IMG/VR virus record: IMGVR_UViG_3300037193_001415
Coordinates: 1-34,717 of that record
Length of the DNA: 34,717 nt
Reading direction: 5' to 3' (one strand)
Source: a virus
Shown here: piece by piece, positions 1 to 34,717 of the stretch
How positions within the stretch are numbered: the first letter of the stretch is position 1
Layout of the letters: every line of letters starts with the position of its first letter
Position numbers and translations under genes: made by a program
Notes under the pieces: model-generated
Told to the model about the DNA's origin: nothing
The model's input: the letters and a program-made list of their open reading frames with translations, nothing else
Database searches by the model: none

Positions 1-270
1 CCTGAGGCCAATGCGGCTGCAGGCTTTGAGCCAGAGGCCCCGGTGCGTGAAATTGACGTGTTTGACGCTGATGGTAATGAGCACACCGTCTTTGTGCCCG
101 ATGATGGGGATGAGCTGGACCTGACCAGCGATCATTTACCACAAGACCCAGATGACCTGCCCAGTGCCCTAGAGCCAGCGGCCAGCCCAGAGCCAGATGA
201 GACCCCCATGGCCCGCGCAGCTCGATTGCGCAGAGAGGCCCGCAGGGGCAAGGTCAAGAAATCAACATAA
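1..270 (+). CDS. C-terminal end of an unrecognised rightward protein (5' truncated)
   Basis: The frame is open from the first base of the window, so this is the last 89 codons of a longer gene; a GTG at 43 is an internal codon rather than a convincing start. The visible part is rich in Asp, Glu and Pro (about residues 10-70), then turns strongly basic at the end (RRGKVKKST). Such an acidic, probably disordered stretch with a basic tail suggests a linker or nucleic-acid or protein contact region, but no family is recognised. It is transcribed like the early genes, and the palindrome at 293-325 follows directly. Confidence 0.7.
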   Translation, partial: PEANAAAGFEPEAPVREIDVFDADGNEHTVFVPDDGDELDLTSDHLPQDPDDLPSALEPAASPEPDETPMARAARLRREARRGKVKKST

Positions 271-292
271 CGAAATACCCCTAGAACGCAAA

Positions 293-325
293 ATAAAGCC
301 CCCTGAGCGATTCAGGGGGCTTTAT
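293..325. terminator. Bidirectional rho-independent terminator between convergent genes
   Basis: A perfect 14-bp inverted repeat (ATAAAGCCCCCTGA and its complement) closes a 5-base loop GCGAT. The stem core is six G:C pairs. Read leftward it is followed by TTTATTTTG, and read rightward by TTTATG. The better U-tract on the minus strand suggests it mainly ends the long late transcript, but it sits between two convergent genes and can serve both. Confidence 0.9.
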
Positions 326-361
326 GTGTGATGACCTAGATTCTATGGCTTGCGGGCCATC

Positions 362-1015
362 TTACCCCGTATGTACGGCCCCAGCATCGATGGTAGAGGT
401 AGCTGCCGCTTTTGCATCGGCCTCACCGGCTGCTCTGGCCTCAGCCGCAGCGGCCACCTCTGCATCAGTCAGCACCTCAGTATTGCCCAGCTCATCTACG
501 GTGGTCTGCCAGTCACCGGTGGTGTAGGGCTCTGCGGGCATCACCTGTGCCTCAAGGTCAGCCAGCCGCGCTGCGAGAAAGTCCACCGTGCCCTGCGTGG
601 CCAGCGCTGGCCCTACGCTCTCAGAGTGAAATGCCAGCGTTTGCCCTGCCACCCGCTCACCATGCGCAAAGCCTTGGTCATAGCTGCCGTCAGTGTTGAT
701 ATCGCCCATGGCCTTGAATGTCTTGACGCTGCCCGCAGCCATCAGAGCCCCGGCAAACGCACCCAGCAAGAGCATGGTGCCTAGGCTGTAGCCCTCATCT
801 GCCATGCCGTCTGCCAGCCCGGTGAGCCCCATGCCTAGCAGCATCCCAATCAGAATGGCCACAATGCCACTGTAGCCATCCTTGACTTTGCCAGTGCCCT
901 TGATGGCCTCGACCAGATAGGTGACCAAGCCCCCCATGGCCTGCGTTAACGCGAGGCTGACCGCCACCACGATGCCGACCACTACCGCGATATTCTCAGC
1001 TGCCTGTTGATCCAT
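362..1015 (-). CDS. Holin-like membrane protein with Ala-rich C-terminal tail
   Basis: Last gene of the late operon. Three hydrophobic segments lie at about residues 9-31, 48-67 and 77-95 of a 217-residue product. A soluble half follows that ends in an Ala/Glu-rich, probably helical tail. Three membrane helices close behind an endolysin gene fit a holin, which makes the inner-membrane lesions that release or activate the lysin; the family is not recognised by sequence. ATG 1015 is chosen because GAGAGGGG lies about 11 bases upstream, as for the gene before it. ATG 1024 is only 2-3 bases from the same site. It overlaps the preceding gene by 20 bases. At 217 residues it is long for a holin, so a structural membrane protein is the alternative. 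Confidence 0.7.
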   Translation of the reverse strand: MDQQAAENIAVVVGIVVAVSLALTQAMGGLVTYLVEAIKGTGKVKDGYSGIVAILIGMLLGMGLTGLADGMADEGYSLGTMLLLGAFAGALMAAGSVKTFKAMGDINTDGSYDQGFAHGERVAGQTLAFHSESVGPALATQGTVDFLAARLADLEAQVMPAEPYTTGDWQTTVDELGNTEVLTDAEVAAAAEARAAGEADAKAAATSTIDAGAVHTG

Positions 1016-1487
1016 AGTGGCCATAGCCCCTCTCTTTGATGCGCTGCTGGTCAAATGCTGCCCTGCGCTTGCGTTTGGCATGGGCCCTGTCGCTCATGCC
1101 CTTGGTGATGCCCCAGTACCACCTGACGTGCTTGGGTGGGTGCTCAGCAGCCGCAAATTCAGCTCTGCGGCTGGCGCGATTGGTGCTGTACTTGTGGGTG
1201 ATGCCAGTGGCTTTGGTGCCCGGAATATAGCGGCCATTGAACCAGATATACCCCTCACGCACATAGTGGGTGGTGGGCAGGCCGTCTATCCACTTGCGGG
1301 CCCCTCGCGTGGCTTTCAGCATTCTGGCCACCGGCCCGCGAGGCCGCGAGGGTGGCGGGGTGTACTCGCGCAGCGTGGCTGCAGTGATTGGCTGGCTGCG
1401 CGGTGAGGCCAGCAGGGGCCGCAGTAGGGGCTTGCCCTCACTGTCTGTGGCCCTGCTGGCACGGTAACGCTTGGTACGGTGACCCAT
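996..1487 (-). CDS. Basic protein of unknown function, lysis/late region
   Basis: A 163-residue protein, very rich in Arg and Lys, especially at the N-terminus and in the last 40 residues (KRKRRAAFDQQRIKERGYGH). A central aromatic patch around residues 65-95 contains YIWFNGRYIPG. No membrane helix or signal peptide is seen. The start at 1487 has AGGGGAAAG about 9 bases upstream. It lies between the amidase and the holin-like gene, so it may belong to lysis or be a late nucleic-acid-binding protein. No family is recognised. Confidence 0.7.
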   Translation of the reverse strand: MGHRTKRYRASRATDSEGKPLLRPLLASPRSQPITAATLREYTPPPSRPRGPVARMLKATRGARKWIDGLPTTHYVREGYIWFNGRYIPGTKATGITHKYSTNRASRRAEFAAAEHPPKHVRWYWGITKGMSDRAHAKRKRRAAFDQQRIKERGYGHYGSTGS

Positions 1488-1519
1488 GGCGGTGCTTTCC
1501 CCTGCACTATGCCCCTGCC

Positions 1520-2515
1520 CTATGCAGCGGCATTGGCAGTGTAGCGCACCCTTGGGGTGAGGTCATCGGCCAGCACGCGGGTGCCAAAGGGGGTGAGAAT
1601 GTAATCCCGGCCCCCCTCGATTTGGTGCGTGCCCCGGAATCGCGTACCCCGTTTGATATCCGGCCCCACCCGCTCTGGGCTGCTGAGGCTGGCGTGGCGT
1701 CTGCGCGGGGTATCCCGGATGGCCACATACTCACGCTCACCGGCCCAGATGCGCACCCCATTGCTGGCCACATGATCTTTCATCACCCCGCTGGCGAGGT
1801 CTGCGGCCATCCACTCAAACATGATCGGGGCAGCGTATGGCTTGGGCTCAATGGGCACGCTGGCCCCCTCTTGGTACTTGCGCATGAATTGAGCCACAAG
1901 GTCTAGCAGGGTAGCGGTCTCATTCATCACCACACTGCCGGGGCATTCTTTCTCTTGCAGGCCCGTAAATTCATTGTGCCAGCGCACAAAGCTGTAGCCA
2001 TGCCCCGGCCAGATGGGAAACACATCCCACGGTATGCCTGCTTGGTCTGCGTAGTAGGCAGTGAGGTGAATGAGCGCAGCCCGCTGCTTGGGGGTGAGCG
2101 GGGTGGTGTACCAGCCGCTCAGCTCAATCGAAATCTGCTCACCATTGACCGCATTGATGCCCATGGGGCTGACGCGGCCCCGGTCTTGCACAAATGCGAG
2201 GCCATCCCCATAGGGGGCAATCACCCGGCCACTGGCATACCCAGAGCGCAGGCCCAGCGGATCATTGAGCTGCAGAATGGTGCCATCGAGGGCAGCCCCA
2301 TCGACAGAGCCACTGCCAATCAGGTAGTCAGTGAGCCCGGTATCCGGCAAATTGAAATGCTGAATGGTGCCCCGGTAGGTTCCCACCACCCGGTGCCAGA
2401 CCACCCCATGATTCTTGCGCGGGCCGTAGTAGCCAGCGGCTTGGCCCTCAAAGACCGGGATATGGTCAATAATCATGGCAGGCTTGGGTACCCGCCCAGT
2501 CACTAGCTCAGGCAT
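1520..2515 (-). CDS. Endolysin: N-acetylmuramoyl-L-alanine amidase (Amidase_2/PGRP fold)
   Basis: Cleaves the lactyl-amide bond between muramic acid and the peptide stem of peptidoglycan at the end of infection. The first 210 or so residues of the 331-residue protein fit the T7-lysozyme/PGRP family. His41 (WHRV), His180 (RWHNEF) and Cys191 (KECPGS) match the three zinc ligands, and Lys189 sits two residues before the Cys as in T7 lysozyme. Glu131 (SIELSG) is a plausible general base. The last 90 residues are basic and beta-rich and are probably a cell-wall-binding domain (SH3-like by pattern, not certain). ATG 2515 is preferred over upstream codons because AGGGGAAA precedes it at normal spacing and it overlaps the preceding stop by only 8 bases (ATGCCTGA). 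No signal peptide is seen, so export should rely on a holin. Confidence 0.92.
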   Translation of the reverse strand: MPELVTGRVPKPAMIIDHIPVFEGQAAGYYGPRKNHGVVWHRVVGTYRGTIQHFNLPDTGLTDYLIGSGSVDGAALDGTILQLNDPLGLRSGYASGRVIAPYGDGLAFVQDRGRVSPMGINAVNGEQISIELSGWYTTPLTPKQRAALIHLTAYYADQAGIPWDVFPIWPGHGYSFVRWHNEFTGLQEKECPGSVVMNETATLLDLVAQFMRKYQEGASVPIEPKPYAAPIMFEWMAADLASGVMKDHVASNGVRIWAGEREYVAIRDTPRRRHASLSSPERVGPDIKRGTRFRGTHQIEGGRDYILTPFGTRVLADDLTPRVRYTANAAA

Positions 2516-2852
2516 CGTGGCGTTTCCCCTCATGAAATACGTAATAGCCAGTACGGATGAGTACCGCCATGGTAAAGACCATTGCGGCCAAGACATTGAG
2601 CGCAAAGAATACAGACCACAGGGAATTGCCCAGCGGCTGGGGGTCTATCTTGACCACATAGATGATGCGGGCCACCCACAGGCCCAGCGCAATCATCACC
2701 CACGTATAGCCCCAATCGAGCAATAAGCGTGGCCCTAGTTTAAGCATGAAAATGGCGGTGATGAGAGAGAAAGGTACCAAGGCATAGATGGTGGCCCACG
2801 TCGCTTGTCTGCTGAACGCGGGGCTAGTGAGGTGGTCTATGAGGTCTGACAC
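2508..2852 (-). CDS. Small membrane protein, three transmembrane segments
   Basis: A 114-residue product with three hydrophobic segments at about residues 18-39, 47-67 and 78-100, and short charged loops between them. It lies directly before the endolysin gene, overlapping it by 8 bases, so it is a second holin candidate. A GTG start at 2852 is preferred because GCGGGG lies about 5 bases upstream. An ATG at 2915 in the same frame would add 21 residues of low-complexity sequence overlapping the previous gene. No family is recognised; an accessory lysis protein or superinfection-exclusion protein is possible. Confidence 0.75.
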   Translation of the reverse strand: MSDLIDHLTSPAFSRQATWATIYALVPFSLITAIFMLKLGPRLLLDWGYTWVMIALGLWVARIIYVVKIDPQPLGNSLWSVFFALNVLAAMVFTMAVLIRTGYYVFHEGKRHDA

Positions 2853-3045
2853 GGCTGCCCCGCTTTCTGACGGTGTGCGTGTGCAAGGGCCCTGTAAAGG
2901 GGTAGACCCCCTCAAGAGCCTTGCGCAATGGCTCTTGACTCAATTCTAGCTCTACCATGGCCCTGCGCGTATCCTCTACCAGCTGCGTAGGGGGCCCAGC
3001 CTCAGGGGCCACATGCTTGCCCAGTAGCTGCTTGATAAGTGCCAT
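2824..3045 (-). CDS. Small hypothetical protein
   Basis: A 73-residue frame filling the space between two membrane-protein genes. The first 50 residues look like ordinary coding sequence, with an amphipathic helix pattern around VELELSQEPLRKALEGVY. The last 20 are very basic and His-rich where the frame overlaps the next gene. ATG 3045 follows GATGAGG and lies 5 bases beyond the stop of the gene before. No family or motif is recognised. The short length and the 29-base overlap leave some doubt that it is expressed. Confidence 0.5.
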   Translation of the reverse strand: MALIKQLLGKHVAPEAGPPTQLVEDTRRAMVELELSQEPLRKALEGVYPFTGPLHTHTVRKRGSRVRPHRPPH

Positions 3046-3050
3046 TGGCC

Positions 3051-3374
3051 TCATCTTTCTCTGCCCTCAAGCCTGCCCAGCACCCCTTTGAGTCTGGCAA
3101 TTTCGAGGTCACGCTCTAGGATATCCTGAGCCTGTGCCTCGATTTTACTGGTACTGCGCTCATTAAGCACTCGCTGCTCTACCAGTTTCTCTTGCACCTC
3201 TCTCAGTGTGGCCTCAGTGGTGGTGCATCGCGTCGATACCTCGCGGAAACGGTTTCCGGTAACCAGCTTGTCTTTGGCGATAGCCCAGACAAGGATGGCC
3301 CCGGTGATGAGTAGATAGGCAGCATAGCCAGCATCAGGATTGGCCAGCAGCCATTTCAGCAGACTATCCGGCAT
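3051..3374 (-). CDS. Membrane-anchored coiled-coil protein
   Basis: A 107-residue protein with one membrane segment at about residues 16-33 (AAYLLITGAILVWAIAKD) and then a long helical, charged region from residue 45 to the end with a heptad pattern, probably a coiled coil. Proteins of this layout often sit beside endolysins in phages and are annotated as minor holins or holin-associated proteins; that role is inferred from position. The ATG overlaps the preceding stop by 11 bases (ATGCCGGATAG), suggesting coupled translation. Confidence 0.72.
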   Translation of the reverse strand: MPDSLLKWLLANPDAGYAAYLLITGAILVWAIAKDKLVTGNRFREVSTRCTTTEATLREVQEKLVEQRVLNERSTSKIEAQAQDILERDLEIARLKGVLGRLEGRER

Positions 3375-3729
3375 CCTCTACCCCATAGCCATACATCAGC
3401 AGGGCCATGGTGGCTAGCAGGGCCCGCTCAGTGGGTGTGCGCTTGCCAGCAGGAATGGCCAGCAATGCCTCACGCTCAGTGAGCAAGGCCTTGATATGCC
3501 CGCTCAGCTTATCCTCGATGGTCAGCACCGGGGGCTCAAAATCCACCCACTTGGTGTGCAGACCGGAATAGTTGCCCTCTATCAACAGATGTACGCTGCC
3601 ATTGCGGTAGGCCTTGGGGGTGTCACTGAGGGTATAGCCCTGCTCAGCGGCCCAGCGCCACAGCTCACCTGCTGTGGGCATCTTGCCATACTTGGTGTCT
3701 CGCCAATCGAGCACGAACAGCTCAGGCAC
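3364..3729 (-). CDS. Hypothetical protein between baseplate and lysis genes
   Basis: A 121-residue soluble protein. It starts at a GTG that overlaps the previous stop as GTGCCTGA, with AAGAGAG about 10 bases upstream. The first 70 residues look like a compact mixed fold containing WRDTKYG and WRWAAEQGY. The rest is helical and Leu/Ala-rich. No known domain is recognised. Its place after the small baseplate genes and before the membrane proteins fits a minor tail or tail-fibre accessory protein. Confidence 0.7.
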   Translation of the reverse strand: MPELFVLDWRDTKYGKMPTAGELWRWAAEQGYTLSDTPKAYRNGSVHLLIEGNYSGLHTKWVDFEPPVLTIEDKLSGHIKALLTEREALLAIPAGKRTPTERALLATMALLMYGYGVEDAG

Positions 3730-4054
3730 CGGCCAGCTCTCTTACTACCAGCATCAAGTCTGCCAGCGCAATCTGGCTCTCGCGGGCCGTGGCGCTGCCA
3801 TCCCGCAGCTTGGGGTAGGTGGCTGCCATCCGGTCAAACAGCAATTCTCGCGGGGTCTTGGCCGGTACAAAGCTCTGCATGGCGGTCTGCAGCTGCGCTA
3901 GGGTGGCCGCAGTGTCGATGGTGTAGGTGTGGGTGCCATCCGGGGCAATGGCCACCTCGATATCTGCCACGATGCCCTGCGTAGCCAGATAGGTCTGCAC
4001 CTTTCCGGCATCCGGGGTGCGCTGATTTTCCCCTGCGGTATGTGTGTAGATCAT
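3722..4054 (-). CDS. Hypothetical late protein, possibly tail-tip associated
   Basis: A 110-residue protein. The first 60 residues are Thr/Gly-rich and beta-like, and the second half is helical (ELLFDRMAATYPKLRDG). ATG 4054 is chosen because it overlaps the previous stop as ATGA. The upstream in-frame ATG at 4087 lacks a ribosome binding site and overlaps more. Small helical proteins with a similar ending follow the tail-tip genes in many siphophages and are often fibre chaperones or tail accessory proteins. That function is only a guess from position. Confidence 0.68.
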   Translation of the reverse strand: MIYTHTAGENQRTPDAGKVQTYLATQGIVADIEVAIAPDGTHTYTIDTAATLAQLQTAMQSFVPAKTPRELLFDRMAATYPKLRDGSATARESQIALADLMLVVRELAGA

Positions 4055-4710
4055 GCCCCTGTCCTGACTGCCGTGGCCCATGCCCATGGATTGCGGCTGT
4101 TGGTGGTGCCAGCGGTGCTACTGCGAAATCTGACGTTGATATCAATACTGCGGTCACCCACCACCCCGGCCAGCTCATGCTTGCTGACAGCGGTGCCCTC
4201 GATGGTGAGGGCCAGCGTTTCTATCTGGCCTTGGTCACCATCAATGTTGATCTGAAAGCTGGCACTGCCCGCTGAGTGTTTCAGCATCTGGCCCCCAATG
4301 GCAGCCACCCGCCATGTGCCCGGTGGCAACGCAAGGCTGAGGGTGCCCGCCACTGAGAAATTGACGGTGCTGGTGGTGCTGGCGGTATTGCTCGATGACT
4401 GGGCCATGGCATCAGCCACCACATAATCAGGGGCCTGCGTATTCAGGATGGCCTGCATGGCCGCAGCCCGGATGGCCACCCGGCTGCCATCCCCCACCAC
4501 CAAGACCAGCACCCGCTCACCCACAGCTGGCAGCTGGCCGATCACAGGCACCGCTGTGGGCCATGGTTGCCCGGTGGCGGCATCGGTAAAGGTGACGTGG
4601 CTGCTGGTGACTATGCTGAGCACCGTGCCAGAACGCGGGGCCCGCATATCCAGCATGGCCTTAATGGCAGCTTTCTCTTTCTGAAAGAGCCACTGGCCCA
4701 GCTCACTCAT
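4051..4710 (-). CDS. Minor tail/baseplate protein with OB-like and beta-sandwich regions
   Basis: A 219-residue protein. Residues 25-80 are strand-rich with a pattern like an OB fold (SGTVLSIV, VTFTDAATGQPW, VPVIGQL, RVLVLVVGDGSRVAI). Residues 110-205 look like an Ig-type or jelly-roll beta sandwich. It starts inside the stop of the preceding Tal-like gene (ATGA), so the two are very likely translated together. Small OB-fold plus beta-sandwich proteins next to Tal are common baseplate components. Exact family not recognised. Confidence 0.72.
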   Translation of the reverse strand: MSELGQWLFQKEKAAIKAMLDMRAPRSGTVLSIVTSSHVTFTDAATGQPWPTAVPVIGQLPAVGERVLVLVVGDGSRVAIRAAAMQAILNTQAPDYVVADAMAQSSSNTASTTSTVNFSVAGTLSLALPPGTWRVAAIGGQMLKHSAGSASFQINIDGDQGQIETLALTIEGTAVSKHELAGVVGDRSIDINVRFRSSTAGTTNSRNPWAWATAVRTGA

Positions 4711-6431
4711 GTGTAAACCTCATCCCAGCCATATGTCTCAAGGCGCTTGAGGTGGTGCACCTGCGTGGCTGACTTGGCTGTAAATCCAATCTCCCAGCTA
4801 TCGCACCACCACAGGCCAAAGCCCACAGGCTTGCCCGTTGAATTGTAGATTGCGAGGTCATACACCTCATGCACCTCGCGGTCTGGCTGGGGCAAGGTGG
4901 TGACTTTCAGCTTATTGGTGAATGAGGTGCCTATCTCAAGCTCTCTGCGGGCAATGGTTCTGGCCTGCGTAACGCTGATGATGTTGCTGTCTTTGATGAG
5001 CCGTGGCAGGGTCCGGCCAAGATTGGGCACGCTCACCGGGCTGCTGGGGTCATTATTGGTGCGTATCACCCGGATAGGTGAGCCCCCCAGATTTTCTTTC
5101 ATCACAATGATTTGATTGGCGAGGGTGTCATACACCCCCTCACGCTCGATGACCCCGGTGACAATGCCCCCCTCGCCGGAATAGAGCTGCAGGGCAGGCT
5201 CAGCGGATGCCAGCTCAAAGTAGGGCCGGGATTTCAGCACCCCTGCCCGGTCATCCCAGAGGCTGTAGTAGCTGTCGGCAAAGAGCTGGTCATTACAGAT
5301 ATCCAGCCAGCTGCTATCAATATCCCATGTGATGCTGCCCGAAAATACATCAGCCGTGTCTGGTATGGCGTGCCTGAGGCCGTGGTTATCGAGGATGGCC
5401 CGCACATTGGCCACCGGATTGCTGCCTGCTGCAGCGGTGTAGGGGGCTGAGGGGTAGCTATTGGCCAGTATCCATGTAAGCCCCCGGCCCTCGATGGTGT
5501 AGAGGCTGAATGCTTGGCGCTCTTGGTGCTTGGCAGGGGTGCAGATGTAGAGACCCATCTGGTAGGCCTCACTAGAGCCCTGCACATCCTCAAGCACCAA
5601 GAATGGGGCCACGTAGCTGCTATAGGGCTCTATGGCTGAGGCATCCACCCCATTGAGGGCCAGCACATGCTTGATGGGATTGTGAATATTCATGCTGACT
5701 TTGCCCTCAAGCCCCTCTGAGGTAATGTCAGCCTGCAACACGTTGGCTTGGTCAGCTAAATAGAGCCGTGCTGAAATGCGGGTCATGCCCCTGCGGGCAT
5801 AGGTCTGCCGTGCCACGATGGCCTCACGGTAGCTGGCGCTGGCATGAGCGGTGCCCAGCCAGTAGTGGTAGGTGCCCAGTGAGCCATCGACATACGCGGG
5901 CAGCGCAGCGCCGGGGCTGGCCATCACGCCATCTACCCTGAAATTCTGGCCTGCGCTGGCATTGCCTGAGGTGGGGCCCACCTCGATGTAGAGGGTGACA
6001 AAGGCGGTGCCCGCTGGGGCCACCTCACCCTCAAGGCTGAGTCGATTCCACCCGGCCCCGTTAGCCACCCCTTGGGTGAGATTGAACCAAGCCCCAGTGA
6101 CGCTGCTGATGACTGCGCTAGAGCTGTTGCGCCACTCGATGCGCAGCCTGCCCCGCTGTGAGGCCAGCGCAGTCTGCACCCGCGCACCAAAGCTCAGCAC
6201 CTCATCTGGACTGGCCAATATGCGCGTGGCATCCGCCACCCCGGCAGCCGTCTGCAGCCCGTACTGGGCCACCGTGCCCGTAGCCTGCCCCTGCCCCGCA
6301 GCAAGGCCAGTCCAATAGTGCGTGGTGACGCGAGAAATGGCGCTGCTGGCGAGGGCATACCAGCCAGTGGTATTGACCTCAAAGCTGGGATTTATCACCC
6401 TGTTATCAATTCTGGGCAGGGTGTCAGGCAC
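4707..6431 (-). CDS. Tail-associated (Tal/gp27-like) baseplate protein with N-terminal carbohydrate-binding-like domain
   Basis: A 574-residue protein. The first 150 or so residues begin RVINPSFEVNTTGW and continue as beta strands, the usual opening of CBM_4_9-type carbohydrate-binding modules. From about residue 210 the sequence resembles the gp27-like hub of siphophage tail tips, with alternating strands, the EGRGLTWILA block and a C-terminal QARTIARRELEIGT region followed by strands. It should form the central tail-tip hub facing the cell surface, and the added module may contact glycans. GTG 6431 is preferred because GAGAGG lies 9 bases upstream and the overlap with the previous stop is 8 bases; ATG 6455 has no spaced ribosome binding site. 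Confidence 0.82.
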   Translation of the reverse strand: MPDTLPRIDNRVINPSFEVNTTGWYALASSAISRVTTHYWTGLAAGQGQATGTVAQYGLQTAAGVADATRILASPDEVLSFGARVQTALASQRGRLRIEWRNSSSAVISSVTGAWFNLTQGVANGAGWNRLSLEGEVAPAGTAFVTLYIEVGPTSGNASAGQNFRVDGVMASPGAALPAYVDGSLGTYHYWLGTAHASASYREAIVARQTYARRGMTRISARLYLADQANVLQADITSEGLEGKVSMNIHNPIKHVLALNGVDASAIEPYSSYVAPFLVLEDVQGSSEAYQMGLYICTPAKHQERQAFSLYTIEGRGLTWILANSYPSAPYTAAAGSNPVANVRAILDNHGLRHAIPDTADVFSGSITWDIDSSWLDICNDQLFADSYYSLWDDRAGVLKSRPYFELASAEPALQLYSGEGGIVTGVIEREGVYDTLANQIIVMKENLGGSPIRVIRTNNDPSSPVSVPNLGRTLPRLIKDSNIISVTQARTIARRELEIGTSFTNKLKVTTLPQPDREVHEVYDLAIYNSTGKPVGFGLWWCDSWEIGFTAKSATQVHHLKRLETYGWDEVYT

Positions 6432-8964
6432 TCGCGTAGCCCTCTCGGTGGTCATTCTCGCGGATGGTTAGCGAGACCTCACCTTTATTTTCCCGCTGGC
6501 CATAGCGCTCTTGCATGGTGAGCTTGCCAAAGATGATGGTGCCCTGCCAGTCTCGATAGCAGACGGTATCCCGCGAGGCACGCAGGGCCCTGAGCCCCGC
6601 AAGGTCATCTGCCCCTGCGCTGTATCGGTCATCTTGCAGCTCAAAGGTGCCAGACCAGATGCGCTGGTCTAGGTCACCTACAAAGGTGTGCGGCTGCGCT
6701 TGGCCCCAGATTGGCACATCAAGGCTATCCTCTTGGTACACGATCTGCACCGGGGCACCATACCTGAGGCCAGCCCGCAGCCTGCCATCCTGCACAGAAT
6801 TAATCACCACATGCTCTAGGGTGACCCCGGTATCCCCGGTGGCTGCCTCAGTCTCTGTGCTGTCTGTGCCCTGCATCACCCCAAAGTAGATGGTGTAGGT
6901 GTAAATGACCCCGCTGGCAGGCCGGTAATCAGTAAAGGTGCGCTGGCTGATGGGCAGGGGCTCTGCCAGCAAAATGGCGGTGCTGTCATCTGCCCCGGCC
7001 ACCTTGCGCCAGATAAACGTACCCTCAAAGAAATCTGAGGCATACGGGGGCTCATCAAAGGTGATGAGCACCGCGCTGGGGGTAGCGTCATTCCCCACCG
7101 TGATGGGCTCGATGCTGACCCCTGTGGGGGCTGGTAGCACCGGAAAGACCACGCTGAATAGACGCGGGCTAGAGGTGGCCGACAGGGCCAGATTATTGGT
7201 GCTGGTGACGTAGGCAGCATAGTCAAGGCCATTGTGCAGGTAGCCACTGGGCACCTGATGGCTGGCCCCTGCACCGGGGCTGGCTGCGGCCACGATGGTG
7301 CCACTGCTGTAGACCGGATCACCCACCGGGGCACCTGCTACCGCATCCCAGAGGTAGATGGCCACGCTGTAGCTCACCTGCGTGCTGTCTTGGGTGAACG
7401 TGATGGTGGGCACATGGGTGGCCAGCACCTGCCCCTCTGTGGGGGCCGTGACGGTGATGACCGGCCCCGCGCCATAGGTGAATGAGGCCTCAGCGCTGAA
7501 TGCGGTGGTGACCGTGCCATCAGTGGCGCTGGCATCCCATTTGTAGCTGGCAAAGCTGGCGAGGTCTGTACTGGTGGTCTGGTACTCCCAGAAATCAGTG
7601 GCAGCGTTATAGGTCATGGCCCGCGTAAAGAGCACGGTGCCTGCGGCATTCTTGATGCGGGCAGAGACCGCCAGCCCGCTGCCAGTGGTGTCATCGCTGT
7701 CACTGGCTTTGGCCCTGAGCAACGGCCTGCTACTCGATGTGGCCCCACCTGTAGGGCTCAGCTGGCTAGGGATAGTGGGGCTGGCATTGATGGTAAATGC
7801 CCGGTCTGCTGACCAATTTGACCAGACGCCATTGGTAGCGCGGGCCCGGATGTTATAGACAAGGCTAGAGCCCCACGCCAGCGCGGCAAAGGTCGATTCA
7901 GCCCAGCTGATGCTGATGGTGTTGCCGGGGGCCACCGTCTTGGTGATGGTGGGGCTTGACCGTATGATAGTCCCACCCTGTTTGATGCGCAGCTCTACCG
8001 CGTTGGTGCTCAGCCCCCCGCTGTGTGTCCACTGCCCGGTAAATGGCCCCGGTGTCTGGGTCTCTTGCTTGCCAGAGGGGGTAAAGCCACTGATGAGCAC
8101 AGAGCCAGCCCCACTGAGGCTGATGGTCACCCAGTCGCTGTAATCAGACCATGCCCCAAATTGGTCACTGACGCGGTAGCGCCATTCATAATCAAGGCCG
8201 CTGGTCAGCGCGGTGCCCCCGTAGGCCCTGCTAAACCGCTTGTCATCAGCCTCAGTGCTGCTAAAGCCGTAGATGGTATTCCACTTGAGGCTGGTGGTGC
8301 CCACCTCGCGCAGCTGTATCTGGTACTGGTTCGGGGTGTCCCCCTGCGGCTCATTGGCATCATCCCAATCGCCAAAGAATGCGGGGCTGGTGTCTGTGAT
8401 GCTGCCCGCAGGCACCATGGTGCCCTCAGTGGTGGTGGGCTTGACATTGGCCTCATAGGCAAGCCACATATCCATGGCCCCCTCATAGGTGATTGAGGTG
8501 GCACCAAAGGGGTCTGTGGGTATGCTCGATGCGTTATTCTTCTTGTGAAAGTAGTAGTCAAAGACCTCACCGGGGCTCAGCGCGGCCTGTTTCATGCCAA
8601 AGCGGAAAATGCCCCCGGTGACGCTAAAGCCAAGGCCGTAGTGCACGCCATCAGACAGCTTAAATCCGGTGACGGTGGCCTGAATCAGTGAGCCATCCCC
8701 GCCAAAGCTCATCTGGTTGCTGACGGTGACCGGCCCGCTGTAAATCAGCCGCTGATCGAGGGTAGCGCCATCTACATCAAAGACGGCCCCGCGCCACGTC
8801 AGATTGGGCTGGCCAATGTCTTTGCCACCCAAGATGCCGATGCCGGTAAGCCAGCCATTTTCAGGCATGGCGGCAAAGATTTGCCCGCGCTGGTTGCTGG
8901 TGCCATTGCCTGTGAGGCCTGAGTCAGTATCTGTAGTGACTCTGCGGCCATGGTATTTCACCAT
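6424..8964 (-). CDS. Minor tail protein with fibronectin-type-III-like repeats and Dit-like C-terminus
   Basis: An 846-residue protein directly after the tape measure gene. Residues 1-190 are a Gly-rich beta domain. Residues 195-700 contain several Fn3/Ig-like units, seen as repeated patterns such as LDYEWRYRVSDQFGAWSDYS, LVYNIRARATNGVWSNWS and YAAYVTSTNN. The last 150 residues (VCYRDWQGTIIFGKLTMQER and after) resemble the strand-rich end of distal-tail proteins. Its position between tape measure and Tal is where Dit normally lies. A surface-binding extended baseplate protein is the likely role, holding the hub and presenting Ig-like modules. Confidence 0.8.
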   Translation of the reverse strand: MVKYHGRRVTTDTDSGLTGNGTSNQRGQIFAAMPENGWLTGIGILGGKDIGQPNLTWRGAVFDVDGATLDQRLIYSGPVTVSNQMSFGGDGSLIQATVTGFKLSDGVHYGLGFSVTGGIFRFGMKQAALSPGEVFDYYFHKKNNASSIPTDPFGATSITYEGAMDMWLAYEANVKPTTTEGTMVPAGSITDTSPAFFGDWDDANEPQGDTPNQYQIQLREVGTTSLKWNTIYGFSSTEADDKRFSRAYGGTALTSGLDYEWRYRVSDQFGAWSDYSDWVTISLSGAGSVLISGFTPSGKQETQTPGPFTGQWTHSGGLSTNAVELRIKQGGTIIRSSPTITKTVAPGNTISISWAESTFAALAWGSSLVYNIRARATNGVWSNWSADRAFTINASPTIPSQLSPTGGATSSSRPLLRAKASDSDDTTGSGLAVSARIKNAAGTVLFTRAMTYNAATDFWEYQTTSTDLASFASYKWDASATDGTVTTAFSAEASFTYGAGPVITVTAPTEGQVLATHVPTITFTQDSTQVSYSVAIYLWDAVAGAPVGDPVYSSGTIVAAASPGAGASHQVPSGYLHNGLDYAAYVTSTNNLALSATSSPRLFSVVFPVLPAPTGVSIEPITVGNDATPSAVLITFDEPPYASDFFEGTFIWRKVAGADDSTAILLAEPLPISQRTFTDYRPASGVIYTYTIYFGVMQGTDSTETEAATGDTGVTLEHVVINSVQDGRLRAGLRYGAPVQIVYQEDSLDVPIWGQAQPHTFVGDLDQRIWSGTFELQDDRYSAGADDLAGLRALRASRDTVCYRDWQGTIIFGKLTMQERYGQRENKGEVSLTIRENDHREGYASA

Positions 8965-8967
8965 TGC

Positions 8968-11961
8968 CTATATGCTCCCATAGACCAGCTCACGGTCTCT
9001 TTGCAAATCCTGAATGACCCCCACCACGCTGGCCACATCCTCAAGACTGTCAACATCGACAGTAAAGGTGCGATTGTCATGGTAGACCACCGTACTGCCC
9101 CCGGTGGGGGCTCCAAAGGTGGCCGCAGCGGTCATGGGGGCTGCGCTCACAGACATGGCACTCGACACATTAAAGCTGCCCCAGCTGAGCGGCCCCGGCA
9201 AATCCGGTAGCCAGTTAAAGGGATTGAGGCTGCTGGCCCAATTGGTAAATTGATTCCAAATCTCCATGGCCCCATCCCACATACCCTTAATAAGCCTGCG
9301 GCCTTTATCCATCAGCAGGTAGTACATATCCGGCACTGCAGCCAGCGCCATGCCCGGTAGCCCCTTAAGCCACGGCACAATCTCATCTTCCCAGTAATTC
9401 ACCGCAGCGGTCTCAAGGCCTTTCATCAGCTGTCGGCCTCGCGCCAGCAGGTACTCAAGCAAGCTACCCACCGTGGCAGCCGCGAGTGAGCCCAGCCCCT
9501 TAAGCCAGTCCACAATGGTGGGCCAGTAGGCCAAGATGCCCCGGTAGAGCCCTGAGAGTAGCTGAATGCCTCGCGGGATAGCGTACTCAAGCAAGCTGCC
9601 GATGGCGGCAATGGCCAGTGAGCCCAGCGTACCCAGCCAGCGCTTGATATTGGGCCAGTATTCAATCAAGCCATTAAAGAGGCCTACCAGCAGGTCAATG
9701 CCCTCTTGCAGCAGGGTGCCAGCCAATCCGGGGATAGCCTGCAAAATCCGCCCCGGCAGACCTAGGAACCAGCCCCCCACAATGCCCCAGTTGATACCAA
9801 GGCCCTCTGCAAAGCCCTCTAGGAATTCAATCACCTTTGGCAGCATGGTCATGCCGATGTAGCCAATGGCTGCCGGAATACCAAGGATGAGGCCACCCAA
9901 GACCTTGATGATGGTAAACCAGTTTTCACGCAGGAACGTGGCAAAGCCAGTGACCAAATCGAGGGCCATAGGGGCAATCAAGAGCACTGCGGCCCGCACA
10001 GCCTCACCGGCCTGCTGGCCAATGCCACCCCAGTTCACTGAGTCGATGGCATTGTCATACCACGTCTTGAGGCTGGCCCCTAAATCGCCTGCTTTCTCGA
10101 TGATAAATCCGGCAATGTTGCGCAGCGCAGACAGGCCAGCGCTGAGAATTGGGCCCCATGGCACGCTCTCAAGCTGTCGCCACACCCAGACCCCCAGCTT
10201 GGCCCCCAGTGCCCCGGCATGTTCGATGATGATGCCCGCGAAATCAGCCGCATAGCTGGCTGCCGTGGTGAGCCCGCTGAGTAGCAAGGCCCCCAGTGCC
10301 CCCCAGTCCACAGACTCAAAGGCGGTAGCCAGCGCGTGCAGGCCCCCGGTGACCATTTGCATGAGGGCATCCCGCAGCTGCCCCAGCTTTCCGGGCAGGG
10401 CATCTATCAGCCCCTCAAGGCCACCCTGTTGAAATGCCCGCCACAGGTCACCTACCGCGTCTGCGGCCAGCAGAAAGCCACTCATCATTTCACGCAGCGG
10501 GGCAGGAAACAGGTAGATGAGGTCATTGACCTTGGTGCCCGCATCAAAGGCTTGGCTCATGGCCGAAATAAACGTATTGGCAAAGGCCACGATGGGATCA
10601 ACTATGCTCATCACAATGTCTTGAATGCCCAAGAAATTATTGCGAAAAGCGAGATAGAGCCCCACCACGGCCCCGGTGATGAGGATAAAGGGCAAAATCA
10701 GGGCTCCAATGCCTGCAGCCAGTGGTGCCAGCATCGCCCCCACTGGCCCCATCGCAGCCAGCAGCGCACTAAAGCCACCGGCAAATAGACCAAAGACCGC
10801 CACGGCCCCGGCCACGCTGGCAATGATGACCTTGATAGGCTTGCTCAGATTGGTGATGGCATTGATGAGCTTGGTGGCCCCAATCGCCAGCTTGGTGAGC
10901 ACTGGCAGCAGCAGCTTGCCAAAGGTAATAAACATGGTCTCTGCAGAGCCCTTGAGTGATTCAAGAGCCCCGCTCAGGCCCTGCATCCGTATCTCAGCCG
11001 CAGCCTGAGCCTGCCCATTGGCCTGCAGCTCATCTGTCATGGCTGCTACCCCGCTGGCCCCCTCTTCAAAGAGGATATTGGCCACCCGCTGGGCATCCGC
11101 GCCAAAGATGGTGCTCAGGGCATTCAGTCGCTGCTCATCAGTCAGGCCAGCCATCTGGGTCTGCAGCTGGCCCGCCAGCCCCTCAAGGCCGACAAAGTTG
11201 CCCTGAGCATCAAAGGCAGCAATCCCCAGCTCATTCATCAAGGCTGCTGACTCAGCCGTGGGGCTGGCGAGGTGGGTAAACATGCTGCGCAGGGCTGTAC
11301 CAGCATCTGCCCCGCTCATGCCTCGATTGCTGAATATGGCCAGCGCTGCGGCTGTATCCTCAAGAGGCACCCCCAAGCTGGCGGCTGAGGTACCCACACT
11401 GGCCATACCATTGGCAAAATCATTCATGTTGAGACTGCTGGCATTGAGGGCAGCCGTCATCACGTCAGCCACTCGCGTAGCATCCTCGCCAGCGATACCA
11501 AAGACATTCATGGCATTGGCCATCACGTTGGCTGCCATGGGAATATCTGTGCCAGTGGCTGAGGCCAGCTGTGCGGCTGAGAGAGCTGCACCACCCAGAA
11601 TATCCGGGATAGCCACGCCAGCCTTGCCTAGTTCCTCGATGGCCTGCGCACCCTGTGTGGCGCTAAATTGGGTCTTGGCACCAATATCGAGCGCAAGGGC
11701 ACCTAGCTGCTCCATCTGGGGATTGGTGGCACCCAGTGAGGCCTGCACCGCATTCATTGCGGCCTCATAATTCATGGCCCCATTGACCGCGAGGCCAAAG
11801 CCAGCAAAGATGCCGGTGGACACGGCACCCATGACTAGGCCCATGCCCCCGGCATTCTTCTTGCCCTTATTGATGGTCTGGTCTACTTGATTAAGGCCCT
11901 GTACGGCTTGGTCTACATCGGCCCCCACCTGCACCTTGATATCTGCAGCTGTCATTGCCAT
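8968..11961 (-). CDS. Tape measure protein (TP901 family)
   Basis: The longest gene in the window (997 residues). It sets tail length and passes into the cell envelope on DNA injection. The N-terminal third has the TP901 core pattern (IEELGKAGVAI, ANVMANAMNVFG, ALRSMFTHL). Residues about 350-470 are strongly hydrophobic with several membrane-like stretches. From about residue 745 to 915 a helical unit of 40-45 residues is repeated about four times, each copy carrying an aromatic YWP/YWE motif and a WL-GL motif. It follows the frameshifted chaperone gene, which is the invariant order in siphophages. By the usual 1.5 angstrom per residue rule the tail would be near 150 nm. ATG 11961 has GAGGG about 8 bases upstream. 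Confidence 0.95.
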   Translation of the reverse strand: MAMTAADIKVQVGADVDQAVQGLNQVDQTINKGKKNAGGMGLVMGAVSTGIFAGFGLAVNGAMNYEAAMNAVQASLGATNPQMEQLGALALDIGAKTQFSATQGAQAIEELGKAGVAIPDILGGAALSAAQLASATGTDIPMAANVMANAMNVFGIAGEDATRVADVMTAALNASSLNMNDFANGMASVGTSAASLGVPLEDTAAALAIFSNRGMSGADAGTALRSMFTHLASPTAESAALMNELGIAAFDAQGNFVGLEGLAGQLQTQMAGLTDEQRLNALSTIFGADAQRVANILFEEGASGVAAMTDELQANGQAQAAAEIRMQGLSGALESLKGSAETMFITFGKLLLPVLTKLAIGATKLINAITNLSKPIKVIIASVAGAVAVFGLFAGGFSALLAAMGPVGAMLAPLAAGIGALILPFILITGAVVGLYLAFRNNFLGIQDIVMSIVDPIVAFANTFISAMSQAFDAGTKVNDLIYLFPAPLREMMSGFLLAADAVGDLWRAFQQGGLEGLIDALPGKLGQLRDALMQMVTGGLHALATAFESVDWGALGALLLSGLTTAASYAADFAGIIIEHAGALGAKLGVWVWRQLESVPWGPILSAGLSALRNIAGFIIEKAGDLGASLKTWYDNAIDSVNWGGIGQQAGEAVRAAVLLIAPMALDLVTGFATFLRENWFTIIKVLGGLILGIPAAIGYIGMTMLPKVIEFLEGFAEGLGINWGIVGGWFLGLPGRILQAIPGLAGTLLQEGIDLLVGLFNGLIEYWPNIKRWLGTLGSLAIAAIGSLLEYAIPRGIQLLSGLYRGILAYWPTIVDWLKGLGSLAAATVGSLLEYLLARGRQLMKGLETAAVNYWEDEIVPWLKGLPGMALAAVPDMYYLLMDKGRRLIKGMWDGAMEIWNQFTNWASSLNPFNWLPDLPGPLSWGSFNVSSAMSVSAAPMTAAATFGAPTGGSTVVYHDNRTFTVDVDSLEDVASVVGVIQDLQRDRELVYGSI
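9225..9720 (-). repeat. Four degenerate ~44-residue repeats in the tape measure protein
   Basis: Successive units begin LLQEG, LLEYA, LLEYL and YYLLM, and each contains a Gly-Leu motif, an aromatic-rich turn and a WL-G-L/G segment. At DNA level the second and third units keep long similar stretches (around 9457-9520 and 9590-9655), so they come from tandem duplication. Confidence 0.7.
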
Positions 11962-11973
11962 GGGGGCTACCCT

Positions 11974-12240
11974 CTACCGTTTCTTGACCCTCGCAGCCGC
12001 TCTGGCCTGTTTGGCCTGTTCGCGCCTACGCTGAGCATCATCAAAATCACGCTTATGCTGCTCAGCAGTGGAAACATCCTCAGCCACCTGTACCCAATAG
12101 ACAGGCTGCTGGGCCATTTCCCATGGCGGTACTCCCCAGAATCGAGCGGCAAAGACGGTGGGCCAATAATCGGGGGTGGTGCCCTCTTGGCCCTTGGTGA
12201 CAAGCCACCTGCCTAGCGTCTTTGCCGTTTGTCGTTTGGG
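11974..12240 (-). CDS. Second tail assembly chaperone, made only by -1 frameshift (gpGT-type extension)
   Basis: This frame has no start codon of its own. Read in the -1 frame from the slippery site at 12240-12234 it stays open for 86 codons to a TAG at 11976-11974, just before the tape measure start. The product begins RQTAKTLGRWL and ends in a Lys/Arg-rich helix (ARAAARVKKR). It contains DYWPTVFAARFWGVPPWEM, typical of the second chaperone of actinophages. The fusion product would be 243 residues: 157 from the upstream frame plus 86. By analogy with lambda gpG/gpGT, the extension binds the tail tube subunit while the gpG part coats the tape measure. Confidence 0.88.
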   Translation of the reverse strand, partial: PKRQTAKTLGRWLVTKGQEGTTPDYWPTVFAARFWGVPPWEMAQQPVYWVQVAEDVSTAEQHKRDFDDAQRRREQAKQARAAARVKKR

Positions 12241-12704
12241 CGCATATCCGCATTAATGCCTCGCACCACCTGCATCAGCAAATGGCTACTGATGAGCTTG
12301 AGGTAGCGCGGCTGCAGGGGCACCATTTCACCCTCTGCCACTACTACCTGCCCACCCCGTTCCTCAGCGTAGGCCTGTTGCTCGATGCTATCCAGCCCGC
12401 GAGGCAGGGGCAGGTAGTTACCCTCAGCATCTTGCGCCAGCGGGCCCAAGAAATCCCAAGCCTCTACCAGCTCACAGAATGAATTGAGCTGCATAGAAAT
12501 CGACTGGTTAGCCCGCTCATAAGCCTCATTCTGGGCATCCTCGTCAGCATCCTCATCAATGGCCTCTGAGGGCACCCGCAGCATCGCCAGCTCTTTGGCT
12601 GGGGTCAGCGCATGGGGCCGGTAGGTGACCGTCAGACTGCCACTATCAGTGGTAATAGTGGCAGTCTTGCGGTCCTGCTCTAGCTCAAACATTGTGATAG
12701 GCAT
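12213..12704 (-). CDS. Tail assembly chaperone (gpG-type)
   Basis: A 163-residue, mainly helical and acidic protein (DEDADEDAQNEAYERAN around residues 50-66) lying between the tail tube gene and the tape measure gene, where siphophages keep their tail chaperone. It coats the tape measure during assembly and is absent from the virion. Near its 3' end is a canonical heptamer for -1 frameshifting, and the normal frame ends ten codons later at TAG 12215-12213. AGGGGAA lies about 10 bases before the ATG. An ATG four codons downstream is a weaker alternative. Confidence 0.9.
   Translation of the reverse strand: MPITMFELEQDRKTATITTDSGSLTVTYRPHALTPAKELAMLRVPSEAIDEDADEDAQNEAYERANQSISMQLNSFCELVEAWDFLGPLAQDAEGNYLPLPRGLDSIEQQAYAEERGGQVVVAEGEMVPLQPRYLKLISSHLLMQVVRGINADMRPNDKRQRR
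12234..12240 (-). other. Programmed -1 frameshift slippery heptamer C CCA AAC
   Basis: In the zero frame the codons read CGC CCA AAC GAC, giving the X XXY YYZ arrangement C CCA AAC. Slipping back one base re-pairs the tRNAs on CCC and AAA and enters the open -1 frame that runs to 11974. No simple strong downstream hairpin was confirmed. Confidence 0.88.
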
Positions 12705-12743
12705 GGCGGTGATATTCCCCTGTGCTACTGCTTAAGCCACCCC

Positions 12744-13730
12744 CTAGTAGGTGGCCTGTGTATTGACCAGTGTAACCTGCAGCGCTGAGCTCCAATCCTC
12801 ATCAGCCACCGGGGCCAGCGTGAGGGGCATGATGTAGATACCGTCATCATCGGCCATGGCATCTACGTCAATGACCTCTACCGCCACATCAAATTGCAGC
12901 AGGTACGTGGCGGGCCCTGCCCCAATCTGCGGGCCCTTGATGGCCCAGCGCAGAAATCGCCGGTCACCATTCTTGAGGGCCGTGAGTAGAGCCTTGCCTG
13001 CGGCATCTGCCATGATGTTAAACGTGGTCTCACTCTCTGGCTGCAGGCTGATAATGCCGTCAAAGCTGGCCTTGCTCTCATTGAGCGGCCAGATGCCACC
13101 AAAGAGGTTGCCCAGACTGATACCACCGTCAAAGACCCTGAGCATACGGGTGGTGCCCAGATTCGCGTGAGCCGTATCAATCCAGATACCGATGCCCGCA
13201 GGGTCAAGCGGCTCTTGGGGCATGGTGGTGATGCCAGCGGTAGTGAGGGTGGCCGACTCATTGAGATTCTGAGCCATCAGGCTACCGCTCATGCTGACGC
13301 TCTCGCGGTCCCACTCAAAGCTCAGTTCAGTGAGCACTGCCCCTACCACAGACTCTGCGGTATTGGTGTCACCTTTCTCTACTTTGGCGCTCTTGGGCAC
13401 GATATCCCCAGTGAGCGGCACATCCCACACCCACTCATACGCAGTGATTGGGGTGAGCTGCGTGGGGGTCACAGAGCCCAGCGCCATGCTCAGCGGGATA
13501 ATCAGCTCATCAAACACCGGGGCACCGCCAATGCTGCCCTCAGTAAAGTCTTTGCCTTTGGTGGTGCTCGATGGGAAGTTATAGCCCTGTGCAAAATTTC
13601 GGGTGCGGCTCACTTGTGGGTCAAGGTCGATGGTCATGGCCATCAAGCGATCTGTGACGGTGGCCCCAGCCCCGTAGCTGGCCTCCCACCCAATCTGTGC
13701 TCTCTGGCTCTTACTAGCGCGTTCAGGCAT
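12744..13730 (-). CDS. Major tail tube protein
   Basis: A 328-residue strand-rich protein located between the tail terminator and the tail chaperone genes. That position, its size and its composition (few Cys, many Thr/Ser/Asp, regular beta pattern) fit the tail tube subunit that polymerises around the tape measure. The opening QIGWEASYGAGATVTDRLM is typical of tube proteins of this type. The C-terminal half has an extra beta region (about residues 170-300), perhaps an Ig-like insertion or duplication of the tube fold. GAAAG precedes the ATG. Confidence 0.88.
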   Translation of the reverse strand: MPERASKSQRAQIGWEASYGAGATVTDRLMAMTIDLDPQVSRTRNFAQGYNFPSSTTKGKDFTEGSIGGAPVFDELIIPLSMALGSVTPTQLTPITAYEWVWDVPLTGDIVPKSAKVEKGDTNTAESVVGAVLTELSFEWDRESVSMSGSLMAQNLNESATLTTAGITTMPQEPLDPAGIGIWIDTAHANLGTTRMLRVFDGGISLGNLFGGIWPLNESKASFDGIISLQPESETTFNIMADAAGKALLTALKNGDRRFLRWAIKGPQIGAGPATYLLQFDVAVEVIDVDAMADDDGIYIMPLTLAPVADEDWSSALQVTLVNTQATY

Positions 13731-13748
13731 GGTGCTACTCGCTTTCTG

Positions 13749-14165
13749 CTAGATGCCTATTACGTTGATATCGTAATAGCCACCAATCTGCCAATACAGC
13801 TCATCATCTTCAATGACTGGCAGCTCAAAGGGTGATGAGCGCTGACTGCTGCTAATGTAGTAATCCCCCTGCAGACCCTCGCCACTGCGTAGCCCGGTGT
13901 CTACCTGCTTAACCAATGGCTCAGCCTGCGCTTGGGTGGCTGCCACCACCTTGACCAAGTATCGCAGCTTGACCATGACCCTGCCCCCACCAAGGCTCTC
14001 TACATCCTCACCCTCAGGGTGGGGGATGTTCTGGTAGATGACATAGGGCATAACTGAGCCGCGAGGGGCAGCCGCTGGGTACACCTTGGTGAGCCCCGCA
14101 GCGGTCAGCCTCGCGTGCAGCCAGCGGGCTGCGGTAGTCGATTCAGCCCCGGCCAGCGCTGGCAT
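13749..14165 (-). CDS. Tail terminator protein (DUF3168/gp17-like)
   Basis: A 138-residue protein after the gp10-like gene and before the tail tube gene, where the terminator that caps the tail tube and docks it to the head is expected. It has a helical N-terminus (RWLHARLTAAGL), then the PYVIYQNI strand and a central VKLRYLVKVV strand pair, as in this family. ATG 14165 overlaps the preceding TGA as TGATG; a GTG three bases earlier is also possible. Confidence 0.82.
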   Translation of the reverse strand: MPALAGAESTTAARWLHARLTAAGLTKVYPAAAPRGSVMPYVIYQNIPHPEGEDVESLGGGRVMVKLRYLVKVVAATQAQAEPLVKQVDTGLRSGEGLQGDYYISSSQRSSPFELPVIEDDELYWQIGGYYDINVIGI

Positions 14166-14497
14166 CACAGGCCCCCATTTCTGGCGATGGCCTCAAGCCC
14201 GCTCAGGAATTTGGGCCGTACCTGCTTGACTGCCTCATCTACAAATGGCCGCGCTGCCATGTACCGTGTGCCGAAATTCACAAAGCCAGCGTAGGGTGCC
14301 CGCCAGTGCACGTAATCCGGCCCCACCTCTACATTGGTGCTCAGATTACCTGTCTCACCCACCGGTGGCCGCGCAATGGTGTGCAGCATCTGGGCAATGG
14401 TGGCCTGCAGGTCAGCCACGGCCTCAGGGAATCGACGCACCATCTTGGGCAGCCGATTGAACCTGATTTCATAGCGCACCTCATACTTGCCCGCCAT
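14165..14497 (-). CDS. Neck/tail completion protein (HK97 gp10-like)
   Basis: A 110-residue protein with the typical ending of this family: the YAGFVNFGTRYMAARPFVDEA block at about residues 68-88, followed by a C-terminal helix. Proteins of this family sit at the head-tail interface and complete tail assembly. The ATG overlaps the previous stop by one base, and the four neck genes from 15209 to 14165 are joined the same way. Confidence 0.85.
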   Translation of the reverse strand: MAGKYEVRYEIRFNRLPKMVRRFPEAVADLQATIAQMLHTIARPPVGETGNLSTNVEVGPDYVHWRAPYAGFVNFGTRYMAARPFVDEAVKQVRPKFLSGLEAIARNGGL

Positions 14498-14880
14498 TAG
14501 GTCACCTCATCCACCATCAGCCGCCTGCGCACCTCATCAGTGTGTGGGCCCAGCACCTGCGAGACCTCAAAGAGCCTGCCCGCACTAGAGCCCTGCGTGA
14601 TGCGCACTTGGTCTTTGCTGGTTACGTCCTGCTCTGCTGGCACTACCACAATCCAGTCAGTGACTTGGGCCATGGCATCGAGCCGCAGCCGCTCTGCCCC
14701 GGTGACGCTGCCGACAGCCACCACCCGGCAGGGCACATCAGTGGCCAGCGCAGCAAACGTGCTGACCACCTCGCCGGTATCATCTTGCGCTTGGGTGTAT
14801 CGCTCGATGGTGCACCGGTCAGTGAGGTCTCGCAGGGCCAGTGCCCGCTGTCTGGCCAGCTGGCCCTCGCGCAGAGGCAT
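14497..14880 (-). CDS. Head-tail stopper (SPP1 gp16-like adaptor)
   Basis: A 127-residue beta-rich protein with the family's features: a Cys/Glu start (RCTIERYTQAQDDTGEVVSTF), then VPCRVV and a C-terminal strand pair around GRLFEVSQVLGP and RRRLMVDEV. It should form the ring below the adaptor that closes the portal channel after packaging. It starts in a TGATG overlap with the gene before. Confidence 0.85.
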   Translation of the reverse strand: MPLREGQLARQRALALRDLTDRCTIERYTQAQDDTGEVVSTFAALATDVPCRVVAVGSVTGAERLRLDAMAQVTDWIVVVPAEQDVTSKDQVRITQGSSAGRLFEVSQVLGPHTDEVRRRLMVDEVT

Positions 14881-15209
14881 CAGACACCCACACTCAGTAC
14901 ACCAATGCTGCCGTAGCGGTTCGCTTGCTCTAGGCAGTGCCGGTGCATATCGCTCTGGCTGTACTGGGCCCCATCAGCGCTGTAGGTAACGTCCCCCACC
15001 ACCTTGGCTGCCTTGAGTAGCCAGCCTTGCCGGTAGACCTCTGGCAAATCCCACGTACCTATCCATGCGGCATCATCCGGGGCTCTGCCATCGGCATCAG
15101 CATAGGCATAGATGGCCAGCAGGTCATCTATCTCTTGGTCTGTCAGGGTGGGCTCAGCGCTGGCTTGGCACTTGAGTCTCACCCTTGCCTTGGCCACTGC
15201 TGGCAACAT
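14880..15209 (-). CDS. Head-tail adaptor (HK97 gp6/SPP1 gp15-like)
   Basis: A 109-residue, mostly helical protein. It has an acidic helix LTDQEIDDLLAIYAYADADG and then aromatic-rich EVYRQGWLLKAAKV, the pattern of the adaptor ring that binds directly under the portal. It is the first of the neck genes. The start overlaps the previous stop as TAATG. Confidence 0.82.
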   Translation of the reverse strand: MLPAVAKARVRLKCQASAEPTLTDQEIDDLLAIYAYADADGRAPDDAAWIGTWDLPEVYRQGWLLKAAKVVGDVTYSADGAQYSQSDMHRHCLEQANRYGSIGVLSVGV

Positions 15210-15490
15210 TACTCACCCTCACCGGCCTGCGGTGCCACTGGCTCACCCGCGCTGGGCTGCTCAGGGCCCTGTACGCCAATCACCTGCACGTCATCTGGTA
15301 CGTCAGGCTCTTTGCTGTCTGCGAGGATGGGGCTACCGTCTGCCATGCGGTCTACCTCAAATCCTTTGCCCTCGTACCACTCGCGATAGGTGCTCATCTT
15401 GACCCCATACCGCTCACCGGTCTCTGGGTGCTCGATTTCTACCCACTCGTCTGCATCCATGGTCTTGATTTTCTCAGCGCGTGTGGTCAT
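15209..15490 (-). CDS. Small acidic head-region protein
   Basis: A 93-residue protein with a short folded-looking N-terminal half (DEWVEIEHPETGERYGVKMS) followed by an acidic, Pro/Gly-rich tail. The CDS lies between the capsid genes and the neck genes, and similar small acidic proteins are frequent there. No function is known for them. AAGGGGTGAG precedes the ATG at normal spacing. Confidence 0.72.
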   Translation of the reverse strand: MTTRAEKIKTMDADEWVEIEHPETGERYGVKMSTYREWYEGKGFEVDRMADGSPILADSKEPDVPDDVQVIGVQGPEQPSAGEPVAPQAGEGE

Positions 15491-15514
15491 TGCTCACCCC
15501 TTGTGGGATAGCCA

Positions 15515-15538
15515 GCGGGGCCCCTCGCAGAGCCCCGC
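15515..15538 (-). other. Intergenic GC-rich stem-loop
   Basis: A perfect 7-bp stem (GCGGGGC/GCCCCGC) with a 10-base loop read TCTGCGAGGG on the coding strand. It lies between the stop at 15548 and the ribosome binding site of the next gene. No U-tract follows, so it is more likely a processing or stability element, or a U-less terminator, than a classical terminator. Confidence 0.7.
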
Positions 15539-15547
15539 AGGTAGCTG

Positions 15548-15982
15548 CTACTTGCGACGGCTGCGCTTGCTGCGCGGGGCATCGGCCTCATTATCGACTG
15601 TGGCCGCATTGATGGTGGCCCGCTGGGCCTCGCGCACCCGCTCATTGCGGGCCCCGGCTGCGCTGGCGGTCATGGCCTCATGCGCGGCCTCACCCGGTGC
15701 GTACCCCAGATAGCCCTTATCCAGAGCCTCTTGGTAGTCACTGACCACCGTGGCCCCCTCAGGCACCGCGTAATTGACACCGGGCTGTGTCAGCTTGGGC
15801 TGCACCCCCAGCTCATAAGTGTTGCTGGGGTCAACGGCCTCACCACCCTCAAGCGGGCTGGGGGCCTCACCGGGCTCATCGAGCCGCGTAACCTCGCCCT
15901 CAGGGGCCGGTTCTGCAGCTGCAGCCGCAGCCGCAGCACCGTCAGCAGAGCCCTGATTTTCAGTGGTCTCATCATTAGGCAT
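15548..15982 (-). CDS. Ala-rich protein downstream of the capsid gene
   Basis: A 144-residue protein with a disordered Ala/Glu/Pro-rich first 50 residues and a more ordered middle (YELGVQPKLTQPGVNY, SDYQEALDKGYLGY). The end is basic (PRSKRSRRK). Lying directly after the major capsid gene, it could be a capsid accessory or decoration protein, but no family is recognised. ATG 15982 is chosen because GAGGTG sits about 9 bases upstream; a GTG three codons earlier lies on top of that site. Confidence 0.72.
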   Translation of the reverse strand: MPNDETTENQGSADGAAAAAAAAEPAPEGEVTRLDEPGEAPSPLEGGEAVDPSNTYELGVQPKLTQPGVNYAVPEGATVVSDYQEALDKGYLGYAPGEAAHEAMTASAAGARNERVREAQRATINAATVDNEADAPRSKRSRRK

Positions 15983-16006
15983 GGTGTTCACCTCACTGGG
16001 TGTACT

Positions 16007-16030
16007 GGGGCCCGCTCGATTGCAGGCCCC
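16007..16030 (-). other. Intergenic stem-loop after the major capsid gene
   Basis: GGGGCC and GGCCCC pair around a 12-base loop that begins TGCAATCGAGCG on the coding strand. Eighteen bases (TGCAATCGAGCGGGCCCC) recur exactly on the other strand at 29426-29443. No U-tract follows. Confidence 0.72.
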
Positions 16031-16047
16031 GCGTCAGATAAAGCGTA

Positions 16048-16989
16048 CTAGGCTGCCGGTGCCCTCAGCACGCCAAACGGGTAGCGGCTGGCCTCGGTGG
16101 GCTGCCGGTAGTTGATGGGATTGGCCACCTGAAACGCAAAGCGGGCCGTGACACGCATGGCGCTCATATCCTGCTGCAGCAGGTTGTAGACAATCGCCCC
16201 AAGGTTATCTTGAATGACACCCTCGCGGAAAATCTCATAGTTGATATCCTGCCGGATACCAATAATGCCCTGCCTGAAATCGCCCAGCACCGCCTCAGCA
16301 GCGCTCAGGCCTGTGGGCCAAAGGCCGTCAAGGGTGTACCGGATGGGCATACCCTCGTAGGTATTGGCGTTCACATCGAGCAATTTCTGGCCGGTGGTGT
16401 CACGCAGCTTGCGCAGCCGACCCTTAAGGGTGAGGTCAGTGATGATGCCATTGGGGGCATAGCCATCGGCCTCAACCAGCCCCATCAGGTCATCAATGTC
16501 ACCCTGCAGGCCACCGGCAGCCGCAGCATTGGTGCCCCGGAATACCTCATTGCCCGCAGCATCAGCCGCAGCCACAATGTCAGTTGGCCATGACGCGGGC
16601 TTATTGACCCCCAAGAAAATGGCTGCATCGAGCGCCCGCGCAATTGCCTCAGCAATCTTGGGCCTAAATGCGCCAAAGAGGTCAAAGTCAGCATCAGCCA
16701 GCACGCTATTGGGAATTGGCACGATGACGGCCAGTTCCTCAGCGGTCATGGTCTTGCTGGCCCACGCCATTTCAGTGGTCTGCTTGAGGCCAGTGTCACC
16801 ACTGACCCAGTACGCCAGCGGCAATGCGCTCAGCACTGGCTGGGTGTAGACCTTGGTGCTCATGGGGGTGCGGGTGAACAGCTGCAGCGCAGCCGACTCA
16901 TACGCAGTGGCATCAAGGATTTCACGGGCCCGCTGGTCGGGAATAAGCGGGGCAACGTCTGTACGGTCGGTGACGCTGTTATAAGGCAT
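16048..16989 (-). CDS. Major capsid protein (HK97 fold)
   Basis: A 313-residue protein directly after the scaffold gene. Features of HK97-type capsid proteins are visible: the N-terminal arm, YESAALQLFTRTPM, VLADADFDLFG at the start of the spine-helix region, then ALDAAIFLGV. Near the C-terminus it has the strand FRQGIIGIRQDINYEIFREG and finally MRVTARFAFQVANP. It forms the icosahedral shell. No protease gene and no long N-terminal delta domain are seen, which fits the separate scaffold. A hairpin precedes it (16994-17024) and another follows (16007-16030), perhaps isolating the most abundant mRNA segment. Confidence 0.93.
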   Translation of the reverse strand: MPYNSVTDRTDVAPLIPDQRAREILDATAYESAALQLFTRTPMSTKVYTQPVLSALPLAYWVSGDTGLKQTTEMAWASKTMTAEELAVIVPIPNSVLADADFDLFGAFRPKIAEAIARALDAAIFLGVNKPASWPTDIVAAADAAGNEVFRGTNAAAAGGLQGDIDDLMGLVEADGYAPNGIITDLTLKGRLRKLRDTTGQKLLDVNANTYEGMPIRYTLDGLWPTGLSAAEAVLGDFRQGIIGIRQDINYEIFREGVIQDNLGAIVYNLLQQDMSAMRVTARFAFQVANPINYRQPTEASRYPFGVLRAPAA

Positions 16990-16993
16990 GGTA

Positions 16994-17024
16994 GGCCCTC
17001 ACTTGCTAGGTGCTTGCGAGGGCC
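16994..17024 (-). other. Intergenic stem-loop between scaffold and capsid genes
   Basis: A 7-bp perfect stem (GGCCCTC with GAGGGCC) and 17-base loop between the scaffold stop at 17033 and the capsid start at 16989. No U-tract. The downstream arm ends only about 5 bases before the capsid ATG, so it may also affect capsid translation. Confidence 0.6.
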
Positions 17025-17032
17025 CAGAGTGT

Positions 17033-17713
17033 CTAGCCTCTGCGCATCCCCGCTCGCTCACGGATCATGGCATTGAAATCTTGCGTGCCCGCGCTGCCAC
17101 CTTGCTGGCCTGCCCCGCCATCCCCATTGCCCCGCGTGTCAGTGAATACCTGCGGCATTTCTGACTTGAGGGTAAAGATGGCAGCCTGCAGAGCCTCTGG
17201 GGCCACCGTGCCATCATCCGAAAGGTCAGCATCAGCAATGTCAAGCATTCTGGCTGCCCTCGCGGGTGATACAGCACCTGCGCTGGCTAACGCATCGACC
17301 ACCTGAGCCTGCATCTTGTCAGCCTTGCGGGCCTGCCGCTCAGCTTGCAAATCTTTGGTGAGTGTGCCTAGTTGATCCTGCAAGCGCTGAAATTCAGTCT
17401 TGCCATCCTCACCGGGCTCTGTGTCACCCACCTTGCTGCGTAGCTCAGTGCGGTACTTACCAGCATCTGCGCGGGCTCTGGCCAGCTCTGCGTTGATGCG
17501 AGTGATGTACTGCTCAGCAGTCTCACCCTCTTTCATCCCCGGCCATTGCTGACCTTGCTGCCCTTGCTGAGCCTGAGTCTGCTGGGGGGTCTCTGGGGCC
17601 TGCCCAAATACCTCAGCCGTCATGCTCTGCTGGCCTTGCGCTTGGCTCTGCGGGGCCTGCCCGCCATTGCCTTGGGATGGGGCCTGCCCACCCGCTTGCG
17701 CTCTATCTGTCAT
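17033..17713 (-). CDS. Scaffolding protein (GP20-like)
   Basis: A 226-residue protein just before the capsid gene. The first 60 residues are Gln/Gly-rich and low complexity. Residues 65-145 form a charged helical, coiled-coil-like region (AELARARADAGKYRTELRSK, LQDQLGTLTKDLQAERQARK). The C-terminus (DFNAMIRERAGMRRG) is the basic, short helix typical of scaffolds, which binds the capsid protein. It directs procapsid assembly and then leaves. GAAAGG precedes the ATG. Confidence 0.9.
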   Translation of the reverse strand: MTDRAQAGGQAPSQGNGGQAPQSQAQGQQSMTAEVFGQAPETPQQTQAQQGQQGQQWPGMKEGETAEQYITRINAELARARADAGKYRTELRSKVGDTEPGEDGKTEFQRLQDQLGTLTKDLQAERQARKADKMQAQVVDALASAGAVSPARAARMLDIADADLSDDGTVAPEALQAAIFTLKSEMPQVFTDTRGNGDGGAGQQGGSAGTQDFNAMIRERAGMRRG

Positions 17714-17775
17714 CTAGTGTGCCTTTCTCAAGCTACTCGCGTCAAGCTGGGCCCTGCGCACAGCTTCCCGGCATC

Positions 17776-17856
17776 TTACAGCACCTTGGCTGCAATCAGA
17801 ATCACGATGACTAACGTAATGATTTCAAGCAAGAGGCCAATATCTGTGCGCTGCAT
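17776..17856 (-). CDS. 26-residue membrane peptide between small head gene and scaffold
   Basis: ATG 17856 follows AAAGGGGGTGAG at ideal spacing. The frame runs 26 codons to TAA at 17778-17776. The product has a short polar N-terminus (MQRTDIG) and then one uninterrupted hydrophobic helix (IITLVIVILIAAKVL) long enough to span a membrane. The strong ribosome binding site and the otherwise empty 159-base gap support it as a real gene. Its role is unknown; small single-helix phage peptides can be lysis or exclusion factors. Confidence 0.65.
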   Translation of the reverse strand: MQRTDIGLLLEIITLVIVILIAAKVL

Positions 17857-17872
17857 CTGTCTCACCCCCTTT

Positions 17873-18184
17873 CTAGGCTCTGCACAGCACGGTAGTACGG
17901 GTGCCCACCACCTTGGCATTGGGCTCAATGGTCATCAGCACCTTGAGGGTATACCTATCGGTAGGGGTCAATTCCCGGCCATCAACAGTGACATTGAGGG
18001 TGGTATCAGTGACTGAGGGGGTGCCCTCGATGCCATCCGCAATCAGCGCTTGCGCAGTCTGCTCAGTGAGGGTGGCCACCACGCTCTGCACCACCTCACC
18101 CGCTTGCAACACCGCGCTGATATCAATACTGAGGGGTAGCACCTCACCTTGCAGAATTTCTACATCGGCAGTCTTGTGAACCAT
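17873..18184 (-). CDS. Small beta-rich head-region protein
   Basis: A 103-residue protein, strongly beta-patterned (DVEILQGEVLPLSIDIS, TTLNVTVDGRELTPTDRYTL, KVLMTIEPN) and of the size of a single Ig-like domain. Set between the long fibre gene and the scaffold gene, it may be a capsid decoration or fibre-attachment protein. That role is inferred from position. GAGGGG precedes the ATG and the gap from the previous gene is 2 bases. Confidence 0.75.
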   Translation of the reverse strand: MVHKTADVEILQGEVLPLSIDISAVLQAGEVVQSVVATLTEQTAQALIADGIEGTPSVTDTTLNVTVDGRELTPTDRYTLKVLMTIEPNAKVVGTRTTVLCRA

Positions 18185-18186
18185 GG

Positions 18187-20538
18187 TTACCCCTCTATCT
18201 CAGCAGTCAGTTGCAATGCGCGGGGGCTGGCTTTCAGGATGGCATCTACGGCCAGCTCTAGGGCAGTATCCCGCGCACTGGCAATAAGCAGCAAGGCCGC
18301 AAGCACCTCAGCCCCCAGAGACCCCTCAGCAATCGAGGTGCCCAGCGCGGTGCCTGCCAGCGCATGGGAGAGCTGCAGGTAGCTGGCAAAGGCCGCAGCT
18401 GTGCCGGTGCTAGACCCACTCAGCTCATGGGCCACCTGCAGGTAGGTTGCAAACGCATCACTAGAGCCCTGCGCAATCCCGCTGAGGGGGTGGGTCATGG
18501 TCAGCCGCGTGGCAAAGGCATCAGAGGTACCGATAGCCACCCCGGCCAGCGCAGCCCCAGCGCTCTGGGTAGTGAGGTCACCGCTAGCGCTGCTGGTGCC
18601 AGCTGCTACCCCTGCAAGGGGATGGCCCACGTTCAGCTGGCCCGCACTGGCCTCACTAGAGCCCTGTGCCGTGCCCGCGAGGGGGTGCCCTACGTTCAGC
18701 TCGGTGGCACTGGCCTCAGAGGTACCTGCGCTAGAGCCCTGCAGGGGGTGAGACACCTGCAGGCTGCCAGCCACAGCCTGCGAGGTGCCCTGTGCAGACC
18801 CAGCCAGAGGGTGGCTGAGCTGCAATCCTGAGGCTACCGCAAATGAGGTACCCACTGCCGTGCCTGCCAGCTCTGCCCCGGCATCATCTACCGTCAAGTC
18901 TGCGCTGGCGGATGAGGTACCTTGCGCGGTGCCCTGCAGCGGGTGCCCCACGGTGATGCGGCCCGCGCTGGCATCGCTGGTGCCAGTGGCCTCAGCGGTC
19001 AGCGGGTGCCCCACGTTTAGCTCACTCGCACTGGCTGCAGAGGCACCAACGCTAGAGCCCTGCAGCGGGTGGGTCATGGTCAGCCCGGATGCACTGGCCT
19101 CAGCCGTGCCTTGCGCAGACCCTGCGAGGGGGTGCCCTACGTTGATGGCCCCTGCACTGGCCTCAGCTGTACCCACACTAGAGCCCTGCAGCGGGTGGGT
19201 CATGGTGAGCCTGCTGGCGCTGGCCTCTGAGGTGCCTACACTCGTACCTTGCAGGGGATGGGATGTGCTCAGCCTGCTGGCGCTGGCCTCTGAGGTACCA
19301 ACACTAGAGCCCTGCAGGGGGTGATTCATTACCAGCTGTGATGCGCTGGCTGCTGAGGTGCCTACTGCGCTGCCCCCAAGCGGGTGCCCTACCGTAATCC
19401 GGCCAGCGCTGGCCTCGCTGGTGCCAGTGGCTGTGCCCGCGAGGGCTGCCCCGGCTGCCCCCAGTGAGAATTCATCGTATTTGACCGTGCCACCATCGCG
19501 GTAGATGATGCCAATGGCATTGGTGAGCTTTGCGGCCAGCAGGGCATCGACAGTGACAGCATCTTTCCATTCAGTATCAGTACCCCATGTGCCGGTGCCA
19601 CCATCGCTGTCACGGTAGATATCCTGCGTGGTGTCATCAGGCCAGAACATATAGACGGTGTTGCCGTCTGCTGCTCCCATGCCCGGTATCTCAGGGTCAG
19701 TGACCGTGGTGGGGCTAATAGTCTGCAGTGACCATGTGGGGGCATCCGCGCTGGTTGCCCGCCAGACTTTCAGCTCCCCGCCACTGTCAATGATGGGCAC
19801 AATGATTTCAGTGCCCTTGGCAAAGGGGGTGCCAACCACGGTGCCCACGCTCTGAATCGAGCCATCTATTAGCTGCTCAGTGCCCAGTGTGTTGGTGCTA
19901 GTGATGCAGCGATGGTAGAGGGTGCTACTGCCACCCATGTAGAAACAGTGGGTACGGTTGCCAATAGCAAGGGCACCCACTGCGGCAAAGTGTGTTTGCC
20001 CACCGGTACTGCACACCGTGCCGATGTTAGTAATTCCTGCCTCTTTGGCGAGAGCGTGCACGCGGTAGTAATCGGTGCCCATGATGCGCTCAGGGGGACC
20101 GTTATAGAACATGACATATTCGTTAGTGTTCCGGGGGCCAGCGGCAAATAAACCCGGTGCGCCACTGGGGTGATTGCTGCCAATAATGTCAAACGCAATC
20201 TGGCCAAAGCCACCACCCCATGTGTTGGTGGCCATCGAAAAGTCTTTACCTACGATGTGCGCACCGTTATCGGCCAGTGCTACCCGTAGCGTTGACCCAT
20301 CTTTGATGGCGGAAAATACGAGCGCGCTGCCCGCATATGACCCCGCCACCGGGGCATTGGCGGCATCCTGCTCAGCCCATGAATTGCCCCCATCGGTGCT
20401 ACGCCATGCCTCAATTACGAGGCCGGAAAAATTGCCCAGAATGACGTACAAATCACCATTGGTGTGCTGAAACGGGCCAACAAAGCTATTAGCCTGTCGA
20501 GGCAGAATCAGGCCGGTGAATGAATAGGGGAGTGGCAT
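18187..20538 (-). CDS. Fibre protein: beta-propeller-like head plus about 18 tandem 21-residue repeats
   Basis: A 783-residue protein in two parts. Residues 1-355 look like a beta-propeller of sialidase/BNR type, with Asp-box motifs at about 47-54 (STDGGNSW) and 318 (SDGGTGTW); no catalytic Arg triad can be assigned. Residues about 362-735 consist of some 18 repeats with consensus HPLxGxxxGTSxASAxxLxxx, followed by a helical Ala/Leu-rich end. The repeats should form a long beta fibre or solenoid shaft. The gene lies inside the head module, between the methyltransferase and scaffold, so a capsid-attached fibre is as likely as a tail fibre. It overlaps the upstream gene by one base. Confidence 0.8.
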   Translation of the reverse strand: MPLPYSFTGLILPRQANSFVGPFQHTNGDLYVILGNFSGLVIEAWRSTDGGNSWAEQDAANAPVAGSYAGSALVFSAIKDGSTLRVALADNGAHIVGKDFSMATNTWGGGFGQIAFDIIGSNHPSGAPGLFAAGPRNTNEYVMFYNGPPERIMGTDYYRVHALAKEAGITNIGTVCSTGGQTHFAAVGALAIGNRTHCFYMGGSSTLYHRCITSTNTLGTEQLIDGSIQSVGTVVGTPFAKGTEIIVPIIDSGGELKVWRATSADAPTWSLQTISPTTVTDPEIPGMGAADGNTVYMFWPDDTTQDIYRDSDGGTGTWGTDTEWKDAVTVDALLAAKLTNAIGIIYRDGGTVKYDEFSLGAAGAALAGTATGTSEASAGRITVGHPLGGSAVGTSAASASQLVMNHPLQGSSVGTSEASASRLSTSHPLQGTSVGTSEASASRLTMTHPLQGSSVGTAEASAGAINVGHPLAGSAQGTAEASASGLTMTHPLQGSSVGASAASASELNVGHPLTAEATGTSDASAGRITVGHPLQGTAQGTSSASADLTVDDAGAELAGTAVGTSFAVASGLQLSHPLAGSAQGTSQAVAGSLQVSHPLQGSSAGTSEASATELNVGHPLAGTAQGSSEASAGQLNVGHPLAGVAAGTSSASGDLTTQSAGAALAGVAIGTSDAFATRLTMTHPLSGIAQGSSDAFATYLQVAHELSGSSTGTAAAFASYLQLSHALAGTALGTSIAEGSLGAEVLAALLLIASARDTALELAVDAILKASPRALQLTAEIEG
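18336..19455 (-). repeat. About 18 tandem 63-bp repeats encoding a 21-residue unit
   Basis: The encoded unit HPLQGSSVGTSEASASRL plus three residues recurs at a constant 21-residue spacing with variable positions 4, 6-8, 12 and 17-21. Two units are 2 residues longer and lack the His-Pro. The DNA stays similar enough (recurring CCCTGCAGGGGGTG-type blocks) to allow unequal recombination. Confidence 0.88.
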
Positions 20539-21110
20539 TACAGTGGCCCCTCGCCATTAGGCCCAAAGAGAAAGTCACCCCCAATTAGGGCATCCCACTG
20601 AGCAAATGACTTCCAATTCATTTCTGGCACCTGTGGGGTGCTGAGGTCTAGCGGGGTGATGATGTGGGCCACGCGAGTGGCGTGCAGCCGCAGCAGAGGT
20701 AGCGCGGTGGCTATCTCAGCATCAGTGAGGCAGGGCAGCAAATCCTCAGTGATGCACAAGTCAAAGAGCTGGCGCTGCCCCGGATTGCCGGTGGTGCGCA
20801 GACCAGCAGCCGCTCTGGCTGCCACCAAGTCAGCATCAACCAGCACAGAGCCCTGCCTGAGCCTGTTGGCAATGGCGGGCAATCGGGCTTGCCCCTCAGT
20901 GATGGCGTAGGCACTGGCATCGAGGCCCCACGCATTGCGACCATCGGTAACCAGCTGGTCTACCAGATAGCCAAAGCCACAGCCCGCTACCAGAATCACT
21001 GCCCCGGCAATGTTCTGGCGCACCTGAAATGAGCGATTGCTAAAGAGCGGATAGCGCACATAATTGGTGTACCAGCCCCCGTTTGCCCGCTCTGGGGTCA
21101 GCAATTCCAT
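20538..21110 (-). CDS. SAM-dependent methyltransferase (class I fold)
   Basis: A 190-residue protein with a Rossmann-type SAM-binding loop AGCGFG at residues 42-47 after a hydrophobic strand, and Asp64 (GLDAS) at the end of the second strand, as expected for SAM-ribose contact. A possible motif around FDLCITEDLLPCL follows. The substrate cannot be read from the sequence; no DPPY-type DNA-amine motif or PC cytosine-C5 motif is seen. The gene is embedded in the virion genes, which suggests modification of a virion protein or of a small molecule. ATG 21110 is chosen because AAGAGG lies about 6 bases upstream and it follows the previous stop by 2 bases. Confidence 0.78.
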   Translation of the reverse strand: MELLTPERANGGWYTNYVRYPLFSNRSFQVRQNIAGAVILVAGCGFGYLVDQLVTDGRNAWGLDASAYAITEGQARLPAIANRLRQGSVLVDADLVAARAAAGLRTTGNPGQRQLFDLCITEDLLPCLTDAEIATALPLLRLHATRVAHIITPLDLSTPQVPEMNWKSFAQWDALIGGDFLFGPNGEGPL

Positions 21111-21112
21111 GG

Positions 21113-21361
21113 CTACCTCTTGCGCTCTTGCCACCCTCGATACTCATAGCAAATCTGCGCGATATTGATGCCCCGCACCCTGCGCTTTATCTCCATAAGG
21201 TGCGTCTTAACGGTCTGCGGTGACCGGTGCAGCAGCGCTGCTGTCTGTACGTTGGTGCAGCCATACTCGCAGGTCAAGGCCAGCACCTGCCGTTGCCGTT
21301 TGCTCAATTCCCCAAAGCCCTGCTTACGCGGCTTGTGGTAGTTGAATCGAGCCCGCGCCAT
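21113..21361 (-). CDS. Stand-alone LuxR/GerE-type helix-turn-helix protein
   Basis: An 82-residue protein consisting almost only of a GerE-type DNA-binding domain (about residues 19-65): LSKRQRQVLALTCEYGCTN, then AALLHRSPQTVKTHLMEI, where the TVKTHL recognition helix is diagnostic. Flanks are basic. No sensor or receiver domain exists. It starts one base inside the previous stop (TAATG). As a late gene it may time or shut off transcription late in infection, or alter host expression; both are inference. Confidence 0.85.
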   Translation of the reverse strand: MARARFNYHKPRKQGFGELSKRQRQVLALTCEYGCTNVQTAALLHRSPQTVKTHLMEIKRRVRGINIAQICYEYRGWQERKR

Positions 21362-21783
21362 TAGCCCTCTTTGATGACCAGCTGGCCAGCCGCAAAGCTG
21401 GGGGCCGTATCGCCATTATTGACGGTGCGCGGGGTGGTCAGTGCCCCACTATGGCGCAAGGTGCCCCCGGTCAAAGCGCTCATCACCCCAAAGTGGGTAA
21501 TGGGGCCTGTCCAGTTTCCCGTTGGTGTGGGAAAGGTCACCGCGTTGGTGTTGCTGATTTGCATATTGCCCGAGCCATCATCTGCCGGGGCCGACCACTG
21601 GGCATCAGCCACAGCCACCTGCACGCGGGCATAGGCCCCACCGGTGACCTCAGCGCCAGAGCCCGCATCTGTGGGGTCTGCGGTAAAGAGGGCAATGAAT
21701 TCATTGGTGGGCTTGCTGGCCGTGGCCGTCCGGTAGTAGTGATTCAGCACCTCAGTTTCAAGTGCGTCTGATTTACCCGGCAT
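21361..21783 (-). CDS. Virion-associated protein in the head module
   Basis: A 140-residue protein with a pattern seen in many tailed phages: helix ALETEVLNHYYRT, then FIALFTADPTDAGSGAEVTG, AYARVQV, FPTPTGNWTGPITHFGV and a final FAAGQLVIKEG strand. Members are annotated variously as tail fibre, head or decoration proteins, with no settled function. ATG 21783 overlaps the previous stop by 11 bases and has AGAAAGTGAG upstream; the longer frame from 21831 has no ribosome binding site. Confidence 0.75.
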   Translation of the reverse strand: MPGKSDALETEVLNHYYRTATASKPTNEFIALFTADPTDAGSGAEVTGGAYARVQVAVADAQWSAPADDGSGNMQISNTNAVTFPTPTGNWTGPITHFGVMSALTGGTLRHSGALTTPRTVNNGDTAPSFAAGQLVIKEG

Positions 21784-21976
21784 CCGGTTGCTCACTTTCT
21801 GTGAATGGGGCCAGCTCTTGGCCCTGCTCATCTATCACGATGGTATCACCGCCTAGGCCCCACTCGATGGCAGCCACCTCGCGGGCCCTGAATGCCCCGG
21901 TGATAGGGCCAAGATACTCTACATAGGCCTCAAATGTGAAAGCCTTGCCGTCAATGATCTTGACCGCATCGCTCAC
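21773..21976 (-). CDS. Small hypothetical head-region protein
   Basis: A 67-residue acidic protein with a mixed beta/alpha pattern (GKAFTFEAYVEYLGPITGAF, then DTIVIDEQGQELAPF). A GTG start at 21976 is chosen because it forms a 4-base GTGA overlap with the stop of the MuF gene and GAGGGG lies 8 bases upstream. A GTG at 21985 sits on that binding site. No family is recognised. Position suggests a head or connector accessory protein. Confidence 0.7.
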   Translation of the reverse strand: MSDAVKIIDGKAFTFEAYVEYLGPITGAFRAREVAAIEWGLGGDTIVIDEQGQELAPFTESEQPDAG

Positions 21977-23892
21977 TCTATCCACCCCTCATCACGAAAT
22001 ATGTCATCAATGGCCTGTAGCACCGGGGCAAAATCATCATCAGCCCACTGGGTCTGGTGATAGAGCTTGGTGGGGTCTTGTGCCTCGCGCAGCTCTGCCA
22101 GTGCCCTCGGATGCTGTGATTTCGTGACTATGTACTGGGCATAGCTGCGGGCCCACAATTCTTCATCACTGATGGCATAGCGGATATATTGTCGATTGAT
22201 GCGGTGCTGGGTCACCTGCCCGCTGGCGTCAGTAATTCCCCACGTAGGGGCCGTCTGCATGGCCTTAAGCTCAGATACAGCCCGCGTTTGCTGCACTGCA
22301 GTACGCCAGCGCTCTAGCTTGCCCCCAGAAATCTTTGAGCCATAGGTAGTGGTGAAATCCTCCCCCGGCATCCGGCCAAAGTATTGCTGGTCAATGTAGT
22401 GCCCCAGCTCATGGGCCATCGTGTTGTAAGTGTGATGATTCCCGGTCTTGGCTGACACCTCTACCGCGTCTGGTACCAGCTTTCTGCGGTAGTCGGCCTT
22501 GGTGGTCATGCTGCCCTGCGAGACATAGCCCGCATAGCGGGATTTATAGACCCCATAGGATGCTGAGCGTTGATTCATCTGAACAGGCACCGGGCTCAGG
22601 GTGCCATCACCATGCACGCCATCAATCATGCTAATGGTCTCACGCACCTTGTCTGCGATAGCCCCGCTGGCCCCCTTGCGGGGCAGCTTGCTGGCATCGA
22701 GGTGCTGACTGACCGGTATGCCCTTGGGCTTGGTGGGGCCAGCTGGGCCCTGCGCAGCAGTAGGTGGTATGGGTGTTGGCGTTGGCTTGGGTGGCTTTGG
22801 TGGTGGCGGCTGCCCACCCCCTAGCAGCTCTGCCACACTGCGCTGGCTGCGGCCCCCACCCCATTTGGGTGACCATGTGCGCTTGGGCAGGTCGCTGAGG
22901 TCAATACGGCCCTGCCGGTAGGCATGGTGCAGCTTGGGGCCCATAATCCTGCGCTGCTGGTCTTGGGTCAGCTGGCGAAATAACTTATCCCCGGTGGGCT
23001 CTTTCGGTACATCGAGGTCAGCCCCGGCCAGTGCGGGATTGATTTCGCCGGGGCTGCGCAGCAGGCCTTTCATCGAGCACCTGCAGGCTGGGTGCGTTTC
23101 CATCCGCTCATCAAGGCCATGCTCAGTACCGTGCATGGCCCAGCACATGGCGCAAGTAGTCTCTTGCAGGGCACTGACCCAGACCCAGCCCCGCAGATAC
23201 TTGCGATTGCGCTGCATGGTGGCCAGCTGGGTATCTCGATAGACCCGCATCATTTCAGTGCGAAACAGCACAGCGGTCTTGCCCGCGTGAGCCCCGGTGG
23301 CCCTCGCCAGCCTGCGGGCTACCTGTGCTGGATTTTCCCCATTGGCGATGGCCGCTACCAGCTCATTGCGCATCATCGGTACGGCAGCTTGGCCAAAGCG
23401 GGTGGCTAGGCTCTCGATGATAGGGCTGCCATCCCCCAGCCGCGAGGTAATCAGCTCTAGCTCAGCTTGGGGCAGGCTGGCAAATCCCAGCGTGACTGAG
23501 CCACTGCGGGGAATGATTGCAAGGCCCTGCTGAATGCCATCAGCCACCGATGCGCGGGCCAAGACCCCAGCATCATCGAGCTGGCCACTCATGTAGACCC
23601 CTACATCTGAGCCCAGTTTATCGAGGATGGCCGTTACATCGCCCAGCAGGGTAGCCAATCGCTGCTCTGACCAGATAAAGCCACTCAGATACTCAGGGCT
23701 GGCCCCAGCGGCCTTGGCTGCCTGCAATCGAGCATAGGCCTGTTTCCATTTGGGCAGCAGGCTCTGGGCAGCAGCTTCATACATCAGCGCCAGCTGCCTG
23801 CGGGCTGCCACCTCATTGGCCCGCAGCCGCGCTAGGTAGTCATCACTGACCCGCTCTATCTGGCTGGGCTGCGGGGCTACTGGCGCAACCAT
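21973..23892 (-). CDS. MuF-type head morphogenesis protein fused to a zinc metalloprotease-like domain
   Basis: A 639-residue protein after the portal gene. Residues 1-290 match the Mu gpF/SPP1 gp7 family: long helices, the FRTEMMRVYRDTQ segment, and around residues 245-275 the CAMCWAMHGTEH and HPACRC cysteine/histidine cluster. Proteins of this group bind the portal and enter the capsid in few copies. A Pro-rich linker (about 355-385) leads to a C-terminal domain with the zincin motif HELGH at 494-498 and a downstream ELWARSYAQY whose Glu578 is a likely third ligand. MuF proteins often carry variable toxin or enzyme C-termini injected with the DNA. Whether this one cleaves phage or host protein is unknown. 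Confidence 0.88.
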   Translation of the reverse strand: MVAPVAPQPSQIERVSDDYLARLRANEVAARRQLALMYEAAAQSLLPKWKQAYARLQAAKAAGASPEYLSGFIWSEQRLATLLGDVTAILDKLGSDVGVYMSGQLDDAGVLARASVADGIQQGLAIIPRSGSVTLGFASLPQAELELITSRLGDGSPIIESLATRFGQAAVPMMRNELVAAIANGENPAQVARRLARATGAHAGKTAVLFRTEMMRVYRDTQLATMQRNRKYLRGWVWVSALQETTCAMCWAMHGTEHGLDERMETHPACRCSMKGLLRSPGEINPALAGADLDVPKEPTGDKLFRQLTQDQQRRIMGPKLHHAYRQGRIDLSDLPKRTWSPKWGGGRSQRSVAELLGGGQPPPPKPPKPTPTPIPPTAAQGPAGPTKPKGIPVSQHLDASKLPRKGASGAIADKVRETISMIDGVHGDGTLSPVPVQMNQRSASYGVYKSRYAGYVSQGSMTTKADYRRKLVPDAVEVSAKTGNHHTYNTMAHELGHYIDQQYFGRMPGEDFTTTYGSKISGGKLERWRTAVQQTRAVSELKAMQTAPTWGITDASGQVTQHRINRQYIRYAISDEELWARSYAQYIVTKSQHPRALAELREAQDPTKLYHQTQWADDDFAPVLQAIDDIFRDEGWIE

Positions 23893-23894
23893 GC

Positions 23895-25361
23895 CTAGGC
23901 CTCAGTCTCAAGGCCCTGCTGAATCTGCTGCCCCATGACCTGCCCGCTCATCTGGGCCAGTGCCCGCTCTTGGCTCAGGGCCTCAGTCTCTTGCTGGGCC
24001 TCTAGCTCTGCCAGCTGGTCTGGGTCAAGGCCAGCAATCTGGCCCACGATGTGCAGCGGCAATCCGGCCTGTGCAGCCAGCTGGGCCATTTCCATCTGCT
24101 CACGCTGGCTACGGGGCTCTGCAGATTCCCACTCTGGCTCAATAACCAGCGGCTCTTTCACCCCCAGCAGGGCAAATTTCATGGCCATGGCATCGCTGTG
24201 GCCAGTGCCAAAGGCCCGCTGCCGGTCGCGCAGCTTTGCAGTAAATGGGGCTGCGGCTGTCTTTTGGGCCTCGCCACTGGGAAAATCCCCTGTCTGCAAG
24301 AGGTAGTGCACCGGGGTGTGGCTCACGCGGGCAATATCCATATCAAATTGATCCTGCACCTTGAGGAACTGTTCAAGGCTGCTGGTATCAAATGAGCCGA
24401 AATTGGCCCCCTCAGTGGTGGTAAACCAAATCTCACCGGGGCCCGCTTTCCATGGCAACACAAATTTGCCAGCCTCATCTGTCTCTGGCCGGTCAATGCC
24501 GGTGGCGTAGCGCTGGGGAAATGCGTTGTATTCCATGGCTACCAGCATGTCAGCGATAGCCTTATTGAGCGCATCCTGCAAGGGCATGATATCCCGCAGC
24601 TCACTGAGGCCATAGTCACCCAGCATCGGTGCGTTATTGGCGTAGTGCACCACCGGGGGCCTGCCCAGCTGGTGGGGCACCGGATTTATCACGGCCTGCC
24701 CCAGCGCATTGACCTCGCGCACTAGGGTGAATTCCCCCAGCGCCTTGGGCAGCTCATCTTTCTTGCCTGTGGTAATCAGCCGCGTGATTTCGGTGGGGGT
24801 GTAGAGGGTGAGCCGCATCTTGCCATCATCCGGGCCCCCGACAATTTTCCATGCCTTGGCAGCCAGCACAATATGGCCGTCATCATCGTATTTGACCCGC
24901 ATGGTGTCTGCTCGATTGGGCCACAATCGAGGCAGGCCAGTGCCAATGGGTGGGGGGCTATCGAACCAGACCACCCCGTAGGCATCCCCGGTGATACCAG
25001 CCTCTACGTAAATCTCACCCTCGCGCTTATCCATCATGCCCAGCTGCCAGAGGGTCATAGCCTGAGCGCTGTAATCGGTGCCCCCCGCAGTGGCCTGCTC
25101 AGTCAGCGCAAGGCCCTGCAGGTCAGCCACGCGCACTTGAAAGCCATTCACCCTGAGGCCATTGGCCATGGCGTCTACCACCGGGGCACAGCGATTGTAG
25201 GCAAGGGTGCTGAATAACGCTCCAAAGGTCTTATTGAATTTCGGGGTGGCAAATCCTAGATCATGCCGACCGTGGTAGTAGTCTCGCGCCAGATTGTATT
25301 CAGTGGTCTTGGTGGCAAAAGCCTCTTTGGCCCACACCACCTCTGCGTCTGTGATAGGCAT
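23895..25361 (-). CDS. Portal protein (SPP1 gp6-like)
   Basis: A 488-residue protein between the large terminase and MuF genes. It forms the dodecameric ring at the capsid vertex through which DNA is packaged and released. The opening (ARDYYHGRHDLGFATPKFN, then NRCAPVVDAMANGLRVNGF) and the central LRDIMPLQDALNKAIADML helix are characteristic of portals of actinophages and SPP1-like phages. A Gln/Ala/Glu-rich C-terminal region forms the crown or barrel. GAGAGGGG lies upstream of the ATG, which follows the terminase stop after 11 bases. Confidence 0.92.
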   Translation of the reverse strand: MPITDAEVVWAKEAFATKTTEYNLARDYYHGRHDLGFATPKFNKTFGALFSTLAYNRCAPVVDAMANGLRVNGFQVRVADLQGLALTEQATAGGTDYSAQAMTLWQLGMMDKREGEIYVEAGITGDAYGVVWFDSPPPIGTGLPRLWPNRADTMRVKYDDDGHIVLAAKAWKIVGGPDDGKMRLTLYTPTEITRLITTGKKDELPKALGEFTLVREVNALGQAVINPVPHQLGRPPVVHYANNAPMLGDYGLSELRDIMPLQDALNKAIADMLVAMEYNAFPQRYATGIDRPETDEAGKFVLPWKAGPGEIWFTTTEGANFGSFDTSSLEQFLKVQDQFDMDIARVSHTPVHYLLQTGDFPSGEAQKTAAAPFTAKLRDRQRAFGTGHSDAMAMKFALLGVKEPLVIEPEWESAEPRSQREQMEMAQLAAQAGLPLHIVGQIAGLDPDQLAELEAQQETEALSQERALAQMSGQVMGQQIQQGLETEA

Positions 25362-25372
25362 GATGCCCCTCT

Positions 25373-26707
25373 CTACTCAAGGTTGCCCTGCGCAGCCCGC
25401 TTGCTGGCGTAGATTGCAGCGTAGGCCAGTGGGTCTACTTGGTCATCATGGGCCCCACTGGGGAAAGAATAAAGCTCAGAGCGAAAATCCGGCAGCCACA
25501 CTGCGTGCTTGGGAAAATAGAGCTTACCCTGCTCTTGCCACGCGCTGGCCGTCATGGCCCTAGCCACCTTGTCTCTGTCGGCCTTGATGGCCTTGACCGG
25601 CAGCCCTTGGCTACTCGCGTACTGCACCAAGCTGAGCTGATAGGCAGTGGCCTCGATGCCCACCCACTTGAGGCCATGCTGGCTCACTGCATTGCGGATC
25701 ATGGCAGGCTGCTCAGGGGCCTGCAAACGCTTGCGCTGCACATCGAGTAGCAGCAGGTCACCCTCAGGGGTCATGGCATATGACTCAAGCACGGTGTAGT
25801 CAGCGGTCTGCTTGGTGCTGACCGCCAAATCCATCATGCCAAAGTGCAGGCACCGCGAGGCTGGCCAGAATATTGGGGTGGGGTCACCATGCCGGTGCAG
25901 GCTGTAGATGCCGTGGTCAAGGGTGTACCAAGACTCCCAGCTCTGCCGGAACATCGACTCACCCAGTGGAATAGGGCTCTGCTGGTACAGCGCTGACCAC
26001 CAATAGCTGCCAATGCGCTCTTTGGTCTTGGCCAGCTCATCTGCGGGGTAGCGCTCAGGCCATAATGCGGCCCCCTCAGCCCTGCCCAGTGGGTCATCTG
26101 CCTCAGCCAGTGCGGGCACCCTGATGACAGCCCAACCAGTGGACGCATCCTCAGCCAGCAGCTTGCCTATCAAATCATCTTGGTGCCACCGTGTTTGGAT
26201 CACAATGCAGACGCATCCGGGCTCTCTGCGGGTGTAAAGCGTCGATTGCCACCAATCCCAGACCTTATTGCGCATGGTCTCGCTCAGGGCATCCTCAGCA
26301 TTCTTATGGGGGTCATCGACAATGATGAGATTGGCCCCCCGGCCTGTGATGGCCCCACCCACGCCAGCGGTGACCATGCCGCCACCCTCGATGGTTTCCC
26401 AGCTGTCTCTGGCGTACACATCCTCGCGCACAGAGGTGCCAAAGAGGTGGCCATACGCTGCGAGGATATCCCGCGATTTTCGGCCCCAGCCCGCAGCAAA
26501 TTCAGCCTCATAGCTGGCCAGTATCACCCGCTCAGTAGGATTGAGCCCGATGTACCACGCAGGCAGAAAGCGGCTAATGTACTCGCTTTTGCCATGCCGG
26601 GGTGGCCACATCACCAACAAGTGGGTGATGCCCCTGCCGACCAGCTCTAGCACCTTGCGCTCTAGGTAGGCAATGTGCGCTGGGTATCGGTAGGTGTTAT
26701 TCGTCAC
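25373..26707 (-). CDS. Terminase large subunit
   Basis: The DNA-packaging motor: an ATPase that drives DNA into the head and a nuclease that cuts it. Counting from GTG 26707 (444 residues), the Walker A loop PPRHGKS is at 35-41 and Walker B LIIVDD at 127-132, both in the N-terminal ATPase. The C-terminal RNase-H-like nuclease shows VGIEATAYQ and HDDQVDPLAYA near the end, supplying the acidic residues. GTG 26707 overlaps the small subunit stop by 11 bases; an ATG at 26827 would add 40 Ser/Thr-rich residues and overlap by 131 bases, so it is less likely. Confidence 0.93.
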   Translation of the reverse strand: MTNNTYRYPAHIAYLERKVLELVGRGITHLLVMWPPRHGKSEYISRFLPAWYIGLNPTERVILASYEAEFAAGWGRKSRDILAAYGHLFGTSVREDVYARDSWETIEGGGMVTAGVGGAITGRGANLIIVDDPHKNAEDALSETMRNKVWDWWQSTLYTRREPGCVCIVIQTRWHQDDLIGKLLAEDASTGWAVIRVPALAEADDPLGRAEGAALWPERYPADELAKTKERIGSYWWSALYQQSPIPLGESMFRQSWESWYTLDHGIYSLHRHGDPTPIFWPASRCLHFGMMDLAVSTKQTADYTVLESYAMTPEGDLLLLDVQRKRLQAPEQPAMIRNAVSQHGLKWVGIEATAYQLSLVQYASSQGLPVKAIKADRDKVARAMTASAWQEQGKLYFPKHAVWLPDFRSELYSFPSGAHDDQVDPLAYAAIYASKRAAQGNLE

Positions 26708-27161
26708 CGTCCGGGCTAGCAGACTGGGGCTCAGCGTTTCCGTTTGCAAAGATGTGCTGTATGAGGGTGCTGAGCGCTTCCCTTGCCTCTGGGTCTTTGA
26801 ACGTGTTGCTATCGAGCTTGCTGCCAATGTCTAGCCTGCCTGATACATCTACTCTGCGAGTCTCTGCCCACTTATTAGGCTGCTTGCGGGCCAGATACCA
26901 CTTGGCATCTGCAGGCTCAGGGCTATTAATGATCTTGGCCAGCTGGGTCTGCTCAGCTTTTGCCTCAGCCTCGCGCACAGCCCGCTGAAAGCTGGTGAAC
27001 GGCTCACGGCTATGCCCCATCCACTTGGCCATAGTCACCGGATGGATGCCGACCAGCTGCGCTGCGGTCTCGCGGTAGTGGCCCTGCTCTAGTATCTCGC
27101 AGATTTTCGCGGCCAATTCATCTGTCAGCTTGGTCTCTGAGCCTGCCATGCCATTTAGCAT
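26697..27161 (-). CDS. Terminase small subunit
   Basis: A 154-residue protein immediately before the large terminase and first gene of the late operon. It begins with a helix-turn-helix (AAKICEILEQGHYRETAAQL, then GIHPVTMAKWMGHSR) that should recognise the packaging site. A charged central helix follows (VREAEAKAEQTQLAKI), then a tail region. It starts cleavage and hands the DNA to the large subunit. ATG 27161 and ATG 27149 are both possible; neither has an outstanding ribosome binding site. Confidence 0.85.
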   Translation of the reverse strand: MLNGMAGSETKLTDELAAKICEILEQGHYRETAAQLVGIHPVTMAKWMGHSREPFTSFQRAVREAEAKAEQTQLAKIINSPEPADAKWYLARKQPNKWAETRRVDVSGRLDIGSKLDSNTFKDPEAREALSTLIQHIFANGNAEPQSASPDGDE

Positions 27162-27253
27162 AGCCTTGACTAGCCCTCAGCGCCAAATCAGGCTCTACGT
27201 CAAAGCTAAATCGCACTGATGCCAGCGGGTGGCACGGCGTCAGCCGCCCAAAA

Positions 27254-27274
27254 CAGTGCCATTAGTGACAATTG
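27254..27274 (-). promoter_or_regulatory. Operator-like site, left copy
   Basis: Contains AGTGCCATTAGTGACA. Its reverse complement recurs at 27359-27379 with 2 mismatches in 21 bases. It lies on the late-operon side of the divergent region. The binding protein is unknown; the XRE regulator at 32759-33151 is the obvious candidate. Confidence 0.65.
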
Positions 27275-27358
27275 GAGTGCTTTTCCCTAGAGTTTCTCTA
27301 GAATACATATTAACATAATCAATTACAGGGTATACGCGAACATATGGGGAATCCCTCT

Positions 27359-27379
27359 CAAATGTCACTAATGACACTG
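27359..27379 (+). promoter_or_regulatory. Operator-like site, right copy
   Basis: Contains TGTCACTAATGACACT, with internal dyad TGTCA-N4-TGACA. It lies about 35 bases upstream of the rightward promoter-like element, and a related half-site CGACACTG follows at 27385-27392. Confidence 0.65.
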
Positions 27380-27412
27380 ATTTTCGACACTGTTTCCGGC
27401 CCTTGCATCGAC

Positions 27413-27424
27413 TGCTATCCTGTG
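27413..27424 (+). promoter_or_regulatory. Early promoter-like element, copy 1 (extended -10)
   Basis: TGCTATCCTGTG contains an extended -10 (TGC followed by TATCCT). The same 12 bases recur at 30907-30918 upstream of the second early gene cluster, each preceded by CCTTG a few bases upstream. TTGCAT-N17-AATAAT (27403-27431) overlaps it as an alternative promoter reading. Confidence 0.6.
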
Positions 27425-27439
27425 CAATAATTCCCGCAG

Positions 27440-27455
27440 GGCCCTGCTCAGGGCC
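27440..27455 (+). other. 5' leader stem-loop before the DUF932 gene
   Basis: GGCCCT-GCTC-AGGGCC forms a 6-bp stem with a tetraloop in the presumed leader, about 20 bases before the ribosome binding site at 27474-27480. Confidence 0.5.
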
Positions 27456-27488
27456 GCAACGGCCTCGATGGCCAAGGAAACACACACC

Positions 27489-28574
27489 ATGACGCGCACA
27501 GAGCACGGTGAGACTGGTATCCGCTGGGGCAATCGCCATCGGGGTGAGGGCACTGGCTATATCCATGAGCTGGGCACCACCTTTGATGACCCCGATATCA
27601 CCGCAGAGGCCGCAGCCCGCGAGGCTGGCCTCGACTACACCATCATCAAGCGAGACCTTGCCACGCGAGACACCAAGGGCCACTACCTCAAGGTGCCCGG
27701 TGCCTTTGCCCTGCTGTCTGATTACGATGGCAGTCCTGAGGTCATTGCCGTGGTCGGCAAGGAATTTGAGCCAGTCCAGAATATGCACCTTGCCGAAATG
27801 CTAGACCGTGCTGGCCTCACTGGCCCCGGTGGCCTCTATAGCCTCGATGTGGCGGGCAAGACCGCAGACGGTCGCACCGTATTCTGGTCACTCAAAGACC
27901 GCGAGGATTTCACCATTAATGGCGACCGCTACCGCAATCACTGGGTCATTCTCGATGGCAAGGATGGTAACCGGGCCCTAGGCATGGCCCTCACCCCCAT
28001 CAGATTCATCTGCAGCAATGCCCTGCAGGCTGCGGTGAGCGGGGCCAGCATCAAGGTGGGCATCAGCCACACCGCCAATGCCCAGAAAGAGCTGGCTTGG
28101 TGGCTGTCGATTGCCCCCAAGCTGCAGGCAGCCGCAGAGCAAAACCGCGAGGTGCTGAGCCGCATGGGCAGCATCGTGGTGGATGAGCCCCAGATACAGC
28201 AGGTGCTAGAGGCCGCGTATCCGGTGCCAGCCCTCAAGGGCAGGGCCCAGCTGTATGCCTCGATGCCGCAGCTGCAGCTCAGCGATGATGACGCCATGAG
28301 CGTTGACCGGGCTTACGCCAGCCATGGCACCATAGCCCTGCGTCAGCTCAAGCACATCACCAACGTCACCCAGCTCTTTCGCAGCTATGACACAGACCCG
28401 GATGAGGGCAACATTGCGGGCACCCTGCTGGGTGTGGTGAACGCGGTGACTGACTATGAAAATCACCGTGAGGCCACCTCAGTACGTGAGAATGCCGCGC
28501 TGAGCAACCTCACCGGCCCGCGCTATCTGGCTCAGGTCAAGGCCATGCGGGCAGCCGTGGCGCTGGCCAAGTAG
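27489..28574 (+). CDS. DUF932 phage/plasmid-like protein
   Basis: A 361-residue protein, first gene of the early operon. It matches the DUF932 (phage/plasmid-like, TIGR03299) pattern: YLKVPGAFALLSDYDGSPEV, VVGKEFEPVQN, then the TPIRFICSNALQAAV block and a C-terminal region ending in LTGPRYLAQVKAMRAAVALAK. The molecular function of the family is not established; it is widespread in phages, plasmids and prophages near replication or recombination genes. ATG 27489 is chosen because AAGGAAA lies 8 bases upstream, as in other early genes here. The ATG at 27468 is in frame but precedes that site. Confidence 0.88.
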   Translation: MTRTEHGETGIRWGNRHRGEGTGYIHELGTTFDDPDITAEAAAREAGLDYTIIKRDLATRDTKGHYLKVPGAFALLSDYDGSPEVIAVVGKEFEPVQNMHLAEMLDRAGLTGPGGLYSLDVAGKTADGRTVFWSLKDREDFTINGDRYRNHWVILDGKDGNRALGMALTPIRFICSNALQAAVSGASIKVGISHTANAQKELAWWLSIAPKLQAAAEQNREVLSRMGSIVVDEPQIQQVLEAAYPVPALKGRAQLYASMPQLQLSDDDAMSVDRAYASHGTIALRQLKHITNVTQLFRSYDTDPDEGNIAGTLLGVVNAVTDYENHREATSVRENAALSNLTGPRYLAQVKAMRAAVALAK

Positions 28575-28586
28575 GCTGGCAATCGA

Positions 28587-28612
28587 GGGGGCCCACAATC
28601 GGGTGGGCCCCC
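28587..28612 (+). other. Intergenic stem-loop after the DUF932 gene
   Basis: A perfect 10-bp stem (GGGGGCCCAC/GTGGGCCCCC) with loop AATCGG. The upstream flank carries GCAATCGAGGGGGCCC (28579-28594), a one-mismatch copy of the sequence at 29427 and, on the other strand, 16023. No U-tract. Confidence 0.75.
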
Positions 28613-28631
28613 ATAGCACAGGGGAAACACC

Positions 28632-28811
28632 ATGACAGAGGCAAAACTGGCTCAAATGGCCCATGAATGGGGGGCACTGTATAAGGCCTCGCTTAACCCA
28701 GAGGATGCTGGCACTGCACAGCGGTGTCTGATGCGGCTGATGGCCATTGAAATACTGGCTGAGGCCCATGGGTGGCAGGACGTGGTTGATTATATTCAAG
28801 AGGTCTACTAG
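28632..28811 (+). CDS. Small early protein, 59 residues
   Basis: ATG 28632 follows AGGGGAAACACC, a strong ribosome binding site of the same type as other early genes, and the frame ends at TAG 28809-28811. The product is a helical acidic protein (KLAQMAHEWGALYKAS, LMRLMAIEILAEAHGW, DVVDYIQEVY) without Cys clusters or membrane helices. No family is recognised. It lies between the DUF932 gene and the zinc-binding protein, whose start follows by 2 bases. Confidence 0.78.
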   Translation: MTEAKLAQMAHEWGALYKASLNPEDAGTAQRCLMRLMAIEILAEAHGWQDVVDYIQEVY

Positions 28812-28813
28812 CC

Positions 28814-29407
28814 ATGAGCATCTGCCGATTAAACAAAGTGGCCAAGGCCCAGAAAGACCAAGGCCGCTGCCAGATTTGCGGTCAGCCTGTCACCAAGGGG
28901 CAGGCCTACGGATGGTGGAAAGGCCGCTATACCCCCCGCTACGTGGCCCACGCGGGCTGCCCGGTGCCAGCATGGCGTAGAGAGACCAATGCCACTAAAT
29001 CTGAGGCCATGCAGGCTGCTGAGCTGGTCATCAAAGCCCAGAATGCCCTCAGCCCGGATGCGGCAGCTCTGTATCTGCGCGATGCCATCAGCATGATCGA
29101 AAGTGTCAGGGATACCCTGCAAGAGCGGGTGGACAGCTGGCAGGGCACCGGCCTTGAGAATAGCTACCAAGCTGAGGCCTGCAGCAACACCATCTATGAG
29201 TATGACCAGTGGCTCAGTGATGCAGAGGATTGGGCCAGTGAGCTTGAGTCACTGGGCCCTGAGCCAGATGAGCCCATTGATGACCCTGAGGCCCATGAGA
29301 ATGGTGACTACGCGGTAGCGGCCCAAGAGCACACAGACTGGCTTGAGGCCTTTGAGGAAGCGCAGGGGGCCATCGAGGATGCCCCAGAACTGGATATGGG
29401 GGCCTAG
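28814..29407 (+). CDS. Early protein with N-terminal zinc-knuckle-like motif
   Basis: A 197-residue protein. Residues 19-49 hold Cys19-x2-Cys22, then His46 and Cys49 (CQICGQPV to HAGC), a spacing typical of treble-clef or zinc-ribbon folds. Residues 60-125 are helical. The last 60 residues are highly acidic (EPDEPIDDPEAHEN and after) and could mimic DNA or bind basic partners. No family is assigned. It is coupled to the 59-residue gene and followed by a hairpin. Confidence 0.75.
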   Translation: MSICRLNKVAKAQKDQGRCQICGQPVTKGQAYGWWKGRYTPRYVAHAGCPVPAWRRETNATKSEAMQAAELVIKAQNALSPDAAALYLRDAISMIESVRDTLQERVDSWQGTGLENSYQAEACSNTIYEYDQWLSDAEDWASELESLGPEPDEPIDDPEAHENGDYAVAAQEHTDWLEAFEEAQGAIEDAPELDMGA

Positions 29408-29418
29408 AGCCCTACGCA

Positions 29419-29444
29419 GGGGGCTTGCAATCGAGCGGGCCCCC
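29419..29444 (+). other. Intergenic stem-loop after the zinc-binding early gene
   Basis: GGGGGC and GCCCCC pair around a 14-base loop. The loop and 3' arm contain TGCAATCGAGCGGGCCCC (29426-29443), identical over 18 bases to the minus-strand element at 16024-16007 after the capsid gene. No U-tract. Confidence 0.72.
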
Positions 29445-29467
29445 AGAGCCACAAGAAAGGCACCACC

Positions 29468-30385
29468 ATGCCCCGGATTTCATACGTAGAAAAGCGTTTC
29501 AGCACCACCACCATGGCTACCATCGAGCACGCGGATGGCATCTGCAGGCAGTACGCTGCGCAGGGCCTCACGCTGACCCTCAGGCAGCTCTACTATCGCT
29601 TTGTGGCCGGTGGCCTCATTCCCAATCGAGACACTGAGTACAAACGGCTGGGCACCATCCTCAATGATGCGCGGCTGGCTGGCCTCATTGACTGGCACCA
29701 CATGGAAGATAGAACGCGCAACCTCAGGGCCCTGAGCCATTGGGACACCCCCAGTGAAATGATCGACAGCGCAGCGGCCAGCTATCGCATCGACAAGTGG
29801 GCCCGCCAGCCTGAGTACCTTGAGGTCTGGATTGAGAAAGATGCGCTGGTGGGGGTGATTCGGGGCATAGCCACCACCCATGATGTGCCCTATTTCAGCT
29901 GCCGGGGGTACACCTCGCAGAGCGAAATCTGGGCAGCCGCGCAGCGCCACATCAGGCACATGAAACGGGGCCAGCGGGTGACCATTCTGCACCTAGGTGA
30001 CCATGACCCCAGCGGCATAGATATGACCCGCGATATCACAGACAGGCTGGCCCTGTTCTGCGAGTCGCATGGGTACGATGCCCCCACGGTGCAGCGGCTG
30101 GCCCTCAATTGGGACCAGATACAGCAGTATGCCCCGCCACCTAACCCGGCCAAGCTGACTGACTCGCGGGCCTATGGCTACATCAGCCGCTATGGTAATG
30201 ACAGCTGGGAACTAGACGCACTAGAGCCTACCGTCATTACAGCCCTGATTAATGACGCCATCACCGCGCACCGGGATGAGTACCTGTGGGACATTGCGGC
30301 AGACCGCGAGGCCACAGAGCGGGCCCAGCTGCAGCGCATCGCTGAGCAGTGGGATGCCATCACAGATTATCTGGGAGAGGTCTAG
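29468..30385 (+). CDS. Spo11/topoisomerase VI A-like protein (stand-alone, Topo mini-A type)
   Basis: A 305-residue protein with the two domains of type IIB topoisomerase A subunits. An N-terminal winged-helix region carries TLRQLYYRFV, with Tyr42-Tyr43 in the place of the DNA-cleaving tyrosine motif of Spo11 and Topo VI A. A Toprim domain follows with Glu123 (VWIEKDALV) and Asp178-x-Asp180 (GDHDPSG), the metal-binding set. The WHHMEDRTR block between them is conserved in phage relatives. A GHKL ATPase (B subunit) gene is not seen in the window. Such A-only proteins have been described in mobile elements as Topo mini-A. A DNA-breaking or strand-transfer role in replication or recombination is plausible but unproven. 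AAGAAAGG precedes the ATG. Confidence 0.85.
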   Translation: MPRISYVEKRFSTTTMATIEHADGICRQYAAQGLTLTLRQLYYRFVAGGLIPNRDTEYKRLGTILNDARLAGLIDWHHMEDRTRNLRALSHWDTPSEMIDSAAASYRIDKWARQPEYLEVWIEKDALVGVIRGIATTHDVPYFSCRGYTSQSEIWAAAQRHIRHMKRGQRVTILHLGDHDPSGIDMTRDITDRLALFCESHGYDAPTVQRLALNWDQIQQYAPPPNPAKLTDSRAYGYISRYGNDSWELDALEPTVITALINDAITAHRDEYLWDIAADREATERAQLQRIAEQWDAITDYLGEV

Positions 30386-30387
30386 CC

Positions 30388-30618
30388 ATGCAGCCAATCG
30401 ACCTGAGCACCTACCGCACCACCAAGGCCCTGCAGAGCCGCGTAAAGCCCCAAGACGTAGTAGTGGTCTGGGCCGTGGTCTTTCAATCCGCTGGCACCCT
30501 GCAGGCTCACATCAACCTGAGCTATGAGGCTGCAGAGCAGATGCTGGCCTACTCGCACAGCATCGGCATGCCTGCATGGCTCTGTGAGCTAGAGCTGGCA
30601 GGTGATGGCCGTGCCTAG
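30388..30618 (+). CDS. Small early protein, unknown function
   Basis: A 76-residue protein starting 2 bases after the Spo11-like gene, with GGGAGAGG as ribosome binding site. It has a strand-rich centre (QDVVVVWAVVFQSAGTLQAH) and a helical second half (YEAAEQMLAYSHSIGMPAWL), a compact alpha/beta layout. No family is recognised. Tight coupling suggests it works with, or at least is co-expressed with, the Spo11-like protein. Confidence 0.72.
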   Translation: MQPIDLSTYRTTKALQSRVKPQDVVVVWAVVFQSAGTLQAHINLSYEAAEQMLAYSHSIGMPAWLCELELAGDGRA

Positions 30619-30895
30619 AATCTACGCAGCGGTGACTGCAGCGGGCTGCCTGCTGGTGGGGGCCATTGTCAACAGCCTAGGCCTCACCATCATCGGGCTC
30701 TGCATTGCCTGTGCAGTGGTGGCCAGCGTGGCTGCTGAGGATGCGCGGGCCCGCAAGGCAGCCAAGCCTCGCAAGCCCCGCAGGTGGTACGCAGAGCCAT
30801 GCTCACTCTGCGAGGGGCTGGGCAAAGACCAGCACACCCTGCAGCCGTGCACCAAATGCCACGGCAGGGGCTGGATTGAGGGGCCACCCTTTTGA
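30611..30895 (+). CDS. Membrane protein with DnaJ-type CxxCxGxG zinc motifs
   Basis: A 94-residue protein. Residues 4-41 form two hydrophobic segments (a membrane hairpin). A basic stretch follows at 47-60, then a pair of CxxCxGxG motifs (CSLCEGLG at 64-71, CTKCHGRG at 80-87), the zinc-binding repeat of DnaJ. The layout implies a membrane-anchored zinc domain on the cytoplasmic side. A GTG start at 30611 overlaps the preceding stop as GTGCCTAG with AGGTG 6 bases upstream; ATG 30605 is the alternative. It is the last gene before the second promoter. Confidence 0.75.
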   Translation: MPRIYAAVTAAGCLLVGAIVNSLGLTIIGLCIACAVVASVAAEDARARKAAKPRKPRRWYAEPCSLCEGLGKDQHTLQPCTKCHGRGWIEGPPF

Positions 30896-30906
30896 GCCTT
30901 GAGGTG

Positions 30907-30918
30907 TGCTATCCTGTG
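30907..30918 (+). promoter_or_regulatory. Early promoter-like element, copy 2 (extended -10)
   Basis: The 12 bases TGCTATCCTGTG are identical to those at 27413-27424 and again preceded by CCTTG. Transcription would start near 30922 and give a leader of about 110 bases before the ATG at 31034. Confidence 0.6.
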
Positions 30919-30962
30919 TACCTGTTCGCAATAGTGAGAGGGGGCAGCATTCACCACACCAC

Positions 30963-30995
30963 GCGGGCCTAGCGCAATGCCCTCACTGGGCCCGC
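30963..30995 (+). other. Leader stem-loop before the MerR-like gene
   Basis: GCGGGCC (30963-30969) pairs with GGCCCGC (30989-30995) across a 19-base loop inside the 138-base gap between 30895 and 31034. The rest of that gap holds the promoter-like element and the ribosome binding site AAAGGGGAAC. Confidence 0.5.
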
Positions 30996-31033
30996 ATATC
31001 GAGAGGGCAACGGATTAAAGGGGAACACACACC

Positions 31034-31411
31034 ATGCCAGATGTAGACCTTAATCGCCTTTCGCAGATAGCCTCATTAACCGCTGAAACGGTGGCGCAAT
31101 ACACCGGATTTAGCACGCAGGTTATCCGCGCAGCCACCAAAGAGGGCCTGCTGCCCGGTACCATGACTGAGGGGGGTGGCGAGTATCGCTACAAAGTGAG
31201 CGATCTTGAGACCATCCGGCAGATTATGACCAAGCGCCACGCTGAGCCCCGCAAGCAGGGGCAGGTCAAGGCCCTGCAGACCAAGCGCAGCCTCGATAAT
31301 CTGACTGCGCAAATCAACAGCCTGATTGAGCGTGTTGACCGCATCGAGCAGCAGCTGGCTGAATCAGAGACCACCCCGGCGGTGGTCAATTCTTGGGGGT
31401 CTATGACGTAG
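31034..31411 (+). CDS. MerR/excisionase-like DNA-binding protein with C-terminal coiled coil
   Basis: A 125-residue protein. Residues 15-65 form a winged helix-turn-helix (LTAETVAQYTGFSTQVIRAA, then EYRYKVSDLETI), the pattern of MerR-type and excisionase-like proteins. From residue 75 to 110 a charged helix (LTAQINSLIERVDRIEQQLA) should form a coiled coil for dimerisation. No effector-binding domain is present. As first gene of the second early transcript it is a probable regulator of phage promoters or an accessory factor for DNA replication or excision. AAAGGGGAAC precedes the ATG. Confidence 0.78.
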   Translation: MPDVDLNRLSQIASLTAETVAQYTGFSTQVIRAATKEGLLPGTMTEGGGEYRYKVSDLETIRQIMTKRHAEPRKQGQVKALQTKRSLDNLTAQINSLIERVDRIEQQLAESETTPAVVNSWGSMT

Positions 31412-31424
31412 CTGTGAGGGCACA

Positions 31425-31455
31425 TGCGCTGGGGGCAATCTCACCCCCCAGCGCA
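31425..31455 (+). other. Intergenic stem-loop after the MerR-like gene
   Basis: A perfect 11-bp stem (TGCGCTGGGGG/CCCCCAGCGCA) with a 9-base loop, 14 bases after the stop codon. No U-tract. An ATG at 31424 in frame with the next gene lies at its foot and is rejected as a start for that reason. Confidence 0.75.
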
Positions 31456-31501
31456 GCCCACCCCGGTGAGATTGGTATTGATGCAGAAAGAGAATTGGCA
31501 G

Positions 31502-32260
31502 ATGCCAGCAGCGCGCAAATCAACCCTAGACAGCATGACCGCAAACACCAAGGCGGGGGATGCCCCGGCAGATGACCCAGACGACGTGATCCCCCAAGGG
31601 GGCCCGCAGGCCGTCTACAGCACAGAGGCCAATTTTGACCCTAAAGAGCTGAGCACCGCGAGGCTCAGTATCGCGCAGGCCCTGCACCCAGATGTGCGGG
31701 CAGGCAAGGTACGTGAGGGCCAGCTGGTGGTCACCGGGATGCCCCCCACAGAGTCAGTCATCTTGGTGGTGGCTGGCCACACCCCGCAGCGCCGATTTAT
31801 CGAGGCTGGCCAGCAACAGGCCCGCTGCTACTCGGTAGATGCGGTGGTGGGCATTGGTGACCCCGGTATTGCCTGCGCTGAGTGCCCATTCAGCAAGTGG
31901 ACTGACTCAGGCAAGAAAGACAAGACCGGCAAAACCATCAATGTGCGGCCACCCTGTGATGAGGTGGACAGCTTTCTGTGCTACAGCGTCACCCATGGGA
32001 TGCCACTGCTGTGGAATCTCAAGGGCACGGCCAAGCAGTCGGCCCGCTTTCTCAAGACCCTCGCCACTGGGCTGGGCTTTGGGAATTTCGCCATTGAGGT
32101 CACCGCAGAGACCCGCAGCAATGGGGGCAATGTCTGGCAGGTGCCCAAGGTGGTCTTGGCCAATGAGGGCCTGAGCCCTGAGGAATGCCAAGCCTACGCC
32201 ATGATTGCCCGCAGTACCGTCAAGACGGCTGGGGCCATCACCGCGCAGGCTGAGGCCTAA
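31502..32260 (+). CDS. Four-cysteine early protein, possibly nucleic-acid binding
   Basis: A 252-residue protein whose core (about 120-215) carries Cys125-x2-Cys128-x23-Cys152-x7-Cys160, a likely zinc site. Neighbouring segments include FSKWTDSGKKDKTGKT, LLWNLKGTAKQSARFLKTL and TAETRSNGGNVWQVPKVV. Similar proteins occur in early regions of other phages and have the look of single-strand DNA-binding or replication accessory proteins, but the function is not established. The first 40 residues are low complexity. ATG 31502 has GAAAGAGAA about 10 bases upstream; ATG 31481 and ATG 31535 are alternatives. Confidence 0.72.
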   Translation: MPAARKSTLDSMTANTKAGDAPADDPDDVIPQGGPQAVYSTEANFDPKELSTARLSIAQALHPDVRAGKVREGQLVVTGMPPTESVILVVAGHTPQRRFIEAGQQQARCYSVDAVVGIGDPGIACAECPFSKWTDSGKKDKTGKTINVRPPCDEVDSFLCYSVTHGMPLLWNLKGTAKQSARFLKTLATGLGFGNFAIEVTAETRSNGGNVWQVPKVVLANEGLSPEECQAYAMIARSTVKTAGAITAQAEA

Positions 32261-32267
32261 CCATATC

Positions 32268-32295
32268 GGGCAGGGCTCTGCACAGGGCCCTGCCC
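32268..32295 (+). other. Intergenic stem-loop after the four-cysteine gene
   Basis: A perfect 9-bp stem (GGGCAGGGC/GCCCTGCCC) with loop TCTGCACAGG. The stem-loop boundary GGGCTCTGC is shared with the minus-strand hairpin at 15515-15538. No U-tract. Confidence 0.72.
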
Positions 32296-32308
32296 ACTGA
32301 GGTACACC

Positions 32309-32557
32309 ATGAGCACCAAAATCACCCGATTACTCTTGACCCTACCAATGGCTTTAGTGCTGGCCCTCACGCTGACCGGCAGAGGTGCCCCGGCACAGGC
32401 AGATACGCAGGGCTGGCAGCTGTTTCAGCATGAGCTGACCAGTGAGGCATCAGCGGATGAGCTGGTCACCTTTCTGGGCACCCTTGATGCCAGCTGTGCG
32501 GTGGCCTTTCAGATCGTGCCACCGGCCCGCTTTGTGGTGATGTATGCCTGCCCCTGA
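32309..32557 (+). CDS. Small secreted protein with Sec signal peptide
   Basis: An 82-residue protein. The N-terminus is a classical signal peptide: Lys4 and Arg7, a hydrophobic core (LLLTLPMALVLALTL), then APAQA before Asp32 as a signal peptidase I site. The mature part of about 51 residues has two cysteines (LDASCAVAF and the penultimate residue), which could form a disulfide outside the membrane. No family is recognised. It lies beside two DNA-binding regulators in the early region, so superinfection exclusion, a lysogenic-conversion factor or a signal are possible roles; none can be shown from sequence. Confidence 0.75.
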   Translation: MSTKITRLLLTLPMALVLALTLTGRGAPAQADTQGWQLFQHELTSEASADELVTFLGTLDASCAVAFQIVPPARFVVMYACP

Positions 32558-32762
32558 GCCAGCCCAGCTGCCACGCATTGACCAGTACCTGAGCCGCAGC
32601 CAAGCGGCTGAGCTGCTGGGGGTACACCCCACTACGGTCTATCGCTGGGGCAAGGCTGGCCTCATCACAGAGCACCGGCTGCCCAGCGGCAAAATCCGCT
32701 ACAGCCCTGATGAGGTGGCTACCGTGCTGGCCGAAATCGCAGAGGGGGATGCAGAGCCATGA
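32544..32762 (+). CDS. BldC/MerR-like helix-turn-helix protein
   Basis: A 72-residue protein made up of one winged helix-turn-helix: QYLSRSQAAELLGVHPTTVY, RWGKAGLITEHRLPSGKIRY, SPDEVATVL. This is the BldC/excisionase-type domain common in actinobacteria and their phages. Family members act as transcription regulators or recombination directionality factors; no integrase gene is seen in the window. The start overlaps the secreted-protein gene by 14 bases, and the next gene begins in its stop (ATGA). Confidence 0.85.
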   Translation: MPAPEPAQLPRIDQYLSRSQAAELLGVHPTTVYRWGKAGLITEHRLPSGKIRYSPDEVATVLAEIAEGDAEP

Positions 32763-33151
32763 GCTTTGGGCCCACCCTGCGGGTGATGCGTGAGCGGACC
32801 CGCATAAGCCAGAGCGGACTGGCCAAGCTGGCAGCCTATGACCACAGCTATGTCAGCAGGCTAGAGGCCGGGGAACGGCTGCCCACCCGCGATGCCGTCA
32901 CCCGGCTCTGCAAGGCCATGGCGCTAGACCCAGACAGCTGTGGCACGCTGCTGGCCGCTGCTGGCTTTCTGCCTGATGACATAGGGGTGCTGTATCACCA
33001 CCCAGAGTTGGCCCAGCTTGATAGGGCACTGGCAGCCTGCACAGACCAGCAGGTACTCACCGCTGCATTGGGCACGGTGTCTTTAGTTATCAGGGCTCTG
33101 CAGGGCTCTGGGGAGAATAGCCACCACCATGGCACAGCAAAAGACTGGTAG
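32759..33151 (+). CDS. XRE/Cro-type transcription regulator
   Basis: A 130-residue protein with a typical lambda-repressor-like DNA-binding domain in residues 4-65 (LRVMRERTRISQSGLAKLAA, then HSYVSRLEAGERLPTRDAV). A helical C-terminal region follows that is too short for a LexA-like cleavage domain and lacks its motifs. It is a candidate repressor or Cro-like protein acting on the inverted sites at 27254-27274 and 27359-27379. It is transcribed in the same direction as the early genes, unlike a classical divergent repressor. Confidence 0.88.
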   Translation: MSFGPTLRVMRERTRISQSGLAKLAAYDHSYVSRLEAGERLPTRDAVTRLCKAMALDPDSCGTLLAAAGFLPDDIGVLYHHPELAQLDRALAACTDQQVLTAALGTVSLVIRALQGSGENSHHHGTAKDW

Positions 33152-33779
33152 CGCTGAACAGGATGCAGAGCAAGGTACCTACTTTGCCGCTGAGGGCAAC
33201 GTGGCCACCGTGCCAATTAAAGCCCTCGCGGGCACGCCACAGGATGCTGAGCCCCGCGAGTGCGAGGCCCCAGCGGATTTCAGCTCAGAAGAAATGCGGC
33301 TCGTGGTCAACGTCATCAAGGCCTACTGCCAGCGCAAGGGGCATATCACCATTGGGGTGGTCATGCAGCTGGGTGAGGCCTTGGGGCTAGAGCTGGCGGG
33401 CAATCTGGCGCTAGTCGATGGGGGTGCAGAGAATATCCTGCTGATGCCCCATCTGAATGAGCGGGCAGTGCGGCTGTTTCAGTACCTCGCGGATGATGAG
33501 ATTACCCACTGGCACCCGGTGAGTGAGGATAGCTATGACCGCTATGACCCCACCGGGCTGCGGGCCAAGCAACCTGCGGCTGATATCGTGCTGTGGAACC
33601 ATGACCAGCCCCAGCTCGATGCAGCGCAGTGGTACTGGCTGCCACTGGTGCTGTGTGCAGCCCGCGAGGGTGACCTGCGGGATAGGGTCATGTCGCTAGA
33701 CCTCGATGGCCTCAAAGACATTATTTCGGACTTGATTAGGCTGGGTGATGCGCCGCAGCCTGCCGACTTTCAGGCCTAA
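33129..33779 (+). CDS. Hypothetical early protein
   Basis: A 216-residue, acidic protein. The first 45 residues look disordered. Residues 48-110 are helical (MRLVVNVIKAYCQRKGHITI, MQLGEALGLELAGNLALV), and the remainder is mixed with many Trp and Tyr (HWHPVSEDSYDRYDPTG, AAQWYWLPLVL). No known domain is recognised. The CDS overlaps the XRE gene by 23 bases and has GGGGAGAA before the ATG. Confidence 0.72.
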   Translation: MAQQKTGSAEQDAEQGTYFAAEGNVATVPIKALAGTPQDAEPRECEAPADFSSEEMRLVVNVIKAYCQRKGHITIGVVMQLGEALGLELAGNLALVDGGAENILLMPHLNERAVRLFQYLADDEITHWHPVSEDSYDRYDPTGLRAKQPAADIVLWNHDQPQLDAAQWYWLPLVLCAAREGDLRDRVMSLDLDGLKDIISDLIRLGDAPQPADFQA

Positions 33780-33802
33780 CGGCCACAGGGGAATTGACCA
33801 CC

Positions 33803-34561
33803 ATGAATATCACCAAGCGATTCAAGAGCCTGCGCAAAGAGATAGACGACCTGAGCAATGAGGTGGCACTTGCCCTTGGGGCCGCTGCCGATGCGCAGTA
33901 CCAGCTCACGCGGGATGGGGTGCGCACCGCGCTGAACAGGGCCAAGCTGCCGACCATCCGCACACTGGTGCGCGAAATCCATGAGCAGGTGGGCTACATC
34001 TACAGCACCCTGCAGCCCGGAAAGGGGCTAGCCAAAGGCCAGCTAGAGCGCATTGAGGCCCAGCTAGATGGCCGTGATGAGTATATCCGGGATAGCCTGC
34101 GGGCCCGCGTAGAGGGGGTGCAGCATCAATTGACTGAACTGACCAAGGCAGCCAAGGCCGGTGACCAGCGGCTGCAGCGGTTACTGGGTGAGGGCTATGA
34201 GCTGCAAGGCCCTACTGACCATCAGCTAGACACGCTGCAGACCCAGCTTGATACCCTAGAGCTGACCCTACGGCCAGTAATGAATACCTGCGTATGGCTT
34301 GAGAGCCAGCTGCGCGAAAATGGCAGCATCAAGGCCCTGTGGGATGCGCGTACCACAGACCTGCACACCAAGCTCGATAGGCTGCTGGCTGCCCACGATA
34401 GGGGCCCGCAGCAGGTAAACGCTGGCCCTTGGGTGCTTGTCAGCAGGCTAAACACCCTGCAAGAGCGGGTGGCCAGCATCATTGAGCACCAAGACAAGCA
34501 GACTCAGGCCATAGCCACACTGGCCAGAGAGCTAGAGCTGCACCGGGGCAAGACTGAGTAG
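33803..34561 (+). CDS. Coiled-coil protein of unknown function
   Basis: A 252-residue, almost wholly helical protein with heptad-like spacing of Leu/Ile over most of its length (SLRKEIDDLSNEVALAL, LQTQLDTLELTL, LNTLQERVASIIEHQDKQ). It is rich in Gln, Arg and Glu and has no membrane segment. It could be a structural or bridging protein or an anti-host factor; no family is recognised. ATG 33803 is chosen because AGGGGAA lies upstream; a TTG at 33794 lies inside the same leader. Confidence 0.75.
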   Translation: MNITKRFKSLRKEIDDLSNEVALALGAAADAQYQLTRDGVRTALNRAKLPTIRTLVREIHEQVGYIYSTLQPGKGLAKGQLERIEAQLDGRDEYIRDSLRARVEGVQHQLTELTKAAKAGDQRLQRLLGEGYELQGPTDHQLDTLQTQLDTLELTLRPVMNTCVWLESQLRENGSIKALWDARTTDLHTKLDRLLAAHDRGPQQVNAGPWVLVSRLNTLQERVASIIEHQDKQTQAIATLARELELHRGKTE

Positions 34562-34579
34562 GGCCCTGTTCGTTACCCC

Positions 34580-34609
34580 GCTGGGGGGTGGCCACCACCA
34601 CCCCCCAGC
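34580..34609 (+). other. Intergenic stem-loop after the coiled-coil gene
   Basis: A perfect 12-bp stem (GCTGGGGGGTGG/CCACCCCCCAGC) with loop CCACCA, starting 18 bases after the stop. No U-tract. It is one of the most stable hairpins of the window. Confidence 0.78.
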
Positions 34610-34628
34610 TTGGGGAAACACCGCCACC

Positions 34629-34660
34629 ATGCTTGCGCACAGTGCGTGCAGGGCAAGCAT
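34629..34660. repeat. Inverted repeat near the right end
   Basis: ATGCTTGC (34629-34636) and GCAAGCAT (34653-34660) are perfect complements, and the inner bases contain a further short dyad (CGCA/TGCG), so a cruciform or branched hairpin is possible. No T-run follows. Confidence 0.55.
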
Positions 34661-34717
34661 AGCACCGGCCCCGCGTCACTCAATTTCGTTTATACTTCCC
34701 GGATATGACCGTCACTA
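34629..34717 (+). CDS. Possible start of a further early gene, cut by the window end
   Basis: ATG 34629 follows TTGGGGAAACACCGCCACC, the same kind of leader as the other early genes, and the frame stays open to the last complete codon, giving 29 residues (MLAHSACRASIAPAPRHS and on). The first 32 bases also form an inverted repeat, and a -10-like TATACT lies inside the frame, so the stretch could instead be non-coding with a new gene starting at ATG 34705. Low confidence. Confidence 0.3.
   Translation, partial: MLAHSACRASIAPAPRHSISFILPGYDRH
34691..34696 (+). promoter_or_regulatory. Possible -10 element (TATACT) for a leaderless gene at 34705
   Basis: TATACT ends 8 bases before an ATG at 34705-34707, the distance expected for a leaderless transcript as seen in actinobacteria. 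No recognisable -35 lies 17 bases upstream. Only four codons of the possible gene are inside the window. Confidence 0.3.

Follow-up and report, generated by a model that had tools for sequence, protein, structure and literature searches.

A Topo mini-A protein, an A-only relative of topoisomerase VI and Spo11, encoded in the early region of a probable siphophage

The DNA analysed here (hereafter the window) is an IMG/VR virus record that is linear, fragmentary and 34,717 bp long, and one gene in its early region encodes a Topo mini-A, i.e. a virus-encoded, A-only protein of the topoisomerase VI (Topo VI) A subunit/Spo11 type. The Topo mini-A family is that of Takahashi et al. 2020, according to the passages on it in PMC7614492 and PMC8185306, and it has already been described in phages. 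An earlier sequence-only reading, which had proposed an A-only type IIB topoisomerase in the early region of a siphophage, was therefore right in its main claim, and the claim is not new: the protein is a new sequence within a described family. The A-only identity is upheld by homology and by the active site, while the standing of the family in phages had been understated. The open reading frame (ORF) starts with ATG, ends with TAG, and agrees in codon usage with the remainder of the phage. Its coordinates and the residues named earlier (Tyr42, Tyr43, Glu123, Asp178 and Asp180) were all correct on re-reading, and the main features are as follows.

29468..30385, + strand: Topo mini-A gene (type IIB topoisomerase A-subunit-like), 305 aa; by PHROG 6247 (E 2.4e-106), homologues and fold
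29576..29602, + strand: TLRQLYYRF, winged-helix catalytic motif, residues 37-45; by alignment to the YY of archaeal Top6A
29582-29584 and 29594-29596, + strand: codons of Arg39 and of the catalytic Tyr43, within TLRQLYYRF, the latter beside Tyr42
29834..29836, + strand: Glu123, first Toprim metal ligand, in EVWIEKDA; aligned to the Toprim Glu of Top6A
29996..30016, + strand: GDHDPSG, Toprim DxD motif, from residue 177; aligned to DGDPYG of Top6A
29999-30001 and 30005-30007, + strand: codons of Asp178 and Asp180, within GDHDPSG
30206..30223, + strand: WELDAL (Trp247-Leu252), conserved C-terminal motif; by family alignment

In a profile search, PHROG 6247, named 'DNA topoisomerase', was matched over residues 4-300, which makes the window protein a full-length member. 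The same profile is matched by LC711082, a gene from an archaeal plasmid that was deposited under the name 'Topo Mini-A' and is homologous to the window protein (E 1e-22), so that the profile comparison with mini-A families proposed earlier came out positive. In homology over the full length, size, A-only state and viral carriage the window protein is like the Topo mini-A proteins, and no defining difference was found. Pseudomonas phage NP1, which the review PMC7614492 gives as a Mini-A example, encodes a protein with 42% identity over 94% (tblastn, E 2e-66). Using tblastn, relatives were detected in at least 76 phage records (74 of them at 80% cover or more), many already annotated as 'DNA topoisomerase', with hosts including Pseudomonas, Salmonella, Brevundimonas, Roseobacter, Microbacterium and Flavobacterium. 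Mini-A relatives are also encoded in at least 237 IMG/VR stretches and in at least 183 stretches of bacterial and archaeal genomes (GTDB), among them Streptomyces, Nonomuraea, Actinomadura, Paenibacillus, Azospirillum, rhizobia, Clostridia, Chloroflexi, Planctomycetes and one Nanoarchaeota MAG; the copies on bacterial chromosomes are probably prophages. The nearest relative among those compared has no more than 62% identity to the window protein. In a FastTree tree of 186 sequences, the window protein is placed amid copies from phages and actinobacterial genomes, well away from the divergent ones on plasmids, and the plasmid sequences do not form one clade under midpoint rooting. Domain databases gave no accepted Pfam or NCBIfam match for the window protein; the Top6A/Spo11 Toprim family PF21180 scored below its cut-off (12.1 bits vs 24.1), TP6A_N reached an E of 0.014 at best among members, and PDB sequence searches, single and with a profile, returned no match.

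Both halves of the Spo11/Topo VI A active site, recognised by the sequence-only reading in the one protein, are conserved throughout the family and are paired with the Top6A catalytic set by profile alignment. In an alignment of 186 phage, bacterial-genome and plasmid sequences, Glu123, Asp178 and Asp180 are kept without exception (186/186), and Tyr43 is present in 185, the single gap being Roseobacter phage RDJL Phi 1, whose frame is interrupted. Homologues lacking the tyrosine, which had been named as evidence against DNA cleavage, were found nowhere among the 185 intact copies. Since Tyr42 is replaced by F or W in 16 of the 186, Tyr43 is taken to be the catalytic tyrosine. Arg39, four residues before it, is present in 184 of the 186; in M. 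mazei Top6, Arg102 lies four residues before the catalytic Tyr106 and belongs to the 'electrostatic clasp' (PMC13040014). Towards the C-terminus, WELDAL is conserved across the family and Glu248 is kept in 183/186. Judged by its motif, Glu248 is possibly the fourth ligand or clasp Glu of Top6A, the E-x-x-A-L/F of mini-A resembling VEQQAF of Top6A by pattern only, with no support from profile alignment. An equation of Glu248 with the clasp Glu342 of Top6A by alignment was not adopted, as the profile alignment does not decide it and the match is one of pattern.

As for RDJL Phi 1, its mini-A frame (L164, 6956-7905) is interrupted in the deposited record and the match falls into two pieces, of which the C-terminal one alone bears the annotation 'DNA topoisomerase'; the match in RDJL Phi 2 is uninterrupted.

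An AlphaFold2 model built from 69 aligned sequences (pLDDT 92.7, pTM 0.83) has Topo VI A as its top PDB fold match (1d3y_B, E 1.5e-4, probability 1.00); another of the best matches is M. mazei Topo VI, and a BFVD fold search gave one significant match only, a short one. The structural check suggested earlier thus succeeded as to the best fold match, but the fit of the whole chains to each other is poor (TM 0.39, rmsd 17.6). This suggests that the domains are set at another angle in the model; or the monomer model may lie outside the active pose. In Topo VI and Spo11 each active site is composite, one subunit supplying the tyrosine and its partner the Toprim metals (PMC11922746). Because the active site spans two subunits, a monomer model should not be expected to bring Tyr43 close to the Toprim site, and a Tyr43 lying away from the Toprim metal site, which had been offered as a ground for rejecting a cleaving role, is an ill-posed measure for such a model. 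Profiles were also compared by hhalign, for which 30 archaeal Top6A proteins were collected and in which each E-value refers to a single comparison. The full active site was aligned with E 0.003 and a probability of only 10%, the profiles being shallow; this alignment set TLRQLYY against T(K)RE-YY, Glu123 against the Glu of the Top6A Toprim, and GDHDPSG against DGDPYG. When the mini-A profile was broadened, E 3.5e-5 and a probability of 72% were reached over the Toprim part only, with E 0.38 for a reversed control. Archaeal Top6A is like the window protein in having a winged helix followed by a Toprim domain, in the aligned catalytic Tyr, Glu and DxD, and in being the best fold match, whereas the window protein is shorter (305 vs ~365 aa), has DPSG for DPYG and another C-terminus, and has no Top6B partner.

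The earlier observation that no B subunit is seen extends from the window, itself a fragment, to the family's other carriers. The Topo VI B transducer (PF09239) was found in 0 of 50 mini-A phage genomes or contigs, including 16 complete annotated phages, while four archaeal controls were positive; it was also absent from nine mini-A plasmids. The GHKL ATPase domain HATPase_c_3 (PF13589) occurs in one of the 50 carriers, a 243-kb contig, and Pfam detects no GHKL/ATPase part in the window protein itself. The phage genome in the window may be incomplete, so it may hold genes beyond the fragment.

The mini-A gene lies, as had been read, in the early region, a rightward block (27468-34558) opposed by a leftward structural block. 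The latter contains terminase, portal, major head and tape-measure families, and no sheath family was found among the proteins scanned, which makes the label 'siphophage' a reasonable one. The genes next to mini-A are the following.

27468..28574, + strand: DUF932/TIGR03299 protein; Pfam E 6e-26
28814..29407, + strand: 197-aa protein with an N-terminal CxxC...H...C; no Pfam zinc family at cut-off
30388..30618, + strand: 76-aa ORF, with its ATG at 30388, 2 bases after the mini-A stop; by ORF reading

The DUF932 gene and the coupled 76-residue ORF are thus as described before, but the 'zinc knuckle' between them is a putative one, with no Pfam zinc family at the cut-off. The proposal that these genes form a functional set with mini-A is contradicted by a co-occurrence survey of 185 loci and 50 records. 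By tblastn, relatives of the 76-aa gene were found in none of the 185 mini-A loci, those of the 197-aa protein in five and those of DUF932 in three; DUF932 was found by HMM in 7 of the 50 whole records, in 6 of them above the curated cut-off. Neighbours were further tallied by blastp clusters and PHROG families at positions 1-3 on each side in ~75 non-redundant loci, with genes called by a codon-usage caller, longest-ORF calling being unreliable in GC-rich loci. A conserved partner gene was rejected on this tally, no PHROG family being found in more than three flanking proteins per scan (125 and 140 genes). The immediate neighbours of mini-A are on the same strand in 94-99% of cases, many with 4-base overlaps, and their identity varies by phage: helicase, exonuclease VIII/RecE, Cas4-type exonuclease, Erf, RecT, Sak4, SSB, DNA polymerase, ligase, ParB-like proteins and thymidylate synthase all occur. 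For instance, in PaMx25 mini-A overlaps a Sak4-like annealing gene by one base, with a Cas4 exonuclease and a helicase downstream, and in Fizzles a Cas4 exonuclease and a recombinase precede it. All that the genomic context conveys is 'early DNA metabolism', a setting shared by most early genes of phages.

Several other proteins of the window were recorded in passing. On the minus strand, 18190-20538 encodes a 783-aa structural-block protein with many tandem ~30-residue repeats (LxGSAxGTSxASAxxLxxxHP), possibly a fibre or stalk, and 21976-23892 a head-morphogenesis protein that has a HELGH metallopeptidase-like segment in its C-terminal part (TYNTMAHELGHYID); in the latter protein, residues 476-636 are matched by a PHROG whose name is minor head protein and DNA pilot. 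Also on the minus strand, at 21116-21361, a putative LuxR/GerE-type helix-turn-helix was read in an 82-aa structural-operon protein (RQRQVLAL...TNVQTAALLHRSPQTVKTHL). On the plus strand, the 97-aa protein at 30602-30895 carries at its C-terminus a CxxCxGxG zinc motif like that of DnaJ/anti-TRAP, which scores below threshold in Pfam and NCBIfam.

A less expected observation lies outside the window. Divergent mini-A relatives (~25-32% identity) are present on ~45 Streptomyces plasmid records, with Tyr, Glu, Asp and Asp intact in the copies read, and the five plasmids inspected for topology (L216, L217, L220, L222 and L223) are all linear. These copies stand at a median of 16 kb from the nearest end, and at 570 bp to ~30 kb in most. 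On 10 of the 20 plasmids longer than 200 kb the copy lies within 32 kb of an end, vs 3.4 expected, and the skew towards plasmid ends has a KS p of 2e-5, uncorrected for relatedness.

The literature searched contained no biochemistry of any phage mini-A and no function for any mini-A. Computation establishes the family, the fold, the conserved catalytic residues, the early-region location and the absence of a B transducer; starting from these, we infer, with somewhat better than even confidence, that mini-A cleaves DNA in the manner of Spo11, as a homodimer and independently of ATP, and that it serves the replication or recombination of phage DNA early in the cycle. Two copies would dimerise on bent or crossed duplex DNA and make a reversible double-strand break, with the protein held covalently on the 5' ends and no ATPase B subunit taking part. 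The phage would make the protein early and direct it at its own DNA as this replicates, most likely for starting or resolving recombination-linked replication together with the exonuclease or annealing proteins of that phage. Mouse SPO11 has been shown to cut DNA as a dimer with no partner present, each of its two active sites being formed jointly by the subunits (PMC11922746); as mini-A has the same residues and no B subunit, it would most simply act in the same way. Spo11, an A-type protein as well, is a eukaryotic meiotic protein with a B-like partner in vivo. Residue conservation is what points to a homodimer that makes tyrosine-dependent double-strand breaks and becomes linked to the 5' ends, and the tie to recombination and replication would follow from location and chemistry, early phage regions being rich in such genes anyway.

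Possible, though on the whole unlikely, is a true topoisomerase that would relax or decatenate phage DNA without ATP, or with a borrowed host ATPase, and reseal every break. The complete topoisomerase catalytic set is indeed conserved, SPO11 is able to relax plasmids by cleavage and swivelling (PMC11922746), and one Topo VIII, that of M. marina, relaxes DNA without ATP according to the passage on it in PMC7614492. Topo VIII, too, belongs to the type IIB topoisomerase relatives that mobile elements carry, but it usually comprises a single chain that includes an ATPase part, whereas the window protein has no GHKL domain. The coupled strand passage of Topo VI, however, needs the ATPase subunit, and the survey of 50 carriers gave no transducer and hardly any GHKL domain. 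Gyrase and topo IV, moreover, are already supplied by bacterial hosts.

We regard as improbable a takeover nuclease, which would break the host chromosome and thereby free nucleotides or shut off the host. Such a role would suit an early-region gene with a DNA-cleaving active site that in some phages adjoins nucleotide-metabolism genes, e.g. thymidylate synthase. However, relatives reside in many bacterial chromosomes (probably as prophages) and on plasmids that are stably maintained, among them one of 8.8 kb from an archaeon and the Streptomyces linear plasmids, where a chromosome breaker would harm its carrier unless tightly repressed. This carriage argues against a host-killing nuclease and favours action on the element's own DNA. 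Even less probable is that the tyrosine does no cutting, the protein instead binding DNA bends or acting as a Toprim nuclease that uses water, like JetD/GajA, and perhaps interfering with such defence systems. JetD and GajA (of Wadjet and Gabija) share the Toprim cleavage core, defence-system Toprim nucleases are of the same broad fold (PMC13040014), and there are weak DUF2399 and PF21180 scores. Mini-A, on the other hand, keeps the catalytic tyrosine in all intact members, JetABC/GajB-like families are absent from its most frequent neighbour families, and JetD_C gave no Pfam match for the window protein at E 1. A relation to JetD by hhalign was likewise dropped, the comparison with just three JetD-type sequences being not significant (E 0.1).

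A broader proposition, which we hold to be doubtful, is that mini-A proteins are self-sufficient enzymes that break and reseal mobile DNA in general, starting recombination-dependent replication in phages much as meiosis is started by Spo11 and, in a divergent clade, acting near the telomeres of Streptomyces linear plasmids. As the family is widespread across phages of many bacterial phyla, keeps all its catalytic residues and lacks the ATPase partner, mini-A offers a compact natural test of what the cutting core of Topo VI and Spo11 does on its own, and also of whether phages drive replication or recombination by programmed breaks. Since several carriers infect tractable hosts (Pseudomonas, Rhodobacter and Microbacterium), a knockout is feasible.
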